From Acidobacteriota bacterium (lineage in GTDB: Bacteria; Acidobacteriota; Thermoanaerobaculia; Gp7-AA8): 64,000 nt of DNA. Shown here piece after piece: positions 1 to 64,000 of this stretch. Both the position numbers and the translations under genes were made by a program. The notes under the pieces were generated by a model that was not told the origin of the DNA, did no database searches, and saw nothing but the letters and a program-made list of their open reading frames with translations. The stretch spans positions 1-64,000 of the forward strand of contig QHVT01000006.1 in the NCBI GenBank assembly GCA_003223645.1. Direction: 5' to 3'. The number at the start of each line of letters is the position of its first letter. Position 1 is the stretch's first letter.

Positions 1-989
1 GGTTTCTCGAAGAACAACTGATCGATCTCTTTCCTGCTCATCCGCGCGCCGTGCGACACTAGCGCCTCGGCCACGCTCCACCGCCCTTTCGCGAATGCGA
101 TCTTCAGCGGCGTCATGTCCATGACGTTCTTCGCGCGGATGTCTGCGCCCGCTGCGATGAGCCTCTCGACCACCGGCACCGGGCAGTCGACCGCGAACAG
201 CAGGATGGTGTTGTCGTTGCCGTCCTTCCACTTCAGGTCCGCGCCGCGCGCGAGGAGGACGTCGATCGTGGCGATGCGGTCCTCGGCCGGCACGTCGTCG
301 AAGCAGCTCACCGCGGAGCCGAGCGGGGAGCCGGCCATCTGCGCCGCGTTCGCGCTGATGCCGGTGTCGAGCAGCGCTTCGACGACCGCGGCGTCGCCGT
401 GCATGGCCGCCTCGCCGAGGCTCGACGGGACCGGGCGCGTGCGGCTGCGTTTCAGGAGCGCGAGCGCGGCGAGCTCTTTGTCCGCGATCGCCGTCGCGGC
501 GACGGGCAGCGACGTGACGCCGCGCGACTCCTTCCAGTTCTTCAGCAGCTCGCCGCGGAAGCGGATCGAGCTCGCGGCTTCGCTCGGATCGGCGTTGGCG
601 ATCGCGATCGCCTCGTCGAACACCGCATCGGAGACGTTGAGATCGCGCAGCACCATCAGCGCGGCCTCGCGGACGCTCTTGTCGGTCTCGCTCTTCGCGA
701 CGGCGAGCAGCGCGGGCGGCGCGTTCTCGCGCAGCCACGTCTTCACCATGGCCGGGCTGTAGCTGTCCCATTCGCCGAGGGCTTCGATCATGTCGATGAT
801 GTCGTCCTGCTCGGACGCGTTCTTCGTCGACACCAGACGATCGAGGAGGGGAGTGAAGTCGCGCGCCGGATCGATCGAACCATCCGCGACGGCCGCCGTC
901 GCCCTCGCGATCATCGCTTCCACCACCGGGGGCTTCGCTGCGTAGACGGACGCCGCGCCCAGGGAAACCACCAGAAGTGCGGTACGCAT
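1..989 (-). CDS. Secreted HEAT/ankyrin-repeat protein (C-terminus beyond window)
   Basis: The frame is open from an ATG at 989 down to the window edge (329 codons), so the C-terminus is missing. Residues 1-18 look like a signal peptide (MRTALLVVSLGAASVYA, cleavage near AYA/AKP). Residues about 80-150 are helical and HEAT-like (VREAALMVLRDL). From about residue 190 there are ankyrin repeats: AAMHGDAAVVEALLDTG, IDVLLARGADLKWKDGND, VVERLIAAGADIRAKN, then MTPLKIAFAKGRW. Ankyrin repeats bind proteins; nothing points to a partner. The predicted export suggests a periplasmic scaffold or inhibitor. The apparent plus-strand ORFs here are antisense shadows. Confident as a gene, unsure of role. Confidence 0.85.
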   Translation of the reverse strand, partial: MRTALLVVSLGAASVYAAKPPVVEAMIARATAAVADGSIDPARDFTPLLDRLVSTKNASEQDDIIDMIEALGEWDSYSPAMVKTWLRENAPPALLAVAKSETDKSVREAALMVLRDLNVSDAVFDEAIAIANADPSEAASSIRFRGELLKNWKESRGVTSLPVAATAIADKELAALALLKRSRTRPVPSSLGEAAMHGDAAVVEALLDTGISANAAQMAGSPLGSAVSCFDDVPAEDRIATIDVLLARGADLKWKDGNDNTILLFAVDCPVPVVERLIAAGADIRAKNVMDMTPLKIAFAKGRWSVAEALVSHGARMSRKEIDQLFFEK

Positions 990-1124
990 GAAAAAAGTAT
1001 ACGGGAAAGCCTGCTGGACGCCGCTCTGATGCAAGGCCGCTTAGTTGCTAATCCAATCACATAGCCCCAGATGATCTCGTACAACGGTTCCGTCCGCCTC
1101 TGAGTTCCTCTGTGCGAGGGACCG

Positions 1125-4100
1125 TCAGCTTCGAAGCGATGCGAAAATGACTGCGGCCTTCTCGCGCAGGGTAGGCGGCTGGTCCGCAAACACACCGCTC
1201 CCGCCTGCGTATGCCTCATTCACAGCGAGGACAAGGGACCGCCACAGCGGAACTTTGAGCGTGCCGACGACGTCCAGCGTTGCCTGTGACTGCTGCTTGA
1301 ACGACTCGGCCATCATCGGCACGAAGTACTCTTCGCCAAGCGGCGGCGGCTCGATGTCGTTGAGTTGAGCGATGTGCGTGATGTACGGTTGTGCCTGGGT
1401 CCACTTCCCTCGCTTCAGAAGGATCGTAGCGAGGGTGTGCTCACTGTGAATGTCCTTCGGACGCGCTTCGACGGCACGGAGGGCGAAGCTCTCGGCGTCC
1501 GCCATCTCGTCTATCAGATACAGCTGCCAGGCTACGTCATTAAGCGTGCTACCGTCGTTGCCCGAGTAATCCTTCACTTTTCGAAGGGCCTCGGCTGCCT
1601 GCTCTTCTCGTCCTGGAAGGTCGCGAGCGTGAATAGCGAAGGAGAGCATGGCCTTGACAGAGGACGGGTTTGCCTGCAGAGCTCGTTCGAGCGATCGTAG
1701 GGCCAGCCGCTTCTTTCCGATCGAAAGTTGAAATCGCGCGCGGCAGACCCAATTACCCTCGTCGTTGGGATCGAGTCGCGTTGCGTGGGAGAAGGCGCGG
1801 ATCGCATCTCCATGATGTCCCGACTGGGCATGGATATGGCCCAGCTGATGCCATACGACATCGTCAGCACGGCCGCTGCTGATGAGTTTCTCGAAAGCGG
1901 CTTTGGCCTGTTCGGGACGCGGAACCGTCGCGGCCAGCATGCCGATCATCCGCCAATCCGGATCGCCCTCCAGCCTCGTTCCCCAATCCAGGGCGCGCGC
2001 AGCCGCTCCGGCGATTTCTCCTGAGAATCCGACGAATGCGGCGCTGAGGAGGTAGCTGCGCGCCACCCGGTTTCGCAGCGGCGGATTGCCCTTGAAGAAC
2101 TCCATCGCCCGTTCGTAACGTTGAATGGCTTCGGCATGGCGGTCCCACTCGCTCAGACCGAGCGCAGTCAGGAGATCGAGTGACGCACGCTCATACTCGC
2201 TCCAGCGGGCCGTAACGCGCGATTCGACGGCTCTAAGATCGTCGACTCCGATGTCGAACCATTCGGCAGCATTCAGAAAACGTGTCAATTTCTCTTTCGT
2301 GTCCCGTTCCTGCTGTGTCGCCGGACGGGTCTCATCGACCAGCGCGCGTAACTCCTCGACCGGCTCTTCCTGCACGAGCATGGTGATCGCGGCCCGATAG
2401 CTATCGGCATAGAAGCCGGCCGTATCTAGCCAGCTCTGGAGGTTCAGCAATTCGAGCCGCAGGTTCGGCGGCAGCGGTTCCGGCACAACCTGCTCTGTGA
2501 GCACGCTTCGCAATCGTTGAGCAACGCTCGGCAGGTCGGGCGGCGGAGCCACCCGCCAGTTCAAACGGATGAACGCTCGAACGGTCTCGTGCAAATCGCC
2601 GCTGGCGAGGATCGAATGTCGCCGCGCCAGGTACCGGCTCCGTGGCCGGGCATCGTCGATACCCCAATAGCGCGCCAGCACTTCAGGCGTCGGGTGAAGA
2701 AGCAGGCCAATGGCGATGATGTCGCGGAAGTCGCCGGCGAGCTCGGGCCGATTCTGCAGGTGGAGTAGAAATCGGTCACTGATGGTCTCGATCGCCTTCT
2801 GCACCGCTTCCGATTCATCGCCATCGGTGTCAGCGTCGTCGATGTGCCCGAGGGTCTGAAGGACGTCCGAGCCCTGCTCGTGAAGATCGAGCAGGACGCG
2901 CAGCACGAGCGGAACGCCGCGCGAAAGGCGGTTGAGCGATTCCGCAAGCACCGGATCCGACGAGACGGGGGGCTGTACCTTCGCGAGCATCTGCGTCACA
3001 TCGCCGACGGTGAACAGAACGCCCTCGTCGAACCGCTGCAGACGAATGCGCGCGGTCGGAACAGTGGGGAGCCATCCGTCCTTCGAGCCAAGTGGCAACC
3101 CGACATCGGGAGCAATGCGGCTGCCGATCAGCAGCAGCAGGTGTGCGCCCGCGACGAGAGGCGGCGACATTACGTAGCGAAGCCACCCGTCCAGCTCCTC
3201 GCTGAGCAGTTCGCACGTGTCGAAAATGAACATGAGCGGCTGCGTGACACATGAAGCCTCGACGCAGCGACGGAGGGCGTTGCCGAGAAAAAGGCTCGGC
3301 GCAATGCGTGGATCGGAGGAGTCGCACGCCAGTGCCTCCGCCGCCCATAATGCGAACATCTGCCTGCTACGCGGCTGGCTGCCGCGCACGTGTTCGGCGG
3401 TAGTGTTGGCGTTTTTCAGCTGCTCTTCCATCAGGAAGACCCGCTTCGCGTAACGTTTATCCGAGGACGACGCGATCGTTACCTCCGGCGACTCGCGCCA
3501 GCGATCGCCGTAGCGCGCGAGCGTCACCAGAATATTCTGGAACTCGAACCGAAGCGACGAATGCTCATCAGCCGCTTCGCGCACGGCTGCCTCGGCATCC
3601 CAGTACACGTTGAGCGCCTCAATGCCACGGACCTGCGCGAGGCGCTCGGCGATAGCAGCAAACATTTCGGCCGGAATCACTGGTGGCTTTGTCAGCGGAG
3701 TTCGCCAGACCTGATCGTCCCAGTCGATCATGGCTACGGCAATTCCGCGTTTATGCGCCTCGATCGACGCGCGGCGCACCAGCCAGGTTTTACCCATGCC
3801 GCCGAACCCGTGGAGGAAGAACAGCTGTGCATTTGCCGCATAACTCGACGGCGCCCGGCCGGCGGCTCGTTCGGTAAGTCCCTTCATCGCGTCATCGAGC
3901 GCGCCGAGAAGATTTTCGCGACCGACGAAACGCGTTACATAACAATCGTCAGCCTCAAAATTCGGCGGCGGCGGCACTGTACGCTTTTGCGCTGGGGTCG
4001 GAGGAATTACGACGGCGCCGTTGTCCGCATCGAAGATCGACTTAAGAAACGCTGGCAGATCCGTGAAGTTTTCACCGTACGAAAGCACGCGAACGTGTGA

Positions 4101-4865
4101 TCCGTGTCGAGCTCGCGCGGCGTCAATATCGCCGCTGCGCACGAGTTGGTAGTGAATGTGGTCGACCCCTTCGAACGAACTGGAGACCCACGCAAGCAGC
4201 GTCTCGAAATTTGGGTCAGACAGACCCGCGCCGAAGCCGATGAAGAGTAGCGTTCGGGACCCCACCAGCAGCTGCTGAAGTGTCTGCGCCTGCTTCGATC
4301 CGAGGAGAGTTTCGTAGCTGTCGATGCCAAGTACCACTGAGTCGGAGTCATCCCAATATCCGTGCAGGTGGACAATACTCTTGGCGGCACGCGCAGGGTC
4401 GTTCAGGACGTCGAACACACGCGCGGGTTCGTGCCACGTAATCGCAGTTCGCCCGGTGATCGACTCTAACAAGCCGTCGTAATTCGTGGTAGCGATCGGC
4501 ACGCCTGCGCCGTGAAGCAGGTCGGCGACGTCAGTATGCTTTGCGACGAGCGCTCCCACGGTCTCGCGCAGCCAGCGTCGATATTCTTCCGGCTTCCTGC
4601 GCAGCAGGCGGCTCACCAGAGTGGCGACCGAGAGCAGGTCGTCGACAAGCGGGGATTCGAGCTGCTTCAGACGCTCCGCGACCCAAGCATCATCGATGTT
4701 GTGGTCCACGGCCACGTCCTGGCACCGCCGCAAGCCGTTTGCGAGCAATCCTTTCCATGAAGCGAGAGGCTCGCCCTGAGTGGCGTATAGCGACACGCCG
4801 GCACCGACAACAGGGATAACGTTCTTCCGCCTCTCCACGAGCTCACGTTTGAAGTCCTCGGACAT
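1125..4865 (-). CDS. SIR2-STAND-TPR protein, probable anti-phage NADase
   Basis: 1246 aa in three parts. Residues 1-280 are a SIR2-like domain with GAGVS (21-25), TTNYD (N128), HLHG (H166/H168) and a GFGAGLSDPNF motif near 210. The Asn and His needed for NAD cleavage in SIR2 effectors are present. Residues about 310-700 are a STAND-type ATPase with Walker A LHGFGGMGKT (K359) and a Walker B-like LMFIFDTCE. From about 900 to the end are TPR-like helical repeats (WHQLGHIHAQSGHHGDAIRAF). SIR2-STAND proteins (Avs5 and relatives) are known to sense phage proteins through the C-terminal repeats and deplete NAD. That function here is inferred from the architecture. It is a single gene with no obvious partner; decayed DNA follows on its 5' side. 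A regulatory STAND protein is the alternative. Confidence 0.88.
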   Translation of the reverse strand: MSEDFKRELVERRKNVIPVVGAGVSLYATQGEPLASWKGLLANGLRRCQDVAVDHNIDDAWVAERLKQLESPLVDDLLSVATLVSRLLRRKPEEYRRWLRETVGALVAKHTDVADLLHGAGVPIATTNYDGLLESITGRTAITWHEPARVFDVLNDPARAAKSIVHLHGYWDDSDSVVLGIDSYETLLGSKQAQTLQQLLVGSRTLLFIGFGAGLSDPNFETLLAWVSSSFEGVDHIHYQLVRSGDIDAARARHGSHVRVLSYGENFTDLPAFLKSIFDADNGAVVIPPTPAQKRTVPPPPNFEADDCYVTRFVGRENLLGALDDAMKGLTERAAGRAPSSYAANAQLFFLHGFGGMGKTWLVRRASIEAHKRGIAVAMIDWDDQVWRTPLTKPPVIPAEMFAAIAERLAQVRGIEALNVYWDAEAAVREAADEHSSLRFEFQNILVTLARYGDRWRESPEVTIASSSDKRYAKRVFLMEEQLKNANTTAEHVRGSQPRSRQMFALWAAEALACDSSDPRIAPSLFLGNALRRCVEASCVTQPLMFIFDTCELLSEELDGWLRYVMSPPLVAGAHLLLLIGSRIAPDVGLPLGSKDGWLPTVPTARIRLQRFDEGVLFTVGDVTQMLAKVQPPVSSDPVLAESLNRLSRGVPLVLRVLLDLHEQGSDVLQTLGHIDDADTDGDESEAVQKAIETISDRFLLHLQNRPELAGDFRDIIAIGLLLHPTPEVLARYWGIDDARPRSRYLARRHSILASGDLHETVRAFIRLNWRVAPPPDLPSVAQRLRSVLTEQVVPEPLPPNLRLELLNLQSWLDTAGFYADSYRAAITMLVQEEPVEELRALVDETRPATQQERDTKEKLTRFLNAAEWFDIGVDDLRAVESRVTARWSEYERASLDLLTALGLSEWDRHAEAIQRYERAMEFFKGNPPLRNRVARSYLLSAAFVGFSGEIAGAAARALDWGTRLEGDPDWRMIGMLAATVPRPEQAKAAFEKLISSGRADDVVWHQLGHIHAQSGHHGDAIRAFSHATRLDPNDEGNWVCRARFQLSIGKKRLALRSLERALQANPSSVKAMLSFAIHARDLPGREEQAAEALRKVKDYSGNDGSTLNDVAWQLYLIDEMADAESFALRAVEARPKDIHSEHTLATILLKRGKWTQAQPYITHIAQLNDIEPPPLGEEYFVPMMAESFKQQSQATLDVVGTLKVPLWRSLVLAVNEAYAGGSGVFADQPPTLREKAAVIFASLRS

Positions 4866-5632
4866 TGGGCCGCCTCTGTTTGCGATGAAGGTAGTGTACC
4901 AAGAGGCAACGTGTCCCCTTACCGGCGTGATCGTTGCGCGCTTTCGCGTATTACCAGGTCGATGTGATCAGAAGCGCGGGTCGGACATGCGTTGCTGTTT
5001 CGCCGCGAGATTCCGCACCTGACGAATGTCAGCGCGCTGGACGATCGGCTGTTCACTTGCTCGCCGTGCCAGCGGCAGGGCGATGGATGGAGTCGTTGCG
5101 CGTGCGCGTTTCCCTTAATCGCTGCCGCGCGGCTGTACCACATCGCGGCGGTCTTCTGCAGCACGGAACGATCGTAACAGCATCGCAAGACATTTACGCG
5201 ATCTGCCGAAGATGTGCGGTGAAAGTGCCCACAACCTTCAACGCTTCCCTCGCTCCCGAACCACTTTGTGTTTGAAGAATAGTTATCGCAGCACCATCGC
5301 ACCATGCTCAAAGCCGCCAATCGCATCGCTGTTCGCGCTTGCAGTTACACAGTTATTGAGCACCTATTCCGTGGAACATTGGGGGATGGTGTGTGATGTT
5401 CCACGCCGCATGAGATTCGCATGCTTCCGGTCTCACGGAATAAGAGCTTGCGACTTCCCAAGACGTTGCATTCCATAGAGTACAAGAAGCCCACGTGGCA
5501 GTTGGTGAGTGCTTTAGATTGGCGGGGCCGACGGGGCTCGCGCTCGCGCCCTCCGGCCTGACGACCGGAGGTCACCGAGCGTGGCGAAGAAGATCGAGAC
5601 GCGCATCTCGATCTTCTTCACCGATGATCACT
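4866..5632. other. Gene-poor interval, 770 bp
   Basis: I find no convincing gene. Reading frames of 60-135 codons exist on both strands, but they are rich in Arg, Ser and Cys and show no motif, which is typical of chance frames in GC-rich DNA. The only clear structure is the perfect inverted repeat at 5586-5619, preceded by a CTCCGG...CCGGAG hairpin around 5550-5569. Confidence 0.6.
5586..5619. repeat. Perfect 14-bp inverted repeat with 6-nt loop
   Basis: The arms GAAGAAGATCGAGA and TCTCGATCTTCTTC flank CGCGCA. No T-run follows on either strand, so it is not a textbook intrinsic terminator. It sits just 3' of the gene remnant at 5633-5995 (minus strand). Confidence 0.7.
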
Positions 5633-5995
5633 TCACACAACTACGCGCCGGAGGCGAATGACGCTGCTCGCACCGGCGTACGACAACTCCATCTGCAACC
5701 GGTCAAGGTGCACGGCACCGTCGAGATGGATGACGATGCTGTTGCTGCCGTTCTGGAGGAGTGCCGGATCGATGTCGACGGAGCGATGGACCCACTCCGC
5801 GAACACTGCGCCAGGCACGCTCTCCGGCGGGGGCAGCTGGCCGGCGGGCTGGCCGTTGATGACTAAATCCGCGGTCCCCAACTCGCCGAAGGAGCGAATG
5901 TCGTACACGAGCTTCGCTTGCGCGGCGTGCCGAGGGGCGGGCGGTCGAAGGAGAGGGTCACGGTGTCGGTGGGGCCAACCGGCCCGAGGACGCCT
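5633..5995 (-). pseudogene. Remnant of a beta-sandwich-type secreted protein
   Basis: The last 90 or so residues read naturally (KLVYDIRSFGELGTADLVIN, then VHRSVDIDPALLQNGSNSIV, then HLDGAVHLDRLQMELSYA). They resemble the C-terminal strands of a jelly-roll or carbohydrate-binding-like domain. Upstream the same frame turns to Arg/Pro-rich noise, while the neighbouring frame reads GPTDTVTLSFDRPPLGTP. One frameshift near 5915 would join the two. There is no N-terminal part or start codon, so this looks like a truncated, frameshifted leftover rather than a working gene. Confidence 0.5.
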
Positions 5996-6051
5996 CACGC
6001 GTAGTTGCAAAGATAGCGGACCGCGCTCGCGCGAACTACGTATACGAGGAC

Positions 6052-6477
6052 GTGATCCCGATCTTCGGGAGGCATCGTCAGCTCGTGCGGGGACGCCAGG
6101 AAGCGATTAAGATGACTGCCGACCAGCAACCGTGCGGTCTGGCCATGCTCGCCGCGGCTGCGTATCCAAACGCACCCGCTGAGAGCGTGCGCCTATTCGA
6201 CGAGGCGATCGGGCTGGAGTTGCGACAGTCCAAGCCCGATGTCGACTGCATCGTCGAACAACTCACAATCGCTGGAGAGTTCACGCGTGCACGCGCGCTG
6301 GCGGCTAAGGCTCCCACCGACTGGCAGAAGGACGAGCTCCTCGTCACGATCGTCGACGGGATCGCCGGGCACGGACAGATCGTGAACGCCGCCGCCGTGG
6401 CTCGCACGATCAGCAACTCCGACGATCGCGCTTCCGCGTACGACACCATCCTCGCGCAAGGCGCCGGACACCTCTGA
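6052..6477 (+). CDS. Hypothetical helical-repeat protein, possibly a remnant
   Basis: 141 codons; an internal ATG at 6112 would give 121 aa. The sequence is Ala-rich and helical, with two repeat-like segments (FTRARALAAKAPTDWQKDELL, AAAVARTISNSDDRASAYDT) of the kind seen in SEL1/TPR-like proteins. No family is recognised. It lies between two gene remnants (5633-5995 and 6517-6743), so it may itself be the surviving part of a longer gene. The overlapping minus-strand frame 6078-6674 is Ser/Arg-rich and looks like its shadow. Confidence 0.4.
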   Translation: MIPIFGRHRQLVRGRQEAIKMTADQQPCGLAMLAAAAYPNAPAESVRLFDEAIGLELRQSKPDVDCIVEQLTIAGEFTRARALAAKAPTDWQKDELLVTIVDGIAGHGQIVNAAAVARTISNSDDRASAYDTILAQGAGHL

Positions 6478-6516
6478 CCGTAGGAACTACGTGTCGGCGG
6501 CATATCGCGCTTCACG

Positions 6517-6743
6517 GCTTTGCCGGCAAAGCCGACCCTCGGCACCACGCCGATCGGCAGTCTCGCCGCCGGCGCGGCGGCCGAGAGCATCGGAGCGCCG
6601 CGCACGATCGTCATCGGCGCGATCGTGTGCATTCTCGCCGCGGGCTGGTTCGCCGGCCGAAGCTCGTGGCCCACGTGCGCCCGATCTACATCGAGCGCGG
6701 CATTCTCGCGCCGGTGGAAGAGCGCGTCTCGCCGGTGGCGTGA
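6517..6743 (+). pseudogene. C-terminal remnant of an MFS transporter, frameshifted
   Basis: Frame 1 from about 6520 reads TLGTTPIGSLAAGAAAESIG, then APRTIVIGAIVCILAAGWFA. These match the last two membrane helices of major facilitator exporters of the enterobactin-exporter type. At about 6660 the frame must shift by +1. The continuation RKLVAHVRPIYIERGIL then APVEERVSPVA runs to TGA at 6741-6743 and fits the usual cytoplasmic tail (RPIYxERGI). The other ten helices are absent from the window, so this is a deletion remnant. Confidence 0.65.
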
Positions 6744-6769
6744 TCGCGAAGGGCGGCGGCTGCCGTTGC

Positions 6770-7603
6770 TTATGCCTTCTTCGCCCGCTTGATGAGTCCC
6801 TGGGCATGGGCCTTTCGCTGCTTCGCCAGTGTGCTGCGCGGGGCGCCGTATTGCACCGCGAGGTCGTACACCGCGCTCGCGCTTTCCATCGTGCCGGTGA
6901 GCATGAGCAGGTTGCCGTAGTCGAAGAGGAGATCGCCCACCACCCGATCGGGCGGCTTCACGAACTGCAGGCGCTCGTGCAGCTGGATGAGGATCGCCTC
7001 CGAGGTGTTCTCGAGACTGAGCGCCTTATGGAAGTTGTCGAGGGGCACCCATGCCGGACGCCGGGGGACGGCGGCCTCGCCGAAGTCCATGTTCAGCACC
7101 GAGTGTGCGGCGAAATAACGGGGATCTTGGACCAGGGCCTGCTTGGCGATGAGAATCGCCGCGTGCAGCCACTCCGTTCCCTGATGCGAGCCGGGATTGC
7201 GGCGAATGCCTTCGCGGATCCAGTGCAAGGCGCGGACGTTGTCGCCGGCGAGCTCGTACGCGGTGCCGAGATTCGTCGCCGTTGCGTAGAGCCCCGGATT
7301 GGTCCGCTCGATGCCCAGAAGGATGCGCAGGGCTTCGTGCGTCTCGCCGAGATGGAGGAGGACGGCGGCGTAGTCGTTGCGCTGCTGGTAGGTCGATGTA
7401 TCGCTGGTGAAGATCCGCCTCGCCTTCTCGAACCGCCACTTCACGGGGCCGGGATGATCGATCAGGTAGTGGACGAGGTCCTCGCCGACGAGGTTATCCG
7501 CTTCAACGGTGTTTCCGTGCAGGTCCGTACCGTAGGTGTTGATGCAGGCGAATGCGGGGCGGGCGAGGATGAAAAGCAACGCGGCGAACAGCATCTGTTT
7601 CAT
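6770..7603 (-). CDS. Secreted TPR protein
   Basis: 277 aa from ATG 7603. This start is preferred over 7702 because it gives a clean signal peptide (MKQMLFAALLFILARPAFAC). The body has TPR-like units, e.g. YQQRNDYAAVLLHLGETHEA and LYATATNLGTAYELAGDNVR, followed by ALHWIREGIRRNPGS. The Cys directly after AFA could be a lipobox-like or disulfide residue. The function is unknown; periplasmic TPR proteins usually hold complexes together. It lies downstream of the FG-GAP protein on the same strand with 46 bp between them, so co-transcription is possible. Confidence 0.85.
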   Translation of the reverse strand: MKQMLFAALLFILARPAFACINTYGTDLHGNTVEADNLVGEDLVHYLIDHPGPVKWRFEKARRIFTSDTSTYQQRNDYAAVLLHLGETHEALRILLGIERTNPGLYATATNLGTAYELAGDNVRALHWIREGIRRNPGSHQGTEWLHAAILIAKQALVQDPRYFAAHSVLNMDFGEAAVPRRPAWVPLDNFHKALSLENTSEAILIQLHERLQFVKPPDRVVGDLLFDYGNLLMLTGTMESASAVYDLAVQYGAPRSTLAKQRKAHAQGLIKRAKKA

Positions 7604-7649
7604 ATGAAGTGAGATGGTAAAGCGGGGATCGAGGTTACTGTCGGAGGTC

Positions 7650-10151
7650 TCAGTCCGCGGCGTCGCGCAGCTCCGTGATGTGCACGCGCTTGACGTTCGC
7701 ACCAGCCGGCGATGCGTCGGTGAATGCCGGCGCTGCCATTCCCAACACGGCTCGCGCCTCGGTCGCTGCTGTTCGCAGCGCGCTGATGTGCGATTCGCGG
7801 ATCACTGCGCCCGCGCCGAACGTACCGTCGAATGCGAAGGGCGGGAGGGAGGCGGTGGCGCGGAGGGCGTTGATCGCGTCGCGCAACTCGGTGAAATGCG
7901 CGAGCTTGATCGGCGTCACGCCGGCATCGAGCGTCGGGTCGGTATAGATGACCGCGGTGTCGATGTTGGATTGCTGGATTTGAGCGGAGACCGTGGCGTC
8001 GAGGCGATAGTCGTAGACGACGCCATACGTGAACGGACCGTTGTCGAACGGCGAGCCTGTCGACCAGCTGGCGACGGCCGACCACGGCACCGTTCCATGA
8101 ACGCGCCGGTACATCGTCGTCGCTGTGGTTCCTTGCGGGACGAGCGCAGGAACGAAGACGGTGAGGCCGGATGCGCGCGCATCGATGGTGCCGGGCGAGT
8201 TGGGCATCACGGTCAGCGTGAACGACGTCGAGCCGGAGAGGTAGTTCGCGTCGCCGGCATACACGGCTGTGTATTCGTAAGCTCCGCGCGGCAGTGTGGC
8301 GGTGATCGTCGCGACGCTGTTCGTGATCGCGCCGCTGCCGACTTGCGTCGCTCCGCGGAAGAGCGTGATGGAGCCGGTCGGTGACGTCGGCGTATTCGTG
8401 TTGATCTGAATCGTGTGCGCCGTTCCCTGGCGCACGTTCGTGTCGCCGCTCTTCGCGAGCGTCACGGAGTGTTTGGCCGTCGTGAAGTTGTAGACCAGCG
8501 AGCTCGCAGGAGGATCGAAGAAGCCGCCGGGATATTCGGCGGAGATCGTGTGCGGGCCGGCGTTCAGAGTCAGTTGGGCGGGGATGGAGCTGTAGCGATT
8601 CGCACTTTCGGCGATGCCGTCGATCGTGAGTCTGTAATAGTCGTAGGCGCTCATGCCCCGCGGCATGATCGTCGCGTAGACGTCGAACGGCTCAGCGTGC
8701 GTCGAGGGATTGATTGTGAGGATGATCGAGCTCGGAGTGGTGACGACTCGCTCGAGGAAGCCCGCGGACGTCGCCGTGCTCACTACGGAGTTGCCGTTGA
8801 ATACGGCAGTGACCGTGTGATCGCCCGCGCCGAGGCCGGCGTAGTCGAGCGAGGCGAAGCCGGTTGCGTCGATGTCGACGGTGCCGAAGGTGGTCGCGCC
8901 TTCTTTGAAGGTAACTGTTCCGAGCGGCGCAGGGATGCTCGAAGAGATCCCTGCGACGGCGGCGCGGAACTTCGCCGTCTGCCCCGTCGAGATCACGCGG
9001 TTGACGTCATAGCCGATCACCTGCGATGCGCACGAATAGTCGTGAATGAAGAGCTGCTGATAGCTGCCCGTGGCGAGCTCGAGATCGCTGTCGGCGTCGA
9101 AGTTCCCCCAGACGATGGAGCCGGTGACGGTGCTCGGAAGCGAGGACCACGTCGCCGAGCGAAAGGATCCGTTGCCTTCGCCGAGATACGTCACGACCGC
9201 GGTTCCGTTGGCCGGGCCGGCGATGATGTCGGGGTGCGTGTCGGCGTTGATGTCGACCAACTGAATCGAATTGAGATTGCCGTAGGACAGACCCGGCATC
9301 CTCCCGTTCAGGATCTGACGTGAGAACGTACGGTTGCCGAGGTTGCGGTAGACGTTGATCATGCCGTCGTCCCAGTTCACCGCCGCGAGATCGGTGAAGC
9401 CGTCGTGATCGAAGTCGGCCGTCGCGATCGCTGCAGGCCAGGCACCGGCCGGCAGAGAGACCGGCGACGCGTACGTTCCGTCGGCGTTGCGGAAGTAGAC
9501 CTGCAGTTGCTCGCTCATGCGCCGGGCGAGCGCGACGTCGAAGCGGCCGTCGTTGTCGAAATCGGCGACCGTGTTGTCCGTCGTCCAATCGTTCGCATCG
9601 TTCGTGACGCGCCGGACCTCGGTGAACGTGCCGTTGCCATTGCCGCGATACAAGACAAACACGCCGAACGTCGAGACGACGAGATCGACGTTGCTGTCTC
9701 CCTCGTTGAAGTTTCCGATCTGGATGTCGGACGGGAGAACGTCGAGATTGTTGACGATGGCGGAGCCGAATCCGCTCGGTCCGCCGGGGCGCACCGAGAT
9801 GTGGAACTCGCCATCTGCTATTACGAGGTCGTCGTAGGCGTCGTTGTTGACGTTGACGATCTGAAGATCGAGGACCTGCGTCGCGCCGAGAGAGACGGCG
9901 GTCTCGAACGTGCCGTCGCCGACGCCGCGCCACGAGTAAAGACTCGCGTCGTTGTTGGCGTCGCGGATCGTGCCGATGAGATCGAGCTTTCCGTCGTGAT
10001 CGTAGTCGGTCGTGTGGAGGTTCTCCACGCTGGACAGGTAGCCGCTCAGTGTCTGCTTGAGAGTGAACGTGACGTTGGGGCAGGGATCGCCGGTCACAGC
10101 AGCAGCGATGGAGAGAGCGCAGAGGAAGCCGAAGACGAGCGAGCGGTACAT
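7650..10151 (-). CDS. Secreted FG-GAP/VCBS-repeat protein with Ig-like domains
   Basis: 833 aa with a signal peptide (about 1-21). Residues 40-370 carry repeated FG-GAP/VCBS motifs with Ca-binding D-x-D-x-D loops (DYDHDGKLDLIG, DFDNDGRFDVALAR, DFDHDGFTDLAAVN, DINADTHPDIIAG), predicting a seven-bladed beta-propeller. Residues 390-660 hold Ig-like (Big_3/5-type) domains (GDHTVTAVFNGN, GAYEYTAVYAGDANY). The last 100 residues carry three H-x-x-E-L-R-like units (HFTELRDAINALR, HISALRTAATEAR, HITELRDAAD). Probably cell-surface or secreted and adhesive. It contains no enzyme motif. Confidence 0.9.
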   Translation of the reverse strand: MYRSLVFGFLCALSIAAAVTGDPCPNVTFTLKQTLSGYLSSVENLHTTDYDHDGKLDLIGTIRDANNDASLYSWRGVGDGTFETAVSLGATQVLDLQIVNVNNDAYDDLVIADGEFHISVRPGGPSGFGSAIVNNLDVLPSDIQIGNFNEGDSNVDLVVSTFGVFVLYRGNGNGTFTEVRRVTNDANDWTTDNTVADFDNDGRFDVALARRMSEQLQVYFRNADGTYASPVSLPAGAWPAAIATADFDHDGFTDLAAVNWDDGMINVYRNLGNRTFSRQILNGRMPGLSYGNLNSIQLVDINADTHPDIIAGPANGTAVVTYLGEGNGSFRSATWSSLPSTVTGSIVWGNFDADSDLELATGSYQQLFIHDYSCASQVIGYDVNRVISTGQTAKFRAAVAGISSSIPAPLGTVTFKEGATTFGTVDIDATGFASLDYAGLGAGDHTVTAVFNGNSVVSTATSAGFLERVVTTPSSIILTINPSTHAEPFDVYATIMPRGMSAYDYYRLTIDGIAESANRYSSIPAQLTLNAGPHTISAEYPGGFFDPPASSLVYNFTTAKHSVTLAKSGDTNVRQGTAHTIQINTNTPTSPTGSITLFRGATQVGSGAITNSVATITATLPRGAYEYTAVYAGDANYLSGSTSFTLTVMPNSPGTIDARASGLTVFVPALVPQGTTATTMYRRVHGTVPWSAVASWSTGSPFDNGPFTYGVVYDYRLDATVSAQIQQSNIDTAVIYTDPTLDAGVTPIKLAHFTELRDAINALRATASLPPFAFDGTFGAGAVIRESHISALRTAATEARAVLGMAAPAFTDASPAGANVKRVHITELRDAAD

Positions 10152-10300
10152 ACAATTATCTGAAGTGAGCGGACCGCGCGCATGGTGCGCTGAAAAACGG
10201 CAATCGTCAAGGTCGGTTCTGCTATGGACTGCGGTGGCTGCGCCACCGCTTTTCTATACCAATCACAACACGTCATCCTGAGATGGTGTGAAAAAAAACA

Positions 10301-10371
10301 GTGGAGCGGCGGCCGCTCTCGGCCGCCGATTTCTCGCGAGAGGTCGGCGGCCGAAGCGGCCGCCACTCCAC
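10301..10371. repeat. Palindromic repeat family B, copy 1
   Basis: A near-perfect 71-bp inverted repeat that starts GTGGAGCGGCGGCCGC and ends with its complement GCGGCCGCCACTCCAC. A second copy is at 22581-22652. It occupies most of the 430-bp gap between two convergent or co-directional genes; no gene is visible in that gap (10152-10584). Confidence 0.9.
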
Positions 10372-10377
10372 AAGTCC

Positions 10378-10486
10378 GTCATCCTGAGTCCGTCATCCTG
10401 AGGCGCGGAGACGCCGAAGGATCTCTAAATGCGAAACGTTTGCGTATTCAGAGATCCTTCGCTGTCTCACGCAGTTCAGGATGACG
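10378..10486. repeat. Palindromic repeat family A, copy 1
   Basis: Hairpin-forming element whose arms begin GTCATCCTGAG and contain GAAGGATCTC, with a short AT-richer centre. Related copies are at about 19090, 36443, 42088, 46798 and 60122. The left arm is partly duplicated here (GTCATCCTGAGTCC twice). Confidence 0.9.
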
Positions 10487-10584
10487 ATTTTATGAGCCGC
10501 GAGTTTTTGAGACGGTCTGCTGCGCCACCGCTTTTCTATACGGGTATACAAAAGCGGCAGCGATGCTGCCGCAGTCCAAAGGGG

Positions 10585-11937
10585 TTATGGTGCCAGGATG
10601 CGCTCGAGCCAGGCGAGCGTGCGCTCGTTGTCTGGGTCGATGCCGGTTTTCACGAGCTTCTCGTCCTGCAGCACGGCGCAGCTGCGGATGGCGCGCTGTT
10701 CGGCGGTCGAGAATTTTCCGTCGACGATTTCGGTGCGTGTGTAGCAGGCGTTGCGGCGGAGGAAGATTTCGATTCCTACGCGCGCGAGTTTGCTCTCTGC
10801 GCCGGTAGCGCCTTTGGCAATTTCGTCGAGGACCGTGTTGTCGATGCGAATGTTGCGGGGCGGGCGGGTGGAGAGGGTGGTGGCGATGCGCGATACGCGT
10901 GATTCCACCGGCGCGGGGGCGCGTGGGGGCTCGGTGGTGGTTTCCTCGATTGGTGCGCTGGTTGTGGTCGTCGTGGCAGTGGTATCGGGTTGTGCGGTGA
11001 CTGTTTTGCGAATGACGTAGACGTTGTAGGCGATCCAGAGCAGCAGAACGAGAACGACGATCTGGAACGCCGGCTCGATCATTTCTTTCCATGTGGGGGC
11101 GGGCGCGGATTCGGGAGCGGGCGTCGTCGTTTCGCGCATCGGTTTGGTCTCCACCGGTTTCGATTTCGCTCGCGGTTTCGGGGCGGGGCGTCCGCGTTGG
11201 GTGCGTAGCTCGTGCGCCATGCGCCACGCGGTCACGACGTCCGAGGAGGCGTTCTCCACGAGGTCGCTGACGTCGAATGCGTTGGCTGCGCTGCGCGGCG
11301 GGTCGTATCGGTCGTTGAGGATCCATTGATAGCCGGCGCCGTTGAAGCGGCCGGGCTGCAGGTGCGCGGTGGCGGGATCGACGGGGCCGAGGATGTAGAG
11401 CCACGGCAGAAGGTCGAGCAGTTGCGGAGTGAGCTCGACTTCGATCGCGCGTCGATGCGGCGGCGGTACCGACCATGCGCGCGCGAGCTCGTTCGTGAGC
11501 GCGCCGCGCAGCGTGTCGTCGCGCAGTCGATGGGTTTGTATTTGTTCGAGGAGCTTCGGCCAGCGTTTGCGATCGAAGAGACGTTCGGCCTGATCGTTTG
11601 CGCGCTCGACGAGCTCCGTCGTTTTTGCAGGATCGGAGAGCGTGGGCCAGAACAGCGGCAGCGCGACGGGCGGGATCGCGCGATCGGTCCACAGTCCCCA
11701 CAGCGTCCATGCGCCGAAGCGTTTCGAGGCCGCGCTGACGACCCAGCCGATCGCGCCGATCGTGCGGCCGCCGCCGACGGTGAACTGATGCACGAACGGG
11801 CCGCCGGTGCCGTCCGGCAATCGCGAGAGCGCGCTGCCCAACGGCTCGAAGTAGTCGAGATACTCGCGCAGGCTGATGGACTGCCCGCTGTTCGCGACGT
11901 AGTCGCCGCGCAGCTCGCGAAACTCGCTCTCAGCCAT
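10585..11937 (-). CDS. Single-pass membrane protein, third gene of the SEDS-PBP operon
   Basis: 450 aa, family not recognised. Residues 1-250 form a soluble, probably cytoplasmic domain (GGPFVHQFTVGGGRTIGAIG, WTLWGLWTDRAIPPV). A basic, Pro-rich linker at 250-285 is followed by one membrane helix (about 288-308). After that comes a Thr/Pro-rich stretch and a small C-terminal domain with two Cys (C398, C420) that would lie outside the membrane. Its ATG overlaps the stop of the GTPase gene by 8 nt, so the two are almost certainly translationally coupled. The layout suggests a membrane anchor or adaptor linking the GTPase to the periplasmic PBP. That is inference from gene order only. Confidence 0.8.
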   Translation of the reverse strand: MAESEFRELRGDYVANSGQSISLREYLDYFEPLGSALSRLPDGTGGPFVHQFTVGGGRTIGAIGWVVSAASKRFGAWTLWGLWTDRAIPPVALPLFWPTLSDPAKTTELVERANDQAERLFDRKRWPKLLEQIQTHRLRDDTLRGALTNELARAWSVPPPHRRAIEVELTPQLLDLLPWLYILGPVDPATAHLQPGRFNGAGYQWILNDRYDPPRSAANAFDVSDLVENASSDVVTAWRMAHELRTQRGRPAPKPRAKSKPVETKPMRETTTPAPESAPAPTWKEMIEPAFQIVVLVLLLWIAYNVYVIRKTVTAQPDTTATTTTTSAPIEETTTEPPRAPAPVESRVSRIATTLSTRPPRNIRIDNTVLDEIAKGATGAESKLARVGIEIFLRRNACYTRTEIVDGKFSTAEQRAIRSCAVLQDEKLVKTGIDPDNERTLAWLERILAP

Positions 11938-13237
11938 GTCGCCTCAAAATCTCGAGCAGCAGCAGGTCGCCCCACACCGGCAGTCCGTCGTCGCCGTCGC
12001 CGCCGGTCTGCAGGAACTCGAGTCCGCACGGCAGGACGGGGAAGCGCAGCTCCGTTCCCGGCATCATCGACTCGCGAATCATCGGCGCAAAGTCTCCGCG
12101 TCCGGCGTTGTCCCACGCGGCGAACAGCGCCGCGGCGACGCGCATCGTGGCATGCACGAGCTTTTCGCCGAGGCCGTCCATGAACGTGTAATAGAACTCG
12201 GCATTGCCGTGATGGAAGCGCGCCGGCAGCGCGTTGTACGCGATCATGATCCGGTAGAGGAGCCAGGTCAGACTCTCCAGCAAATCGAGGTTCGCTGTCC
12301 AGCCTTGCTTCTGCTGCACGAGCCGCTCGAGATCAGCAGTCGCCGCGACGAACTTGCTGTCGAATACGTTGTCGGCGCCTTCGATGACGCGCTGCGCGAG
12401 TGCTGCCGCGTCGTTGCTGCTTGCGAGAAATGCGAGCAGATCCTCCGCGCTACGCAGTTGCGCCTGATCGAGATGCGTCCAGATCACGCCTTGCCACGCG
12501 CCGCGCGACCCCGGCTCATTCGTGAGGTGCGACGTGAGCTGGCCGATGTTCTGGCGCGAGCGCGTCGGATCGAAGGGCACGACGAACATGACGAAGAGCT
12601 CCGCGAACTTCATCGCGCGGAGGTTCTTCAGGATGTCGAGGACACGCATGTACTTGTCGGGCGTGGTGGTGCGCTGATGAAAGACTTCGCCCTTGATGTC
12701 GATGCCGGCGATGTCGATGGCGCGGCGCTGAAACGTCAGCCGCATGCCGTGCAGGAGGATCGGGATCGCGGTGCGCGGATCGGGATTGGCGATCGTGTAC
12801 GGCTCGATGTAGTAGTACGGATCGCGGCTGATGAGACTCGTCGGCTCGGCGATGAGATGCTTCTTCTGCGCGGGATTGAACAGGCATTTCAGCCAGGTGG
12901 TCTTTCCCGCCTCGGGCATGCCGGTGGTGATGAGCAGCACGCGCGACTTCGCTTCGCCGAGAAATTGCGGCGGCAGCAGCGACGCGCAGTTCGCGCAGCG
13001 CACGTGCTGCGTTGCAACCGGCGCGAGGTCGAACGTCGGCTGGTCCCACGCGAGGCGCGGCTCGTTGAACGCGACCTCGGCGTTCTCCGGCAGGCCGCGA
13101 TAGCGCTTCCACTGCGGCTGGTTCGCGAGCTGCTGGTGCCACGTGTCGGCGCGGCCGAGGGGGACGTGACGAAAATACGATCCGCCGCAAATGGGACAGC
13201 GCGCGTGTTTCGTCCACTTCGTGGTGACCTCCGCCAT
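11930..13237 (-). CDS. Zinc-ribbon P-loop GTPase-like protein, second gene of the operon
   Basis: 435 aa. Two CxxC pairs (C14/C17, C81/C84) form a split zinc ribbon. Then comes a P-loop GMPEAGKTT (G106-T113), a DIAG motif (175-178) that fits the G3/Walker B position, and THLD (254-257) that could be a modified G4. The remainder is helical. It resembles the TRAFAC-like double-GTPase families described around bacterial conflict and membrane systems, but I cannot place it in a named family. It starts 2 nt after the stop of the SEDS-PBP gene and overlaps the next gene. Probable role: a nucleotide-dependent switch acting with the cell-wall synthase (inference). An ATPase is the alternative. Confidence 0.8.
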   Translation of the reverse strand: MAEVTTKWTKHARCPICGGSYFRHVPLGRADTWHQQLANQPQWKRYRGLPENAEVAFNEPRLAWDQPTFDLAPVATQHVRCANCASLLPPQFLGEAKSRVLLITTGMPEAGKTTWLKCLFNPAQKKHLIAEPTSLISRDPYYYIEPYTIANPDPRTAIPILLHGMRLTFQRRAIDIAGIDIKGEVFHQRTTTPDKYMRVLDILKNLRAMKFAELFVMFVVPFDPTRSRQNIGQLTSHLTNEPGSRGAWQGVIWTHLDQAQLRSAEDLLAFLASSNDAAALAQRVIEGADNVFDSKFVAATADLERLVQQKQGWTANLDLLESLTWLLYRIMIAYNALPARFHHGNAEFYYTFMDGLGEKLVHATMRVAAALFAAWDNAGRGDFAPMIRESMMPGTELRFPVLPCGLEFLQTGGDGDDGLPVWGDLLLLEILRRHG

Positions 13238-13239
13238 CG

Positions 13240-16200
13240 CTATCGTCCCGCTCCTTCACTTTCGAGCAGCCGCACCAGCTCCGATTGATATCGCTCGATG
13301 AACCGGCCGGCCTGCGCGGTCGCGAAGCCGGGCGAGGATCGTTCGGCGACGAACGACAGAGTAATCGCATTCCGCGGCGTTCCATCGGCGTTGCGTTTGA
13401 TGATCACGATCATGATGCGAGACGTCGGACGGTCGCGATCGATCGTCGAGAGCGTTCCGGTTTTCGCGTAGATCTCATACTGCGCGGCGAGCGGCGCGAG
13501 GCGGTTGCGAATGGAGATCGCCGTTCCGTCGTCGATGACGCGCTTGAGTCCCGTGCTGAGTTTTCGCGCGGCCGCGTTCGCGGCATCGTCGAATGCGGCG
13601 GCGCGCGACGGCAGCGGCACGGTCGCGCTGTCGCGCGCGACGACGTGCGGGACGACCGGCTTGCGCATCGCCCACGACGAGAACGCGGCGGCCGCGGCGA
13701 TGTTGGACCAGCGGCTCGATGCGCCGCCGAGGAGCACGGCGACGAACTCGCGGGTGTCGTGAATGCGATTCAGGCGAAGGTCGACCGCTTCCGGACTGAT
13801 CGCCGCCATCGGCTCGAGTCCGTTGCTCGCGCGCAGGTCGTCGCGCTCGTCGCCCGACCAGAACGACAGGAGGTAGCGTCGCTGATCGCCTTCGGGCGGA
13901 GGCGCTCCGGTGCGCGCGCCGAAGAGGTCGCGCATCTTCGTCGCCACCGGCTGCTGATGGAGATCGGCGAGATGGCTGGCGTGATCGCGTGAATTTTCTG
14001 TCGAGTCGGGGAGCGCGGGATAGCGGTTCCATGGCGTGGAGCTGCCGGTGAGCGACTCGCGTCCGCTGATCGAGCGTCCGCGTCCGTCGTCGGCGATCGC
14101 GTTCGCGTTCTCGCGCGCGAGGCTGAGGAACCCGAGTCGCGTGTGATAGCGATTGTCGGACGCGGCGAGATACGTGCTGAAGTCGATCCAGCGCGGGAAC
14201 GCCGCGACCTGCCACCCTTTCTTCGCCATCTCGACGCCGAACATTTGTCGCTCGTAGCAGCGCTGGTTCGCGACGCGGTCGCAGTCGCCGTTGTGCACGA
14301 AGAGCTGGCGATCGAGACTCGGATGAACAGTCAGCGCGGCTGTGGCCCAGAACGGCTTCGCCGCGGAGCCCATCTCGATCGCGGTGAAGTTGTGATCGAC
14401 GGCGTGGTGCGACGCGAGCGCGCGCGGCGCCGACGTTTCGAGCCAGGTGACCGGCGGCTCGAACTCGCGCCACGTTTGTTTCCCGTCGCTGGCCGTCTGC
14501 GAGCTCCATCGATCGCCGGACGCGGGCCGCGGCCACGAGCCCATCGCCAGCGTCTCGCCATTCGTCGCGCGCATGATCGTGATGGCGACGCGCGGCGGCA
14601 GCGCGGCCGGCGCGCGCTGTGCGGTCAACCCGCCGAATAGCTCGCGTCCCGCCGCTTCCGCTGTCGCCTGCGTCACGCGTTGCAGATCGGCATCGAGCGT
14701 GAGCTGCGTCGCGCGTGCGCGCTGTCCGCTCCGCACGCGAAACAGCGCCGCGCCGGCGTCGTGAATCCATCCGAGTCCGAGGCGGCGCGCGTCGACGCTC
14801 GGCGCGTAGACCCAATGTCCCATCACCCACGCGCGCCCGAGGATCTCGACCGGCCCGCTGCGCCCGCGAATGGACACCGGTTGCAGTTGCTCTTCCTTCA
14901 AGTCCTCGGCGAACGAATGCACGACATTGAAATCGGGATTGCCGGTGATCTCGTACGCCAGCTCCGGCTCGCCTTCGCTCTCGCTTTCGATGCGGTTGAT
15001 CGTGAAGACGCTCGGCCGCTCGCGCACCGCGCGCTCCGACTCCGCCTGCCACAGCTCGAACATGCGCGTGTAGTAGTCGTTCGGCGACGCGACGTCGAAG
15101 AATGCGGGCGGCAGCGACTCGCGCCCGCCGTTCATCCGCAGGCGCTCCGGCATGGCGTTGAAGCGCAACACTTCCGCTTCGAGCAGCGTCGCGCCCGACG
15201 GACGATCCGTCATCTTGCCGTCCGCGCCGCGGAAGGAGATCCGTTTCGTCGACGGATCGAAGTGCAGCGTGCCGTTATCCTGCAGCTCGTCGACGCGGCG
15301 GAGAAGGCGCGACCACGTCAGCACGTCGTATTCGTCGGAGCGAATCGCGCGCACCGAGCCGCGGACGACGAGCACGATGACGAGAATCGCCGGCAGCAAC
15401 GCGAGCGTCGCGACCTCGCGCGTGCGCAGCACGATCGCGAGCGGGATCGCGCAGGCGAAGGCGAGCCATGCGAAGTCTTTGGTCACGAACGCGGCGATCG
15501 CGCCCGCGGCGATGATCGCGCCGAATGCGAAGTGCCGCGCGCGCCGCCGTCCCGCGTACGCGAACGCCGGATCGAAGACATTTTTCCGTGTGACCAGCGC
15601 CTCCGGGATCGTGTCGGCCGAATCTGCGTGCAGGCGCGAAGACCAGAGCAGCGCCTGACACATCAGGCCGAGAAGAATGCCCCAGCGGACGATGTCGGAG
15701 TTCGACGACGTCGCGAGCAGCGGCAGGTTGCGTCCGGAGAACCAAAGCTGCGCGACGTTCATCGCGGCGTGCGCGGCGGCCTCGCCGAGGAGCGCGGCGG
15801 CGATCACGAGCGCGAGCATGTCGCCGGCGCGCAGACTCTTTCGGCGCATCAACAACAAAAGCGCGGGCGCCGCGAAGATCGCCAGCAGGAGCAATCCGCC
15901 GATCGCGCCATGCTCGCCGACGACGAAGAAGCTGTACACGCTGTCGTACTGAATCGTGTCCTGGCGAATGAACGACTGCTCGGCGGGCGCGCGATTGAAC
16001 CCGAGGCCGAACCATCCGCCTTTGCGGACCATCGCCAGGTGCTCCCACTCGTGCACCAGCGCATTGCGCACGTTTGCGGCGGTCACCGCTTTCGCGTCGC
16101 CGGCGGACGGAGCTTCGAGATCGAGCAGCCACTCCTGCGCCGACGAGCCGTGCTTCATCACCTCGACGCGGCTGAGAATGTGCTCCGTCATTCCGGGCGC

Positions 16201-18531
16201 GACCGCGTACGTTCCGAGGAGCGCCCAATACGCGACGGCGACGCCGGTGACGATGACGATCAGCAGCGTTCCGGCCATGCGCAGCGCCGGCGTGAGCAGC
16301 AGCAGCAACGCGAGCGGGAGGAGGAAGGCGAGGACCATGTAGATCGCGCCGAAGTCGCCGAGGGCGGCGAACATGACGGCGATCGGCGCGAAGGCGAGAA
16401 GGACAATCGCCGCGATCGTGTCGGGCAGCGCCGGCTCGGTGGCGACCGCTGCTCCGGCGTCGAGCACGCGCAACGCGTCCTCGGTGAGCGCGAGCGGACG
16501 CGCGAGCAGCACCAGCGCGGGAATGCCGAGAATCCAGAACGGCGCGACGATCTGCCGCGTGTACTCCGGCGCGAGGCGCGACAGCGCGAGGATGGCGATC
16601 GAGCCGGCGATCCAGATCAGAAACGGGCGTTTCAATGCCGGATGGCGCAACGCGCTCCAGACGTGAAGCACCGGCTGCGGGAGAATGGTGCGCGCGCCCC
16701 CGCCCTCAGGCGCGCCGGAGGCGCGCACCACTCCCGCGTCGCCGAGGTTGCGCCAGAACGTGCGCCCGATCTCGAGCATGACGCGATAGGGAATCTGCCA
16801 GAGCTTCGCGAGCGAGTTGCGGATCGGAAGCGCGCTGACGATCGCGATCGCGGCGATCAGGTAGACGACGAGCAGCATGCGATCGAGCGGAGACGAGCCG
16901 AATCGGGCGGCGGCATTCGGCAGCACCTGCTTCGGCATCACGACGAGCTCGATCGCGGAGAGCGCGGCGAAGATCAGCGCGACAAAAATCGTGACGTTCC
17001 TGCTGCGCGCGCTCGGCGGAACGCCGGGGCGGTGATGCAGCCACAGACGGACGGCGAGCGTGATCAGGCCGGGCACGATCACGAGCGACGCGAGCGTGCC
17101 GGAGAGACCCTTGACCGTCACTTCGTCGACCGCGGCCGGCGCGAGGAGATAACGCACCGCCAGCATCACGCGAAACAGCAGCAGCGTCCAGACGGCGACG
17201 AGCACGCCGCCGATGCACCAGAGATCGCGAAGGCGCAGCCGCTGCGCGCTGCCGAACGCGATCGATGCGACGAACAGCGCCAGCGCGAGCCACGCGGAGA
17301 CGAGCGCGAGGAAGAGAGCGCGCGGCGTCGGAAGATCGCGCACCATCGCGATGGTGAGGATCAGTCCGCGCGACGATGCCGCACGCAGCGGAATCTCGAC
17401 GGTGGAGAGTGTGCGATTCGGCTCCAGCGCCGCGGCGAGCATGCCACCGCTCTTCATCCATCGCGGCGCATCGGGTCGCGCAGCGGGGACGTGATCCCTT
17501 CCGTCGCGGAAGCGCGGCAGACCGGCGGGCGAGATCTGCACCGCCTCGTCGTGGCGAAAGTCGGGTGCGCCGTGGCCGAGCGGAAGGAGGAACGTGTTCT
17601 CGCCGACGGCCGCCTCGCGCGCGAAGGAGAGCGAGCTCGCGCCGTCGCGCAGCGGCGGCAGCGAAGTGGTGCGCGTCCATGGCGGCTCGAACGAGACGCG
17701 CGTCGCGCCGCCGTCGGCGGCGACGTGCATGCCTAAGCGCCGGCGCGGCCAGAGAATCTCGACCTTGGAAGAGGGCGCGATGGCAAGCTCGCGCCACGCT
17801 TCGCCGTCCATCACCAGCCGCAGCTCGTCATCGTCGGGCATGAGAATGCGCAGCGAGCCCGCCCACTCTTCGAGCGCGTGAATCGTCGCGAGATCGATCG
17901 AGCCGTCGCGGCGCAGATCGTTGAGACGCGGGACGAGCAGCGAGTCGAGCACGCGCACGCGCGTCGCGTGCACCGGCGGCGGATCGATGACGACGAGCGG
18001 CTCCGCGACCGGCGTGCGGCTGATTTTCAGTTTGCGCCGCCGCAGCCAGCCGGTGCGCGCGAGCTCGATCGAGAACTTGCCGATCTGCTTCGCGCCTCCG
18101 CCGAGCGTGATCTTGTCGCCGTTCGCGTACTCACTGCCGGCGCGCACGAGCGCTTCGCCGCCGCGCGTCCGCAGGTGCAGGTTGCCGTCCGTGCCCGGCG
18201 CGATCTGGACTTCCGGCAGGAAGTTGCCGTTCGGCCAGCCGAGGATCGCGGAGTGCTCCGCGCCACCGATCGAGAGCATGCCGGTCGTGCGATCCGACGT
18301 CTGCGCGCCGATCCACGCGACCTGCGTCGAGCGCGGCCACTCCGCGAGCGACGCCAGCGGCACGATGACGATCGCGATTCCGATCAACGCCGCCACGAGA
18401 ATCACGATCACCGGCGGGACGTGCCGCGAGTGCTGCAGCGACGGCAGCAGCTCTTCGCGGTGGCGAAACTCCACGAGCCACGCGATGAGAAGCGATGCAA
18501 AGACCACGGTCGCCAGGAGCGGCAGTGTCAT
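13240..18531 (-). CDS. SEDS glycosyltransferase-PBP transpeptidase fusion
   Basis: 1763 aa. Two helices (1-21, 40-62) are followed by a long beta-rich soluble region (64-400) and then about 16 membrane helices (404-1057). The stretch at 838-879 (GGWFGLGFNRAP, then QYDSVYSFFVVGEHGAIGG) matches the FtsW/RodA signature. D863 aligns with the catalytic Asp of SEDS polymerases. Residues 1060-1270 resemble a class B PBP dimerisation domain. The transpeptidase domain has SAAK (S1389, K1392), SDN (1458-1460) and KTG (1690-1692), so all three catalytic motifs are intact. FtsW/RodA and their PBPs are normally separate proteins; here one chain could polymerise and cross-link peptidoglycan. Residues about 601-613 (VVRASGAPEGGGA) are encoded by palindromic repeat D. 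First gene of a three-gene operon. Confidence 0.9.
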   Translation of the reverse strand: MTLPLLATVVFASLLIAWLVEFRHREELLPSLQHSRHVPPVIVILVAALIGIAIVIVPLASLAEWPRSTQVAWIGAQTSDRTTGMLSIGGAEHSAILGWPNGNFLPEVQIAPGTDGNLHLRTRGGEALVRAGSEYANGDKITLGGGAKQIGKFSIELARTGWLRRRKLKISRTPVAEPLVVIDPPPVHATRVRVLDSLLVPRLNDLRRDGSIDLATIHALEEWAGSLRILMPDDDELRLVMDGEAWRELAIAPSSKVEILWPRRRLGMHVAADGGATRVSFEPPWTRTTSLPPLRDGASSLSFAREAAVGENTFLLPLGHGAPDFRHDEAVQISPAGLPRFRDGRDHVPAARPDAPRWMKSGGMLAAALEPNRTLSTVEIPLRAASSRGLILTIAMVRDLPTPRALFLALVSAWLALALFVASIAFGSAQRLRLRDLWCIGGVLVAVWTLLLFRVMLAVRYLLAPAAVDEVTVKGLSGTLASLVIVPGLITLAVRLWLHHRPGVPPSARSRNVTIFVALIFAALSAIELVVMPKQVLPNAAARFGSSPLDRMLLVVYLIAAIAIVSALPIRNSLAKLWQIPYRVMLEIGRTFWRNLGDAGVVRASGAPEGGGARTILPQPVLHVWSALRHPALKRPFLIWIAGSIAILALSRLAPEYTRQIVAPFWILGIPALVLLARPLALTEDALRVLDAGAAVATEPALPDTIAAIVLLAFAPIAVMFAALGDFGAIYMVLAFLLPLALLLLLTPALRMAGTLLIVIVTGVAVAYWALLGTYAVAPGMTEHILSRVEVMKHGSSAQEWLLDLEAPSAGDAKAVTAANVRNALVHEWEHLAMVRKGGWFGLGFNRAPAEQSFIRQDTIQYDSVYSFFVVGEHGAIGGLLLLAIFAAPALLLLMRRKSLRAGDMLALVIAAALLGEAAAHAAMNVAQLWFSGRNLPLLATSSNSDIVRWGILLGLMCQALLWSSRLHADSADTIPEALVTRKNVFDPAFAYAGRRRARHFAFGAIIAAGAIAAFVTKDFAWLAFACAIPLAIVLRTREVATLALLPAILVIVLVVRGSVRAIRSDEYDVLTWSRLLRRVDELQDNGTLHFDPSTKRISFRGADGKMTDRPSGATLLEAEVLRFNAMPERLRMNGGRESLPPAFFDVASPNDYYTRMFELWQAESERAVRERPSVFTINRIESESEGEPELAYEITGNPDFNVVHSFAEDLKEEQLQPVSIRGRSGPVEILGRAWVMGHWVYAPSVDARRLGLGWIHDAGAALFRVRSGQRARATQLTLDADLQRVTQATAEAAGRELFGGLTAQRAPAALPPRVAITIMRATNGETLAMGSWPRPASGDRWSSQTASDGKQTWREFEPPVTWLETSAPRALASHHAVDHNFTAIEMGSAAKPFWATAALTVHPSLDRQLFVHNGDCDRVANQRCYERQMFGVEMAKKGWQVAAFPRWIDFSTYLAASDNRYHTRLGFLSLARENANAIADDGRGRSISGRESLTGSSTPWNRYPALPDSTENSRDHASHLADLHQQPVATKMRDLFGARTGAPPPEGDQRRYLLSFWSGDERDDLRASNGLEPMAAISPEAVDLRLNRIHDTREFVAVLLGGASSRWSNIAAAAAFSSWAMRKPVVPHVVARDSATVPLPSRAAAFDDAANAAARKLSTGLKRVIDDGTAISIRNRLAPLAAQYEIYAKTGTLSTIDRDRPTSRIMIVIIKRNADGTPRNAITLSFVAERSSPGFATAQAGRFIERYQSELVRLLESEGAGR
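16687..16734. repeat. Palindromic repeat family D, copy 1, inside the SEDS-PBP gene
   Basis: GC-rich inverted repeat (GGTGCGCGC...GCGCGCACC) in the linker between membrane helices of the fusion protein. It adds about 16 codons (VVRASGAPEGGGARTI) without breaking the frame. The other copy is at 20261-20322 in the M61 peptidase gene. Confidence 0.8.
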
Positions 18532-18587
18532 CGTCTTAGGTTTCTACGTAAAAAACGCGCGCGGGATTTAGCCGTACGTTGCGGAGC

Positions 18588-18660
18588 CTCCAGGCCTCCG
18601 AGCCTCCCGGCCTCCAAGATTTCCTTTGAGGCTTGGAGGCCAGGAGGCTTGGAGGCTACT
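18588..18660. repeat. Inverted GAGGC-rich repeat (family G)
   Basis: Short GGAGGCTTGGAGGC-type units in inverted arrangement between the divergent SEDS-PBP and M61 genes. The promoters of both must lie in or beside this 143-bp gap. A similar array of GAGGCTCA units is at 62769-62866. Confidence 0.7.
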
Positions 18661-18674
18661 ATCCCCCCGCGCGA

Positions 18675-20453
18675 ATGCCGCATTATCTCGTCAGCTGGAC
18701 GAACCCGCACGATCGGCTCCTCGAGATCACCCTTCGCTTCACCGCACCCGCCGATACGCCGCGTCTGCTTCTGCCGGCCTGGCGTCCCGGCCGTTATCTC
18801 ATTCAGAACTACGCGGCGAACGTGCGGGAGTGCACAGCGGGCGAGCATCGCATCCGGAAAGAGGCGAAGTCTTCATGGCGCGTGGATGCGCGGGCGGGGG
18901 AGGCGGTCACGGTCACGTATCGCTACTACGCGGGCGTGCTCGATGCCGGTTCGTCGTTTCTCGACGACGACGAGGTGTACATCAATGGCTCGAATCTGTT
19001 CATGCTCGTGGACGGACTGCGCAGCGAAGAGCATCGACTGACGATCGCGGCGCCGGCGGAGTGGAGGATCGAGTCGCAACTGCAATACGCTGTCATCCTG
19101 AGTCGCGAAGACGGCGAAGGACCCCCGGCCGGCAGCGCGAGCAGCGTCCTTTCGCCGGGGGTCCTTCGCTCCGCTCAGGATGACACGAATTACGTTGCCC
19201 GCGATTACGACTATCTCATCGACTCGCCGATCATCGCCGCCGCGACCATGACGCGGCATACCTTCGACGAAGCGGGGGCGCGGTTTCACATGATCTATCG
19301 CGATGACCGGGGGTTCGACACGGAGCAGTACATCGAGCCCACGCGCGCGATCATCCGCACGCAGGCGCAGCTCTTCGGCGGATTGCCGTTCTCCGAATAT
19401 CGATTTCTCTATCACGTCCGCGAGAAATGGCACGGCGTTGAGCATGAGGACTCGTGCTCGATCATCCTCAAGCGCAGTGCCCTCGGCACCGCGGACGACC
19501 GCACGCTGTCCATCAGCGCGCACGAGCTGTTCCACGCATGGAACGTAAAGCGGATGCTGCCGGCCAAGTTCCATCCCTACGATTACTGGAACGAAACACC
19601 GACGCGCCTCTTGTGGGCGATGGAAGGGCTGACGTCGTATTACGGCGATCTGTCGCTCGTGCGCGGCGGTGTGTGGGATGAGGTGCGGTATCTCGAGCAT
19701 CTGCGCAAGGAGATCGAGACGCTCGAAGGTCTGCCCGCGCGGTTGCATCTGCCGCTTTCGCAGGCGAGCTTCGACGGCTGGCTCAGCGATCCCGCGCAAA
19801 TGCACGATCACGCGAACGCGTGGTACTCGTTCTACACGAAGGGGGAGATCGTCTCGATGCTGCTCGATCTGACGATTCGCCGCGCGACGAACGGCGCGAA
19901 GTCGCTCGACGACGTGCTCCTGCTGCTGTGGGACAAAAAGATTCTCGAAGAGGACGCGGTAGAACGGGTCGTTGAGCAAGTCGCGGACGTCGGCGACTTC
20001 TTCGCGCGCTACGTCGACGGAGTCGAGCCGCTGCCGTACGCGGAATTGTTCGCCGCCGCCGGTGTTGCATTCGCGTCCGCTCCGCGCCCGGGCTCCTCCC
20101 TCGGCGCAAAGGTGAAAATGGTCGACGGTTTGCTGACAATCGAAAGCGTGCTGCGCGGCGGCGCGGGAATGGACGCGGGACTCCTGCCGAACGACGAGAT
20201 GCTCTCGCTCGACGGCACGCGCATCAACAGCGAGGGCGCACTGGAGACAGCGCTGGCCGGAGTGGTGCGCGCCTCCGGCGCGCCCCCGCCCGGAGACGCG
20301 CCGGAGGCGCGTACCACTCCAGTTGAGCTCCTGATCTCGCGCGCCGGCGTCTTGAAGACGCTCGCGCTCGAAGCGCGTCCCGATCCGCGTCCGCAGATTA
20401 CGCTGCGCATCACCGGGCCGAGCGAGCTGAGAAAACAATGGCTATCGAATTGA
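18675..20453 (+). CDS. M61-family metallopeptidase with PDZ domain
   Basis: 592 aa from ATG 18675. That start gives the family N-terminus (MPHYLVSWTNPHDRLLEI); the upstream ATG at 18633 lies in a repeat. Zinc motif HELFH at 283-287 with the third ligand E317 (AMEGL), as in glycyl aminopeptidase M61. A PDZ domain spans about 470-570. No signal peptide is seen. Residues 139-172 are encoded by palindromic repeat A and residues 530-548 by repeat D. Both are in frame and fall outside the catalytic core, so the enzyme is probably active. Followed by a short membrane protein gene that overlaps its 3' end by 16 nt. Confidence 0.92.
   Translation: MPHYLVSWTNPHDRLLEITLRFTAPADTPRLLLPAWRPGRYLIQNYAANVRECTAGEHRIRKEAKSSWRVDARAGEAVTVTYRYYAGVLDAGSSFLDDDEVYINGSNLFMLVDGLRSEEHRLTIAAPAEWRIESQLQYAVILSREDGEGPPAGSASSVLSPGVLRSAQDDTNYVARDYDYLIDSPIIAAATMTRHTFDEAGARFHMIYRDDRGFDTEQYIEPTRAIIRTQAQLFGGLPFSEYRFLYHVREKWHGVEHEDSCSIILKRSALGTADDRTLSISAHELFHAWNVKRMLPAKFHPYDYWNETPTRLLWAMEGLTSYYGDLSLVRGGVWDEVRYLEHLRKEIETLEGLPARLHLPLSQASFDGWLSDPAQMHDHANAWYSFYTKGEIVSMLLDLTIRRATNGAKSLDDVLLLLWDKKILEEDAVERVVEQVADVGDFFARYVDGVEPLPYAELFAAAGVAFASAPRPGSSLGAKVKMVDGLLTIESVLRGGAGMDAGLLPNDEMLSLDGTRINSEGALETALAGVVRASGAPPPGDAPEARTTPVELLISRAGVLKTLALEARPDPRPQITLRITGPSELRKQWLSN
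19090..19186. repeat. Palindromic repeat family A, copy 2, inside the M61 gene
   Basis: The complete hairpin (GTCATCCTGAGTCGCG... to ...CGCTCAGGATGACA) lies within the open reading frame and is translated as about 32 residues (VILSREDGEGPPAG to VLRSAQDD). Its length is a multiple of three. Confidence 0.9.
20261..20322. repeat. Palindromic repeat family D, copy 2, inside the M61 PDZ domain
   Basis: Inverted repeat GAGTGGTGCGCGCCTCCGG...CCGGAGGCGCGTACCACTC, encoding about 19 extra residues (VVRASGAPPPGDAPEART) in the loop before the last PDZ strands. Confidence 0.9.
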
Positions 20454-20881
20454 TCGAAGACGGCGTGCCGCTCGAAGGAATCGAGGAGTCGTTCCGCGAG
20501 CTGGTCGATCTCTTTGGCGGCACGATCACGAACGCGCGCGACTTCACGCTGCCGCTTCGCAGGGGCGTGCCGAGCAGCGGCTCGGTCGAGTGCACGATCT
20601 CGTGGGCGAACGACGCGATCACGCTCACCGCGAATCGCGACGTCGACGCGCCGAAGTATCAACGCGTCCTGCTGCTCCTCGCCGGCGTGATCGGCTCGGT
20701 GCTGTTTCTCCTCTGGCCGTTCTATCCCGGCCAGCGCGAATACGGCACGCTGGCTTGGCTCGGCGGCGCGGTGGCGATCGCCGTCTACATCATCTCGCTG
20801 CGCCGGACGAGCGGAGGAGTCGTCGCCGATTTCCTGCAGCGCCTCGCGCGGCGGCAGCGAGAGCGCGCGTCATCGGTGTAG
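20438..20881 (+). CDS. Small two-helix membrane protein
   Basis: 147 aa, overlapping the M61 gene by 16 nt. Residues 1-75 are soluble. Two hydrophobic helices follow (about 77-94 and 104-121), then a basic tail (RRTSGGVVADFLQRLARRQR). The family is not recognised. The overlap implies translational coupling, so it may assist or anchor the peptidase. Confidence 0.75.
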   Translation: MAIELIEDGVPLEGIEESFRELVDLFGGTITNARDFTLPLRRGVPSSGSVECTISWANDAITLTANRDVDAPKYQRVLLLLAGVIGSVLFLLWPFYPGQREYGTLAWLGGAVAIAVYIISLRRTSGGVVADFLQRLARRQRERASSV

Positions 20882-21012
20882 GGCAGGTTTTCCAACCTGC
20901 CCCCCCGAGGGCGGGCTGGAAAGCCGGCCCCACACCGGAGAGCGAGCACCCAAAGCAGTCGAGAACCAGTGGAGGACAGGCAATCCTGCCTGTCCGGCTC
21001 TCGGAACGATTT
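20880..21012. repeat. Intergenic inverted repeats (family E copy 1 plus a related hairpin)
   Basis: GGCAGGTTTTCCAACCTGCC and its partner GGCTGGAAAGCCGGCC, then GGACAGGCAATCCTGCCTGTCC. The first resembles the element at 32669-32735. It fills the 190 bp between convergent genes and could act as a bidirectional transcription stop, although no T-run is present. Confidence 0.75.
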
Positions 21013-21070
21013 CAAACGGACAGACAAGATTGGCCCCATCTCTGGGAGCCTCTCCGGGCGTTCGTCGGTC

Positions 21071-22249
21071 TTACAGCCGGTCCGTGAGAATCGTCTTCGC
21101 GATCGTCGCCAGCTGCATGTTGCTCGTCCCCTCGTAGATCTGGCCGACCTTGGAGTCGCGCCAGAATTTCTCGACGGGGTACTCCTTCGTGTAGCCGTTG
21201 CCGCCGTAGAGCTGGATGGAGAGGGACGTCACTTTCTCCGCCACTTGGGAGGAGAACAGCTTCGCCATTGCGGCTTCGCGGAGGAAGGGGCGGCCGGCGT
21301 CTTTCAGGCGCGCGGCGTTGTAGACCATGAGGCGGGCGGCTTCGAGATCGGTCGCGGCCTGGGCGATCTGGAACTGGACGCCCTGGAAGTCGGCGATGCG
21401 GGTGCCGAACTGGCGGCGCTCCTTGGTGTACGCGATCGCGTATTCGAGCGCGCCGCGCGCGACGCCGAGCATCTGCGCGCCGATGCCGATGCGGCCTTCG
21501 TTCAGGGTCTCGATGGCGATCTTGTAGCCCTTGCCGGCTTCGCCGAGGACGTTTTCCTTCGGGACGCGGCAATCCTCGAGGATCAGCTCGCACGTCGACG
21601 ACGCGCGGATGCCGAGTTTGTCCTCTTTCTTGCCGACCTGGAATCCGGGGAAGTCGCGCTCGATCAGGAACGCCGTGATGCCCTTGTAGCCCGCATCCGG
21701 ATTGGCGTTGGCGAAGACGATGAAGATCTCGGCCTCGGCGGCATTCGTGATCCACAGCTTCTGCCCGTTGAGCACCCAGTGGTCGCCCTTGTCCTCGGCA
21801 CGCGTCGCCAGCGCGAACGCGTCCGATCCCGATCCCGCCTCGGACAGGGCGTACGCGCCGACCTTCTCCGTGGCCAGGAGGGAGAGGTACTTCGACTTCT
21901 GATCTTCGTTGCCCCAGCGGATGATGGCGTTGTTGACGAGCGTGTTCTGCACGTCGACGAGCACGCCGCAGGAGGCATCGACGTGCGACAGCTCCTCGAC
22001 CACCAGCACAGCGTTGAAAAATGACGAGCCGGCGCCGCCCCACTGGTCCGGAACCTCGATGCCCATGATGCCGAGCTCGAAGAAGCTCTGGATGAGATCT
22101 TTCCGCATGGTCGCGGCGTGATCCATCTCAGGAACGAGCGGGCGGATCTTCTCGATTGCGAAGTCGCGCACGCTCTCCTGGAACATCTGTTCTTCTTCCG
22201 AAAGCACCGTGAGCGGGGTGCCGGGGGCGAGCTCGATGGTGGTGGTCAT
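21071..22249 (-). CDS. Acyl-CoA dehydrogenase
   Basis: 392 aa, the usual length. Oxidises acyl-CoA to trans-2-enoyl-CoA with FAD and passes electrons to ETF. Visible family motifs are YALSEAGSGSDAFALATRAE (FAD/substrate region), RIGIGAQMLGVARGALEYA, and the C-terminal YGGNGYTKEYPVEKFWRD, then QIYEGTSNMQ with catalytic Glu373. The sequence is closest to short/branched-chain acyl-CoA dehydrogenases (beta-oxidation or Val/Ile breakdown). No other fatty-acid gene is nearby. Confidence 0.95.
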   Translation of the reverse strand: MTTTIELAPGTPLTVLSEEEQMFQESVRDFAIEKIRPLVPEMDHAATMRKDLIQSFFELGIMGIEVPDQWGGAGSSFFNAVLVVEELSHVDASCGVLVDVQNTLVNNAIIRWGNEDQKSKYLSLLATEKVGAYALSEAGSGSDAFALATRAEDKGDHWVLNGQKLWITNAAEAEIFIVFANANPDAGYKGITAFLIERDFPGFQVGKKEDKLGIRASSTCELILEDCRVPKENVLGEAGKGYKIAIETLNEGRIGIGAQMLGVARGALEYAIAYTKERRQFGTRIADFQGVQFQIAQAATDLEAARLMVYNAARLKDAGRPFLREAAMAKLFSSQVAEKVTSLSIQLYGGNGYTKEYPVEKFWRDSKVGQIYEGTSNMQLATIAKTILTDRL

Positions 22250-22288
22250 GGCGGGCGAATCATATCTGAACGGGTACGGTTATCATCC

Positions 22289-22375
22289 GTGCGGTTGCTC
22301 GGTTACGCGGTTGCTCGGTCGCGCGGCAAAGACGATTCGCCGCGCAACCGCGTAACCTGGCAACCGCGCAACCAC
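22289..22375. repeat. Inverted repeat family F, copy 1
   Basis: Arms built from GGTTGCTCGGTTACGCGGTTGC and its complement (CGCAACCGCGTAACC). Related copies are at 57697-57768 (between mutS2 and dnaG) and 63656-63733. Lies directly upstream of tRNA-Leu. Confidence 0.8.
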
Positions 22376-22382
22376 ACCACAG

Positions 22383-22470
22383 GCCCCGGTGGCGGAATGG
22401 CAGACGCATCGGACTTAAAATCCGCTGCCCCGAGAGGGGCGTGCCGGTTCGACTCCGGCCCGGGGCACCA
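22383..22470 (+). tRNA. tRNA-Leu (anticodon UAA)
   Basis: 88 nt including an encoded CCA. The acceptor arms GCCCCGG and CCGGGGC pair. The anticodon loop CTTAAAA gives UAA. There is a long class II variable arm and a T-loop GGTTCGACTCC. Reads UUA, a rare codon in this GC-rich genome. Confidence 0.95.
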
Positions 22471-22497
22471 CAACGCGGTTGCTTGCTCGCGAGAAGT

Positions 22498-22750
22498 TCC
22501 CGCGCCCGAGCCCGCGCCCGCTTCCGCGCCCGGGGTGGGCGGCGAGCGAAGCGACGACTGAGCCTTCAATCACAAAACTAGTGGAGCGGCGGCCGCTCTC
22601 GGCCGCCGACCTCTCGCGAGAATCCGGCGGCCGAGAGCGGCCGCCGCTCCACAGGCATACGTGCGAGCACACACGGAATCAGCGTTGACGCTGTACTCCG
22701 TTGCCCCCACCCCGGGCGCGGAAGCGGGCGCGGGCGCGGGCGCGGGGCAC
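22498..22750. repeat. Nested inverted repeats with family B copy 2
   Basis: A GC-rich CGCGCCCGAGCCCGCGCCC stretch at about 22498-22543 has an inverted counterpart at about 22703-22750. Between them, 22581-22652 is family B copy 2 (GTGGAGCGGCGGCCGC and its complement). No gene is visible in 22471-22886. Confidence 0.75.
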
Positions 22751-22886
22751 CATTGATCATGTGCACAACATTCGCTACAGTGCGGTGTGCAACGGATTGT
22801 GTGCACGACGTTCTGAAGCGCGTGGGTGAGGGGCGCAACGTGCGAAATGCGATTCGCGGCGTTGATTAACGGGCCGGGAGGGGAGT

Positions 22887-23150
22887 GTGGACACTTGCTC
22901 ATATTGCGGCGCGCCGTTTCCGCGGACTCGGAAGACGCGCAAGTACTGCACGAATCGCTGTAAGACGAATGCCTGTCTCGACAAGAAACCGCGGCTGCGC
23001 GCGGCCGAGGTCGAGGCGCTGCACGAGATCCTGCGGACGGAGTTTCATTCCGTCGAGGCGTTGCGCGAGCAGCTTCGCGCGATCCTCGCGCCGCACCTCC
23101 CGCCCATCCCGCTGATCGACGGCCGCGCGGCGGTGCCCCGGCTTGACTAA
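22887..23150 (+). CDS. Small zinc-ribbon protein
   Basis: 87 aa from GTG 22887, with a GGGAGGGGAG ribosome-binding stretch just upstream. The N-terminus has CSYCG and YCTNRC, four Cys arranged as a treble-clef or zinc ribbon (C4, C7, C21, C25). The rest is helical (VEALHEILRTEFHSVEALRE). Likely nucleic-acid binding. It stands immediately before the export operon with 20 bp between stop and start, so it may belong to it or regulate it. Confidence 0.75.
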   Translation: MDTCSYCGAPFPRTRKTRKYCTNRCKTNACLDKKPRLRAAEVEALHEILRTEFHSVEALREQLRAILAPHLPPIPLIDGRAAVPRLD

Positions 23151-23171
23151 TATCTCGACTAACATCGCCCC

Positions 23172-24002
23172 GTGACAACCCAGGCTCGCACGCTCGTCCT
23201 CCGCCCCACGCGCGGCTGGCGCTCGATCGATTTCGGCGAGCTGTGGGCGTATCGCGAGCTCCTCTACATCTTCGCCTGGCGCGACCTGAAAGTCCGTTAC
23301 CGCCAGACGCTCCTCGGCGCGATCTGGGTGATGGGTCAGCCGCTCGTCACGATGCTGATCTTCACGCTGCTCTTCAATCGCGTGGCGAAGATCGGGACCG
23401 GGACCTCCGTGCCGTATCCGCTGTTTGTTTTGTCGGGGACGCTCATCTGGAGCTTCGTCTCCAGCGCGATCAACCGCGCCGGCAACTCCCTCATCGGCGC
23501 GTCCTATCTCATTTCGAAAGTGTACTTTCCGCGACTCGTCGTCCCGCTCTCGAACGTCGTCAGCGACATCGTCGACTTCGTCATCGCGGCGCTGCTCCTC
23601 ATCCCCGCGATGATGTGGTACGGCGTCGCGCCTTCTCCGCACGTCGTCCTCGCGCCGCTGGTCCTGATCCTCGCCGGAGTGTTCGCCCTCGGCGCCGGCC
23701 TCTGGGTTGCCGCGCTGAACATCGAGTACCGCGACATCCGCATCCTCGTTCCGTGGGTGTTGCAGATCGCGATGTATGCGACGCCGGTCGTCTATCCGCT
23801 GTCCGCGCTTCCGGCGAAATATCAGTTCGTAGCGAAACTGAATCCGATGACGGGGATCGCCGAGGCGTTTCGGTGGGCGTTGTTTGGAACGCCGATCGCG
23901 CCGCTGCCGCTGGTGTGGTCGATCGTCGTGGCGGTGAGCCTTCTTTTCAGCGGTGCGTACTACTTCCGGCGCGTGGAGCGGCGCTTCGCCGACATCCTCT
24001 GA
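23172..24002 (+). CDS. wzm: ABC-2 polysaccharide exporter permease
   Basis: 276 aa from GTG 23172. Six predicted membrane helices, with the typical amphipathic start FAWRDLKVRYRQTLLGAIW found in Wzm/TagG/RfbA permeases. Exports undecaprenyl-linked polysaccharide (O-antigen or similar) with the ATPase encoded next. The TGATG overlap with the ATPase gene at 24000-24004 shows coupling. The cluster that follows supports a surface-glycan role; which glycan cannot be told. Confidence 0.92.
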   Translation: MTTQARTLVLRPTRGWRSIDFGELWAYRELLYIFAWRDLKVRYRQTLLGAIWVMGQPLVTMLIFTLLFNRVAKIGTGTSVPYPLFVLSGTLIWSFVSSAINRAGNSLIGASYLISKVYFPRLVVPLSNVVSDIVDFVIAALLLIPAMMWYGVAPSPHVVLAPLVLILAGVFALGAGLWVAALNIEYRDIRILVPWVLQIAMYATPVVYPLSALPAKYQFVAKLNPMTGIAEAFRWALFGTPIAPLPLVWSIVVAVSLLFSGAYYFRRVERRFADIL

Positions 24003-25252
24003 TGAGCACTCCCAGCGTCTCGATCGAACAGCTCTCCAAGCGCTACCGCATCGGCGCGCATCGCGCCGACTACGCGACGCTGCGCGAGCGCATCGCCGGG
24101 ATGTTCCGCTTCCGCGAGGCCACGCCGGAGACACGCGACATCTGGGCGCTCCGCGACATCAACTTCGAGATCGCACAGGGCGAGGCGCTCGGCCTCATCG
24201 GACACAACGGCGCGGGCAAGTCGACGCTGCTCAAGATCCTGAGCCGCATCACCGAGCCGACCGAAGGACGCGCCGTCCTGCATGGACGCGTCGCATCGCT
24301 TCTCGAAGTCGGCACCGGCTTCCATCCCGAGCTCACCGGCCGCGAGAACATCTTCCTCAACGGCGCAATCCTCGGCATGACCCGCGCCGAGATACGCCGC
24401 AACTTCGACGCGATCGTCGCCTTCGCCGAGATCGACAAGTTCCTCGACACGCCGGTCAAGCGCTACTCGAGCGGCATGTATGTCCGACTGGCATTCGCCG
24501 TCGCCGCCCACCTCACTCCCGAGATCCTCTTGATCGACGAAGTCCTCGCCGTCGGCGACGTCGAGTTCCAGCGCCGCTGCCTCGGACGTATGAACGAAGT
24601 CGCGCGTAGCGGACGGACGGTCGTGTTCGTGAGCCACAACCTGTCGTCGATCGAGCGACTTTGCACGCGAGTGGCCCTGATCAGCCAAGGAAAACTCGCC
24701 AGGCTTGGCTCTCCGCGTGAAGTGGTGTCGTATTACCTTTCCGATCGGACCGATGCATTCGGCTCCAATGACTTGCGCGACTTTCCCGACCGGCAGGGGA
24801 CAGGCCGCGCTCGGATTGTTGGCATCGACCTGCTGTCACGAGAGGGCGCACGCATTGACGTCGTTCCATTCCGCACCTCTTTCGCGATCCGGCTGCGTTA
24901 CGAGTGTGCCGAACGTGTCGCCGCGCCGTACGTTGGGCTGTCCATCCTCAATCCGCACAACGAACGGATTTTTCTCACGAATACGCTCGAAGGTGGTCTG
25001 ACGATCGAAGCCATCGAGGGAAAAGGGCACTGCGACTGCGTCCTCGCGCAGCCGAATTTTCTGCCCGGGATCTACTATCTCGAAGCGTGGATTACTGACG
25101 AAACCCGCGGCGCATTCGCCGATCACCTGCGCATGATCGGGAAGTTCGAAATCGTCGTTGGCGAAGAGATGGAGGAGAATCTCGCTTCGTTGACGATTCC
25201 CGACCGCGGCAATGTCTGGCTCGATGCGGAATGGTCGCTGCAACGAGAATGA
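24002..25252 (+). CDS. wzt: ABC polysaccharide exporter ATPase with substrate-binding tail
   Basis: 416 aa. Residues 1-245 form the nucleotide-binding domain: Walker A GHNGAGKS (67-74), signature YSSGMYVRLAF (155-165), Walker B EILLIDE (D179, E180). Residues about 265-416 form a beta-sandwich Wzt-C domain (FAIRLRYECAERVAAPYVGL) that in O9a-type systems binds the modified end of the chain before export. Such a tail implies a chain-terminating modification, which the neighbouring acyl- or methyltransferase could supply (inference). Confidence 0.93.
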   Translation: MSTPSVSIEQLSKRYRIGAHRADYATLRERIAGMFRFREATPETRDIWALRDINFEIAQGEALGLIGHNGAGKSTLLKILSRITEPTEGRAVLHGRVASLLEVGTGFHPELTGRENIFLNGAILGMTRAEIRRNFDAIVAFAEIDKFLDTPVKRYSSGMYVRLAFAVAAHLTPEILLIDEVLAVGDVEFQRRCLGRMNEVARSGRTVVFVSHNLSSIERLCTRVALISQGKLARLGSPREVVSYYLSDRTDAFGSNDLRDFPDRQGTGRARIVGIDLLSREGARIDVVPFRTSFAIRLRYECAERVAAPYVGLSILNPHNERIFLTNTLEGGLTIEAIEGKGHCDCVLAQPNFLPGIYYLEAWITDETRGAFADHLRMIGKFEIVVGEEMEENLASLTIPDRGNVWLDAEWSLQRE

Positions 25253-25256
25253 GCGA

Positions 25257-25898
25257 ATGATCGGACGTTTGGTTTGGAAGATGATCGATCCGCTGTTGTT
25301 GCGCATTCAGCGGCGCCTCGAACATCTGAACGAACAGTTTCCGAGTGACCGCCGCGAACGGCAGCTGCGTGAGCTCGGCTGCATCTCGTCGAGCGCCAAG
25401 TTGTTCGCGGACTCTGACGTTACCTCACTCGCGCCGCGCGATCATTTGAATATCGGCGACCACTCGAACATTCGTGGACACGTTCGGCTACTCACGGCGC
25501 ATTCGCGGATTACGATCGGGCGCGACTGCTATCTCGGTCCCGGCTCGAATCTTTGGGCTGCAGACGCGATCACCATCGGTGACTTCGTGTTGATCGCCCA
25601 TATGGTCGACATCATCGACAACAACTCGCACTCGCTCAGGGCGGGTGCGCGCAGACAAGAGGCGCGTGACGTGTTCGAACGGAAGATCGAACTGGACTTC
25701 GCTGGCGTCGAGAAGGCGCCGGTCACGATCCATGACGATGTCTGGATCGGCGCGAAGTCGGTGATTCTGAAAGGAGTGACGATCGGGCGCGGCGCCGTGA
25801 TTGCGGCAGGAACAGTAGTGACACGCAACGTTGAAGCGTTCACGGTGGTTGCAGGTAATCCGATGCAGGTTCTGAAGCGACTGCCGGAGGAAGCGTGA
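25257..25898 (+). CDS. Left-handed beta-helix O-acyltransferase
   Basis: 213 aa from ATG 25257, 4 nt after wzt. Hexapeptide-repeat protein of the WcaF/NodL type with imperfect [LIV]-G-x4 coils (ITIGRDCYLGPGSNLWAAD, ITIGDFVLIAHMVDI). The acceptor-site segment is DIIDNNSHSLRAG, and the C-terminal coils include VWIGAKSVILKGVTIGRGAV. It probably acetylates a sugar of the exported glycan. The N-terminal 55 residues are helical and less usual. Confidence 0.88.
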   Translation: MIGRLVWKMIDPLLLRIQRRLEHLNEQFPSDRRERQLRELGCISSSAKLFADSDVTSLAPRDHLNIGDHSNIRGHVRLLTAHSRITIGRDCYLGPGSNLWAADAITIGDFVLIAHMVDIIDNNSHSLRAGARRQEARDVFERKIELDFAGVEKAPVTIHDDVWIGAKSVILKGVTIGRGAVIAAGTVVTRNVEAFTVVAGNPMQVLKRLPEEA

Positions 25899-26812
25899 CC
25901 GCGAAACGCGTGGTGATCACCGGAGCGGGAGGCTTTCTCGCGCGGCACGTCGCTGAACGCTTCCGGCGCGACGGCTGGCGGACGATCGGAATGGGCCGAT
26001 CCGGCCCCGACGACGTGGCCGAACTGTATGACAGTTTTCAGCTCAGCGATCTGTCGGACGCGGACCGTATCGCGACACTACTCGATGAGTTCCGGCCCGA
26101 TCTGATCATTCACCTGGCCGCTCCGGCGAGTGTGCCGGAGTCGATGCGCCGTCCGCTGGCCGACTATGAGCAGCACGTCTTGCCGACCGCGCGTCTTCTC
26201 GAGGCGATGCGTCTCGAAGGCCGCGGTGCGCGGATGCTGCTCGTGTCTTCGGCAGCGGTATACGGAGAGCCGAGCAAGCTGCCCGTGCGCGAGGATGCGC
26301 CTCTCGCTCCGATCTCGCCTTACGGCTTTCACAAACTGCAGCAGGAGTTGCTGTGCGATGAATATCACGAGATCTTCGCCCTTCCCGTCGTGAAGGCGCG
26401 CGTATTCTCTACGTTCGGACCGGGTCAGCGGCGACTGGCGGTATGGGATCTCGCGTGCCGCGCACTGGCAGGCGACGCCTCGATCCTCGGTACTGGCGAG
26501 GAGGTACGCGACTATCTCTATGCCGCCGACGTGGCCGGTGCGCTGTCCACCGTCACCGAGCGCGCCGCTTTTGATGGCGAAGCGATCAACATTGCGTCCG
26601 GCACCGGGACGACGATCGCCGAGCTTGCGAGCCGCATTTGCGCGATCGCCGGGTGCACGGCGCCTCCGCGTTTCACCGGTGAGCGGGTAGTGCGGTTGCC
26701 CGTCGCCTGGGTCGCCGATATTGCCTGGCTCCGCAGCCTCGGCTGGTCGCAGGAGTGGAGCCTCGATGACGCGCTGCGAAACACGATCGAGTGGATCCGC
26801 CGCGATGTTTAA
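25895..26812 (+). CDS. NAD-dependent sugar epimerase/dehydratase
   Basis: 305 aa from GTG 25895, overlapping the previous gene by 4 nt. Extended SDR fold: the NAD loop ITGAGGFLARHV (8-19) and the catalytic S-Y-K set with SSAAVYG near 118-124, Y143 and K147 (YGFHK). Acts on a nucleotide sugar for the glycan made by this cluster; the exact substrate cannot be read from sequence. Confidence 0.92.
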   Translation: MTAKRVVITGAGGFLARHVAERFRRDGWRTIGMGRSGPDDVAELYDSFQLSDLSDADRIATLLDEFRPDLIIHLAAPASVPESMRRPLADYEQHVLPTARLLEAMRLEGRGARMLLVSSAAVYGEPSKLPVREDAPLAPISPYGFHKLQQELLCDEYHEIFALPVVKARVFSTFGPGQRRLAVWDLACRALAGDASILGTGEEVRDYLYAADVAGALSTVTERAAFDGEAINIASGTGTTIAELASRICAIAGCTAPPRFTGERVVRLPVAWVADIAWLRSLGWSQEWSLDDALRNTIEWIRRDV

Positions 26813-27968
26813 TGTCGGCCTTACGCCGGTCGACGTCGAAGGCTATTGGGTGGGCGGACGTCACTACCTGCAGCATCTCGTCAGGTGCATTCGCTCTCTT
26901 CCGCGCGAGCGGCAAGCCGCCCTGATCGATGTTTATTGGGGCGCGATTCCAGACCGCGATCCGTTTGCCGAAGTCCGATCACTGATAGATCAGCGGCGAG
27001 CGGTCGCGTTTCCACCGACGGCTGGGGGCCGCTTGTTCCGCAAGGCGAAGCGTGCGATCGCGGGAATTCGCGACGCACGCGATCTTTTCGCCGGCATCGA
27101 TGTCACGTTTCCGCTGCCGCTCGCCGCAAATCAGGGGATTCCGTACATCTTCTGGATTCCTGATTTTCAGCACGAACATCTCCGCGATCTGTACGACGAA
27201 GCGCATTACACGAACATCGCCGATTCGTATACGCAGCTCAGCGACGGTGCGGCGCGCATCGTCGTCGGCAGTGAGTTCGGATTACGTGACTTGGCCCGGT
27301 TCTATCCGCGACACGTCTCGCGCAGCGAGATCCTGCGCTTCTGCAGCGTGCCGGACGAGGAGTGGTTTCGCATCGACCCTGTCTCGTATTGCGACTCGAT
27401 CGGCTTGACGGAGCCATTCTTTGTCGTCTCGAATCAATTTACCGAGCACAAGAACCACCTCGCGGTGGTCGAGGCCGTGCAGATGCAGCGGGATCGTGGC
27501 GTGTGCCTGCATGTCGCGTTCACCGGCAGCGATTATGACTTTCGCGGGATGAACTACTTCGCGAGAGTTGCCGAAAAGGTACGCACCGCCGCGATTGAAA
27601 AGCAGGTGAGATTTCTCGGACTCCTTCCGCGCGCGGAACAGATTGCAGTGATGCGCCGCGCGCTTGCCGTGCTCCAGCCCTCGCGCTTCGAAGGATGGTC
27701 GACGGTGATTGAAGACGCGAAGTCGATCGGCAAGCCGGTCATCGCCAGCGAGTTTCCCGTACATCGAGAACAACTCGCCGGTCGCGAGGCATGGTTCGCC
27801 GGCGTTGATGACATCGAAGGGTGGGGCTCCGCCATGGCGCAGCTCGCGGCCGTTCTTCGCCCCGGTCCCGATCGCGATCAGGAAAGAGCGGCCGAGCCGC
27901 TCCTGCGGAAGGCAATGCATGCCTGCGGCGAGAAGTTCGTGGAGATTGTGGCGCTCACTGTTTCCTGA
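26805..27968 (+). CDS. Glycosyltransferase family 4
   Basis: 387 aa from ATG 26805, overlapping the epimerase by 8 nt. The C-terminal half has the GT-B donor site: FLGLLPRAEQIAVMRRALAV, then PSRFEGWSTVIEDAKSIGKP, where E of FEGW/VIEDA is the usual E-x7-E pair. Retaining, nucleotide-sugar dependent. Last gene of the plus-strand glycan operon. Its 3' end overlaps the convergent methyltransferase by 14 nt. Confidence 0.92.
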   Translation: MFNVGLTPVDVEGYWVGGRHYLQHLVRCIRSLPRERQAALIDVYWGAIPDRDPFAEVRSLIDQRRAVAFPPTAGGRLFRKAKRAIAGIRDARDLFAGIDVTFPLPLAANQGIPYIFWIPDFQHEHLRDLYDEAHYTNIADSYTQLSDGAARIVVGSEFGLRDLARFYPRHVSRSEILRFCSVPDEEWFRIDPVSYCDSIGLTEPFFVVSNQFTEHKNHLAVVEAVQMQRDRGVCLHVAFTGSDYDFRGMNYFARVAEKVRTAAIEKQVRFLGLLPRAEQIAVMRRALAVLQPSRFEGWSTVIEDAKSIGKPVIASEFPVHREQLAGREAWFAGVDDIEGWGSAMAQLAAVLRPGPDRDQERAAEPLLRKAMHACGEKFVEIVALTVS

Positions 27969-28515
27969 TGGCGAATGCGATCCCGAAGCCTGCATCATCG
28001 AAGCGCCACGAAGACCATCGGCAGCGATCGCTGATCACTTCGTCCCAGAGCGCGCCAAGGTAGGGGTGGTATTGGCTGCTCACGTCGTCGAAGACAAGAG
28101 CACCGCCAATCTCCAGCCGCGGGATGACTGTATTCAGATCCTCACGAGCACCCTCGAGCGTGTGATCGCCGTCCACGGTGATCAGGTCGAAGTACGCATC
28201 GGGATGCTCGCGGAAGTATCGCGGCACGGTCTCGTGCGAGTTGCCCGAGATCAGATCAAGCGAGCCGCGGAAGCCGACCGCGGCGAGCTCGCGTTGGACA
28301 AAATCGGGACCGGGATTGTCCATGCCCGCGTAGTCGTCGATCCAGAGATCGAAGCCTGTCATCGCGCAATGAGGCGCTACGGCGGCAACCATGGCCATGC
28401 TTCGTCCGCGCCGCACGCCGATCTCTAAATATCGAGCGGGCTTCAACATGGAGGCGAGCGTGTGCAGGATCGTATTGATGTCGGCGTAACGCCAGCCCTC
28501 GCCGAACTGCGACAA
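27955..28515 (-). CDS. Class I SAM-dependent methyltransferase, start unclear
   Basis: 186 aa from TTG 28515. SAM motif I is YLEIGVRRGRSMAMVAAV, followed by GFDLWIDDY and motif VDGDHTLEGAREDL, as in the Methyltransf_24 group often found in glycan clusters. The reading frame stays open upstream to a stop at 28759-28761 and reads plausibly as protein (LENLRTVLDVLDRLTPDAYS), yet it holds no ATG or GTG. The N-terminus is therefore either longer with a rare start codon, or truncated. Convergent with the glycosyltransferase. Confidence 0.8.
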   Translation of the reverse strand: MSQFGEGWRYADINTILHTLASMLKPARYLEIGVRRGRSMAMVAAVAPHCAMTGFDLWIDDYAGMDNPGPDFVQRELAAVGFRGSLDLISGNSHETVPRYFREHPDAYFDLITVDGDHTLEGAREDLNTVIPRLEIGGALVFDDVSSQYHPYLGALWDEVISDRCRWSSWRFDDAGFGIAFAIRKQ

Positions 28516-28761
28516 GCCGTCGCGGCAATATGCGCCGAGAAATTGCGAATAGGCGTCCGGAGTCAGGCGGTCGAGAACATCCAGGACTGTGCGCAGATTC
28601 TCGAGGCGAAGCGCTGCTTCAGCGAACGTACTCGCCCCAGCGAGAGGAGGAAGGTAAAAATCAGACGCGCTTCGATGTGTATTCGAAGGTTGAACCGGAA
28701 TCGCGGACTTGCGCCACGCGAGTGGATCGCGGGTTCTTTTCGGCGGCGAAACATCTTTCTA

Positions 28762-28792
28762 ACAAAAAGGGCGCCGTTTTACGGGCGCCCTT
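28762..28792 (-). terminator. Intrinsic terminator for a minus-strand transcript
   Basis: Read on the minus strand: AAGGGCGCC, 8-nt loop, GGCGCCCTT, then TTTTTG. A strong 9-bp GC stem and T-run. No protein gene on the minus strand ends here; the transcript is the RNA proposed at 28766-29141. Confidence 0.85.
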
Positions 28793-29141
28793 CCGGGGTA
28801 GGTTCGCTACGAAGTCGTAGCCCCCTCAGGTGTATTGGAACTATCCATGCGAATGTTTGTACCTCCTCCCCCACGAATTTCCGGCGGCCCCGCAACAAGC
28901 GACACGCTGCATGCCGTGACCCAACCACGCCGGCGCTGCGGACCGGATCGACCGCTCCTACTCGCCCCGGGGTGGAAGGGAGGAGCGGGAACTCGATGTC
29001 GGTTTCAATCTTCTTCAATGATCATGCGGATCTTCGATCGGCCATACGGCCGGTCGCCGCACTCGCACGTAACTGAATCAGCAAACAGCATCCGCAAGGG
29101 TTTCATTGCAACCCGCGCGCTCCCCTCGCTTCACGTGCATG
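28766..29141 (-). ncRNA. Candidate structured RNA of about 370 nt
   Basis: The 500 bp between 28762 and 29265 has no convincing protein gene but has a complete minus-strand transcription unit. A sigma-70-like promoter (TTGCGA, 16 bp, TATCCT) lies at 29175-29148 and the terminator at 28792-28762. Inside are several possible stems (GCACGT...ACGTGC, GGGTTGCAATGAAACCC). Near the 3' end is a 13-codon ORF. I checked for tmRNA, RNase P and SRP landmarks and did not see them. Type unknown. Confidence 0.45.
28807..28848 (-). CDS. Possible 13-aa peptide ORF with strong ribosome-binding site
   Basis: ATG at 28848 to TAG at 28807 reads MDSSNTPEGATTS. A perfect GGAGGAGGT lies 12 nt upstream (28861-28870). 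The stop codon is part of a GCTAC...GTAGC hairpin just before the terminator. It could be a leader peptide or a tiny gene; the purine-rich run may also be chance. Confidence 0.3.
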   Translation of the reverse strand: MDSSNTPEGATTS

Positions 29142-29147
29142 GTTAAT

Positions 29148-29175
29148 AGGATACGTTTTTCGGTCGAAATCGCAA
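29148..29175 (-). promoter_or_regulatory. Sigma-70-like promoter, minus strand
   Basis: -35 TTGCGA (29175-29170), 16-bp spacer, -10 TATCCT (29153-29148). Each hexamer matches 4 of 6 consensus bases. Would start the candidate RNA near 29141. Confidence 0.4.
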
Positions 29176-29265
29176 CGAAAATTCGCACGACATTTCTACT
29201 TCAACGACCGTGCCGCCGCACAAATCCGTGTGCTACACTTTTCGGCTCCCGGAGTCTTCTGCCCT

Positions 29266-29928
29266 ATGAAACGTCTCCTCCTCGCGTTCGCTATCGGTGC
29301 GCTCATCTCCAGCAGCCTCAACGCTTCCGTCGTGTCCGGCAAGGTCATGTTTCTCACCAAGCGCGGACAGAAGCCGGTCGTCAATGAAACGCTGGTGTGG
29401 CTCGAGCCGATGGGGCGCTCGCCGAAACGTCCCGCGTCCGCATTCACCATGACGACGCGGAGCAAGGCGTTTCTTCCGCACGTCCTCGCCGTGCCGGCGG
29501 GCTCGACGGTCGCGTTCCCGAACGAAGATCCGATCGCCCACAATCTCTTCTCCCTCACTCCCGGCAACACCTTCGACCTCGGCCTCTACCGCCGCGGCGC
29601 CGGCAAGGACCACAAGTTCGATGCGCCGGGCGTCGTCAATGTTTACTGCAACGTTCATCCGAACATGTCGGCGGTCGTACACGTCATGACGACGCCGTAC
29701 TACGGCTTCACCGACGTCAACGGCAACTACTCGTTCGACGTCCCGGCAGGGAAGTACCGCGTCACCGCGTGGAACGAGCAGGGCGGTACCGCGGCGTCGG
29801 ACATTGAAGTGAAGGGCGACGGCACGATCGCAGGGCCGACGCTCCTCACCATCGACGGCCGCAACTTCCGCTTCCTCGAGCACACCAACAAATTCGGACA
29901 GGCCTACCGCACGCCGAAGGAGTACTGA
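29266..29928 (+). CDS. Periplasmic cupredoxin-like protein with carboxypeptidase-regulatory tail
   Basis: 220 aa from ATG 29266, with a signal peptide (1-20, SSSLNA). Residues 21-140 form a cupredoxin fold with a full type 1 copper set: H92 (AHNLF), C128, H131 and M134 (YCNVHPNM). Residues about 140-220 resemble a carboxypeptidase regulatory-like beta domain (YGFTDVNGNYSFDVPAGKYR). Likely a periplasmic electron carrier or copper binder. The kinase gene begins at the next base after its stop, so the two form an operon. Confidence 0.9.
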   Translation: MKRLLLAFAIGALISSSLNASVVSGKVMFLTKRGQKPVVNETLVWLEPMGRSPKRPASAFTMTTRSKAFLPHVLAVPAGSTVAFPNEDPIAHNLFSLTPGNTFDLGLYRRGAGKDHKFDAPGVVNVYCNVHPNMSAVVHVMTTPYYGFTDVNGNYSFDVPAGKYRVTAWNEQGGTAASDIEVKGDGTIAGPTLLTIDGRNFRFLEHTNKFGQAYRTPKEY

Positions 29929-32664
29929 TTGACGGCGCACACGATCGACCGCGCGACTCTCTCCGCCGATACGGAGCCTCAGAAAAAAGAGTACGCGGTC
30001 GAGAAGCCGCGCGTCCCGCTGGTCTGGAAGCTGTTCGGACTGACGGCACTCCTCATCGCGATCGTCGTCGGCGTTGCCGTCGGCATCACCATCCAGCGCG
30101 CGAACGCGATCGCGAACGAGACCGTGCGGACGTCGATCACCGGCGCGGCGAAGTTGTTCCGTTCGTTCGAGGAGCAGCGGCTCGCGCGGCTGCAGAACGT
30201 GACCGTGCTGTTCGGCAGTGATCAAAACTACTACGCTTCCTTTCAGGCCGCGCTGACTCCCGCGGAAGTTCCGGTTCCTCCCGCTGCCGGCACGACACCA
30301 TCCTCGGCTCCGCCGCCCGCGGAAGAAATCGACTACAACAGCATCGACGACACGCTGCTCGAACAGCGCGACCGGCTCAAAACGGACGTCATGCTGTTGC
30401 TCGATGATCAGGGTGTGCTCGTCTCTCGTACGGACAAGCCGAGAGTCGTCGGCGGCGGGAAAGACGACTTCTACGCAAAGGTGCCGCTGGTCAGACGCAT
30501 CGTCGACGATCAGAGCGTGCCGTACACGTCGGGAGTGCTGACGCTGGACGGCAAGCTGTATCACGCAGCGGTGGCGCCCCTCGCTGCCGGCGCGCGGGGC
30601 ATTCGCATCGGCTACGTGATCAACGGCGATGCGATCGACGACAAGTTCTCGAATCGCATCGCCGACTCGACGAACGCCGGCGTCGTGTTTTTGCCGAAGA
30701 ACGGCAGCCCGGTTCGTTCGTCGAATGCGCCGAGCACCGGCATGCAGAAGATGAGCGGAATGAAGACCGGCACCATCACCGTCGACCAGAGCCGCTACAT
30801 CCTCACCAGCGAGCCGCTCCTGGCCGGCAACGACGTCGTCGGCACCGCGATCTTCCTCCGCTCGCTCGATCGCGAGCTCGCACCCTTCAAGGAAATCGAA
30901 CAGACGCTCCTCATCGGCGGCGGCGCGGCGCTGCTCCTCGCGTTCCTCCTTTCCTGGCTCATCGCGAAACGAGTCACGCGTCCGATCGAGCAGCTCGCCG
31001 GCATCGCGCAAGCGGTGACCGCCGGCGACTACAGCGTCAGTCCCGACGTGAAGCGCAACGACGAAGTCGGCATCCTCGGGCGCTCCTTCGGCAAGATGAT
31101 CAACTCCCTCCGCGACAAAGCGGAGCTCGAAGAGCTCTACGCGCAGATGGCGGAGAAGTCGGCCGAACAGCCGGTGGTCGCGCGCGTCGAAGAGCCGGCA
31201 CATTCGGAAGAGGGAACGATCCTCGTCACCGACTTGCGCGGAGTGTTCGGCGAAGGCGATGCGGCGGCCGTGATCGAGAGCATCGAGCGCGCGATGCGGA
31301 CGCAGGAGCGTGAAGTCGCGCGGCAGGACGGGGAAGTGCGCGAGATCAACGGCCACCGCCTCGTGTCCGTGTTTCACGGCGAGCGCGGAATCATTCACGC
31401 CATTCGCGCGGCGCGCGCGATCAACGAGGAGCTCTCTCCGATTGCGATCGGTGTCGGCATCGCCACGGGAGAATTCGTGAGCGGCTCGGTCTCGCTCGAC
31501 GCGGAGCGCGGACGCGCGACCGTCGGCAACGCCCCGCTCCTCGCGCTCCTCTTTGCCTGGCACGCACCGAACGGCTTCGCGTATGTCTCGTACGAGACCG
31601 CGCAAGCTGCCGGCAACGAAGTGCTCTCGGCCGCGACGCGCGAAGAAGTGAAGCTCAAATGGCTCCCGCAGCCGCTGCCGGTCGCGGCGCTGCCGCTCGT
31701 CAGCATGACCACCGGCATGATGCGATCGATCGGCAGCGACAGCGACGCGACGCTGCGGATGGACTCGACGAACGCCGGCGTCACCGCGCCGCAATATGCG
31801 AACGTCGATCTGGCGGCCGGACATCTCTTCGCGAATCGCTACAAGATCGAGCAGATCATCGGCCGCGGCGGAATGGGCGTCGTCTACAAGGCCAATGACA
31901 CGCAGCTCGACGAGACCGTCGCCATCAAGACGCTCCCGGGCGACGTCATGAGCCGCTCGCCGGAAGACCTCGAGCGCTTCAAGCGCGAGATCCGCCTCGC
32001 GCGCAAGATCACCCATCGCAACGTGCTGCGCACGTACGACTACGGTGAATCCGAGGGCGTGTACTTCATCAGCATGGAATTCGTGCGCGGCTACACGCTC
32101 GCCGAGCTCCTCGACGAAGCGCCGCAGCGGCAGATGCCCGCGCGCGCCAGCGTCGGCCTCACGCGCCAGATCTGCCGCGGACTGCAGGCCGCGCACGAGC
32201 AGGGCATCATCCACCGCGACATCAAGCCGCAGAACGTCCTCATCGACGCGAAGGGCGAAGTGAAGCTGATGGACTTCGGCATCGCGCGCATGGCCGAGGC
32301 GTCGGAGACGGCGGCGATGACCCAGCAGGGACTGATCGTCGGCACACCGCACTACATGAGCCCCGAACAGGTGCAGGGCAAACAACTCGACGCGCGCAGC
32401 GACGTCTACTCGATGGGAGTACTGATGTACGAGATGCTCGTCGGCCGCCGCCCCTTCGAGTCGTCATCCCTCACCGGCGTCCTCACCGCGCACATCACCG
32501 AAAAAGCGAAGCCGCCGATCGACGTCCGTCCCGACATCGGGCGGGCGGTGAACGCGATCGTGATGAAGTGCCTCGCCAAAGATCCGAAGGAGCGCTACGC
32601 CGACGCGGGCGCATTGCTCGCGGACCTCGACGCGATGCAGATGCCGGCGGCGAGCGCGGCGTAA
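29929..32664 (+). CDS. Membrane Ser/Thr kinase with sensor, HAMP and cyclase-like domain
   Basis: 911 aa from TTG 29929. TM1 about 31-55; extracytoplasmic sensor 57-325 (Cache-like); TM2 326-346; HAMP 347-400. A class III nucleotide-cyclase-like domain spans about 428-560: ILVTDLRGVF keeps one metal Asp, but the second is replaced (EINGHRLVSVF), so it is probably catalytically dead. The kinase domain is 638-895 with GRGGMG loop, VAIK (K667), HRDIKPQN (D764), DFG (782-784) and SPEQ; all catalytic residues are present. Combining a periplasmic sensor and degenerate cyclase with a Hanks kinase suggests ligand- or nucleotide-gated phosphorylation. The gene follows the cupredoxin gene without a gap, so copper or redox sensing is possible (inference). 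Confidence 0.92.
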   Translation: MTAHTIDRATLSADTEPQKKEYAVEKPRVPLVWKLFGLTALLIAIVVGVAVGITIQRANAIANETVRTSITGAAKLFRSFEEQRLARLQNVTVLFGSDQNYYASFQAALTPAEVPVPPAAGTTPSSAPPPAEEIDYNSIDDTLLEQRDRLKTDVMLLLDDQGVLVSRTDKPRVVGGGKDDFYAKVPLVRRIVDDQSVPYTSGVLTLDGKLYHAAVAPLAAGARGIRIGYVINGDAIDDKFSNRIADSTNAGVVFLPKNGSPVRSSNAPSTGMQKMSGMKTGTITVDQSRYILTSEPLLAGNDVVGTAIFLRSLDRELAPFKEIEQTLLIGGGAALLLAFLLSWLIAKRVTRPIEQLAGIAQAVTAGDYSVSPDVKRNDEVGILGRSFGKMINSLRDKAELEELYAQMAEKSAEQPVVARVEEPAHSEEGTILVTDLRGVFGEGDAAAVIESIERAMRTQEREVARQDGEVREINGHRLVSVFHGERGIIHAIRAARAINEELSPIAIGVGIATGEFVSGSVSLDAERGRATVGNAPLLALLFAWHAPNGFAYVSYETAQAAGNEVLSAATREEVKLKWLPQPLPVAALPLVSMTTGMMRSIGSDSDATLRMDSTNAGVTAPQYANVDLAAGHLFANRYKIEQIIGRGGMGVVYKANDTQLDETVAIKTLPGDVMSRSPEDLERFKREIRLARKITHRNVLRTYDYGESEGVYFISMEFVRGYTLAELLDEAPQRQMPARASVGLTRQICRGLQAAHEQGIIHRDIKPQNVLIDAKGEVKLMDFGIARMAEASETAAMTQQGLIVGTPHYMSPEQVQGKQLDARSDVYSMGVLMYEMLVGRRPFESSSLTGVLTAHITEKAKPPIDVRPDIGRAVNAIVMKCLAKDPKERYADAGALLADLDAMQMPAASAA

Positions 32665-32668
32665 CGTG

Positions 32669-32735
32669 TAGCGCAGGCTTTCCAGCCTGCGCCCCACGGC
32701 GGGAGGCAGGGTAGAAGCCCTGCCCCCACACCGTC
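32669..32735. repeat. Inverted repeat family E, copy 2
   Basis: GCGCAGGCTTTCCAGCCTGCGCC followed by a GGCAGGGTAGAAGCCCTGCCC hairpin. Related to 20880-20935. Sits between the kinase and darT. Confidence 0.75.
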
Positions 32736-32777
32736 GCCGCTTCGATGCTATCTTCCTGTGAATCGCGACGCGCTACG

Positions 32778-33434
32778 ATGCTGCCGTTCAGCCAGACGCT
32801 CACTCCCGAGAAGGGGTTGATCTTCCGGATCACGCATCGAGACAACCTGCCCTGGATTCTGACGAATGGCCTGCACTGCCAAAGCTCAGGCATTACCGAT
32901 CCTGACCACGTCTCGATTGGCAACCCTGAGCTCATCGCGCTTCGCCCGAATCGAGAGGTCGACATCGCTCCGGGCGGAACTCTTGCGGACTACATTCCGT
33001 TCTATTTCACACCCTACAGCCCGATGCTCTTGAACATCAAGACAGGCTACGCAGGAATCCAGCAGCGCAACAATGAGGAAATCGTTGTGCTCGTGAGCTC
33101 GCTCGATGCTCTCCGGTCGAACAGCGTGCGCTATGTCTACACCGACCGGCACGCGTACCTCCGGACGGCAAGATTCTTCGACGATCCGGCGCAACTCGGC
33201 GTGGTCGTAGACTTCGGTCCACTCCAACGGCGCGACTTTCAGCGAGATCGGGAGCGGCCTGACAAGGTGGAGCGGTATCAGGCCGAAGCCCTCGCGTATC
33301 GGTTCGTTCCCGTCGAGGCGTTGCTCGGCATCGGCTGCTACACTGCTGCCATCAAGACACAGCTGGAGACCGCCTGTCGCGAACTTGGAGTCCAGGTGAA
33401 GTTCGTTCACCGCGCGGAGTGGTACTTCTCATGA
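32778..33434 (+). CDS. darT: DarT-type DNA ADP-ribosyltransferase toxin
   Basis: 218 aa from ATG 32778 ([20 protein letters not shown]). Matches DarT: an N-terminal [20 protein letters not shown] helix-loop, the [15 protein letters not shown] segment of the NAD site, and a VYTDRHAYL region. DarT uses NAD to ADP-ribosylate thymine in single-stranded DNA, which blocks replication, and some members stop phages. Its stop overlaps the darG start in ATGA. Confidence 0.93.
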
Positions 33435-34492
33435 TTCGTTTCACCACCGGCAACCTGCTCGATTCCGGCGCCGACGCGATGGTGAATACCGTAAATACGG
33501 TTGGGATCATGGGGAAGGGAATTGCGCTCATGTTCAAGGAGGCATTTCCCGCGAATTTCCGCGAATACGAGGCCGCATCGAGGCGCGGCGAGATCCGGAC
33601 CGGCAGCATGTTCGTAACGGAACGCCCGGCGATGATGGGTGCTCCCCGGTGGATCATCAACTTTCCGACGAAACGACACTGGCGCGGAAAGACTCGGCTG
33701 GAGTGGATCGAATCGGGATTGCAGAATCTCCGAAGCGTGATCCTCGAGAAAGGCGTCCGCTCGATCGCCGTTCCTCCGCTGGGATGTGGAAACGGCGGTC
33801 TGGAGTGGCGCGTTGTCCGGCCGATGATCGAGCGAGCCCTCGCCGATCTCGCCGAGGTGGACATCGTCGTGTACGAGCCGACCCGCGAATATCAGAACGT
33901 AGCGAAGCGCAGCGGCGTGGAGAAGCTGACCCCTGCGCGCGCCCTCATCGCGGAGCTCGTACGACGCTACTGGATTCTCGGCATCGAGTGCTCGCTTCTC
34001 GAGATTCAGAAGCTCGCATGGTTTCTCGAGCGTGAGATCGAAAGTCTGGCGTTGCCCAATCCACTCGATCTGCAATTCTCGGCCAATCGCTACGGTCCGT
34101 ACGCGAATCGCCTGGACCACTTGCTCGATGGATTGGACGGGAGCTATCTGCGCTCCCATCTGAGAATCCCGGATGCCAAACCCACGGATGTCATCGCGTT
34201 CAACGATTCGAAGAAAGACGTCGTCGCGGCGTACATCAAGTCCGAGGCGTCCGCCTACATCCCTGCGCTGGAAGGTGTTTCCAGGCGGATCGATGGATTC
34301 GAGTCGCCTCTTGGAATGGAGCTTCTCGCCACCGTCGACTGGTTGCTCGCGCGTGAAGGGAGAACAGCCAGTCTCCCGGACATCAAGGCTGGTCTCGAGG
34401 CGTGGCCGGGCGGTGACGGAGCAGGGGAGCGGAAACTCCGCCTCTTCGACGACCGCATGCTGAACCTCGCAATCGAGCGGCTTACGCGCTGA
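33431..34492 (+). CDS. darG: DarG-type macrodomain antitoxin
   Basis: 353 aa from ATG 33431. Residues 1-155 form a macrodomain ([44 protein letters not shown]) that removes ADP-ribose from DNA. Residues 165-353 match the DarG C-terminal domain that binds DarT directly ([36 protein letters not shown]). Both neutralising activities appear intact. The 4-nt overlap with darT couples their translation. Confidence 0.94.
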
Positions 34493-34698
34493 TCAGTTCA
34501 ACATCACTCCGATACGAACCAAAGGCGAGTGGCCGCGGCGAAGTTTTCGCTCGGCAGCATCTGCGGAGCGGCGAGGGAGGCGTCAACACGGGGTGGCTGG
34601 CGCTGCTCGTCATCATCGTGACGATGGCAATCCTGGGCGTGGACTCACGGGACTCGATGGCTTTGCTTCCAACTACGAGTTCCAAGAGTGAGCGACGC

Positions 34699-36378
34699 TC
34701 ATTCGTGCAGCACTTGATGCACGAACGCCACCGCGATCGATCCCTCTCCGACCGCTGACGCCACGCGCTTGATGTTTCCTCCGCGGACGTCGCCGATCGC
34801 GAACACGCGCGGGCGGCTGGTCTCGAGCAGGTGCGGCCCGCGCGCGAGCGGCCACTGCGCGGTAGTGAGATCTTCGGAGGTGAGCGCGGGGCCGGTCTTC
34901 AGGAAGCCGCGCTCGTCGAGTGACAGACAGCCGTCGAGCCACTTTGTCGCCGGAACGGCGCCCGTCATCACGAAGAGATGGCGAATGTCTTCCACCGACT
35001 CGGAGCCGGTCTCGCTGTCGCGCCAGCGCACGCGCTCGAGATGTTTGTCGCCCTCGACGGCGGTGATCTGACATCGCGTGCGCACTTCGATCGATGGACT
35101 CTGTTCGATGCGGCGGACGAGATAGCGCGACATGCTGTCGGCCAGCTCTCCCTTGCGCACCACCATGATCACGCCGCCCGACTTGTCGGCGAGGTAGACG
35201 GCTGCCTGGCCGGCCGAGTTGCCGCCGCCGGCGATGAGCACCTTCTCGCCTTTGCACAGCTGCGCCTCCATCGGCGTGGCAAGGTAGTAGACGCCGGCGC
35301 CGTTGAATCGCGAGAGGTTCTCGATCGGCAGGCTGCGATATTCGGCGCCGGTGGCGATGATGATCGTGCGCGCGGTGACGCGCGTGCCGTCGTCGATCTC
35401 CACCGCGTACGGCCGCTTGTCGCAGCGGAGCCGCACCGCGCCTTTGGCGATCATCATCTGCGCGCCGAATTTTTCCGCTTGTGTGAACGCGCGCGTCGCG
35501 AGCTCCTGTCCGGTGACGCCGGACGGAAATCCGAGATAGTTTTCGATGCGCATGCTCGATCCGGCCTGGCCGCCCGGCGCATTCGCTTCGATCATCAGCA
35601 CGTCCAGTCCCTCGGACGCCGCATACACCGCAGCGCCGAGTCCCGCCGGCCCGGCGCCGACGATGACGACGTCGCGGACGTGACTTTCGTCGACATCGAT
35701 GGCCTGATTGAATCCGAGACAGTCGGCGATCTGGGAGTTGGTCGGATTGCGAAGAACGACTTCGCGGCGGCAGATGACGAGCGGAATGTCGTCCGGCGAG
35801 ACCTCAAAGCGATCGAGGATCTCCTGCGCCATCGCGTCGCGATCGAGATCGACGTACGTCACCGGATGCGCATTGCGCGAGAGGAACTCCCGGACCTCCA
35901 GCGTGCGCGCGGAGAATTCCGAGCCGAGGATCAGCACGTCGCCGAGACCTTTCTCGAGGAGGAGAACGCGACGCAGAATGAACGCGCGCATCACGATCTC
36001 GCTCAGCTCGACGTCGGTCTGCACGAGCGCGAGCAACGCATCGCGCTGCACTTCGATCACTTCGCCGGATTGCGCGACGCGAGCGGTCGCGACCGGACGA
36101 CGTCCGGAGAGTAAATTGAGCTCACCGCTGAACGAGCCGCGGTGATACGTCACGACGACCTGATCGTCCTGGCCCTCGCACGCCGGCCGCACCACTTCCA
36201 CCACTCCGTCGAGGACGACAAAGAGCGGAAACTCCTCCTGACCGGCTTCGATCAGCACATCGCCCGCCTGCACCGCGCGGCGCTTCCCGTGTTTCTCGAT
36301 GCGCGCGATCTGCGCAGGGGTGAGCGTGGGCCACAGCTGATCCTCACGCGGTGCGATGGACAACGGACCGGCTGTCAT
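34699..36378 (-). CDS. Cyclic-nucleotide-binding/thioredoxin-reductase-like fusion
   Basis: 559 aa. Residues about 15-135 are a cNMP-binding domain (GDVLIEAGQEEFPLFVVLDG, FSGELNLLSGRRPVATA). Residues 145-225 form a thioredoxin/glutaredoxin-like domain lacking a CxxC (ILGSEFSARTLEVREFL). Residues 235-559 form an FAD/NAD(P) pyridine nucleotide-disulfide oxidoreductase (VIVGAGPAGLGAAVYAASEG; second loop LIAGGGNSAGQAAVYLA; FAIGDVRGGNIKRV). The redox CxxC of thioredoxin reductase is replaced by YYLATPMEAQL, so classical thioredoxin reduction is unlikely. The cNMP domain could gate an NAD(P)H oxidase or quinone-type activity. Confidence 0.9.
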   Translation of the reverse strand: MTAGPLSIAPREDQLWPTLTPAQIARIEKHGKRRAVQAGDVLIEAGQEEFPLFVVLDGVVEVVRPACEGQDDQVVVTYHRGSFSGELNLLSGRRPVATARVAQSGEVIEVQRDALLALVQTDVELSEIVMRAFILRRVLLLEKGLGDVLILGSEFSARTLEVREFLSRNAHPVTYVDLDRDAMAQEILDRFEVSPDDIPLVICRREVVLRNPTNSQIADCLGFNQAIDVDESHVRDVVIVGAGPAGLGAAVYAASEGLDVLMIEANAPGGQAGSSMRIENYLGFPSGVTGQELATRAFTQAEKFGAQMMIAKGAVRLRCDKRPYAVEIDDGTRVTARTIIIATGAEYRSLPIENLSRFNGAGVYYLATPMEAQLCKGEKVLIAGGGNSAGQAAVYLADKSGGVIMVVRKGELADSMSRYLVRRIEQSPSIEVRTRCQITAVEGDKHLERVRWRDSETGSESVEDIRHLFVMTGAVPATKWLDGCLSLDERGFLKTGPALTSEDLTTAQWPLARGPHLLETSRPRVFAIGDVRGGNIKRVASAVGEGSIAVAFVHQVLHE

Positions 36379-36442
36379 TGGCCGCTAAGACTACACCCCT
36401 GCGCCATGGCAACTGCGAGACTCAGCGGCCGTGAAAAAATCC

Positions 36443-36541
36443 GTGTCATCCTGAGCCGCGAAGACGGCGAAGGATCCCCCGCCTACGGAGCGTCAAGCGT
36501 TCTAGCGCCGGGGATCCCTCGCTGCGCTCGGGATGACACAT
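36443..36541. repeat. Palindromic repeat family A, copy 3
   Basis: GTGTCATCCTGAGCCGCG...GCTCGGGATGACACA, an intergenic hairpin between the oxidoreductase and CsbD genes. Confidence 0.9.
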
Positions 36542-36555
36542 TTTTTCACAGGCAC

Positions 36556-36765
36556 TCAGCGCCGGCGACGGTTGGGATCGATGGCGTTGCCGAACCCTTC
36601 CTGAACCCGTCCCGCCGCACGGTCGACCTTCCCCTCAATCTCCGTCTTCGGATTGTCGGTCAGATCGCCCCACGCTTCCTTCACGTTGCCCTTCACCTGC
36701 TTGACGATCCCTTTTCCGCGATTTTCGATTGCGGCCTCTTCGGGAGTGCGGTCTCTGCGATTCAT
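36556..36765 (-). CDS. CsbD-family stress protein
   Basis: 69 aa from ATG 36765, with AAGGAG 10 nt upstream. CsbD signature GKGIVKQVKGNVKEAWGDLT followed by KVDRAAGRVQEGFG. A small hydrophilic protein induced by general stress in other bacteria; its molecular role is unknown. Confidence 0.92.
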   Translation of the reverse strand: MNRRDRTPEEAAIENRGKGIVKQVKGNVKEAWGDLTDNPKTEIEGKVDRAAGRVQEGFGNAIDPNRRRR

Positions 36766-36867
36766 GTCGTGTGGCTCCTTTCTGATGCACAACCATGAAT
36801 AGCAACGGAGGTGCCGTTGCGTGCCAGATGAATCCGCCACCCGCCCATGCGCGTATCCTTCACCATC

Positions 36868-38151
36868 ATGACCACACTTCCTCCCGGCCGGGACGGCTTG
36901 CCGCTCCTCGGCGAGACGCTCGACTTCGCAAAGAATCCGTTTGGCTTCATTGAAAAGCGACTAGCCGCGAATGGCGGGCGCGTCTTTCGGTCGAATGTGC
37001 TGGGGCGAAAGACTGCCGTCATCGCCGGCGCGGATGCGGCCGGACGGTTCATCGACTCGTCCACCGTCATGCGCGAGGGCTCGATGCCGCCGCACGTGCA
37101 GGAGCTTTTCGGCGGCCGCAGTCTGCCGTTGCTCGACGGGGAAGTGCACGCAGCGCGTAAGCTCGAAGTGCTGAAAGCGTTCAGTCGCGAAGCGCTCGCG
37201 TCGTACCTGCCGGTGATCGAGAAGACCACGAAGGACTACTTCGCGGATTGGGCGAAAGCAGGGGAGATCGGGTGGGTGGACGAGTTGAAGAAGCTCTCGA
37301 TCGAGATCATCTGCGCGGCGATCATCGGGATGCCGCGTGGCGACGAGATGGACCAGCTCCGCCGCGACTACATCATTCTCCTGAACGGCTTCGCCGCGCT
37401 GCCGATCAATCTTCCCGGCACGCGGTATCGCAAGGCATTGCAGGCGCGGGATCGCATTCTCGACGCGATGCGCCGCGCGGTGCGGCAGCGACGCGCCGCG
37501 CCGGCGAATGACGGGCTCTCGCGCATTCTCGCGTCGGGCGCGGTGAGCGATGAGGAAGCCGCTCTCGAGCTGCACCACATCGTCATCGCCGGCTTCATCA
37601 TCTGGGCTGAGCTCGCGGCGATCGTGCGTCAACTGACGTTGCATCCCGACGTGCGCGAGCGGCTGGCGAAGGAAGTGCAGTCGTCCGACTCGTACAGCGC
37701 GCTGCCGTACCTCATGCAGGTGATCAACGAAGTCAAGCGCGTGTGTCCGATCGTCCCGGTCGTCTTCGGCAAAACGAAAGAGCCGATGGCGTTGGACGGC
37801 GTGACCATTCCGGCGGGATGGATGTTGCTCTTCGCGCTGATGCCGAGTCACGGCACGCACAGCGTCTACACGAACCCGGAACGCTTCGATCCCGATCGCT
37901 TCTCGCCCGAGCGCGCGGAGGACAAACGCCACGAGCACGCCTTCGTGCCGCAGGGCGCGGGACCGGTGACCGGACATCGCTGCCCCGGCTTGGACCTCGC
38001 GACGTTCATGATGGCGGTCTTCACCGCGGTCCTGTTGCGCGGCTACACGTGGGAGCTCCCGCCGCAGAACTTCGATCTCGACTGGAGCAAGACGCCGCCG
38101 GAGATGAAGGACGGATTGCGCGCGCGGGTCAGCGCTTCGTCCCGCGCGTGA
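36868..38151 (+). CDS. Cytochrome P450
   Basis: 427 aa from ATG 36868; ATG 36847 would add 7 residues. The N-terminal PPGRDGLPLLGET is typical of CYP120/CYP152-like enzymes. The K-helix ExxR is EVKR (288-291) and the heme-binding segment FVPQGAGPVTGHRCPG carries Cys372. The I-helix (HHIVIAGFIIWAELAA) lacks the usual acidic-Thr pair for O2 activation, so peroxide use or an altered proton path is possible. No reductase or ferredoxin gene is adjacent. No substrate can be named. Confidence 0.92.
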   Translation: MTTLPPGRDGLPLLGETLDFAKNPFGFIEKRLAANGGRVFRSNVLGRKTAVIAGADAAGRFIDSSTVMREGSMPPHVQELFGGRSLPLLDGEVHAARKLEVLKAFSREALASYLPVIEKTTKDYFADWAKAGEIGWVDELKKLSIEIICAAIIGMPRGDEMDQLRRDYIILLNGFAALPINLPGTRYRKALQARDRILDAMRRAVRQRRAAPANDGLSRILASGAVSDEEAALELHHIVIAGFIIWAELAAIVRQLTLHPDVRERLAKEVQSSDSYSALPYLMQVINEVKRVCPIVPVVFGKTKEPMALDGVTIPAGWMLLFALMPSHGTHSVYTNPERFDPDRFSPERAEDKRHEHAFVPQGAGPVTGHRCPGLDLATFMMAVFTAVLLRGYTWELPPQNFDLDWSKTPPEMKDGLRARVSASSRA

Positions 38152-38761
38152 GTTTGTTGCCGACCTCGCGTTTCACGCGCGGAGCGAGGGATTCGCGATG
38201 ATCGTTCACGAACCGGCGCACCGCGTCGGCATTTGCCTTACTCAATTCGCGTAGCGCCCAGGAGAGCGCCTTCACGATCATGTCGTCGCGATCGTCGACG
38301 AGCGTGGCGCAAATTTCAAGCGTGCGCTGCACGTGATCGTTCGCCGGCGGCTTACGATTCAACGTCACCGTGGACACGAGCGCCGCGCGACGCCACCAGC
38401 GGTCCTTCGCGCGCGCCCACGAGATCACCAGCGCGTCGCCGATCTGATCGCGTTTCCACGCGGGACCGGAAATGATCGATCCGAAGGCGTCGACCGCGTC
38501 CCATGAGTCCATTCCTTCGCCGAGGGCGACGACTGCGTTTGCGTCGAGGAGCGCGAACGCGGCGGGGTGAAAGCGCACGAGCTCATATCCAGCGAATCGG
38601 GCGAGAACGTCGCCTGTACGCGCGAGCTTCGTCGCAAGAGCGAGCATCGCGTCGCCGGAGAGCTCGCGCAATTGCGATGAATACTTTCGCCGCACGGCTC
38701 GCACTTCCGGCACGGTGCCGTTCGTGGCGCGAATGGCGGAGAGGATCTCGCGAAAGGACAA
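38129..38761 (-). CDS. AlkD-like DNA alkylation repair protein
   Basis: 210 aa of HEAT-like helices. Characteristic motifs are SWDAVDAFGS (the Asp of the WDxVD motif acts in base excision) and DRWWRRAALVSTVTL. DNA glycosylases of this family remove N3/N7-alkylpurines. Its 3' end overlaps the convergent P450 gene by 23 bp. Confidence 0.9.
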   Translation of the reverse strand: MSFREILSAIRATNGTVPEVRAVRRKYSSQLRELSGDAMLALATKLARTGDVLARFAGYELVRFHPAAFALLDANAVVALGEGMDSWDAVDAFGSIISGPAWKRDQIGDALVISWARAKDRWWRRAALVSTVTLNRKPPANDHVQRTLEICATLVDDRDDMIVKALSWALRELSKANADAVRRFVNDHRESLAPRVKREVGNKLTRGTKR

Positions 38762-38770
38762 CGAGTCAGT

Positions 38771-39106
38771 TTACGCGCTCTTGTCCACCACCCTCGCATC
38801 CGGCGCGTTCGTCGCGACCGACTTGATCCCGTTCTCCATCGCGCGCGCCGACGAGTACATCTCGCTCTTGCCGATGGTCTTGCCGTTGTCGGCGGTGAGG
38901 AGGAAGTAGGGGCTGCCGTCGCTGGCGGTTTTGCGGACGAAGCGGGCGTCGTTTTGCGAGTTGCTGCGCACGGACGCGATGCCGGTCTCGGCTCCGCCCT
39001 TCGCTTCGTAGGTCTCGCTGGTGAGGATGATCTCGTTGTTGCCGGCTTTGAGGTTGAAGCGGTATTTTCCGGCGGCGCCTTTTTCGATGACGAATGTTCC
39101 AGCCAT
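38771..39106 (-). CDS. YegP family protein (DUF1508)
   Basis: 111 aa from ATG 39106. Two tandem DUF1508 units: GKYRFNLKAGNNEIILTSE with GIASVRSNS, then GSPYFLLTADNGKTIGKSE with GIKSVATNA. Function unknown. It starts 9 bp from the AlkD-like gene end on the same strand, so the two may be one transcript. Confidence 0.93.
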   Translation of the reverse strand: MAGTFVIEKGAAGKYRFNLKAGNNEIILTSETYEAKGGAETGIASVRSNSQNDARFVRKTASDGSPYFLLTADNGKTIGKSEMYSSARAMENGIKSVATNAPDARVVDKSA

Positions 39107-39188
39107 GGGATGGTCCTCCTTATGGCAGGAAGTATACGCTTGCGTAGGGTAGAGGCGCGGCGCAGAGGCTGTGAAAAATCCTGACAGC

Positions 39189-39290
39189 TTTGTGGCGACC
39201 GCTGCCCTCAGCGGTCGCGGCGGCGCGAGCGCCGCTGGCGCCGCCATTAGGCGGCGCCGTGACCGCTGAGGGCAGCGGTCACCACAACAG
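39189..39290. repeat. Palindromic repeat family C, copy 1
   Basis: TGTGGCGACCGCTGCCCTCAG...CTGAGGGCAGCGGTCACCACA with a GGCGGCGC/GCGCCGCC inner stem. Copy 2 is at 46905-47000. Confidence 0.9.
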
Positions 39291-39362
39291 CGGTCACCAC
39301 AACAGCGGTCACCACAACAGCGGTCACCACAACAGCGGTCACCACAACAGCGGTCACCACAA
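39273..39362. repeat. Tandem repeat, six 15-bp units
   Basis: Six perfect head-to-tail copies of CAGCGGTCACCACAA. The unit is the right end of repeat C, so it grew by slippage or unequal crossing at that end. Together with repeat C this fills the 450-bp gap 39107-39559, which has no gene. Confidence 0.95.
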
Positions 39363-39559
39363 TTCTCATCAGGTGGGGAGGATCGATTCAGTACGTCGCC
39401 TGCCACGCCCGCGCCTCGGCCTGTTCGAGCGTTTGCGACATCTGCGCGCGGCGGCTCCGATAGAGATCATGCTCCGAAGCCCTCAATGGATTTGGCATTG
39501 TCACGATGGACACGGATGCGGTTCATGACACCGATCGCCTTATACTCTGCGCGTCCGAA

Positions 39560-42064
39560 ATGGCCCTCTTTCAATCTCAAACGAAAGACGCGCTGAAGCG
39601 TCTCGCGACCAAGGATTTTGCCTCGGCCGAGGAGCGTGATGCGCTGCTCGCCGGCCTTGGGGCGGCGCAGGATCTCGATGCCCGTGACGTGGTCTGGATG
39701 CTCTTTCGTCCCGACCGCGCGTTTCGCGACGCCGGCGCGAAAGTTCTGCTGCGGCTGCGCGATCCCGGGACGCTCGCGCTCTTCGTGGCCGAGGCGCGGA
39801 TGAAGCCGGAGCCGGCGTTTCGTGCCGCGGCCGCGCAGTTCTTCACGCTCGGACTCCCGGGAATCGAAGCTGAGCTGTCGCAGCTGATCGACAATCCGCA
39901 GAAGCCGACGAAGGACGCGCTCGAGACGCAGGAGCTCGCGCGGCGCATGTTGCTCCACGCGCCGCTGGACAAAGCGATCGAGCCGCTGCTGTGGCAGCTC
40001 GCGGCGGCCGGCCGAGCCGAGGATCGCGTCGCGTATCTCGCACGCGCGGCGGCGTATCCGATGGACGATAAGGGAATCGCGCGGTGGCAGAAGCTCGTCA
40101 CCGATCCCGATCCGCCGGTCCGTGAAAAAGCGCTCGAAGTCCTCGCCGCGCAGGCTCCGGCAACGTCGGTTCCTCTGTTCGTGCAGCACCTGCCGAACGC
40201 CGGCTACGCCGTGCAGCAACTGCTCATCGACGCACTGACGAAAGCCGCCGCGACGCAGCCGCCGCAATTCGCCGACCAGCTCCTGCCGCTCGTCGCGTCC
40301 GGCGATGCCGGCACGCGCACCGCGGTGATGAAGATCCTTCTCGGCATGCCGAATCCCGCGGAGATCGTGAAGCGCTACGTCCGCTTCACGAAGACGCTCG
40401 CCGGATTCATGCGCGATCGCGCGCTCGAGTCGATCCGTGCATTCGGCAGCCAGGTCGTCGAACCGACGATCGAGTTGTTGAGCGATCCCGACGAAGACAT
40501 CCGCGCCGCGGCCATCGCCGTCGCGAGCACGTTCGAAGATCCGCGTCTCGTGCCCGCAACGATCATGCTGCTGAAGGATCCCGACTGGTGGATCCGGATC
40601 TCCGCGGCGGAGGCGCTCGGGCGGATGAAGGATCCGCGCGCGGTCGAGGCGCTCGTCGCGGCGCTCGCGGATCCCGATGTGAAGTGGACGGCGGTCGAAG
40701 CGCTCGGCCACATCGCCGATCCGCGCTCTCTCAACGCCCTCGGCCGCATGCTCGCCGATCCGCAGCCGAACGTGCGCATCGAGGTCATGCAGGCGCTGCG
40801 CAACTTCAATCATCCGCAGGTCCTGCAGGCGCTCAAGCAGATCGCGACGAACGATGCCGAGCGATCGGTCCGCATGCGCGCGGTCGACATTCTGGAAGAG
40901 ATCGCGCAGCGCACCCAGAAGAGCGAGGAAATCGAAGCGGTACGCAGCGAAGCGCTCGCCGCGCGGTCGAGACAGGGCGAGCCGCGACTCAACACGTACC
41001 TGATCTCGACGCGAAACAGCGGAGCGTCGGACTTCCACCTCTCCGTCGGCCAGCCGCCGATCGTGCGCATGGCGGCGGACCTGCTGCGCGTGCAGCAGGA
41101 GACGTTCACCGCACAGCAGACCGAGTCCCTGCTCAGGGAGATCCTCGAAGATCCGCAGTGGGACGCGCTGCAGAAACATCAGCAGATCGACTTCACGTAC
41201 TTCATCCCGCAGGCGGGACGCTATCGCGCGAACATCTTCGTCGACCAGAAAGGCTACAACGCCGTCTTCCGCGTCATCCCGGAGAAGCCGCCGACGATGC
41301 TCGAGCTCGGCCTGCCGCCGCAGCTCGCGGAGATCGCCGGCTATCACCAGGGACTCGTTTTGATCTGCGGGCCGTCGGGCTCGGGGAAGTCGGCGACGCT
41401 GACCGCGCTCGTGAATCTCTTCAACGAGACGCGGAGCGATCACGTCCTGACGATGGAAGATCCGGTGGAGTTCGTCCATCCGTTCAAGAATTGCCTGATC
41501 AATCAACGCGAGGTCGGACGCCACACGCAGTCCTTCTCGCGCGCATTGCGCGCCGCGCTGCGCGAGGATCCGGACGTGATCGTGATCGGCGAGCTGCGCG
41601 ACAACGAAAGCGTGTCGCTCGCGTTGACCGCCGCCGAGACCGGCCACATCGTCCTCGGCACGCTGAACGCGACGAGCGCGCCGAAGGCGATCGACCGGCT
41701 CATCGCGAGCTTCCCGGTCGATGAGCAGCCGCAGATCCGCGCGTCGCTCTCCGAGTCGCTGCGCTACGTGATCGCGCAGAAACTGCTGCCGGCGAAAGAA
41801 GGACGCAAGCAGGTCGCGGCATTCGAGGTGCTGAAGGGGACGGCGAACATCGCCAACATGATCCGCGACGAGAAGACGTTTCAGATCCACTCGGCGATGC
41901 AGATCGGGAAGTCGATCGGCATGTCGACATTCGATGACGCGTTGAAAGACCTGCTGAAGCGCGACGCCATCACCGCCGAGGTGGCGTACATGGCGGCGCA
42001 GAAGAAAGAGGACTTCGAGTCGTTCGTGTCGCCGGAATTTCTCATGCAGACGAAGGGCGCCTAA
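39560..42064 (+). CDS. PilT-like ATPase with large HEAT-repeat N-terminus
   Basis: 834 aa from ATG 39560. Residues 1-470 are HEAT repeats (LVPATIMLLKDPDWWIRISA, AVEALVAALADPDVKWTAVE). Residues 480-834 are a PilT/PilU-type AAA motor: Walker A GPSGSGKS near 604, Asp box MEDPVEFVHP, then LTAAETGHIVLGTLNATSA. The His of the usual GTLHT box is replaced by Asn. PilT motors pull type IV pili; the HEAT part may dock to the pilus base. A second, normal PilT follows after repeat A copy 4. This looks like a PilT/PilU-like pair in which this copy has diverged. Confidence 0.92.
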   Translation: MALFQSQTKDALKRLATKDFASAEERDALLAGLGAAQDLDARDVVWMLFRPDRAFRDAGAKVLLRLRDPGTLALFVAEARMKPEPAFRAAAAQFFTLGLPGIEAELSQLIDNPQKPTKDALETQELARRMLLHAPLDKAIEPLLWQLAAAGRAEDRVAYLARAAAYPMDDKGIARWQKLVTDPDPPVREKALEVLAAQAPATSVPLFVQHLPNAGYAVQQLLIDALTKAAATQPPQFADQLLPLVASGDAGTRTAVMKILLGMPNPAEIVKRYVRFTKTLAGFMRDRALESIRAFGSQVVEPTIELLSDPDEDIRAAAIAVASTFEDPRLVPATIMLLKDPDWWIRISAAEALGRMKDPRAVEALVAALADPDVKWTAVEALGHIADPRSLNALGRMLADPQPNVRIEVMQALRNFNHPQVLQALKQIATNDAERSVRMRAVDILEEIAQRTQKSEEIEAVRSEALAARSRQGEPRLNTYLISTRNSGASDFHLSVGQPPIVRMAADLLRVQQETFTAQQTESLLREILEDPQWDALQKHQQIDFTYFIPQAGRYRANIFVDQKGYNAVFRVIPEKPPTMLELGLPPQLAEIAGYHQGLVLICGPSGSGKSATLTALVNLFNETRSDHVLTMEDPVEFVHPFKNCLINQREVGRHTQSFSRALRAALREDPDVIVIGELRDNESVSLALTAAETGHIVLGTLNATSAPKAIDRLIASFPVDEQPQIRASLSESLRYVIAQKLLPAKEGRKQVAAFEVLKGTANIANMIRDEKTFQIHSAMQIGKSIGMSTFDDALKDLLKRDAITAEVAYMAAQKKEDFESFVSPEFLMQTKGA

Positions 42065-42087
42065 TGTCTGGTCAACTTCGAGCTTGC

Positions 42088-42191
42088 GTGTCATTCCGAG
42101 CCGCAACGACGGCGAGGAATCCCCGGCCGAAGCACGATCAACGCTCCGTCGGCGGGGGATCCTTCGCCGTCTATGCGGCTCAGGTTGACAC
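42088..42191. repeat. Palindromic repeat family A, copy 4
   Basis: GTGTCATTCCGAGCCGC...GCGGCTCAGGTTGACA, somewhat diverged, between the two PilT-type genes. Confidence 0.8.
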
Positions 42192-42224
42192 TGAAGTTCA
42201 TTGTTGAAAGGGCAGTAGCTGGCA

Positions 42225-43280
42225 ATGCAGAAGATCGATCGTTTCCTTCGACTGATGAACGACCGCAGCGCGTCGGACTTTCACCTCACGGTTGGACGGC
42301 CGCCGATGGTGCGCGCTTCCGGATCGATGGAGACGATCCGCTACCGGATGATCTCTGAGACCGATTTCACGGAGTTGCTGCAGCCGATCACGCCGCCGTC
42401 GCTGTGGGACTTGTTCGTCGCGACGGGCGACGCCGACTACTCGTACGAGATTCCCGGACTCTCGCGCTATCGCGTGAATCTCTTTCGCCAGCAGCGCGGA
42501 GCCGGCGCCGTCTTCCGCGTGATTCCGACGAAGATCATGACCATCGAGCAGCTCGGTCTGCCCGAACAGGTGCGGCGCATCGCGTCGATCCGCAGCGGCC
42601 TCGTGCTCGTCACCGGACCGACCGGCTCCGGCAAATCGACCACGCTCGCGGCGATCATCGATCTGATCAACGAGACGCGCAGCCTGCACATCATCACGAT
42701 CGAAGATCCGATCGAGTTCGTGCATCCGAACAAAAAGTGCCTGATCCATCAGCGCGAGATCGGGACGCACGCGAAGAGCTTCGCGGAAGCGCTGAAGGCC
42801 GCAGGGCGTGAAGATCCGGATCTGATTCTCGTCGGCGAGATGCGCGATCTCGACACGATCTCGATGGCGCTTTCGGCGGCGGAGCGCGGGACGCTCGTGT
42901 TCGGGACGCTGCACACGAACAACGCCGCGAAGACGATGGACCGCATCATCAGCGTCTTTCCCGCCGGGGAGCAGGAAGGCATTCGCAACGTCCTCGGCGA
43001 AACGATCCGTGCCGTGCTCGCGCAGCAGCTGCTCCAGCAGGCCGGCGGCGGCCGCGTCGCGGCGCTGGAGATCCTGTTCAGTTCTCCGGCCATCGGCAAC
43101 ATGATCCGCGAAGGCAAAACCTCGCAGATCACGTCGGCGATTCAAACGGGCGTGCGCGAGGGAATGGTGGAAATGGACACATCGATCCGCCGCCTGTACG
43201 AAGCCGGGCGCATTACGGCGCGCGCCGCGTACGACAAGGCGATCGACAAGGAACAGTTCAAGGAGTTGGAGAACGCGTGA
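42225..43280 (+). CDS. pilT: Type IV pilus retraction ATPase PilT
   Basis: 351 aa, usual length. Walker A GPTGSGKS near 131-138, Asp box TIEDPIEFVHP, Walker B DPDLILVGEMRD, His box GTLVFGTLHTNNAAKTMDRI, and GNMIREGKTSQ matching the AIRNLIRE retraction motif. Hexameric motor that disassembles pili for twitching. No pilin or pilB gene is in the window. Confidence 0.95.
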   Translation: MQKIDRFLRLMNDRSASDFHLTVGRPPMVRASGSMETIRYRMISETDFTELLQPITPPSLWDLFVATGDADYSYEIPGLSRYRVNLFRQQRGAGAVFRVIPTKIMTIEQLGLPEQVRRIASIRSGLVLVTGPTGSGKSTTLAAIIDLINETRSLHIITIEDPIEFVHPNKKCLIHQREIGTHAKSFAEALKAAGREDPDLILVGEMRDLDTISMALSAAERGTLVFGTLHTNNAAKTMDRIISVFPAGEQEGIRNVLGETIRAVLAQQLLQQAGGGRVAALEILFSSPAIGNMIREGKTSQITSAIQTGVREGMVEMDTSIRRLYEAGRITARAAYDKAIDKEQFKELENA

Positions 43281-44047
43281 CGCCGAGGACGTTGGGAATC
43301 GCCCACTGCCGTTCATTGCTGTCGTCCGGCCAGAAACCCGTCTCATAACTTCCCGCGAGATCGAGATCGACTCCGCCGGCATGAATTGAGAGACTTGCCT
43401 CCGGGCCTCCCTCTAAATGCATCGCACCGGCAATATTCAGAGGAAGACTCAACAACAGAGCGTTGAAATCCTTCATCGAGTATGGCGCGCGCGAGAACAG
43501 GAAGAGGAGGCGGCCACTATTGTCGATCGCCAATGCCACCTCACTCCATCGCCTGTCATTTGCAGCCCACACGTTCTTGCGAGTCTTCGTAATGAGTCTG
43601 AGATTTTGAATGACGACGTCGTAGCCCGCGGCCCGCTCTGTTCCGTCGGAATCGAGATCCAGCCAAAGAGCGCCGTTCCGACTTGATCGCCACAACAGCG
43701 CGATAGTCATTCCACTGTGGATTATTCAAGTGCCGGCCGTGACGAAGATAGCCGACGTTGGATTTGTGGTCGGCCTGGAACATGCCGGCGTTGATCGCGA
43801 CGGCGAGGCGTGAGGTTCGGCACCACTTCGCGGCCGTCTGCGGGGCTTGATGCGTCTCGGAGGAAAGGGCGACCGTCATCTTTGCGACTGCCGGATTGAC
43901 GCGCACGATGTAGAGCTGGCCTTTGGTTGCGAGCTCGACTCCCGGTTGGAGCTTGCGCCAGGAAATGGCGGTGGGGACGCCGGCGGACGTTGCGTGCAAT
44001 CCGATCGACAAACACGCAATCGCAAGGGCAGTGGTACGGCGTTTCAT
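43258..44047 (-). pseudogene. Frameshifted phosphodiester glycosidase (NAGPA-like) gene
   Basis: The first half (ATG 44047) has a signal peptide and family motifs AVAINAGMFQADHKSNVGYL and NPQWNDYRAVVAIKSE. It then runs into Arg/Ser noise. The adjacent frame picks up RNGALWLDLDSDGTERAAGY and continues to DFNALLLSLPLNIAGAMHLE and GGPEASL, ending at 43258. A single one-base shift near 43680 would restore about 262 aa. The family cleaves GlcNAc-1-P-type phosphodiesters. Either a recent inactivation or a base-calling error in this record. Confidence 0.75.
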
Positions 44048-44520
44048 CGGCGCTCTTGAGCGCTCACAAGATCATTCAGAAGCGCCACCATACGCAAATA
44101 GTCGTGAGCTGCTTCCTCATGGCGACGCTCCGCTGAATGGACCCACTGGCGGACCTCTTCATACGTCGAGCGTTGGTCCATCGCAATTACGCCCGACTCA
44201 TAGCGATGGAGTGTCTGTTTTAGACGTAAGGTCAGCAAGCTCTCCAGCAATTGCCGAAGCCGCACTTCATAAGGAGTGAAGGCACCCGACTCACGAAGAT
44301 CTGCCGGGATGCGCTGAAGATAGGACGCCAGGTCATCGATCTCTGCGATCAACTCGATCTCGTTGTCGACGTCAAGCGCGTTCATCAAAGCCACCAACGG
44401 ATGCCCAAATCCGCCCTTTTTCGATACCGAGGCGTGTGCGCCCAAACCAGCTGCGGATCTCGCCTTCGCACTCGTGAGATTCAAATCCGAACGCGCCGAC
44501 GCGATCGCGATGAAGTACAT
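44044..44520 (-). CDS. Helical protein of unknown function
   Basis: 158 aa; a start at ATG 44385 (113 aa) is equally possible because residues 1-45 are low-complexity. The core is helical and acidic (IELIAEIDDLASYLQRIPAD, HSAERRHEEAAHDYLRMVAL). No family recognised. Its stop overlaps the start of the glycosidase gene in ATGA, so it was translated together with it. Confidence 0.6.
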   Translation of the reverse strand: MYFIAIASARSDLNLTSAKARSAAGLGAHASVSKKGGFGHPLVALMNALDVDNEIELIAEIDDLASYLQRIPADLRESGAFTPYEVRLRQLLESLLTLRLKQTLHRYESGVIAMDQRSTYEEVRQWVHSAERRHEEAAHDYLRMVALLNDLVSAQERR

Positions 44521-44569
44521 CGACCAAGATCGTCTCGACGAATACGAGTACTGGCGTACCGCGGAATCG

Positions 44570-44719
44570 CTACGGCGCCGAGCGGCCGCGCAAGAAGTGC
44601 AGGATGAACGCGATGATCGCGAGGATGATCAGCACATGGATGAACGCTGATGTTACGTGGAAGGCGAGGAAACCCGCGAGCCAGAGAACGAGCAGAATGA
44701 TGGCGATTATGAGAAGCAT
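44570..44719 (-). CDS. 49-aa lmo0937-type membrane protein
   Basis: ATG 44719 to TAG 44570. Two hydrophobic helices (MLLIIAIILLVLWLAGFLAF and FIHVLIILAIIAFILHFL) with a short basic end RGRSAP, the pattern of the widespread lmo0937 family, usually annotated on sequence alone. GGAGGT lies just upstream. Function unknown; often stress-associated. Confidence 0.85.
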   Translation of the reverse strand: MLLIIAIILLVLWLAGFLAFHVTSAFIHVLIILAIIAFILHFLRGRSAP

Positions 44720-44774
44720 GGCCACCTCCGGGCTGTCTCATCAGCACGTTTGGTGCCTGAGGCGATGCCGGCGG

Positions 44775-45443
44775 TTAGAACAGCTTTTCCAACAACGCGT
44801 GCCGCACGTAGAACGCGCCGAGCTTGAGCGCGTCGTCTTCGTCGTCCGCGGTGAACGTCAGCTTCTTGAGTCGCAGCAGCGGGACTTTGCGGAAGCGGCG
44901 GAAGTTCAGCTCGACGTAGATCGGCGTGCCGCGGATGGCGCGCGAGACGTTGGCGGTGCCGGGCGAGATGCCGCGCACGAATTGGTCGACGAGCGTGCGC
45001 AGCTGCGCGTTTTCCGGGATCGCGTTCGTCGTCCAGATGTCGATCCATCCGGTCGGGCCGTAGGTGAGGCGATAGCGCGTCGCGGCGATTTTGTTGACGG
45101 TGCCGCCGACGGGACGCTCGAGCACCGGCGCGATCGATCGCTCCAGCGCACCGGCGGCTCCGGCGATCTTCGTCAGCGTCGACGCGATGTCGGAGATCGG
45201 AACGTCGACGTACATCCGCGCGAGCGGATTCATCACCGTCACCGCGCGATCGCCGCTGCGACTGAATCCGTTCAGCCAGAACGTCTCGGCGCGCACGCCG
45301 CGCGCGTAGACGTGCAGGTCGATCGTGCCGAACTTGCCGAGGTAGGGGAAGACGGCGGCGGGAGACGCTTCGAGCTGCAGGTGATAGGGCTGCGCGGCGA
45401 AGGAGGGGAGTGCGACGAGGAGGAGGACGAGGAAACGGAGCAC
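44775..45443 (-). CDS. Secreted protein of unknown function
   Basis: 222 aa with a signal peptide (MLRFLVLLLVALPSFAA). The mature part is beta-rich (YHLQLEASPAAVFPYLGKFG, YRLTYGPTGWIDIWTTN) with a basic C-terminal segment. It could be a START-like or lipid-binding fold, but I see no diagnostic motif. Divergent from the cyclase-family gene with 41 bp between them. Confidence 0.8.
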   Translation of the reverse strand: MLRFLVLLLVALPSFAAQPYHLQLEASPAAVFPYLGKFGTIDLHVYARGVRAETFWLNGFSRSGDRAVTVMNPLARMYVDVPISDIASTLTKIAGAAGALERSIAPVLERPVGGTVNKIAATRYRLTYGPTGWIDIWTTNAIPENAQLRTLVDQFVRGISPGTANVSRAIRGTPIYVELNFRRFRKVPLLRLKKLTFTADDEDDALKLGAFYVRHALLEKLF

Positions 45444-45484
45444 TGAGCGAAAGGTATAACAGAAAATAGAAAGAGGAGGATCGA

Positions 45485-46273
45485 ATGACTCTCGTCCGTT
45501 CGCTCTGTTTGATCGTTTCTCTCACGAATGCTGCGCTTGCGGCGGAGCCGACGCTTGCCGACGCGCTGCGCGTCATCCGGAGCAAGCAGCTCGTCGATCT
45601 CACGCACTCCTTCAGTCCGACGACGCCGGTGTGGGGCGGCTTCGGGCAGGCGACGATGAGCGCGGCCTGCGATCCGAAGACGCACCGCCCTTTCACGATC
45701 GAGCAGGACGGATTTCGCACGACCTTCTATTCGCTGGTCGGCCAGTACGGCACACACGTCGATCCGCCGGCGCATTTCCGCGGCGACGGCCTGACCATGG
45801 ATCAGATCCCATTGAGAGACATGATCCTGCCGCTGGTGGTGTTCGACATCACTCCGATGCTCGCCACCGATCCGAATCACGCGCTCAGCGTCGGCGACAT
45901 CACCGCGTGGGAGAAAGTGCACGGGCGCATTCCCGCCGGCGCATTCGCCGCGCTGCGCACGGACATGGGCAAAGAGTGGGAAAGCAACCCGCAGCACTTC
46001 AAACGGAGTCCGTTTCCGGCATGGTCGCTCGCCGCGATCAAGTTCCTCTTCGACGAGCGCAACGTGACGGCGATCGGTCACGAGTCGCTCGACACCGACA
46101 CGACGGACGCGATGGAGTCGGAGACGTGGATCCTGAAGCAGAACCATTTTCAGATCGAGGCGATGGCGAACCTCGACCAGGTACCTGCAACCGGCGCGGT
46201 CATCGTCGTCACCTGGCCAAAGGTGGAGAACGGCTTCGGATTCCCGGCGCGGGCGTTTGCGATCTTGCCGTGA
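45485..46273 (+). CDS. Exported cyclase-family (kynurenine-formamidase-like) hydrolase
   Basis: 262 aa with a signal peptide (about 1-20). Family metal motif H-G/T-H-x-D-P-x-H appears as YGTHVDPPAHF, with later metal or catalytic residues in IGHESLDTDTT. Family members hydrolyse formylkynurenine, isatin or related amides with Mn or Zn. Export to the periplasm argues against tryptophan breakdown in the cytoplasm. Substrate unknown. Confidence 0.9.
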   Translation: MTLVRSLCLIVSLTNAALAAEPTLADALRVIRSKQLVDLTHSFSPTTPVWGGFGQATMSAACDPKTHRPFTIEQDGFRTTFYSLVGQYGTHVDPPAHFRGDGLTMDQIPLRDMILPLVVFDITPMLATDPNHALSVGDITAWEKVHGRIPAGAFAALRTDMGKEWESNPQHFKRSPFPAWSLAAIKFLFDERNVTAIGHESLDTDTTDAMESETWILKQNHFQIEAMANLDQVPATGAVIVVTWPKVENGFGFPARAFAILP

Positions 46274-46277
46274 TGCG

Positions 46278-46712
46278 CTACGGCAATTCGCGGATGTGCG
46301 CCGCGAAGATCTCGTTGAACAGCGCGCCCGGCCGCCGCGCGCGCAGTCGATCGAGGACGGCCGGACCCGGAAGGCCGAGGCGATTCAGGATGCGGCCGGC
46401 GACGAGAGCGGAGCGATTGAATCCCATGCCGCAATGCGACAGCACGCGACGCCCGTTCGCGACGAGATGCGCGCCGAGCGCGGTGATCGCCTCCAGCTTT
46501 TGCAGGTCGGGGAGCTCCTCATCGAAGATGGGGAAGTAGACGTACAGACATCCACCCGGCGCCGTCGGGATGCATTCGTCGAGACCACCTTCGAGATCGA
46601 TGACCGTGTCGATGCCGTAGGACGAGACGATCGACCAATCCCTGATGACCGGCGAGATGTATAGGTGGCCGAGGTCATCCACCGGATAGAGCGTCGAGAG
46701 ATCGAGGGGCAT
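46278..46712 (-). CDS. Dual-specificity protein phosphatase
   Basis: 144 aa. Signature C-x5-R in SHCGMGFNRSAL (C94, R100), preceded by a plausible general-acid region FPIFDEELPD. Hydrolyses phosphotyrosine or phosphoserine/threonine. It could counter the Hanks kinase at 29929-32664 (inference). Convergent with the cyclase-family gene, 4 bp apart. Confidence 0.92.
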   Translation of the reverse strand: MPLDLSTLYPVDDLGHLYISPVIRDWSIVSSYGIDTVIDLEGGLDECIPTAPGGCLYVYFPIFDEELPDLQKLEAITALGAHLVANGRRVLSHCGMGFNRSALVAGRILNRLGLPGPAVLDRLRARRPGALFNEIFAAHIRELP

Positions 46713-46797
46713 GACGTGATTCTCGCACGCGCGCTGATCGAATCTTCTAACCTAACCTCAGATCGATGCCCCTCATGGGGGGACGCTCTGAACAAGG

Positions 46798-46880
46798 CGT
46801 CATCCTGAGTCGGCGAAGCGCGACGAAGGATCTCGAAATGCGAAAGCCCTGCAATTTCGAGATCCTTCACCGTCTTCATG
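46798..46880. repeat. Palindromic repeat family A, copy 5 (degenerate)
   Basis: GTCATCCTGAGTCGGCGAAG with GAAGGATCTC...GAGATCCTTC arms; the right end has lost the GGATGAC terminus. Confidence 0.75.
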
Positions 46881-46904
46881 GACTGTGAAAATTTCCAAGA
46901 GCTT

Positions 46905-47000
46905 TGTGGCGACCGCTGCCCCCAGCGGTCGCGGCGGCGCTTGCGCGCCGCTGGCGCCGCCATTAGGCGGCGCTGTGACCGCTGAGGCAGCGGTCACCAC
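46905..47000. repeat. Palindromic repeat family C, copy 2
   Basis: TGTGGCGACCGCTGCCCCCAG...CTGAGGCAGCGGTCACCACA, without the tandem extension seen at 39273. Confidence 0.9.
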
Positions 47001-47014
47001 ATTCTTCTAATGAC

Positions 47015-47152
47015 AGCCCCTCATCCGCCCTTCGGGCACCTTCTCCCCGCATGCGGGGAGAAGGGCAACAAATCTCGATGCTCGTACATGTTGCCCCTCG
47101 CCCCGCATGCGGGGAGAGGGTGGCGCGAAGCGCCGGGTGAGGGGCGGTCATT
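47015..47152. repeat. Palindromic repeat family H
   Basis: Two CCCCGCATGCGGGG cores inside CCCTC...GAGGG arms, with a GGCGCGAAGCGCC stem. Families A, C and H together fill the 530-bp gap 46713-47242; no gene is visible there. Confidence 0.85.
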
Positions 47153-47242
47153 ACGGCCGAGGTCTGCGCATCGCGCGGTGGGCCGGCTCGGATGACGGAC
47201 ATTCTGACTTGTTCAGAGTCTCCCTGGCGCTCGGCGTTCGAC

Positions 47243-48181
47243 TTATTGCGGTTTCGGCATCGCGGCATCGGCGGCGGCGGCTTCCGCATCGGTGAGCAGG
47301 CGGATGATTGCGTACTGCGGGTTGCGCGCGACCAGGAAGGTCTCTCCCGGCTCTTTGCCGGTGAACGCCACTTTGAAGTCCTGCGTCAGATCGGCGAACG
47401 GGACCCGGCCGACATATCCACCGTATTGTGCAGACGGCTGCGATGAGTATTTCCGCGCGAGGTCGGAGAAATTCTCGCCTTCCTGCGCGCGCCTCAGAAC
47501 GTCGTACGCGATCGTGCTGTCGGCCACGACGATCAGGCGGAAGGGCACGGTGCGGCCCGACTCTCCGCCGGACGCCAGATCTTCCGCGGTCATGAACGGC
47601 CGCGTGAGCACACTCTTCGCGATCGTGAGCGTCGTCTCGTCGAACACCTTTTGCGACGGTCCGTCGAGCTCGAACTGCGCCGCGAGTTTGTCGTCGTGGA
47701 AGCGGAACCCGATGTCCATCGACTTCGTCCCGGTGACGCGCTCGGCCGCTGCATTTCTGTAGATCCACGAATGGACGTTGACCATCCGCTGGAACTGCGG
47801 CATGGTCGACCCAAACGGCTGCCGCACCGCCGTGACGATCTGGTTCGGCTCGCCGAGGAGGACGTACACGAGGCCGCGGTCCGTCTGCGAGCCCGGCGTC
47901 TTGCCGAAGCGGAAGCGCCGGTCGGCTTCGGTGATGCGCGTCTCGATCTGCTGCCGCAGCTCGTTGACCGGCGTATCGGGAGTGGGATCGCGGCGCGCCC
48001 AGAAGAGATCGACGAACGCCTTCGCCTCGGCATCGGTCCGCAGCGCCGCCCACTCCGTCTTCTCGTGCTTCATCATGAGATAGCGGATGGCGCTGTTTCC
48101 CCAGTTCAGGTACTGAGGCGAGACTTGAGCGGCGACGTTTGTCGCGATGAGGGCGGCTAGCAATAGAGTCGTGCGGCGCAT
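47243..48181 (-). CDS. GWxTD-domain/parvulin-like secreted protein
   Basis: 312 aa from ATG 48181, with a signal peptide (1-19). Residues 25-170 are a GWxTD domain (EKTEWAALRTDAEAKAFVDL, then FWARRDPTP). Residues about 225-300 resemble a PpiC rotamase (AQEGENFSDLARKYSSQPSA, YGGYVGRVPFADLT). GWxTD proteins are common in Acidobacteriota and their function is not established. The parvulin part suggests a role in envelope protein folding. Confidence 0.9.
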   Translation of the reverse strand: MRRTTLLLAALIATNVAAQVSPQYLNWGNSAIRYLMMKHEKTEWAALRTDAEAKAFVDLFWARRDPTPDTPVNELRQQIETRITEADRRFRFGKTPGSQTDRGLVYVLLGEPNQIVTAVRQPFGSTMPQFQRMVNVHSWIYRNAAAERVTGTKSMDIGFRFHDDKLAAQFELDGPSQKVFDETTLTIAKSVLTRPFMTAEDLASGGESGRTVPFRLIVVADSTIAYDVLRRAQEGENFSDLARKYSSQPSAQYGGYVGRVPFADLTQDFKVAFTGKEPGETFLVARNPQYAIIRLLTDAEAAAADAAMPKPQ

Positions 48182-48249
48182 GGTGGTTTCCGCGATCAGG
48201 ATGCATTGTACGGCCGTGCGCGGGCGACCGGGATTCTTGGACGCGCTGA

Positions 48250-50838
48250 TCATCCTGCGTTGCCTGCAAGAGCGGCAGCATGTTGCCTCGCTTTTTCGGC
48301 TTTGTCCGTGAGCCCAACCGCGGCGTATCCACGTGCGGCGGACTCGAAACATAAGATCGCCTGCCGTCGGTTGTGTCCCGGCTCGCCGGCCGCCATCTCC
48401 TGGTACGTGACGCCGAGGTTGTGCTGTGTCGTCGCCCAATCAGCCGGGAACTCGCGCTCGGTCCAGACACGCAACGCCGCCTCGTAACAGGCGATGGCCT
48501 TGGCGAGGTTCTCGCTTCGCGAGTAGGCATTCCCGAGATTGTTCTGCGTCATCGCCCAATCCGCCGGGAACTCGCGCTCGGTTCGGACGCGCAATGCCGC
48601 CTCGTAACAGGATATGGCCTTGGGAAGGTTCTCGCTTCGCCAGTAGGCAGTCCCGAGATTGTTCTGCGTCAGCGCCCAATCCGCCGGGAAGTCGCGCTCG
48701 GTCCAGACGCGTAAGGCCGCCTCGTAACAGGCGATGGCTTTGGTGAGGTTCTCGCTCCGATCGCCGGTCGGTAGGGACCAATATGCGTTTCCGAGATTGT
48801 TCTGCGTCGTCGCCCACTCTGCCGGCCCCTCACGCTCGGTCCACACATGCAACGCGGCCTCGAAACAAGCCATAGCCTTGGCGACGTTCTCGCTCCGATC
48901 TCCGGTTGGCAAGGAGCAATACGCGCTTCCGAGGTTGTTCTGCGTCCTGGCCCACGCGTCCGGATCCGACTCGAGGCTCAATCGACGAAGACGCGCTTCG
49001 TTCAGGCGGACATCTTCCGTGAAGCGGCACGTCTGGTTGAGGTAAATGCCGTACGCCCAAACAGCACGCGCGAAGAGCTCCGGCTCCCGCGCCTCCGCCC
49101 ATCCCACCGCCTGCTGCACGTTGTCGTATTCAGTGTCAATCCATCTCCGTGCGGCCCGCTGCGCTTCGCCCCCTTTTGCCCGCAACGCGTCGTCCGCTTG
49201 ATCGAGGCGCTCGATGAACCAGCGCGCGTGCGCGCCGGCGAGTTTTGCCTGCTCGTCCTCAGCGAGGCGCTCACCGGCGAACTGGCGCGTCGTGGCGAGC
49301 ACGGAGTAGCGTCCGGTCTCGCGATCGAAGCGGAGCAGCGACGCATCGACGAGGACGTCGAGGCTTGGGAGCGGAGTTTCAGCGACGCCGAGGGCGGCCT
49401 TATCGTCGAAGCCGCCCGCGAAAACGGCCAGACGCGGCAGCGCCTCACGCTCTTCCGCCGGCAGGCGCTCGAGCGCCCATTCGAGACATGCTTGCACGCT
49501 CGCATGCCGCTCGGCGAGCACGTGCCGCGCGCGCACGTCTTTGAGCCGCGTCTTCAAGTCCGCCGCGAGGTGTTGGAGTTGGCGCTTCGATGCGACGGCA
49601 GCGACGAGCTCGATGAGGTAGGGGAGCCCGTCGGTCGCGATGAGGACTTCCCTCATCGCGACGTCATCATTCGGCTGCCACCGTCTGTCGCGTTGTTGCG
49701 CGAGACCGACGAACAGGCGGTAACTCTCCAGCGCCGTCAGGTCGTCTTTCGTCTTCGTTTCCATCGGCTCGAGATCGACCACGCGCTCGCCCGGCACTTC
49801 GAGAGCGCGCTGGCTCGTGACGAGCACGCGCACGCCGGGCGTCGCCGCGACCCGCGGCACAAATCCCGCGGCGCTCATCACCGATTCGAAGTTGTCGAGG
49901 AGCAACAGCCGCTCGGTGCCGTGCAACTGTCTGCAGAGCGCGTCGAAGTCCGCCGCGTCCACCTCGGTGAGTCCAAGCGCATCGCGCAGCGCACCGAGGA
50001 GACCTTCGGGTGTATCGGATTTCGTCTCGAGCGACACGAACACCAGCTCGCGCGGCAGGCCGGCACCGCGCGCAAGGAGCGTCTCGATCGCCAGCCGTGT
50101 CTTGCCGACGCCGCCGGTCCCATGAAGCGTCACCAGCCGGTCCGCGCGCAACGCCTCTTCGAGCAGGGTCATCTCGCGTTCGCGGCCGACCCACGACGTC
50201 AGCCATGGATTCGGCAGCCGTTCGTGCGGCTGCGGCGGCGGCGCGGGCTGCATTGCGTCGTCCCACAGCACGTCGAAGATCTCGATCCGCTCCGAGACGC
50301 CTTTGAGCTGATACGAACCGTAGCTGTGATAGCGGAGGCCCGGAGCGGTCTTCGCGAGTGCCTTGGTCTCGCCCGAGCAATAGATTCGCTGGCCGCCCTT
50401 GAGCAATCCTTCGACGCGCGCCGCGATGTTGACCGCGTCACTGTCGTAGTCGTATTTCCCGTCGCGCGTCACGAGCGTTGCCGCCCCGGTATGCATTCCG
50501 ATGCGCACCGCGAGCGACTTCCCCGCGGCGTCGGCAATCGGCTCGTCGCGCAGGCTCCGCTGGATGGCAACCGCGCAGCGAACCGCGTCCTCCGCCTCGG
50601 CGAACGCGATGAGGAACGAGTCGCCGATCGTTTTCACTTCGAATCCGTGATGTTCCCGGAGAAGGGCGCCGATCCGCTCGTTGTGCGGACCGAGGAACCG
50701 CTCGCGGTACAACCGATTCCCGTCGCTCCCGCCGTGCGCCTCAACGAGCGTGTCGCGCAACGCCGTCGAGTCGACGATGTCAGTGAACATCAAGGTGACG
50801 GTGCCGGTCGGCGGCTGGCTGTTCAGGGGATCTCCCAC
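48250..50838 (-). CDS. Class III nucleotide cyclase-STAND ATPase-TPR regulator
   Basis: 862 aa. Cyclase domain 12-190 with metal Asp20 (FTDIVDST) and Asp73 (IGDSF), Lys69, and VNIAARVE (N137, R141); it looks catalytically intact and adenylate-type. ATPase 215-500 with Walker A LHGTGGVGKT (K246), LLLLDNFE as Walker B, and NB-ARC-like GLPYLIEL. TPRs run from about 600. Five units (48460-48960) are almost identical (NNLGNAYWS...KAIACYEAALRVWTERE), 40 or 46 residues each, from recent tandem duplication. Probably a signal-gated cAMP producer or transcription-linked STAND protein. Confidence 0.92.
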   Translation of the reverse strand: MGDPLNSQPPTGTVTLMFTDIVDSTALRDTLVEAHGGSDGNRLYRERFLGPHNERIGALLREHHGFEVKTIGDSFLIAFAEAEDAVRCAVAIQRSLRDEPIADAAGKSLAVRIGMHTGAATLVTRDGKYDYDSDAVNIAARVEGLLKGGQRIYCSGETKALAKTAPGLRYHSYGSYQLKGVSERIEIFDVLWDDAMQPAPPPQPHERLPNPWLTSWVGREREMTLLEEALRADRLVTLHGTGGVGKTRLAIETLLARGAGLPRELVFVSLETKSDTPEGLLGALRDALGLTEVDAADFDALCRQLHGTERLLLLDNFESVMSAAGFVPRVAATPGVRVLVTSQRALEVPGERVVDLEPMETKTKDDLTALESYRLFVGLAQQRDRRWQPNDDVAMREVLIATDGLPYLIELVAAVASKRQLQHLAADLKTRLKDVRARHVLAERHASVQACLEWALERLPAEEREALPRLAVFAGGFDDKAALGVAETPLPSLDVLVDASLLRFDRETGRYSVLATTRQFAGERLAEDEQAKLAGAHARWFIERLDQADDALRAKGGEAQRAARRWIDTEYDNVQQAVGWAEAREPELFARAVWAYGIYLNQTCRFTEDVRLNEARLRRLSLESDPDAWARTQNNLGSAYCSLPTGDRSENVAKAMACFEAALHVWTEREGPAEWATTQNNLGNAYWSLPTGDRSENLTKAIACYEAALRVWTERDFPADWALTQNNLGTAYWRSENLPKAISCYEAALRVRTEREFPADWAMTQNNLGNAYSRSENLAKAIACYEAALRVWTEREFPADWATTQHNLGVTYQEMAAGEPGHNRRQAILCFESAARGYAAVGLTDKAEKARQHAAALAGNAG
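48460..48960. repeat. Tandem coding repeats (TPR units)
   Basis: Five head-to-tail units of about 120 or 138 bp with very high nucleotide identity, each encoding one TPR plus linker. Units differ mainly by presence or absence of the SLPTGDR codons. Confidence 0.85.
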
Positions 50839-50886
50839 ACTTCGGAGTGACGGGCGGGGATCATTCCCTACCTCGGCAACATCGCG

Positions 50887-51177
50887 CTACGCCTGCTCGT
50901 CCGGAAGCGGCGGCAGGACGGCGGGCGGGGTGCGGGGGCGGCCGGCGGCGACGTGGCGGACGAGCTCACCCGGATCTACGCCGAGGACGAAGGCGAGATT
51001 GATGACGCAGGTGAGGCTGGGGAGATTGAGTCCGCGCTCCAGCAGGCCGAGATAGGTGGCAGTCATGTGCGAGTTGAGCGCGAAGCTCTGCAGGTTCCAA
51101 CCGCGCTGCAGGCGCAGGTCTTTGATGAGCTGTCCGAAGCGGAGCGCATCGGGGAGGACGGATCTCGATCGAGGCAT
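50887..51177 (-). CDS. XRE-family transcription regulator
   Basis: 96 aa from ATG 51177; the upstream ATG at 51207 lies within the operator array. Helix-turn-helix at about 8-65 (FGQLIKDLRLQRGWNLQSFA, TATYLGLLERGLNLPSLT, LAFVLGVDPGELV). No second domain. Its upstream region carries many copies of a CCAAGG/CCTTGG site, so it is a strong candidate for autoregulation and may also control the cyclase-STAND gene that follows 48 bp downstream. Confidence 0.9.
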   Translation of the reverse strand: MPRSRSVLPDALRFGQLIKDLRLQRGWNLQSFALNSHMTATYLGLLERGLNLPSLTCVINLAFVLGVDPGELVRHVAAGRPRTPPAVLPPLPDEQA

Positions 51178-51187
51178 CGTGCCGTTG

Positions 51188-51572
51188 ATTATAACCAAGG
51201 ATTCCAATCAGGCAACTGCCGATTGAAAGCTTGATAACCAAGGATTGCATGTCAGGGAATCATTTGATAGTGGCGTGATAACCAAGGTTGATTGAATTAT
51301 CACTTGGCTGGGTTTGAGTGCGTTCCTTGGTTGTCATCAATGACGATTCATTTCTCATGCGTGCGTTCCTTGGTTATCGTCCATGCATTCCTTGGTTGCC
51401 ATGCAGATGTTCCTCGTTGCCGCATTTGCATTCCTTGGTTGCCAGGGATGCGTGATGGTTCTGCGAAGATAGCATCCATGGTTATCATCGATATCAACCG
51501 GTTTGTGCAGGTCATCAACCATGGATCACGTCTTTGGGAAAGCCGACTATTTGCGACAGATCCAAGGTTGCA
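51188..51572. promoter_or_regulatory. Helically phased array of CCAAGG-type sites
   Basis: Near-copies of ATAACCAAGG start at 51191, 51234 and 51278. Inverted copies (CCTTGGTTRY) are at 51325, 51368, 51390 and 51433. Variants are at 51412 (CCTCGTTGCC), 51476 (CCATGGTTAT), 51516 (CAACCATGGA) and 51561 (TCCAAGGTTG). Weaker ones occur near 51301, 51452 and 51493. Spacings are 43, 44, 47, 43, 22, 22, 21, 43, 40 and 45 bp, i.e. one or two units of about 21.5 bp, which puts the sites on one DNA face. The 540-bp gap 51178-51716 has no convincing gene. Confidence 0.85.
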
Positions 51573-51716
51573 TCGCAAGAGAGGAACGCTGTTGATCGAT
51601 ACGACCCGTCTGCCGCGAGTCGCGACTACCACGGTCGCCGCAACGACGGACGTGATTTCCGCGATTCGGACGCATGAGGGGGAGCCGGCGCGCCGGCTCC
51701 CCGTTGCGGCATCAGC

Positions 51717-53279
51717 TCAATGACTGAAGCGCACGTAGTAGGGCAGAACCGAGGAGTCGGGGCGATGGGTGTAACCGGCCGCCACGAATTGCATCGGGTT
51801 CGAGGCCGACCGCCGCACGGTGTGATAGTGACCGTAATTGTTCTGGCTGACGTCGCTCAGTCGAGGGTAATAGATGACGAAGTCACCCCAGACGCCGACG
51901 CCGCTGCTGGCGTTGAACGTTCCACCGCCGAAGGCGACGATCATTCCTAATTCGCCCTTTTCGGCATTGATATCGAAATAGGGATAGGCGAACGCAAACG
52001 CGGGATTCCAGATCTGAAACTGGCTCTGGAGCGTCCAGGTGCCGGTGTTGATCTGCACGATCTGAACGTGAGACTGCGGAAAGCCGCCTCCTTTCGCCGC
52101 ATTCCAGGCGAAATAGACGCTATTGCCTCGCACGGCCGCGGCGCGGACATAGGTTTTCAGCGCCGCATCCTGCAGCCAATCCGTTCCATTTGCCGCAATG
52201 GACGACGATGTTCCGTTCGGCCAGGAATTGATCGGCACGCTGCGCCAGCTGTAAAAGCCGTCGGCGTCCATCATGCTGTAGACGCGCAGCGTGCTGTTGT
52301 CGACGTGGCCGGCCCAATAGACGCCGTTCGAACCGCTTTGCGACACATGTGACCAGGTCGCTTGCGTGGCTCCGGTGAATTGGAAATGGATGGTGCCCAT
52401 CGCAGCCAACTCGCTCAGCGGAACACGAATTACATAGCGGTTGGAGGCGCCGCCCACGCTGCTCGTCCAGTAGAGGTTGGTGCTGCCGAAGCTCATGTCG
52501 TTGTAGTCGAGAGTTCCGCTCGCGGCAAAAATATCGTTCGTGAAATCCCAATAGGTCCAAGCCGTACCGTTGCTGCTGCTCACGACCGAGGTTTTTTGCA
52601 CGGCGATGCGAATCGCGTTCTTGCCCGCGCTCGTCCGGTACTGGAGAAGCCATACGAAGAGGTCTTGGCGCGGCACGTACGTCACCACCTGATCGCAGCA
52701 AAACCCGCCGTAATCCTGCGGGAAGATGGTCGTGGGATTGACGCTATTGAACGTTGCGCCGCCGTCCTTCGACAACGACATCCAGAAATTGCCGGTCGTC
52801 ATCACGATCTTGCCGTTTTCGGCGACGCTCGGCTCGGGATTGAACATGTGGGCGCTGGGCGTCGCGTCCTTGATCGGGGTGTTGGTGTGGAAAATGACCG
52901 GCTCTTGTGTGCTCTGCTGTTTGGGCGCCGGCTTCGGCGTGATTTCCTTGTTTTCCGGACGCATCTTGCCGCGGTCCGGTCCTTTGGGCACGACGACCAG
53001 CTTTTCGTCATTGAACTTCTCAGTCAAATTCGGCTTGACCGGGCGATATTTTCCGCCCTCCACCTTGTTGGGCTTCGCTTCGCCGGTTTTGACATCCACT
53101 CTCCCTTCCGTCTGCGCGGCGGCAGGACGCGCCGCGGCCGCGGCCGCCGTCGTCGTGGTCGTCGTCGTGGTTCCGGTGGTTTCAGTCTTGGGATTGCAGT
53201 ACAGCAACAGGCCTGACAGGGCAGCTGCGGCGAGATAGGCAGGGATCGATCTCTCATTCCTCATGACCGGGCTCTCCAT
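51717..53279 (-). CDS. Secreted lipoprotein with propeller-like repeats
   Basis: 520 aa; the start may be ATG 53264 (MRNERSIPAYLAAAA). Signal with lipobox LSGLLLYC, then a Thr/Ala-rich low-complexity linker, then a charged segment (KVEGGKYRPVKPNLTEKFND). Residues 135-520 contain sialidase/BNR-like units (FWMSLSKDGGATFNSV, GGFCCDQVVTYVPRQDLFVW) and a C-terminal HYHTVRRSASNPMQFVAAGY, suggesting a beta-propeller on the cell surface. No catalytic motif recognised. Confidence 0.85.
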   Translation of the reverse strand: MESPVMRNERSIPAYLAAAALSGLLLYCNPKTETTGTTTTTTTTAAAAAARPAAAQTEGRVDVKTGEAKPNKVEGGKYRPVKPNLTEKFNDEKLVVVPKGPDRGKMRPENKEITPKPAPKQQSTQEPVIFHTNTPIKDATPSAHMFNPEPSVAENGKIVMTTGNFWMSLSKDGGATFNSVNPTTIFPQDYGGFCCDQVVTYVPRQDLFVWLLQYRTSAGKNAIRIAVQKTSVVSSSNGTAWTYWDFTNDIFAASGTLDYNDMSFGSTNLYWTSSVGGASNRYVIRVPLSELAAMGTIHFQFTGATQATWSHVSQSGSNGVYWAGHVDNSTLRVYSMMDADGFYSWRSVPINSWPNGTSSSIAANGTDWLQDAALKTYVRAAAVRGNSVYFAWNAAKGGGFPQSHVQIVQINTGTWTLQSQFQIWNPAFAFAYPYFDINAEKGELGMIVAFGGGTFNASSGVGVWGDFVIYYPRLSDVSQNNYGHYHTVRRSASNPMQFVAAGYTHRPDSSVLPYYVRFSH

Positions 53280-53291
53280 GGTTGCTTCAAA

Positions 53292-53435
53292 TCAATCGTG
53301 GCTCTCGTCGGTTTCGCGTTCATCTTCCTGATTCAACGGCTGGTTGAGGTCGTGAATCACCGGGGGCAGATTGCCGCCTTCGACACGTTTCGGCGCGAGC
53401 TCGCCGTCGCGAAGGTCATCGCATTCTTCGTTCAT
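53292..53435 (-). CDS. Small acidic protein related to the linker of the next gene
   Basis: 47 aa from ATG 53435; the open frame extends further upstream to 53603 but reads as noise there. PKRVEGGNLPPVIHDLNQPL resembles PNKVEGGKYRPVKPNLTEKF in the lipoprotein encoded 12 bp downstream. Acidic tail (EDERETDESHD). No family recognised. The similarity suggests both bind the same partner or one derives from the other. Confidence 0.5.
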   Translation of the reverse strand: MNEECDDLRDGELAPKRVEGGNLPPVIHDLNQPLNQEDERETDESHD

Positions 53436-53511
53436 CGGAACGGGGTCATGGTACGCCTGTTGGGGAAGGAAGTATCGCTGGACGCAAAAAAGGCGACCCT
53501 TGCGGTGTGAC

Positions 53512-53862
53512 TCAGTGCGTCGTCGCTTCCAGCCGTTCGACACGGGACTGGAGATCTGAAAACGCCTGTTCCAGCGATCGCACGCGCCGTTCGAGCTCGG
53601 CATGCGAGAACCTGATCATTGCCTGCGTTTCCGCGAATCCACGATCGAGTTTCTCATCCAGGCGATCCACTTCGCGGCGCATTGTTTCATCGAGTTGGGC
53701 GACGGCCTCAGCGACCAGATGTACGTCGTGTTTGAAAGCTTCCGTCGAGATGTCGAAGTAACGTCGATTCTCGGCCGCGAGCCGCTCCGCGGTCTGCTCA
53801 AACAGCCGGCGCGTCTCCGCCTGGGTGACTTCCAGCAGTTGCTTCAACTCGTGGTCGGTCAC
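53512..53862 (-). CDS. Coiled-coil protein of unknown function
   Basis: 116 aa, almost wholly heptad-patterned (VAQLDETMRREVDRLDEKLD, ERRVRSLEQAFSDLQSRVER). No membrane segment or signal. Similar short coiled-coil proteins occur widely, often near toxin or nuclease genes; nothing here identifies a partner. Lies downstream of the rpoD terminator, so it needs its own promoter. Confidence 0.8.
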   Translation of the reverse strand: MTDHELKQLLEVTQAETRRLFEQTAERLAAENRRYFDISTEAFKHDVHLVAEAVAQLDETMRREVDRLDEKLDRGFAETQAMIRFSHAELERRVRSLEQAFSDLQSRVERLEATTH

Positions 53863-53905
53863 GAATTCATTCTACAACCGTCGCGAGGCGGGCCGACCTG
53901 ACAAC

Positions 53906-53934
53906 GAAAAAAGGCGACCCTCTCGGGTCGCCTT
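53906..53934 (-). terminator. Intrinsic terminator of rpoD
   Basis: On the minus strand: AAGGCGACCC, GAGA tetraloop, GGGTCGCCTT, followed by a T-run. Lies 30 bp after the rpoD stop and ends the rpsU-mutS2-dnaG-rpoD transcript. A partial copy (AAAAAAGGCGACCC) is at 53485-53499. Confidence 0.92.
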
Positions 53935-53962
53935 CGGCTTGATGCGATGACGGTTATCGCGA

Positions 53963-55798
53963 CTAGAACGTCGCGTCAAGAAAAGGGCGGAGCTTCTTCG
54001 AGCGCGACGGGTGCCGCAGTTTGCGCAGCGCTTTCGATTCGATCTGGCGGATGCGCTCGCGGGTGACGTTGAAGGAGCGGCCGACTTCTTCGAGGGTGTG
54101 CTCGGCTCCGTCGCCGACGCCGAAGCGCATCTTGAGGACTTGCTCTTCGCGCGGGGTGAGGGTGCGGAGGACTTTGCCGGTCTGCTCTTTGAGGTTCGAC
54201 ACGATGACGTGATCGATGGGGGAGATCACGCCGCGATCTTCGATGAAGTCGCCCAGATGCGAGTCTTCTTCTTCTCCGATCGGGGTCTCCAGCGAGATCG
54301 GCTCCTGCGCGATCTTCATGATCTTGCGGACCTTCGCCACCGGCATGTCCATCCGCTCGGCGATCTCCTCGGCCTGCGGCTCGCGTCCGAGCTCCTGCAC
54401 GAGCGCGCGCGAGGTGCGCGTGAGCTTGTTGATCGTCTCGATCATGTGCACGGGGATGCGGATCGTGCGGGCCTGGTCGGCGATCGCGCGGGTGATGGCC
54501 TGGCGAATCCACCACGTCGCGTACGTGGAGAATTTGTAGCCGCGGCGGTATTCGAATTTCTCGACGGCCTTCATCAGGCCGATGTTGCCTTCCTGAATGA
54601 GGTCGAGGAACTGCAGTCCGCGGTTCGTGTACTTTTTCGCGATCGACACGACGAGGCGGAGGTTGGCGACGATCAGTTCCTGCTTGGCCTGATCCGCTTC
54701 TTCTTCGCCCTGACGAATCTCGCGAATGGTCTTCTTCAGTTCATCATGCGAGACGCCGTAGAACGTCTCCAGCTCGGCGAGCTTCTCCTGATATTTCTGC
54801 AAGCGGCGGCGGTAGAAGTCGCGGCGCGTCTTATCTTTCTCGCGCTTGAGCGCCTGCTCGTCCTTGCGGATCATCGACACCGCCTGGGCCAGCTCGTTGT
54901 CGATGTCTTTCAGCTTGTTGATCATCCGGTTGCGCGTGGCCGGAGTGAAGTCGACGCGGTGCAGTTCGTCGGCGAGCTCGAGCTCGAGCCGCTCGACGGT
55001 GCGCTGCGCGTTCTGCAGCGCGCGCTGCGAGAGCTTCTTCGCGTCGGCGAGCTTGGCGACGTTGTCCTTGATCCGCTTGTCGAGCTTCACGATCTTCTCG
55101 AAGATTCCGAGAATCTCGTGGATCTTGTTCACCGTCGCCGCGGGCATCTTCGGCTCGCCGTCGCCGTTGGTGGCCTCGACGGTGCCGTCGTCATCCGGCA
55201 TCGCCAGATCGATCGTCTCCTTGATGACGCGCGTGTCTTTCTTCGCGGCTTCATAGATCTTCAGGATCTCGTCGCGAATGATCTTGTTCGCGGAGAGCGC
55301 CTTGAAGACCTTGCGCTCGCCCTTCTCGATGCGCTTGGCGATATCGACTTCGCCCTGGCGGTCGAGCAGCTTGACGGTTCCCATCTCGCGCAGATACATG
55401 CGGACGGGGTCGTTGGTCTTGTCGACGATTCCGCTGGAGGCGGCGATGATGTCCTGCTGGACTTCCTCGCGCTGGTCCATCTCTTTCTCTTCAATGGTCC
55501 CGTCGATGGTGACGATGCCTTTCGGCGTCGTCTGCAGCGGCTTTTCGGCGTCCTCGAGCACGTCGATGCCGAGGTCATTGAAGCGGATGTAAATCTCATC
55601 GAGCTCCTCGGGGAGAGAGGTGATCTCTTCCGGAAGGACCTCGTAGATCTCGTCGTAAAGCAGAAAGCCTTTTTCTTTCCCGATTGCGATGAGCTGCTTT
55701 ACTTCCGCATATTTTTCTTCCACGCTCAAGTCGACAACCCCCTCGTCTTCAAAAGTGGATTCCGGTTCGAGACTCGAAGTGCGCAGGCGTGTCGTCAT
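53963..55798 (-). CDS. rpoD: Primary sigma factor RpoD (sigma-70)
   Basis: 611 aa from ATG 55798, chosen because AGGAG lies 8 nt upstream; the in-frame TTG at 55816 has no such site. Region 1.1 at the N-terminus, then a long non-conserved region. Region 2 has [20 protein letters not shown] and [20 protein letters not shown]. Region 3 is followed by region 4.2 with [20 protein letters not shown]. Directs housekeeping transcription. Final gene of the macromolecular-synthesis operon. Confidence 0.97.
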
Positions 55799-55952
55799 GT
55801 CGTTCGCTCCTCGCAATCAGGCAGCGGGTTGCGCTGTCAGCACTCTTCGGCCCCCCCGGACGAGGCCTTGGCTGGATGGTCAAAAGGGACTTGACAAGCC
55901 GGCCAAAGTATCGTCCATCGTGGACACAGGCGTAATCTTTTGGGGACGATAA

Positions 55953-57695
55953 TTATTTCAGGCTGCTCAACATACGGGACAGCTCGGTCTTTTCGGTGAC
56001 CAGCTGGTCAAGCCGGGCAAGGTCTCCATTCTTTTCAGCGTCGATGATCTCGCGTTGGATCTGCTGTTTCCGCCGATCGAGGTGGCTACGCTCCATGGGG
56101 AGGAGATTCTCGTCGAGGCGTTCGAGCGTGCGATCGTCAATGTCGTCGCGAAGGCTGAGCTCCGCAAGCAGTGCAACTTCTGCTTCACCCCTAAGTTGGG
56201 TCTCAAGTGCGTGAAAATCAATAGGTTCGTCGTTGACCAGATCATTTTTGATGATCGAAAACAGCGTTTTGCAGCTCGGATCCTCGAAGAACTCCTCTCG
56301 CAACCAGCCGGCCTGCTTCGGCGTCAGACGCCCCTGAATGGCCGCCGTCAACACGAACTTCTCCGCCGTGCTCTGCGGTGCGGAGAGCTGCCGCTCCTGA
56401 TTCGGCGCCGTGCTCGCCTTGCCGCGCACGCGCGACCAGACCGTCTCGAACTCGAGGCGGAATGCATCGGCGATCCGCTGCGCGCCCTCGTTTCTGACGA
56501 CCGGATCCGTGACGGCGGACAGGAGAGGTACGAAGCGCTCGACGCGTTCGGATTTCTCCCTCCCGGAGAGTTGCCCCGCATCGGACGCCCATTCGCGCAG
56601 TCCGAACTCGAAAATGTCGCTGGCGTTCGACAGCACTTCAAGGAACTTATCCGTTCCATGTTTCTGAATGAGCGAGTCGGGATCCTTTTCCCCTTGCAGG
56701 TCGAGCGCTTCCACGTGCAGTCCTGCCGATAACAACACCTGCGCCGCGCGAAGCGTTGCATTGCGTCCGGCATCGTCGCCGTCGTAGGCGATGACGACGC
56801 GTCGCGCGAAGCGGCGCAGGAGCGAGGCCTGACCGGCCGCCAGCGACGTGCCCATCGACGCGACGACGCCGGGGATACCGGCGTGATCGATGGCGATCGC
56901 ATCGAAGTAGCCTTCGACGAGGATCGCGCGATCGTTGCGGCGCATCGCGTCTTTGCTGCGATGAAGGTTGTAGAGGAGGCGCGATTTGTTGAAGAGATCC
57001 GACTCGGGCGAGTTGAGATATTTCGGATCGCTGCCGTCGAGCGAGCGTCCGCCGAAGCCGACGAGCGCGCCAGTGTCGGAGTGAATCGGAATCATGAGCC
57101 GATTGCGGAAGCGATCGTAGTAGCCGGTCTTCTCCTTGCGCGCCATCACGAGGCCGACCGCTTCAAGCCGCTTCTCGCCGTGCTTCTGGCTGAGGCGGCG
57201 AAGGATGTAGTCCCACGATCCCGGCGCGTATCCGAAGCCGTATTTCTTGATGATGTCCGCCGGCACGCGCCGATTCTTGAGGTAATCGTCGGCATCGTTC
57301 GGCGTCCACTCCAGCGCCTGATGAAATGCCTCCGACGCGTCATCCATCAACTCCAGCAGATCGTCCTTGTCGTTCTCGCGCTGCGTGCGCTTCTTCTTCG
57401 GCAGCTCGATGCCGTAGCGCGACGCCACGTGCTCGACGGCCTCGGGGAACGTGAACCGCTCCGTCAACGTGAGGAACTTGAAGACGTCGCCGCCGGTGCC
57501 GCAGCCGAAGCAGTAGAAGAGTCCCTTGTCGCGATCGACATGAAACGACGGCGTCTTCTCGCGATGAAAAGGACAAAGCCCTTTGTACGACTTACCGGCG
57601 AGCTTCAGAGGCGTGACTTGATTGACGAAGTCGACGATGTCGGCGGAGCTTCGCACCTGGCTGATGACGCTGTCGTTGAGGTCTACGAATGCCAT
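55953..57695 (-). CDS. dnaG: DNA primase DnaG
   Basis: 580 aa from ATG 57695. N-terminal CHC2 zinc finger (CPFHREKTPSFHVDRDKGLF, YCFGCGTGGD). Toprim with VEGYFDAIAIDHAGI and YDGDDAGRNATLRAA. The C-terminal DnaB-binding domain is present. Makes RNA primers for replication. The usual neighbours rpsU and rpoD are here, with mutS2 between rpsU and dnaG. Confidence 0.97.
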   Translation of the reverse strand: MAFVDLNDSVISQVRSSADIVDFVNQVTPLKLAGKSYKGLCPFHREKTPSFHVDRDKGLFYCFGCGTGGDVFKFLTLTERFTFPEAVEHVASRYGIELPKKKRTQRENDKDDLLELMDDASEAFHQALEWTPNDADDYLKNRRVPADIIKKYGFGYAPGSWDYILRRLSQKHGEKRLEAVGLVMARKEKTGYYDRFRNRLMIPIHSDTGALVGFGGRSLDGSDPKYLNSPESDLFNKSRLLYNLHRSKDAMRRNDRAILVEGYFDAIAIDHAGIPGVVASMGTSLAAGQASLLRRFARRVVIAYDGDDAGRNATLRAAQVLLSAGLHVEALDLQGEKDPDSLIQKHGTDKFLEVLSNASDIFEFGLREWASDAGQLSGREKSERVERFVPLLSAVTDPVVRNEGAQRIADAFRLEFETVWSRVRGKASTAPNQERQLSAPQSTAEKFVLTAAIQGRLTPKQAGWLREEFFEDPSCKTLFSIIKNDLVNDEPIDFHALETQLRGEAEVALLAELSLRDDIDDRTLERLDENLLPMERSHLDRRKQQIQREIIDAEKNGDLARLDQLVTEKTELSRMLSSLK

Positions 57696-57696
57696 A

Positions 57697-57768
57697 GGTT
57701 TCGCGGTTACGCGGTTACGCGGTTGCGCGGCGGTGCTGCGTGACCGCGCGACCGCGAAACTGCGAAAC
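57697..57768. repeat. Inverted repeat family F, copy 2
   Basis: GGTTTCGCGGTTACGCGGTT...CGACCGCGAAACTGCGAAACC between mutS2 and dnaG. As part of the operon transcript it would fold into a long hairpin, which may tune dnaG expression. Confidence 0.8.
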
Positions 57769-57769
57769 C

Positions 57770-60115
57770 CTACGTGTCCAACACCGCCACCGTAGCACCA
57801 TCCCCACCTTCGTTTTCCGCGCCGGGTCTCCAAGAACGCACGGCCGGATGTTTTCGCAGGTGCTCGCGGATCGCTTTGCGCAGGGTGCCGGTGCCGAAGC
57901 CGTGGATGATGCGCACGGCTTGTTTGCCTTCGAGCAGCGCGCGGTCGAGGAATTTGTCGGATTCGTCGAGCGCGTCGTCCACGCGTTGACCGATCAGGTT
58001 CAGCTCCGCGGCGATGACGACTGTGTCGTCGCTTCGCTGCATCGCACGCGTGCGCGTTGGTGCGGCGGGTTTGGCGCTCGCCTTCGTGATCAGGTCGCGC
58101 ACGTCGACCGTCATCTTTCTTCCGCTCACGAGCAGAACGGCTTTGCCTCCGTCGATCGAGATCACATCGCCGGTCACTTTGAACTTGCGATGTTCCGCGC
58201 GGTCGCCGACATGCACTTCGCGCTGTTCCTCGGGGATGAACTCGAGCGCTTTGTCGATCGACTTCGTCACGCTCTTCACCACCTCAGGCGCGTTGACATT
58301 CGAAGGCCGCGACTCGCGCAGCGACTTGATCTCGCTCGCCAGCGTGCGCGTGACGTCGTCACGCAGACGGTCCAGCTCCTCGCGGTACTTCACGGCGAGG
58401 GAGGCGCGCTCTTTTTCCAGCTGCGCGAGTTTGTCGGCGAGAGACGCGCGCTCGCTTTCGAGCTGCTGCTGCGACGATGCGAGCGCGTCCTGCTGCGCGA
58501 CGATCTCGGACATCTTCTTTTGCAGCGTCGCGAGCAGTGAGTCGGTTTCGCCGTAACGTTCGCCGAGGCGCTCGCGTGCGCCTTCGATGATGGACGAGGG
58601 GAGGCCGATCATCTTCGCGATCTCGATGGCGCGGCTGCGTCCGGGGATGCCGGTGATCATGCGATACGTCGGCTGTCCGGTCGCGGAGTCGAACTCCATC
58701 GACGCGTTGACGATGCGCGTGTCGTTGACCGCGAAGCTCTTGAGCGCGGAGAGGTGCGTCGTGACGATGACGAGCGCGCCGGTCTCGAGCAGATGCTCGA
58801 TGATGCTCGCCGCAAGCGCGGCGCCTTCTTCGGGATCGGTGCCCGATCCCAATTCGTCGAGCAGCACGAGCGAGCGCTTCGTGGCGCGGCCGAGGATGCG
58901 CTTGAGGCGGACGAGATACGCCGAGAACGTCGAGAGATGTTCGAGGACGCTCTGGTCATCGCCGATGAGAACGTGCAGCGCGTCGACGCACGGCAGCACC
59001 GTGCCGTCGGCGGCGGGAACGGGGAGGCCGCTCATGCCCATCGCGACGAGCAGTCCCGCCGTTTTCAGCGCGACGGTTTTTCCGCCGGCGTTGGGACCGC
59101 TGACGACGAGCGCGGGGGAGTCCGCATTGAGATCGATCGTGAGCGGAATGACGCTGCGATCCGATTCTTCTTCGCCGAACGCCTCGCGTCTCGCCTCCGC
59201 GAGCCGCTCGTCGAGCAGTGGATGACGTCCGTCGATGATGTGCAGCGCGCGGTCGGCGCTGAATGCCGGACGCGAACCGTGGGTCGTGTCGTGAAAGACC
59301 GCGCACGCCTGCAGCGCATCGAGCTCGCCGGAGACGCGCACCGCGTCGAGGATCGCTTCGCTCGCATCGAACAGCGTCTGCGCGATGTACTTCGTGATGC
59401 GCGCGATCTCTTCGCGCTCCTGGATCAGGAGATCGGCGAGGTCGTTGTTCAACTCGATCGCCGCCATCGGCTCGATGAAGAACGACGCGCCCGATCCCGA
59501 TCGCTCGTGCAGGATGCCGGGCACGGCGTTGCGATGATCGCTGCGCACGGGGACGCAGTAGCGATCGCCGCGCATGACGATGAGCGGCTCCTGAATCGCG
59601 TCGATGCTGCGATTCATCACGTCATTCAATGTCCGTTGAATCGCCGCGCGCTTCGCGTGCACCTTCGAACGGATCGCGCGCAATTCGACCGACGCGTCTT
59701 CGCGCAGCTTACCGTCGCGCGTGAAGTACTTGTTGGTCTTGGCGATGACTTCGCCGAGGTCGGGGATTTCGGTCGCGAGGGTCGAGAGGCGAGGGAAGCC
59801 GCTGGTGCGGACAAGCGCCTCGCGCATGGCCTGCGTTGCGCGTACGGCGCGTACTGCATGCCACGATTCATCGAGCTCGAGCACGCTCTCGCGTTGAAAG
59901 AGCGGCGCGAGCTCCGTGAGTCCCGCCAGCGGCAGCAGCCCCTCGGTGTGCACGTACCGCACGATCTCGCTGAGATCGGCCTGCGCGTTTTCACACGCGG
60001 CGATCGTGGAGTGCGGACGGCGCCGCGCGACCGCACTTTTTCCCGGCGCGCTCTTCGCTTCCATGGCGATGAGCGTGAGGACGCGATCAAACTCGAGGGT
60101 GCTTAGCGAATCCAT
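57770..60115 (-). CDS. mutS2: MutS2 ATPase/nuclease
   Basis: 781 aa. MutS core with Walker A GPNAGGKTVALKT, then LVLLDELGSGTDPEEGAALA (Walker B) and VTTHLSALKSFA. A coiled coil at about 510-600. A C-terminal Smr domain (LNLIGQRVDDALDESDKFLD, VRIIHGFGTGTLR). MutS2 suppresses recombination and, in some bacteria, rescues collided ribosomes. Placement right after rpsU, a ribosomal gene, fits the latter role. Confidence 0.96.
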   Translation of the reverse strand: MDSLSTLEFDRVLTLIAMEAKSAPGKSAVARRRPHSTIAACENAQADLSEIVRYVHTEGLLPLAGLTELAPLFQRESVLELDESWHAVRAVRATQAMREALVRTSGFPRLSTLATEIPDLGEVIAKTNKYFTRDGKLREDASVELRAIRSKVHAKRAAIQRTLNDVMNRSIDAIQEPLIVMRGDRYCVPVRSDHRNAVPGILHERSGSGASFFIEPMAAIELNNDLADLLIQEREEIARITKYIAQTLFDASEAILDAVRVSGELDALQACAVFHDTTHGSRPAFSADRALHIIDGRHPLLDERLAEARREAFGEEESDRSVIPLTIDLNADSPALVVSGPNAGGKTVALKTAGLLVAMGMSGLPVPAADGTVLPCVDALHVLIGDDQSVLEHLSTFSAYLVRLKRILGRATKRSLVLLDELGSGTDPEEGAALAASIIEHLLETGALVIVTTHLSALKSFAVNDTRIVNASMEFDSATGQPTYRMITGIPGRSRAIEIAKMIGLPSSIIEGARERLGERYGETDSLLATLQKKMSEIVAQQDALASSQQQLESERASLADKLAQLEKERASLAVKYREELDRLRDDVTRTLASEIKSLRESRPSNVNAPEVVKSVTKSIDKALEFIPEEQREVHVGDRAEHRKFKVTGDVISIDGGKAVLLVSGRKMTVDVRDLITKASAKPAAPTRTRAMQRSDDTVVIAAELNLIGQRVDDALDESDKFLDRALLEGKQAVRIIHGFGTGTLRKAIREHLRKHPAVRSWRPGAENEGGDGATVAVLDT

Positions 60116-60121
60116 GTTGTT

Positions 60122-60217
60122 CCGTCATCCTGAGCCGCGAAGACGGCGAAGGATCTCTCAATGCGAACGATTGCGTATTCTGAGATCCTTCGCCGTCTTC
60201 GCGGCTCAGGATGACGG
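60122..60217. repeat. Palindromic repeat family A, copy 6
   Basis: GTCATCCTGAGCCGCGAAGACG...CGTCTTCGCGGCTCAGGATGAC, the most perfect copy (about 40-bp arms), between the rpsU terminator and mutS2. Confidence 0.95.
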
Positions 60218-60220
60218 GAT

Positions 60221-60256
60221 AAAACAAAAACGCCCGCGATCCATTCGCGGGCGTTC
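60221..60256 (-). terminator. Intrinsic terminator after rpsU
   Basis: On the minus strand: CGCCCGCGA, 5-nt loop, TCGCGGGCG, then TTTTTGTTTT. Separates rpsU from mutS2, so expression of the rest needs read-through or another promoter. Confidence 0.92.
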
Positions 60257-60278
60257 ACTTGCTGGAGTCTTGGAACGA

Positions 60279-60485
60279 TCAATAACCGGTACGCCGTTCT
60301 TCCGCAAGCTTGCGCAGCACCTTCTTCCGGGCTGCGATGGCTTTGCGTTTACGCTTCGTGCTCGGCTTCTCGTAGTGTTGGCGCTTCTTCAGCTCGGAGA
60401 GAATCCCCGACTTCTCACATTTCCGCTTGAAGCGGCGAAGCGCATTCTCGAAAGTCTCATCTTCTTTGACGTGTACGAGAGGCAT
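60279..60485 (-). CDS. rpsU: Ribosomal protein S21
   Basis: 68 aa from ATG 60485 with a GGGGGGAGA site upstream. Typical S21: [20 protein letters not shown], then [20 protein letters not shown], then a basic tail. Needed for translation initiation on structured mRNAs. First gene of the operon. Confidence 0.97.
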
Positions 60486-60681
60486 CCCCGAAATCTCCCC
60501 CCCTTCGGCTTGAGCTGTGGGCGCGTGTAGCGCTGCTATTCTACGGTCCGCCAAACGAATCAGTCAACCTGTGGACTTTCTCGTCTGCCGGGCCGACACG
60601 CTTCAACCGCCGCTCGCGCCCGCCGATTCCGCAAACGGCCCGACTTGTTGTAAGTTGCACAGCCGCAAAGGAATCTGGTTC

Positions 60682-62769
60682 ATGCGCAAATCGACAATAA
60701 CTCTTCTGGCCCTCCTCGCCGCCGCCTGTGCGACCGCTCCCTCAACAAAACCCTCACAGCGAATCCCGCCTCCGCCTCAGACAGAAGTGCGGCCGAGGGC
60801 GGAGACTCTCCATGAGGTAGACATCACCGATCCCTATGCCTGGCTCGAGAACCAGACGGCGCCGGAAGTCCGCGACTGGATCGCGAAGCAGAACGCCTAC
60901 ACCGACCAGCTTCTCGGCACGCGTCCGGAGATCAAGCAGTTCGTGCCGCGGCTCACGGCGCTGATGAGCACGGACCAGTTCGACTTTCCGACGTATCGCA
61001 ACGGACGCTACTTCTACAAACGCCGCGCGGCGGGACAGGACCTCTATTCGATTTATGTCCGCGACAGCGTGAACGGTCCGGACCAGCTGCTCATCGATCC
61101 GGCACCGATGAGCACGAGCCACACGATCAGCGTCGACATCGCCGACGTCTCGAACGACGGATCGCTCCTCGCGTACAGCGTGCGGCAGGGAGGAGCGGAC
61201 GAGTTCGAAGTCCGATTCTTCGACGTCAAGCAAAAGAAAACGATCGGGCAGCCGCTGCCGGAAGCGCGCTATCAAAGCGTCAACTTCCTCACGCTCGACA
61301 AGGCCGGCCTCTTCTTCACGCGCATGACGCGCGACGGCATGCGCCTGTTCTACCGCGACGTCGCGGGCGGCGGCGAGACGATGTTGTTCGGCGACAAGCT
61401 CACCGCGGACAAGATCCTCTTCAGCAGTCTCTCGCCCGACGGCCGCTATCTATTGATCCACATCTTTCACGGATCGGCGCCGAAGAAGACGGAGATCTAC
61501 GTCGAAGACCTCAGCGACGCCGATCCGGTGGCGACGGTGGTCAACGATCTCGACGCGCGCTCGGTCGCGTTTCTGGCCGGCAAGAAACTCGTGATCCAGA
61601 CGAACTGGAACGCGCCGAACGAGCGGATCATGATCACCGACATCGAGCACCCGCAGCGCACGAACTGGCGCGAGCTCGTTCCCGAAAACAAGAACGCCGC
61701 GATCCAGGGAACGACCGTCGCCGGCGGACGCGTGTACGTGCGCTACCTCGAGAACGTGCAGCCGCGCATCACCGGCTACGACCTCGACGGACATGAGCAG
61801 GACACGATTCGCTTCGACACGTACGGAAATCTCGAAGACATGCAGGGGAGCTTCGAGGAGCCGGTCGCGTTCCTGCGATTCAGCTCGATCCACGTTCCGC
61901 CGACGGTCTATCAGTACGACGTCGCCAAAGGCGAGCGCACGATGTTCGCGCAACAGAACGCGCCGGTGAATGCCAACGACTTCGTCGTCGAACAGGTCTT
62001 CTATCCGTCGAAGGACGGCACGCGCGTCCCGATGTTCATGCTCTACAAGAAAGGCCTGCAGAAAAACGGCACCAACCCCACCTACCTCGGCGGATACGGC
62101 GGCTTTTTGCAAAGCCAGCTGCCGACGTTCTCGCCGCGCGCGGTCGTGTTCGCGGAGAAGGGCGGCATCTACGCGGTGGCGAATCTGCGCGGCGGCGGCG
62201 AGTACGGCGAGGCGTGGCATCGCGCCGGAATGCTCGACAAGAAACAGAACACGTTCGACGACTTCGCGGCCGCGGCCGAGTACCTGATCCGCGAGCGCTA
62301 CACATCATCCGAACATCTCGCCGTCGCAGGCGGCAGCAACGGCGGACTGCTCGTCGCGGCGTTCGCGACGCAGCATCCCGACCTCGCGAGCGCCGTCATC
62401 TGCCGCTTTCCGCTCATCGACATGCTGCGCTATCACAAGTACCTCGTCGGCAGTTTCTGGGTCCCCGAATACGGCAACCCCGACAACGAGGCAGACTTCA
62501 AGTGGATCTATCCCTACTCGCCGTATCAGCACGTGACGAAGGGGACGAAGTATCCGGCGATGCTCTTCATCAGCGGCGACTCCGACACGCGCGTCGCACC
62601 GCTGCACGCGCGCAAGATGACGGCGATGATGCAAGCCGCGAACGCGTCCGACAATCCGATCATGCTCCGCTACCACGTCTCGTCCGGACACTCCGGCGGC
62701 GAGCCGTTGCACGAGCAGGTACACAACCAGGCGGAGGAGTTGGCGTTTTTGTGGTGGCGGCTGAAGTAG
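60682..62769 (+). CDS. Prolyl oligopeptidase (S9A) lipoprotein
   Basis: 695 aa from ATG 60682, with a lipoprotein signal (LLALLAAACA). N-terminal seven-bladed propeller, then alpha/beta hydrolase. Catalytic Ser552 in GGSNGG, Asp in ISGDSDTRVAP, His in HVSSGHSGGE. Cleaves short peptides after Pro, here probably in the periplasm. Divergent from rpsU. Confidence 0.95.
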   Translation: MRKSTITLLALLAAACATAPSTKPSQRIPPPPQTEVRPRAETLHEVDITDPYAWLENQTAPEVRDWIAKQNAYTDQLLGTRPEIKQFVPRLTALMSTDQFDFPTYRNGRYFYKRRAAGQDLYSIYVRDSVNGPDQLLIDPAPMSTSHTISVDIADVSNDGSLLAYSVRQGGADEFEVRFFDVKQKKTIGQPLPEARYQSVNFLTLDKAGLFFTRMTRDGMRLFYRDVAGGGETMLFGDKLTADKILFSSLSPDGRYLLIHIFHGSAPKKTEIYVEDLSDADPVATVVNDLDARSVAFLAGKKLVIQTNWNAPNERIMITDIEHPQRTNWRELVPENKNAAIQGTTVAGGRVYVRYLENVQPRITGYDLDGHEQDTIRFDTYGNLEDMQGSFEEPVAFLRFSSIHVPPTVYQYDVAKGERTMFAQQNAPVNANDFVVEQVFYPSKDGTRVPMFMLYKKGLQKNGTNPTYLGGYGGFLQSQLPTFSPRAVVFAEKGGIYAVANLRGGGEYGEAWHRAGMLDKKQNTFDDFAAAAEYLIRERYTSSEHLAVAGGSNGGLLVAAFATQHPDLASAVICRFPLIDMLRYHKYLVGSFWVPEYGNPDNEADFKWIYPYSPYQHVTKGTKYPAMLFISGDSDTRVAPLHARKMTAMMQAANASDNPIMLRYHVSSGHSGGEPLHEQVHNQAEELAFLWWRLK

Positions 62770-62866
62770 GCTCAGAGGCTCAGAGGCTCATGGGCTCAGA
62801 GGCTCATGGGCTCATAGGAGATCGTTCCACTATGAGCCTGTGCGCCTATGAGCCCCTGCGCCTACG
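62769..62866. repeat. Tandem/inverted GAGGCTCA repeat (family G)
   Basis: Repeated GGCTCAGAGGCTCATGGGCTC units, then an inverted part (ATGAGCCTGTGCGCC) between convergent genes. Confidence 0.85.
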
Positions 62867-63479
62867 CTAGTAAATGCTCCACCCTCGCGATGATCGCCTC
62901 GATCGCGACCTGATTCTCACCCCCCTCGGGGATGATGAGATCGGCGTAGCGTTTCGACGGCTCGACGAACTCTTCGTGCATCGGACGCACGGTCGTCTCG
63001 TATTGCGTGATCACGGAGTCGACGCTGCGTCCGCGCTCGTTGATGTCGCGCTTCAGGCGCCGAACGAAGCGAATGTCGGCGGGCGTGTCGACGAACAACT
63101 TGATGTCGATCCGCTTGCGCAGCTCCGACTCGGCGAGGACGAGGATTCCTTCGACGATGACGACCTTGCGCGGCTCGACGCGCGTCGTCTCCGGTCTGCG
63201 CGCATGGGTCGTGAAGTCGTACAGCGGCACTTCGATCGACGAGCCTTTCGACAGCACGTCGAGATGACGCACGAGCAGCTCCGTCTCCAGCGAGTCGGGG
63301 TGATCGAAGTTGATGCCGTGGCGCTCTTCGGGCGAGAGGCCGTCGAAGTTGCGGTAGTAGGAGTCGTGCGAGATCCACTCGATGCGGTCTTTGCCGACGC
63401 GGTCGTAGATCGAGCGCGCGACCGTCGTCTTCCCCGATCCCGTTCCGCCGGCGATGCCGATGACGATCGGGACTTTCAG
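62862..63479 (-). CDS. udk: Uridine kinase, CTG start
   Basis: 205 aa. P-loop IAGGTGSGKTTVARS at 8-22, then SHDSYYRNFDGLSPEERHGI, NFDHPDSLETELL and RRLKRDINERGRS, as in Udk. Phosphorylates uridine and cytidine with GTP or ATP. No ATG, GTG or TTG lies between the P-loop and the upstream stop. CTG at 63479-63477 overlaps the TGA of the preceding gene (CTGA) and has GAGGAG 5 nt upstream, so it is the likely start. Confidence 0.93.
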   Translation of the reverse strand: MKVPIVIGIAGGTGSGKTTVARSIYDRVGKDRIEWISHDSYYRNFDGLSPEERHGINFDHPDSLETELLVRHLDVLSKGSSIEVPLYDFTTHARRPETTRVEPRKVVIVEGILVLAESELRKRIDIKLFVDTPADIRFVRRLKRDINERGRSVDSVITQYETTVRPMHEEFVEPSKRYADLIIPEGGENQVAIEAIIARVEHLLA

Positions 63480-63637
63480 GATTGCTCCTCGAGCTCGGCC
63501 TCGGTCAGAAAATCCGACGGATCATCCGCGCCGCACGTGTTGCACACGACCTGCGCGAGCTTTCCCTTCACGTACTCGAACTGATACGTCGGCGTGTCGC
63601 ACTGAAGACAGATCAAGTATTCGGGTTCGTCGCTCAT
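63476..63637 (-). CDS. Small zinc-ribbon protein
   Basis: 53 aa from ATG 63637. Two CxxC knuckles (ICLQCDT and VCNTCGA, about 20 residues apart) and an acidic tail (DFLTEAELEEQS). Overlaps udk by 4 nt (CTGA). Function unknown. Confidence 0.85.
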   Translation of the reverse strand: MSDEPEYLICLQCDTPTYQFEYVKGKLAQVVCNTCGADDPSDFLTEAELEEQS

Positions 63638-63655
63638 CGGCGGGAAAGGATAGCT

Positions 63656-63733
63656 GATTACGGGTTGCTCGGTTGCGCGGTCACGCGGTTGAATGCCGCG
63701 CAACTGCGCGACCGAGCAACTGCGCAACCGTTT
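63656..63733. repeat. Inverted repeat family F, copy 3
   Basis: GGTTGCTCGGTTGCGCGGTC...GCGACCGAGCAACTGCGCAACC between two minus-strand genes. Confidence 0.8.
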
Positions 63734-64000
63734 CATCTGGTGGCCACCCGCGGCTGCACGAACCTGCCCGTGTGCTCGTTGTCGATCACCGATCCATAAA
63801 CATAGGTCTCGCGCGACGCGCTCTCGATCACGACCGTGAAGTCGTCACCCTGCGAGATCGTCGGAAAGAGCGACTGGATCGATCGATGGACGAGGGACGT
63901 CGGCGGGACGGTGATGTACGAGATCGCGAGGTTGCGTCCGGGGATGCGTTGCAGCGCGAGCAGAAACTCGGCGGGCGTTTCGCCGAAGTTCACGAGGCCG
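63733..64000 (-). CDS. C-terminal part of an unrecognised protein
   Basis: The frame is open to the window edge, so the start lies outside. The visible 88 residues (NFGETPAEFLLALQRIPGRN, TISQGDDFTVVIESASRETY) look like the end of a soluble beta-rich domain. No family recognised. Confidence 0.65.
   Translation of the reverse strand, partial: GLVNFGETPAEFLLALQRIPGRNLAISYITVPPTSLVHRSIQSLFPTISQGDDFTVVIESASRETYVYGSVIDNEHTGRFVQPRVATR

Follow-up and report, generated by a model that had tools for sequence, protein, structure and literature searches.

Genomic organization of the locus

The window (the whole stretch of DNA analyzed, 64,000 nucleotides of Acidobacteriota contig QHVT01000006.1) carries three closely spaced genes of 1763, 435, and 450 codons on the minus strand at 10585-18531 (ORF list). 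As the initial annotation reported, the first two are separated by a 2-nt gap, and the second and third overlap by 8 nt. The features of the unit are as follows.

13240..18531, minus strand: fusion gene encoding a 1763-aa SEDS-like/class B PBP protein (ORF, relatives, folds)
11930..13237, minus strand: 435-aa GTPase-like protein with CxxC...CxxC, P-loop, and DxxGE motifs (motif inspection, motif alignment with DO-GTPases)
10585..11937, minus strand: 450-aa single-pass membrane protein, probable adaptor (ORF, hydropathy, no family found)
10554..10572, minus strand: terminator-like hairpin at the end of the three-gene unit, just 3' of the 450-aa gene

Upstream, in divergent orientation, is a gene for an M61-type peptidase. 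Next to the operon, a gene at 7650-10151 (minus strand) encodes FG-GAP repeats together with bacterial Ig-like domains. Elsewhere in the window we identified a 1246-aa SIR2-like/AAA/TPR protein (1125-4865, minus strand) that resembles the defense proteins ThsA, LmuA, and Dsr1, and a DarT-type ssDNA thymidine ADP-ribosyltransferase (32745-33434, plus strand; E 2e-50). DarT-type toxins are usually paired with DarG. The GC content of positions 12001-20000 is ~66.7%, versus ~63% in most of the window, and the Ala/Leu-rich membrane gene may contribute to this rise. Long antisense ORFs, such as 14680-17736 on the plus strand, were taken as by-products of high GC.

A SEDS-like membrane protein and a class B PBP in one chain

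In the textbook view, SEDS polymerases and class B PBPs are separate partners (FtsW-FtsI, RodA-PBP2). In the 1763-aa protein, as initially proposed, a single chain holds both a SEDS-like membrane part and a transpeptidase of the class B PBP type. Its parts are listed below.

18355..18528, minus strand: two N-terminal transmembrane (TM) segments, residues 2-59 (hydropathy, charge counts over relatives)
17332..18342, minus strand: beta-rich region, residues 64-400, probably extracytoplasmic (model, charge pattern)
15622..17217, minus strand: SEDS-like membrane core, residues 439-970 (VIA-align to FtsW 8bh1, Z 10.5, rmsd 4.1 over 221)
15943..15945, minus strand: Asp863, catalytic-type Asp in ECL4 (invariant in 13 members; aligned to FtsW and canonical SEDS)
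15358..15414, minus strand: TM segment 1040-1058, likely PBP anchor (hydropathy)
13261..14736, minus strand: transpeptidase domain, residues about 1266-1757 (class B PBP fold, Z 31.7)
14356..14367, minus strand: SxxK motif, S1389-K1392 (motif check, 13-member alignment)
14152..14160, minus strand: SxN motif, 1458-1460 (motif check, 13-member alignment)
13456..13464, minus strand: KTG motif, 1690-1692 (motif check, 13-member alignment)

The loop between the first two TM segments is short and positively charged in every family member with a complete N terminus. This pattern suggests an N-out, loop-in topology for the pair and would thus place the beta region that follows TM2 outside the cell. 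Beta strands are indeed predicted in this region, in line with the initial description, and are best modeled over about residues 68-290. A by-eye idea that it is an FHA domain was dropped: Pfam gives it no support in the 13 sequences, and an outside location is what the charge pattern suggests. In the SEDS-like protein of one relative (L068 3112-5007, genome G835), a polysaccharide deacetylase domain (PF01522, E=1.3e-19) is inserted in this probably extracytoplasmic region, which would fit a peptidoglycan setting. The putative pedestal region of the PBP half is poorly modeled.

Single-sequence searches of Pfam, NCBIfam, and PDB with the window protein returned nothing useful. Specifically, there was no match at E<=1 to PF01098 (FTSW_RODA_SPOVE), the profile on which the initial annotation had staked its SEDS assignment. 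SEDS homology nevertheless stands, because relatives, the family profile, and the fold agree. The fused nearest relatives L064 and L066 match PF01098 above cut-off (7.6e-11 and 1.8e-8), and L066 also matches TIGR02614 ftsW (E 4.1e-14). A PDB search by family profile ranked FtsW first (E 0.003), and the profile also picks up canonical SEDS genes in many genomes; profile-profile comparison with the canonical SEDS profile gave a probability of 88%. The AlphaFold model of residues 1-1079 used for the fold is of low confidence (mean pLDDT 53.7). Among 985 aligned chains, ranks 1-3 were FtsW, FtsW, and RodA (Z 10.5, 10.2, and 9.4; next 7.7), and the Foldseek list taken alone gave a weak FtsW match (E 0.04). 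Via relatives, profile, and predicted fold, the SEDS homology of the membrane part is firm.

The SEDS signature described initially is present only in part. Asp863, within QYDSVYSFFVVGEHG, is in place: its counterpart in the FtsW/RodA motif HTDFIF is the Asp, D297 of Escherichia coli FtsW, a putative catalytic residue (PMC8765783). Together with D726, G728, N925, G933, S943, and D946, it is invariant in all 13 members. Missing, in the alignment to canonical SEDS, is the SYGGSS motif of ECL5, which reads ATSSNSD in the window protein and is replaced family-wide by a pattern ending in S.SD. The changes Y379A and G380A in SYGGSS abolish the function of E. coli FtsW (PMC8765783), so the glycan polymerase activity predicted for the 1763-aa protein may be altered or lost. 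Given the replaced loop, we do not class the protein as a FtsW or RodA. The membrane part could even be a scaffold or regulator that does not polymerize, leaving the transpeptidase as the sole active half, and the replaced SYGGSS, the low overall identity to SEDS, and the lack of a Pfam match for the window protein all point that way. However, the invariance across 13 members of Asp863, the D726-G728 pair, and the other four residues suggests a maintained site, and we regard loss of the polymerase as improbable.

In the PBP half, the complete triad initially read from the sequence (SAAK at 1389, SDN at 1458, KTG at 1690) was confirmed and is invariant in 13/13 members. When the C-terminal part was shuffled 20000 times, an ordered, correctly spaced triad arose 3 times. 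Alignment to class B PBP structures gave Z 30-31.7 over about 320 residues. The window protein misses the PF00905 cut-off (11 bits versus 22.1), which the relatives L021 and L027 do reach. With its transpeptidase fold and ordered triad, this part is a class B PBP half.

A rare family with fused and split members

Counting the window protein, 13 members were compared; they come from Acidobacteriota and Verrucomicrobiota and share ~15-36% identity with it. A phylum-wide search recovered a 1759-aa protein of the same architecture in genome G218, whereas G014, a genome of the same taxonomic family as the window, and G173 carry split versions. Scanning genomes with the PBP alignment brought in the Verrucomicrobia members, and G061, G596, G522, G546, and G835 were found by profile search. 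Because four further genomes (G218, G596, G522, and G546) share the fused architecture, the fusion is not an assembly error. In the PBP tree, the window protein clusters with the fused proteins of G596, G522, and G546 (support 100/100), and a branch supported at 94/94 keeps all five fused rows to one side. A single origin of the fusion is possible on this tree, which has long branches.

Members are scarce in all groups searched: five clear ones, including the window, among 396 Acidobacteriota genomes, four (G218 included) among the 162 genomes of the class of G218, and one beyond the query genome among the 241 genomes of the phylum of G499. A genome of the same genus (G001) has no match to the synthase, nor did a plasmid tblastn search and a viral contig scan return one. 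Literature searches, mostly of open-access papers, turned up no natural SEDS-PBP fusion. The best reading is a new, rare SEDS-PBP subfamily.

The genome also encodes separate ftsW/rodA and PBP genes, a point raised in the initial annotation, in a murD-ftsW-murG locus and a PBP2-rodA locus. With normal FtsW and RodA encoded elsewhere, the fusion protein is an extra synthase. Since each of the 13 carrier genomes has at least two canonical SEDS genes, the septal or elongation role initially suggested is not indicated.

The GTPase-like and single-pass membrane proteins

Motif inspection bears out the split zinc ribbon and P-loop initially ascribed to the 435-aa protein. The cysteine pairs are C14/C17 and C81/C84, and a Walker-B-like DIKGE motif lies downstream of the P-loop, which is placed as follows.

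12899..12922, minus strand: P-loop GMPEAGKT, residues 106-113 of the 435-aa protein (inspection, motif alignment with DO-GTPases)

The G4 motif is poor or degenerate. The protein matches neither DO-GTPase1/2 nor any other GTPase profile, and its assignment as a DO-GTPase by hhalign was set aside as weak (probability 6.6%). In its zinc-ribbon cysteines, P-loop, and DxxGE, the protein resembles DO-GTPases, and on these motifs we consider it a putative GTPase. No orthologue of the gene was found in 60 relatives or in the 12 genomes carrying the synthase family. For the window itself, a gene of the nucleotide-switch type beside the synthase is supported.

In the 450-aa protein, a single TM segment is predicted (291-309), consistent with the single pass initially described. 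Profile searches found no recognized relative or family for it, and neither a GAP1-type identity nor equivalence to the 569-aa protein of G014 gained support. It is a probable adaptor.

Signaling genes beside the synthase in relatives

Strictly, the three genes do not stay together, as the 435-aa gene lacks an orthologue in the relatives searched. What recurs instead is a synthase with a signaling module: of the DO-GTPase2/GAP1 type in two loci, and with kinase and/or PP2C genes in others. In G014, a DO-GTPase2 (1.5e-9) and a GAP1-N2 (5e-4, below cut-off) are encoded upstream of the split SEDS and PBP, in the order zinc-ribbon DO-GTPase2, single-TM protein, GAP1-N2-like protein, second zinc-ribbon P-loop-like protein, two-TM protein, SEDS, and PBP. 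In G596, a DO-GTPase2 gene (1.2e-9) is two genes upstream of the fused synthase, with a 1140-aa gene between. PP2C/SpoIIE-LysM and weak kinase-like genes follow the synthase in G218 and G173, a PP2C-like gene is near that of G835, and a kinase gene (1.9e-43) lies between the SEDS and PBP genes of L026. The contigs of G522 and G546 end too near the synthase to show neighbors. A 562-aa protein with a DO-GTPase2 domain and a long N-terminal region is encoded in G010 (L069, 571-2259).

The modules vary from locus to locus, and the GTPase-like gene of the window was not found with relatives. The GTPase-like and membrane genes might therefore be unrelated passengers, with only the fusion protein meaningful. 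This is quite unlikely in our judgment: the spacing is tight (2-nt gap, 8-nt overlap), one terminator-like hairpin is common to the three genes, and similarly laid-out GTPases occur beside two other synthase copies.

DO-GTPase/GAP1 loci have been described as conflict systems, of which the GAP1-N2 type is assigned to the vicinity of the membrane and wall; kinase and PP2C genes feature in one theme of these loci (PMC7159879). FtsW, RodA, and penicillin-binding protein do not appear in the text of that study (Kaur et al. 2020). If the synthase were the effector or protective arm of such a DO-GTPase-centered system, a sensed invader would provoke local or aberrant wall synthesis. The placement of these loci as conflict systems would suit this idea, as would the DO-GTPase2 genes beside the synthase in two carriers (with GAP1-N2 too in one), the rare and patchy distribution, and the caspase, CHAT, trypsin, and kinase genes that surround the Verrucomicrobia copies. 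However, neither GAP1 nor a known effector domain occurs in the window operon, PADLOC gives nothing convincing within it, and several loci lack GTPases and have kinase/PP2C genes instead, as in ordinary growth control. We therefore think a conflict function unlikely. In a Verrucomicrobiaceae MAG (L028), caspase-domain genes at 3236-5065 and 11390-14770 flank the SEDS-PBP pair.

A possible signal-gated accessory synthase

Overall, we lean toward an accessory, signal-gated peptidoglycan synthase, whose operon also encodes a putative GTPase-like switch and a probable membrane adaptor. The three genes would form one transcription unit, in which the 1763-aa chain unites a predicted glycan polymerase of divergent SEDS type with a class B PBP transpeptidase and so would hold polymerization and cross-linking permanently at 1:1. 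Sensing or binding of the wall is the probable task of the beta region, on the outer side of the membrane in this reading. The GTPase-like protein may act as the switch in the cytoplasm, and the single-pass protein may relay the state of the switch through the membrane to the synthase. Coupling of the synthase in relatives to DO-GTPase2/GAP1-type or Ser/Thr kinase/PP2C modules would make signal-gated wall synthesis a stable theme. Beside normal FtsW and RodA, the role would perhaps be to strengthen or mend the wall when the cell is stressed or attacked. Of the self-contained synthase with a nucleotide switch first proposed for this locus, the SEDS and PBP homologies, the fusion, and the switch-type neighbor hold, whereas three-gene conservation and a FTSW_RODA match of the window protein itself do not.

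Tentatively, and with considerable doubt, these loci could represent a new class, in which a fusion synthase with a remodeled polymerase site exists alongside the normal systems, is switched by interchangeable GTPase or kinase modules like those of bacterial conflict systems, and makes wall synthesis a regulated defense or stress output. The coupling and activation of SEDS polymerases and class B PBPs are still under study in general, and a single-chain version fixes their stoichiometry. A natural single-chain synthase is also a ready construct for structure and assay. The exchange of GTPase for kinase modules on one synthase offers a direct test of cytoplasmic gating of wall synthesis and, if true, would give DO-GTPase loci, for which few outputs are known, a concrete enzyme as output.

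Comparison with known systems

Like RodA-PBP2 and FtsW-FtsI, the window protein pairs a SEDS-like fold and catalytic-type Asp with a class B transpeptidase with a full triad. It differs in being one polypeptide with two extra TM segments and a large beta region, in its replaced SYGGSS loop, and in being additional to normal FtsW and RodA.

In Actinobacteria, rodA and pbpA are linked with pstP, the kinase genes pknA/pknB, and fha genes (PMC6554272). Some relatives described here also have SEDS and PBP genes beside Ser/Thr kinase and PP2C genes. However, RodA and PbpA of the actinobacterial pstP-rodA-pbpA-pknA-pknB-fha locus are canonical and unfused, and what accompanies the window copy is a GTPase-like gene, not a kinase gene.

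With DO-GTPase/GAP1-N2 systems, the operon shares a zinc-ribbon GTPase-like protein with a Walker-B Glu, and a membrane partner, and DO-GTPase2 proper is encoded beside the synthases of relatives. The GTPase-like protein of the window differs from them in matching no family profile.

Follow-up and report, generated by a model that had tools for sequence, protein, structure and literature searches.

Two palindromes within the frame of a peptidase gene

Can mobile palindromic DNA settle inside a gene and become part of its protein? The question is raised by an M61-family peptidase gene in the window, by which we mean the whole 64-kb stretch of DNA analysed, on contig C44 of a 6.38-Mb Acidobacteriota genome in 51 contigs. 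An initial annotation had located two different hairpins in this gene, one of family A at 19090-19186 and one of family D at 20261-20322. Both are present, and their boundaries proved to be off by a few bases:

18675..20453, + strand: M61-family (glycyl aminopeptidase-like) peptidase gene with both inserts within it (PF17899 and PF05299 over cut-off; PDZ_2 weak)
19091..19186, + strand: family A palindrome, 96 bp, in-frame peptide VILSREDGEGPPAGSASSVLSPGVLRSAQDDT (absent from 16 aligned relatives; folding; loop pLDDT 35-42)
20259..20320, + strand: family D palindrome, 62 bp, two inverted REP-like hairpin arms, in-frame peptide GVVRASGAPPPGDAPEARTTP, in the PDZ-like C-terminal part of the M61 protein (relatives; folding; loop block pLDDT 56-61)

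The gene is a single uninterrupted reading frame of 606 codons, in which Peptidase_M61_N and a full-length M61 domain are recognised, along with a weak match to PDZ. The inserts had been described as frame-keeping additions of about 32 and 19 residues that spare the HELFH site. This agrees with what we found: one open frame runs through both elements, which are 32 and about 20 residues long (the D copy having the form GGAG...CTCC over its 62 bp), and HELFH is untouched by either.

The initial annotation had also proposed an orthologue alignment and a protein model, and both were carried out. A search for M61 across 60 genomes, our own included, gave matches in 28, and in the alignment both the A and the D segment were missing in 16 of 16 relatives from other genomes. 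The matches of the nearest genomes are interrupted at the A site (e.g. residues 1-136 and 169-590 for G001, the closest relative and of the same genus). Compared with G001, the peptidase has gained a net 30 residues at the A site (from 7 to 37) and 14 at the D site (from 9 to 23); these gains are smaller than the elements themselves, so a small part of the local sequence was replaced at both sites. The segments in repeat-free orthologues, or a frameshifted pseudogene, had been named as contrary evidence; no relative has the segments and the frame is intact. An AlphaFold model of the protein, built from seven sequences, had a mean pLDDT of 78.8, falling to 35-42 over the A segment and to 56-61 around that of D, with well-predicted strands and helices adjoining. 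The model fits a location of both inserts in exposed loops, which are predicted with low confidence.

A repeat scan of the window and, for D, an analysis of frames revealed further copies, together with palindromes of another family, E:

10391..10488, + strand: family A copy, intergenic
36444..36539, + strand: family A copy, intergenic, 82% identity to the M61 copy
42095..42190, - strand: family A copy, intergenic
46798: partial family A-like place
60117..60222, unstranded: family A copy, both arms well matched
about 16673..16734, - strand: second window copy of D, one arm within 3 mismatches, in-frame peptide AGVVRASGAPEGGGARTILP in a 1763-aa ORF at 13240-18531 (a spanning relative was sought and none found)
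10301..10371, unstranded: family E palindrome, TGGAG-tagged, of the family that flanks the genome's RAYT
22581..22652, unstranded: family E palindrome

The five additional family A places that had been claimed are therefore there, one of them (46798) being partial. D also occurs in the ORF neighbouring the M61 gene and is thus not confined to the latter. Both M61 copies fold far more stably than shuffled sequences (D, -61 kcal/mol, z -10.2; A, -66.2 kcal/mol, z -8.7). The arms of D, E and A are each predicted to form a stem with an unpaired 5' end; in the D arm, nine unpaired nucleotides (TGGAGTGGT) precede a 7-bp stem, and the E arm is similar. As RNA, the D stem is nearly perfect over ~25 bp (-61 kcal/mol) and lies within mRNAs of housekeeping genes, where it is a potential RNase III substrate.

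Family D resides mainly in genes and family A mainly between them

The D arm had 216 genome matches (111 + 105) and the A arm 194 (96 + 98) at up to 3 mismatches. The reversed control patterns had 0 in both cases, which excludes chance. The classification covered about 590 kb of the genome, namely the DNA around copies among the matches listed, so that low contig numbers are over-represented. Limited to copies with at most 3 mismatches in at least one arm, the classified set consisted of 89 D copies (75 of them two-armed, 14 one-armed) and 48 of family A. Genes were called with a home-made hidden Markov caller based on codon usage, in which the repeats were masked and so had no vote.

By this procedure 70 of the 89 D copies lie in frame in coding sequence and 10 are intergenic. 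Six more have coding sequence on one side, two lie between opposed genes and one lies between same-strand genes with differing frames; on inspection these last nine are at gene ends, and no gene is clearly broken. At least 60 bp of coding sequence is present on both sides of 60 of the 70 in-frame copies, and less than 60 bp on one side of the other 10. The 48 A copies comprise 27 that are intergenic, 13 that are one-sided, four in frame, two with differing frames, one between opposed genes and one at an edge. Thus, D is mainly resident in genes, whereas A is mainly intergenic. The claim that A is otherwise intergenic is broadly borne out, the M61 copy being an exception, and the proposed count of both families inside genes sets them clearly apart.

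When 150-bp flanks were scored singly, 50 D copies were clearly coding on both sides; strand and frame agreed in 40 of these, the frame was discordant in six and the strand in four. Longer flanks raised the discordance (agreeing/frame-discordant/strand-discordant, 44/11/6 at 210 bp and 45/18/9 at 300 bp), probably in part because they cross gene ends more often.

Host genes of D and their empty sites in relatives

Ten D-bearing proteins were assigned with NCBIfam and Pfam: TilS, glycerol kinase, AroD-AroE, histidine ammonia-lyase, an M3 peptidase, a gamma-glutamyltransferase, an MsbA/SmdA-like ABC transporter, a RecB/AddA-like helicase-nuclease, an NtrC-like regulator and a PEP-synthase-like protein. 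The glycerol kinase gene holds two D copies. In AroD-AroE the element sits at the domain junction, and in the MsbA-like transporter between the membrane part and the ATPase part.

For 45 D copies, the search for relatives spanning the site covered G001 and G009, and also G011 in the case of some copies. A spanning relative was found for 35 copies and none for ten. The D peptide was missing in 35 of 35, with the flanks aligning in one frame, although some of these comparisons are with distant paralogues or run through variable linkers (e.g. the PEP-synthase-like and amylase-like proteins). The 35 sites include partial copies, four being one-armed and one a 33-bp remnant. One-armed remnants that keep the frame were observed at C34:35981 (MenE-like), C21:611065 (mutase-like) and C8:132753.

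The net gain is usually smaller than the element. The shortfall is exactly 8 bp in seven genes: HutH (59 to 51), GlpK (71 to 63) and five with 62 to 54 (GT39, NtrC-like, a methyltransferase, C4:17410 and C22:56831). In most other genes it is about -6 to 26 bp, and one insertion, at C1:44640, is apparently clean (66 bp gained, 65-bp element). A fixed replacement of 8 bp was considered as a rule and rejected, as it fits the seven genes and fails the others; we retain it only as part of the phase-targeting explanation weighed below. Target-site duplications of 3 bp were seen in 1 of 75 copies against 1.5 expected, and of 4-6 bp in none; duplications of 2 bp numbered 10 against 4.8 expected. No common target motif was found at the D insertion sites.

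Reading frame and length of D are biased

The D arms are stop-free in every frame, and yet a single frame, reading GVVRASGAP...APEARTTP, is used by 60 of the 70 in-frame copies (binomial against 1/3, p = 2e-19). The length of the element is biased as well: among two-armed copies, a length of 2 mod 3 is found in 46 of the 58 that are in frame compared to 3 of the 16 others (Fisher p = 1.5e-5). Either bias can result from selection favouring the mildest peptide. If insertion were uniform and purging complete, main-frame coding copies and non-coding copies would be expected as 0.90 x 1/9 to 0.10, taking the coding share of the sampled DNA, or ~1:1. The observed numbers are about 60 and 19, which points either to phase-biased insertion or to faster loss of non-coding copies; simple purging alone may thus be insufficient to account for the distribution.

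Purifying selection on the D peptide was considered and rejected. An excess of third-position changes (66 synonymous, 42 nonsynonymous) was gone once the outermost base was left out because it is possibly not part of the element. The remaining counts, 27 synonymous and 41 nonsynonymous, give no significant protein-level constraint on D (p = 0.12).

D spread recently in one lineage

The 216 D arms of this genome face 0 in G001 and 0-2 in 98 other relatives, the level of the reversed control. D copies differ from their consensus by ~3% within the arms. This low divergence, together with the absence from relatives, indicates that the D burst is recent and confined to the lineage as far as sampled.

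The distribution of A across the family is patchy: besides the 194 arms here, there are 734 in G010, 143 in G007, 118 in G012, 61 in G003 and 0-15 in the remaining 34 among 40 listed genomes. G010, a 5.6-Mb genome of the same family, shows the largest A expansion seen, and G001 has none. E arms number 234 here, 176 in G006, 8 in G002 and none in the remaining 17 among 20 listed genomes. In viral contigs, no exact D or A arm was found.

A single RAYT is flanked by family E

A search for a RAYT-type transposase, also proposed at the outset, turned up exactly one, which is flanked by E and not by A or D. It is the sole Y1_Tnp gene of the genome, encodes 181 aa and scores 103.5 bits against NF047646 (cut-off 80); its best solved relative is the TnpA-REP 4er8 (E = 0.00025). 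One E dimer lies upstream of it and three lie in tandem downstream. E is thus a REP-type family with its own RAYT. The C-terminal ~30 codons of the gene are themselves E palindrome sequence (L009:1423-1968; C4:53044-53589), the transposase carrying its own repeat as protein. In the E-rich relative G006 there are four Y1_Tnp matches, and none is closely flanked by E dimers in its fragmented assembly.

Even when up to 4 mismatches are allowed, the 5 kb surrounding the RAYT contain no D arm. The arms of D and E nevertheless have their first five bases, TGGAG, in common, and their alignment beats 2960 of 3000 composition shuffles (40 score as well), a modest similarity. From this tag and the likeness of the arms, D is plausibly served by the same RAYT as E. 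The A arm has no resemblance to the arms of D or E. A RAYT for family A was also sought. The surroundings of 14 Y1_Tnp loci (L231-L244) from six relatives held no A arm with up to 6 mismatches, and genomes that lack A can have Y1_Tnp genes too, so a link between A and a RAYT was not found and this candidate was dropped.

Certain E copies have host sequence repeated in inverted orientation at their flanks, such as CTCGACACGTCCT ... AGGACGTGTCGAG (L009:1297-1400; C29:315493-320493 near 2157), as if the flank had been copied backwards during insertion.

How D came to lie in frame

We consider it probable that D represents a recent lineage-specific burst of REP-dimer-like elements that are translated where they are frame-neutral. 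A and D are two unrelated-looking mobile palindrome families, each element made of two REP-like hairpins in inverted orientation. D has multiplied recently and, as far as sampled, in this lineage alone, moved, we infer, as single-stranded hairpins by the genome's one RAYT. It would insert at many sites and leave no target-site duplication, a few bases of the site being replaced in most cases. Frame-shifting insertions would be lost along with their hosts, and insertions with a net length divisible by three would survive because the arms are stop-free and the main frame encodes a small flexible linker, which would fit loops and interdomain linkers. A would follow the same route only rarely. Judging from their sequence, the D and A inserts would be translated.

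A different origin of the bias is that D insertion is itself non-random, coding DNA being targeted in a fixed codon phase and a fixed length being replaced, such that 62-bp copies would be automatically frame-neutral and D specialised for genes. The single phase of the in-frame copies, their predominant 2 mod 3 length and the seven genes with a net gain exactly 8 bp under element length all speak for such targeting. However, elsewhere the loss ranges from about -6 to 26 bp net and one insertion looks clean, neither a common target motif nor a target-site duplication was found, and selection for the mildest peptide per arm would yield the same phase and length bias. We therefore regard phase targeting as possible but rather unlikely. 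In the same vein, D may be a selfish element specialised for coding sequences, with its length, stop-free frames and codon-phase-biased insertion making most insertions frame-neutral and genes its main home; this we put forward only tentatively.

That D is instead retained for a function, as a regulatory mRNA hairpin (e.g. an RNase III site) or as a useful linker, is suggested by so strong a hairpin (-61 kcal/mol, 25-bp stem) recurring in many housekeeping mRNAs. Yet D is missing from the same-genus genome and the other relatives, its host genes are unrelated and its peptide is without significant constraint, which makes a retained function improbable. The palindromes might also escape translation through ribosome bypass or RNA splicing, as mentioned for hairpins of Magnusiomyces mitochondria in passages of PMC6649704, given that a stem-loop of such length and stability hinders translation; but bypass needs neither a length that is a multiple of three nor freedom from stops, and the observed sites keep the protein frame across the insert, leaving this explanation very little likelihood. 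We give equally little credence to the view that the in-frame excess is artefactual and was produced by the home-made gene caller or by pseudogenes. Long spurious frames do arise in GC-rich DNA, and the 10 in-frame copies with short coding sequence on one side would be open to that doubt, but 35 genes are confirmed by aligned relatives and ten by curated families, and A came out mostly intergenic under the same procedure. The burst of REP-dimer-like elements remains the reading that we prefer.

Relation to known palindromic elements

In-frame palindromes in genes have been described as the RPE of Rickettsia (Ogata et al. 2000, 2002, as cited in passages of PMC10969869 and PMC3733652) and as the palindromic elements of Wolbachia (in part of PMC4224334). 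Those elements and the ones described here are alike in being dispersed palindromes that lie in frame in unrelated functional genes; the ones described here would likewise be read as peptides and spread selfishly. The Rickettsia-like reading proposed in the initial annotation holds for D, with 70 of 89 copies in frame, none clearly disruptive, and empty sites in all 35 genes with a spanning relative, and only weakly for A (4 of 48 in frame); the likeness is one of mode of life. D differs from the RPE in its size (62 bp against about 150 bp), in its host, a 6.4-Mb Acidobacteriota lineage known from metagenomes, and in being in frame in about four fifths of sampled copies compared to 'nearly half' of the copies in R. 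conorii, a figure given in a passage of PMC10969869.

With REP/BIME elements and their RAYT, the families share a hairpin with an unpaired 5' tag, inverted dimers and one RAYT with flanking palindromes (E), although such flanking is seen for E and not for D (0 arms within 5 kb). REPs inside genes have already been reported in several species, most in Opitutus terrae and R. conorii, according to passages of PMC3733652. The same passages describe GTAG and CGTC REP super-families with RAYT transposases; the tag of D and E is TGGAG, and D is for this reason not filed as a GTAG REP. Furthermore, REPs are mainly extragenic and D mainly intragenic, while A, with 27 intergenic and 13 one-sided copies of 48, matches the REP habit. 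D also resembles MITEs in being short, with inverted-repeat ends and in high copy, but it lacks target-site duplications of at least 3 bp, and a transposon bearing the ends of D was not found.

A literature search with the exact D peptide and DNA strings returned no paper, and A strings returned unrelated papers only. For in-frame palindromes in Acidobacteria, the search gave nothing beyond the TIR-flanked transposases mentioned for this group in passages of PMC3733652. With in-frame palindromes in Rickettsia and Wolbachia and intragenic REPs elsewhere, the kind of element is already known; the differences here are the phylum, the 6.4-Mb genome, the intragenic share, the strong frame and length bias and the restriction to one lineage.

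The best-known in-frame palindromes belong to genomes that are reduced and host-bound, and weak selection there could be the reason why they are tolerated. The many recent in-frame D copies in a 6.4-Mb genome, in genes such as tilS, glpK and aroDE, point to a route to new protein segments that does not need genome reduction. Dozens of sites with phase, length and empty-site data make frame-aware insertion a testable question, and the same holds for the handling of 25-bp hairpins in housekeeping mRNAs by ribosomes and RNases.

Other repeats of the window

An Rfam scan of the window gave one tRNA and nothing else. A further palindromic family, built in 8-bp steps (GGTTGCTCGGTTACGCGG...), has three copies in the window, at 22293-22381, 57697-57777 and 63663-63697. 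At 39258-39377 and 39190-39287, a tandem repeat with a 15-bp unit (CAGCGGTCACCACAA) adjoins an inverted repeat akin to one at 46883-46946.
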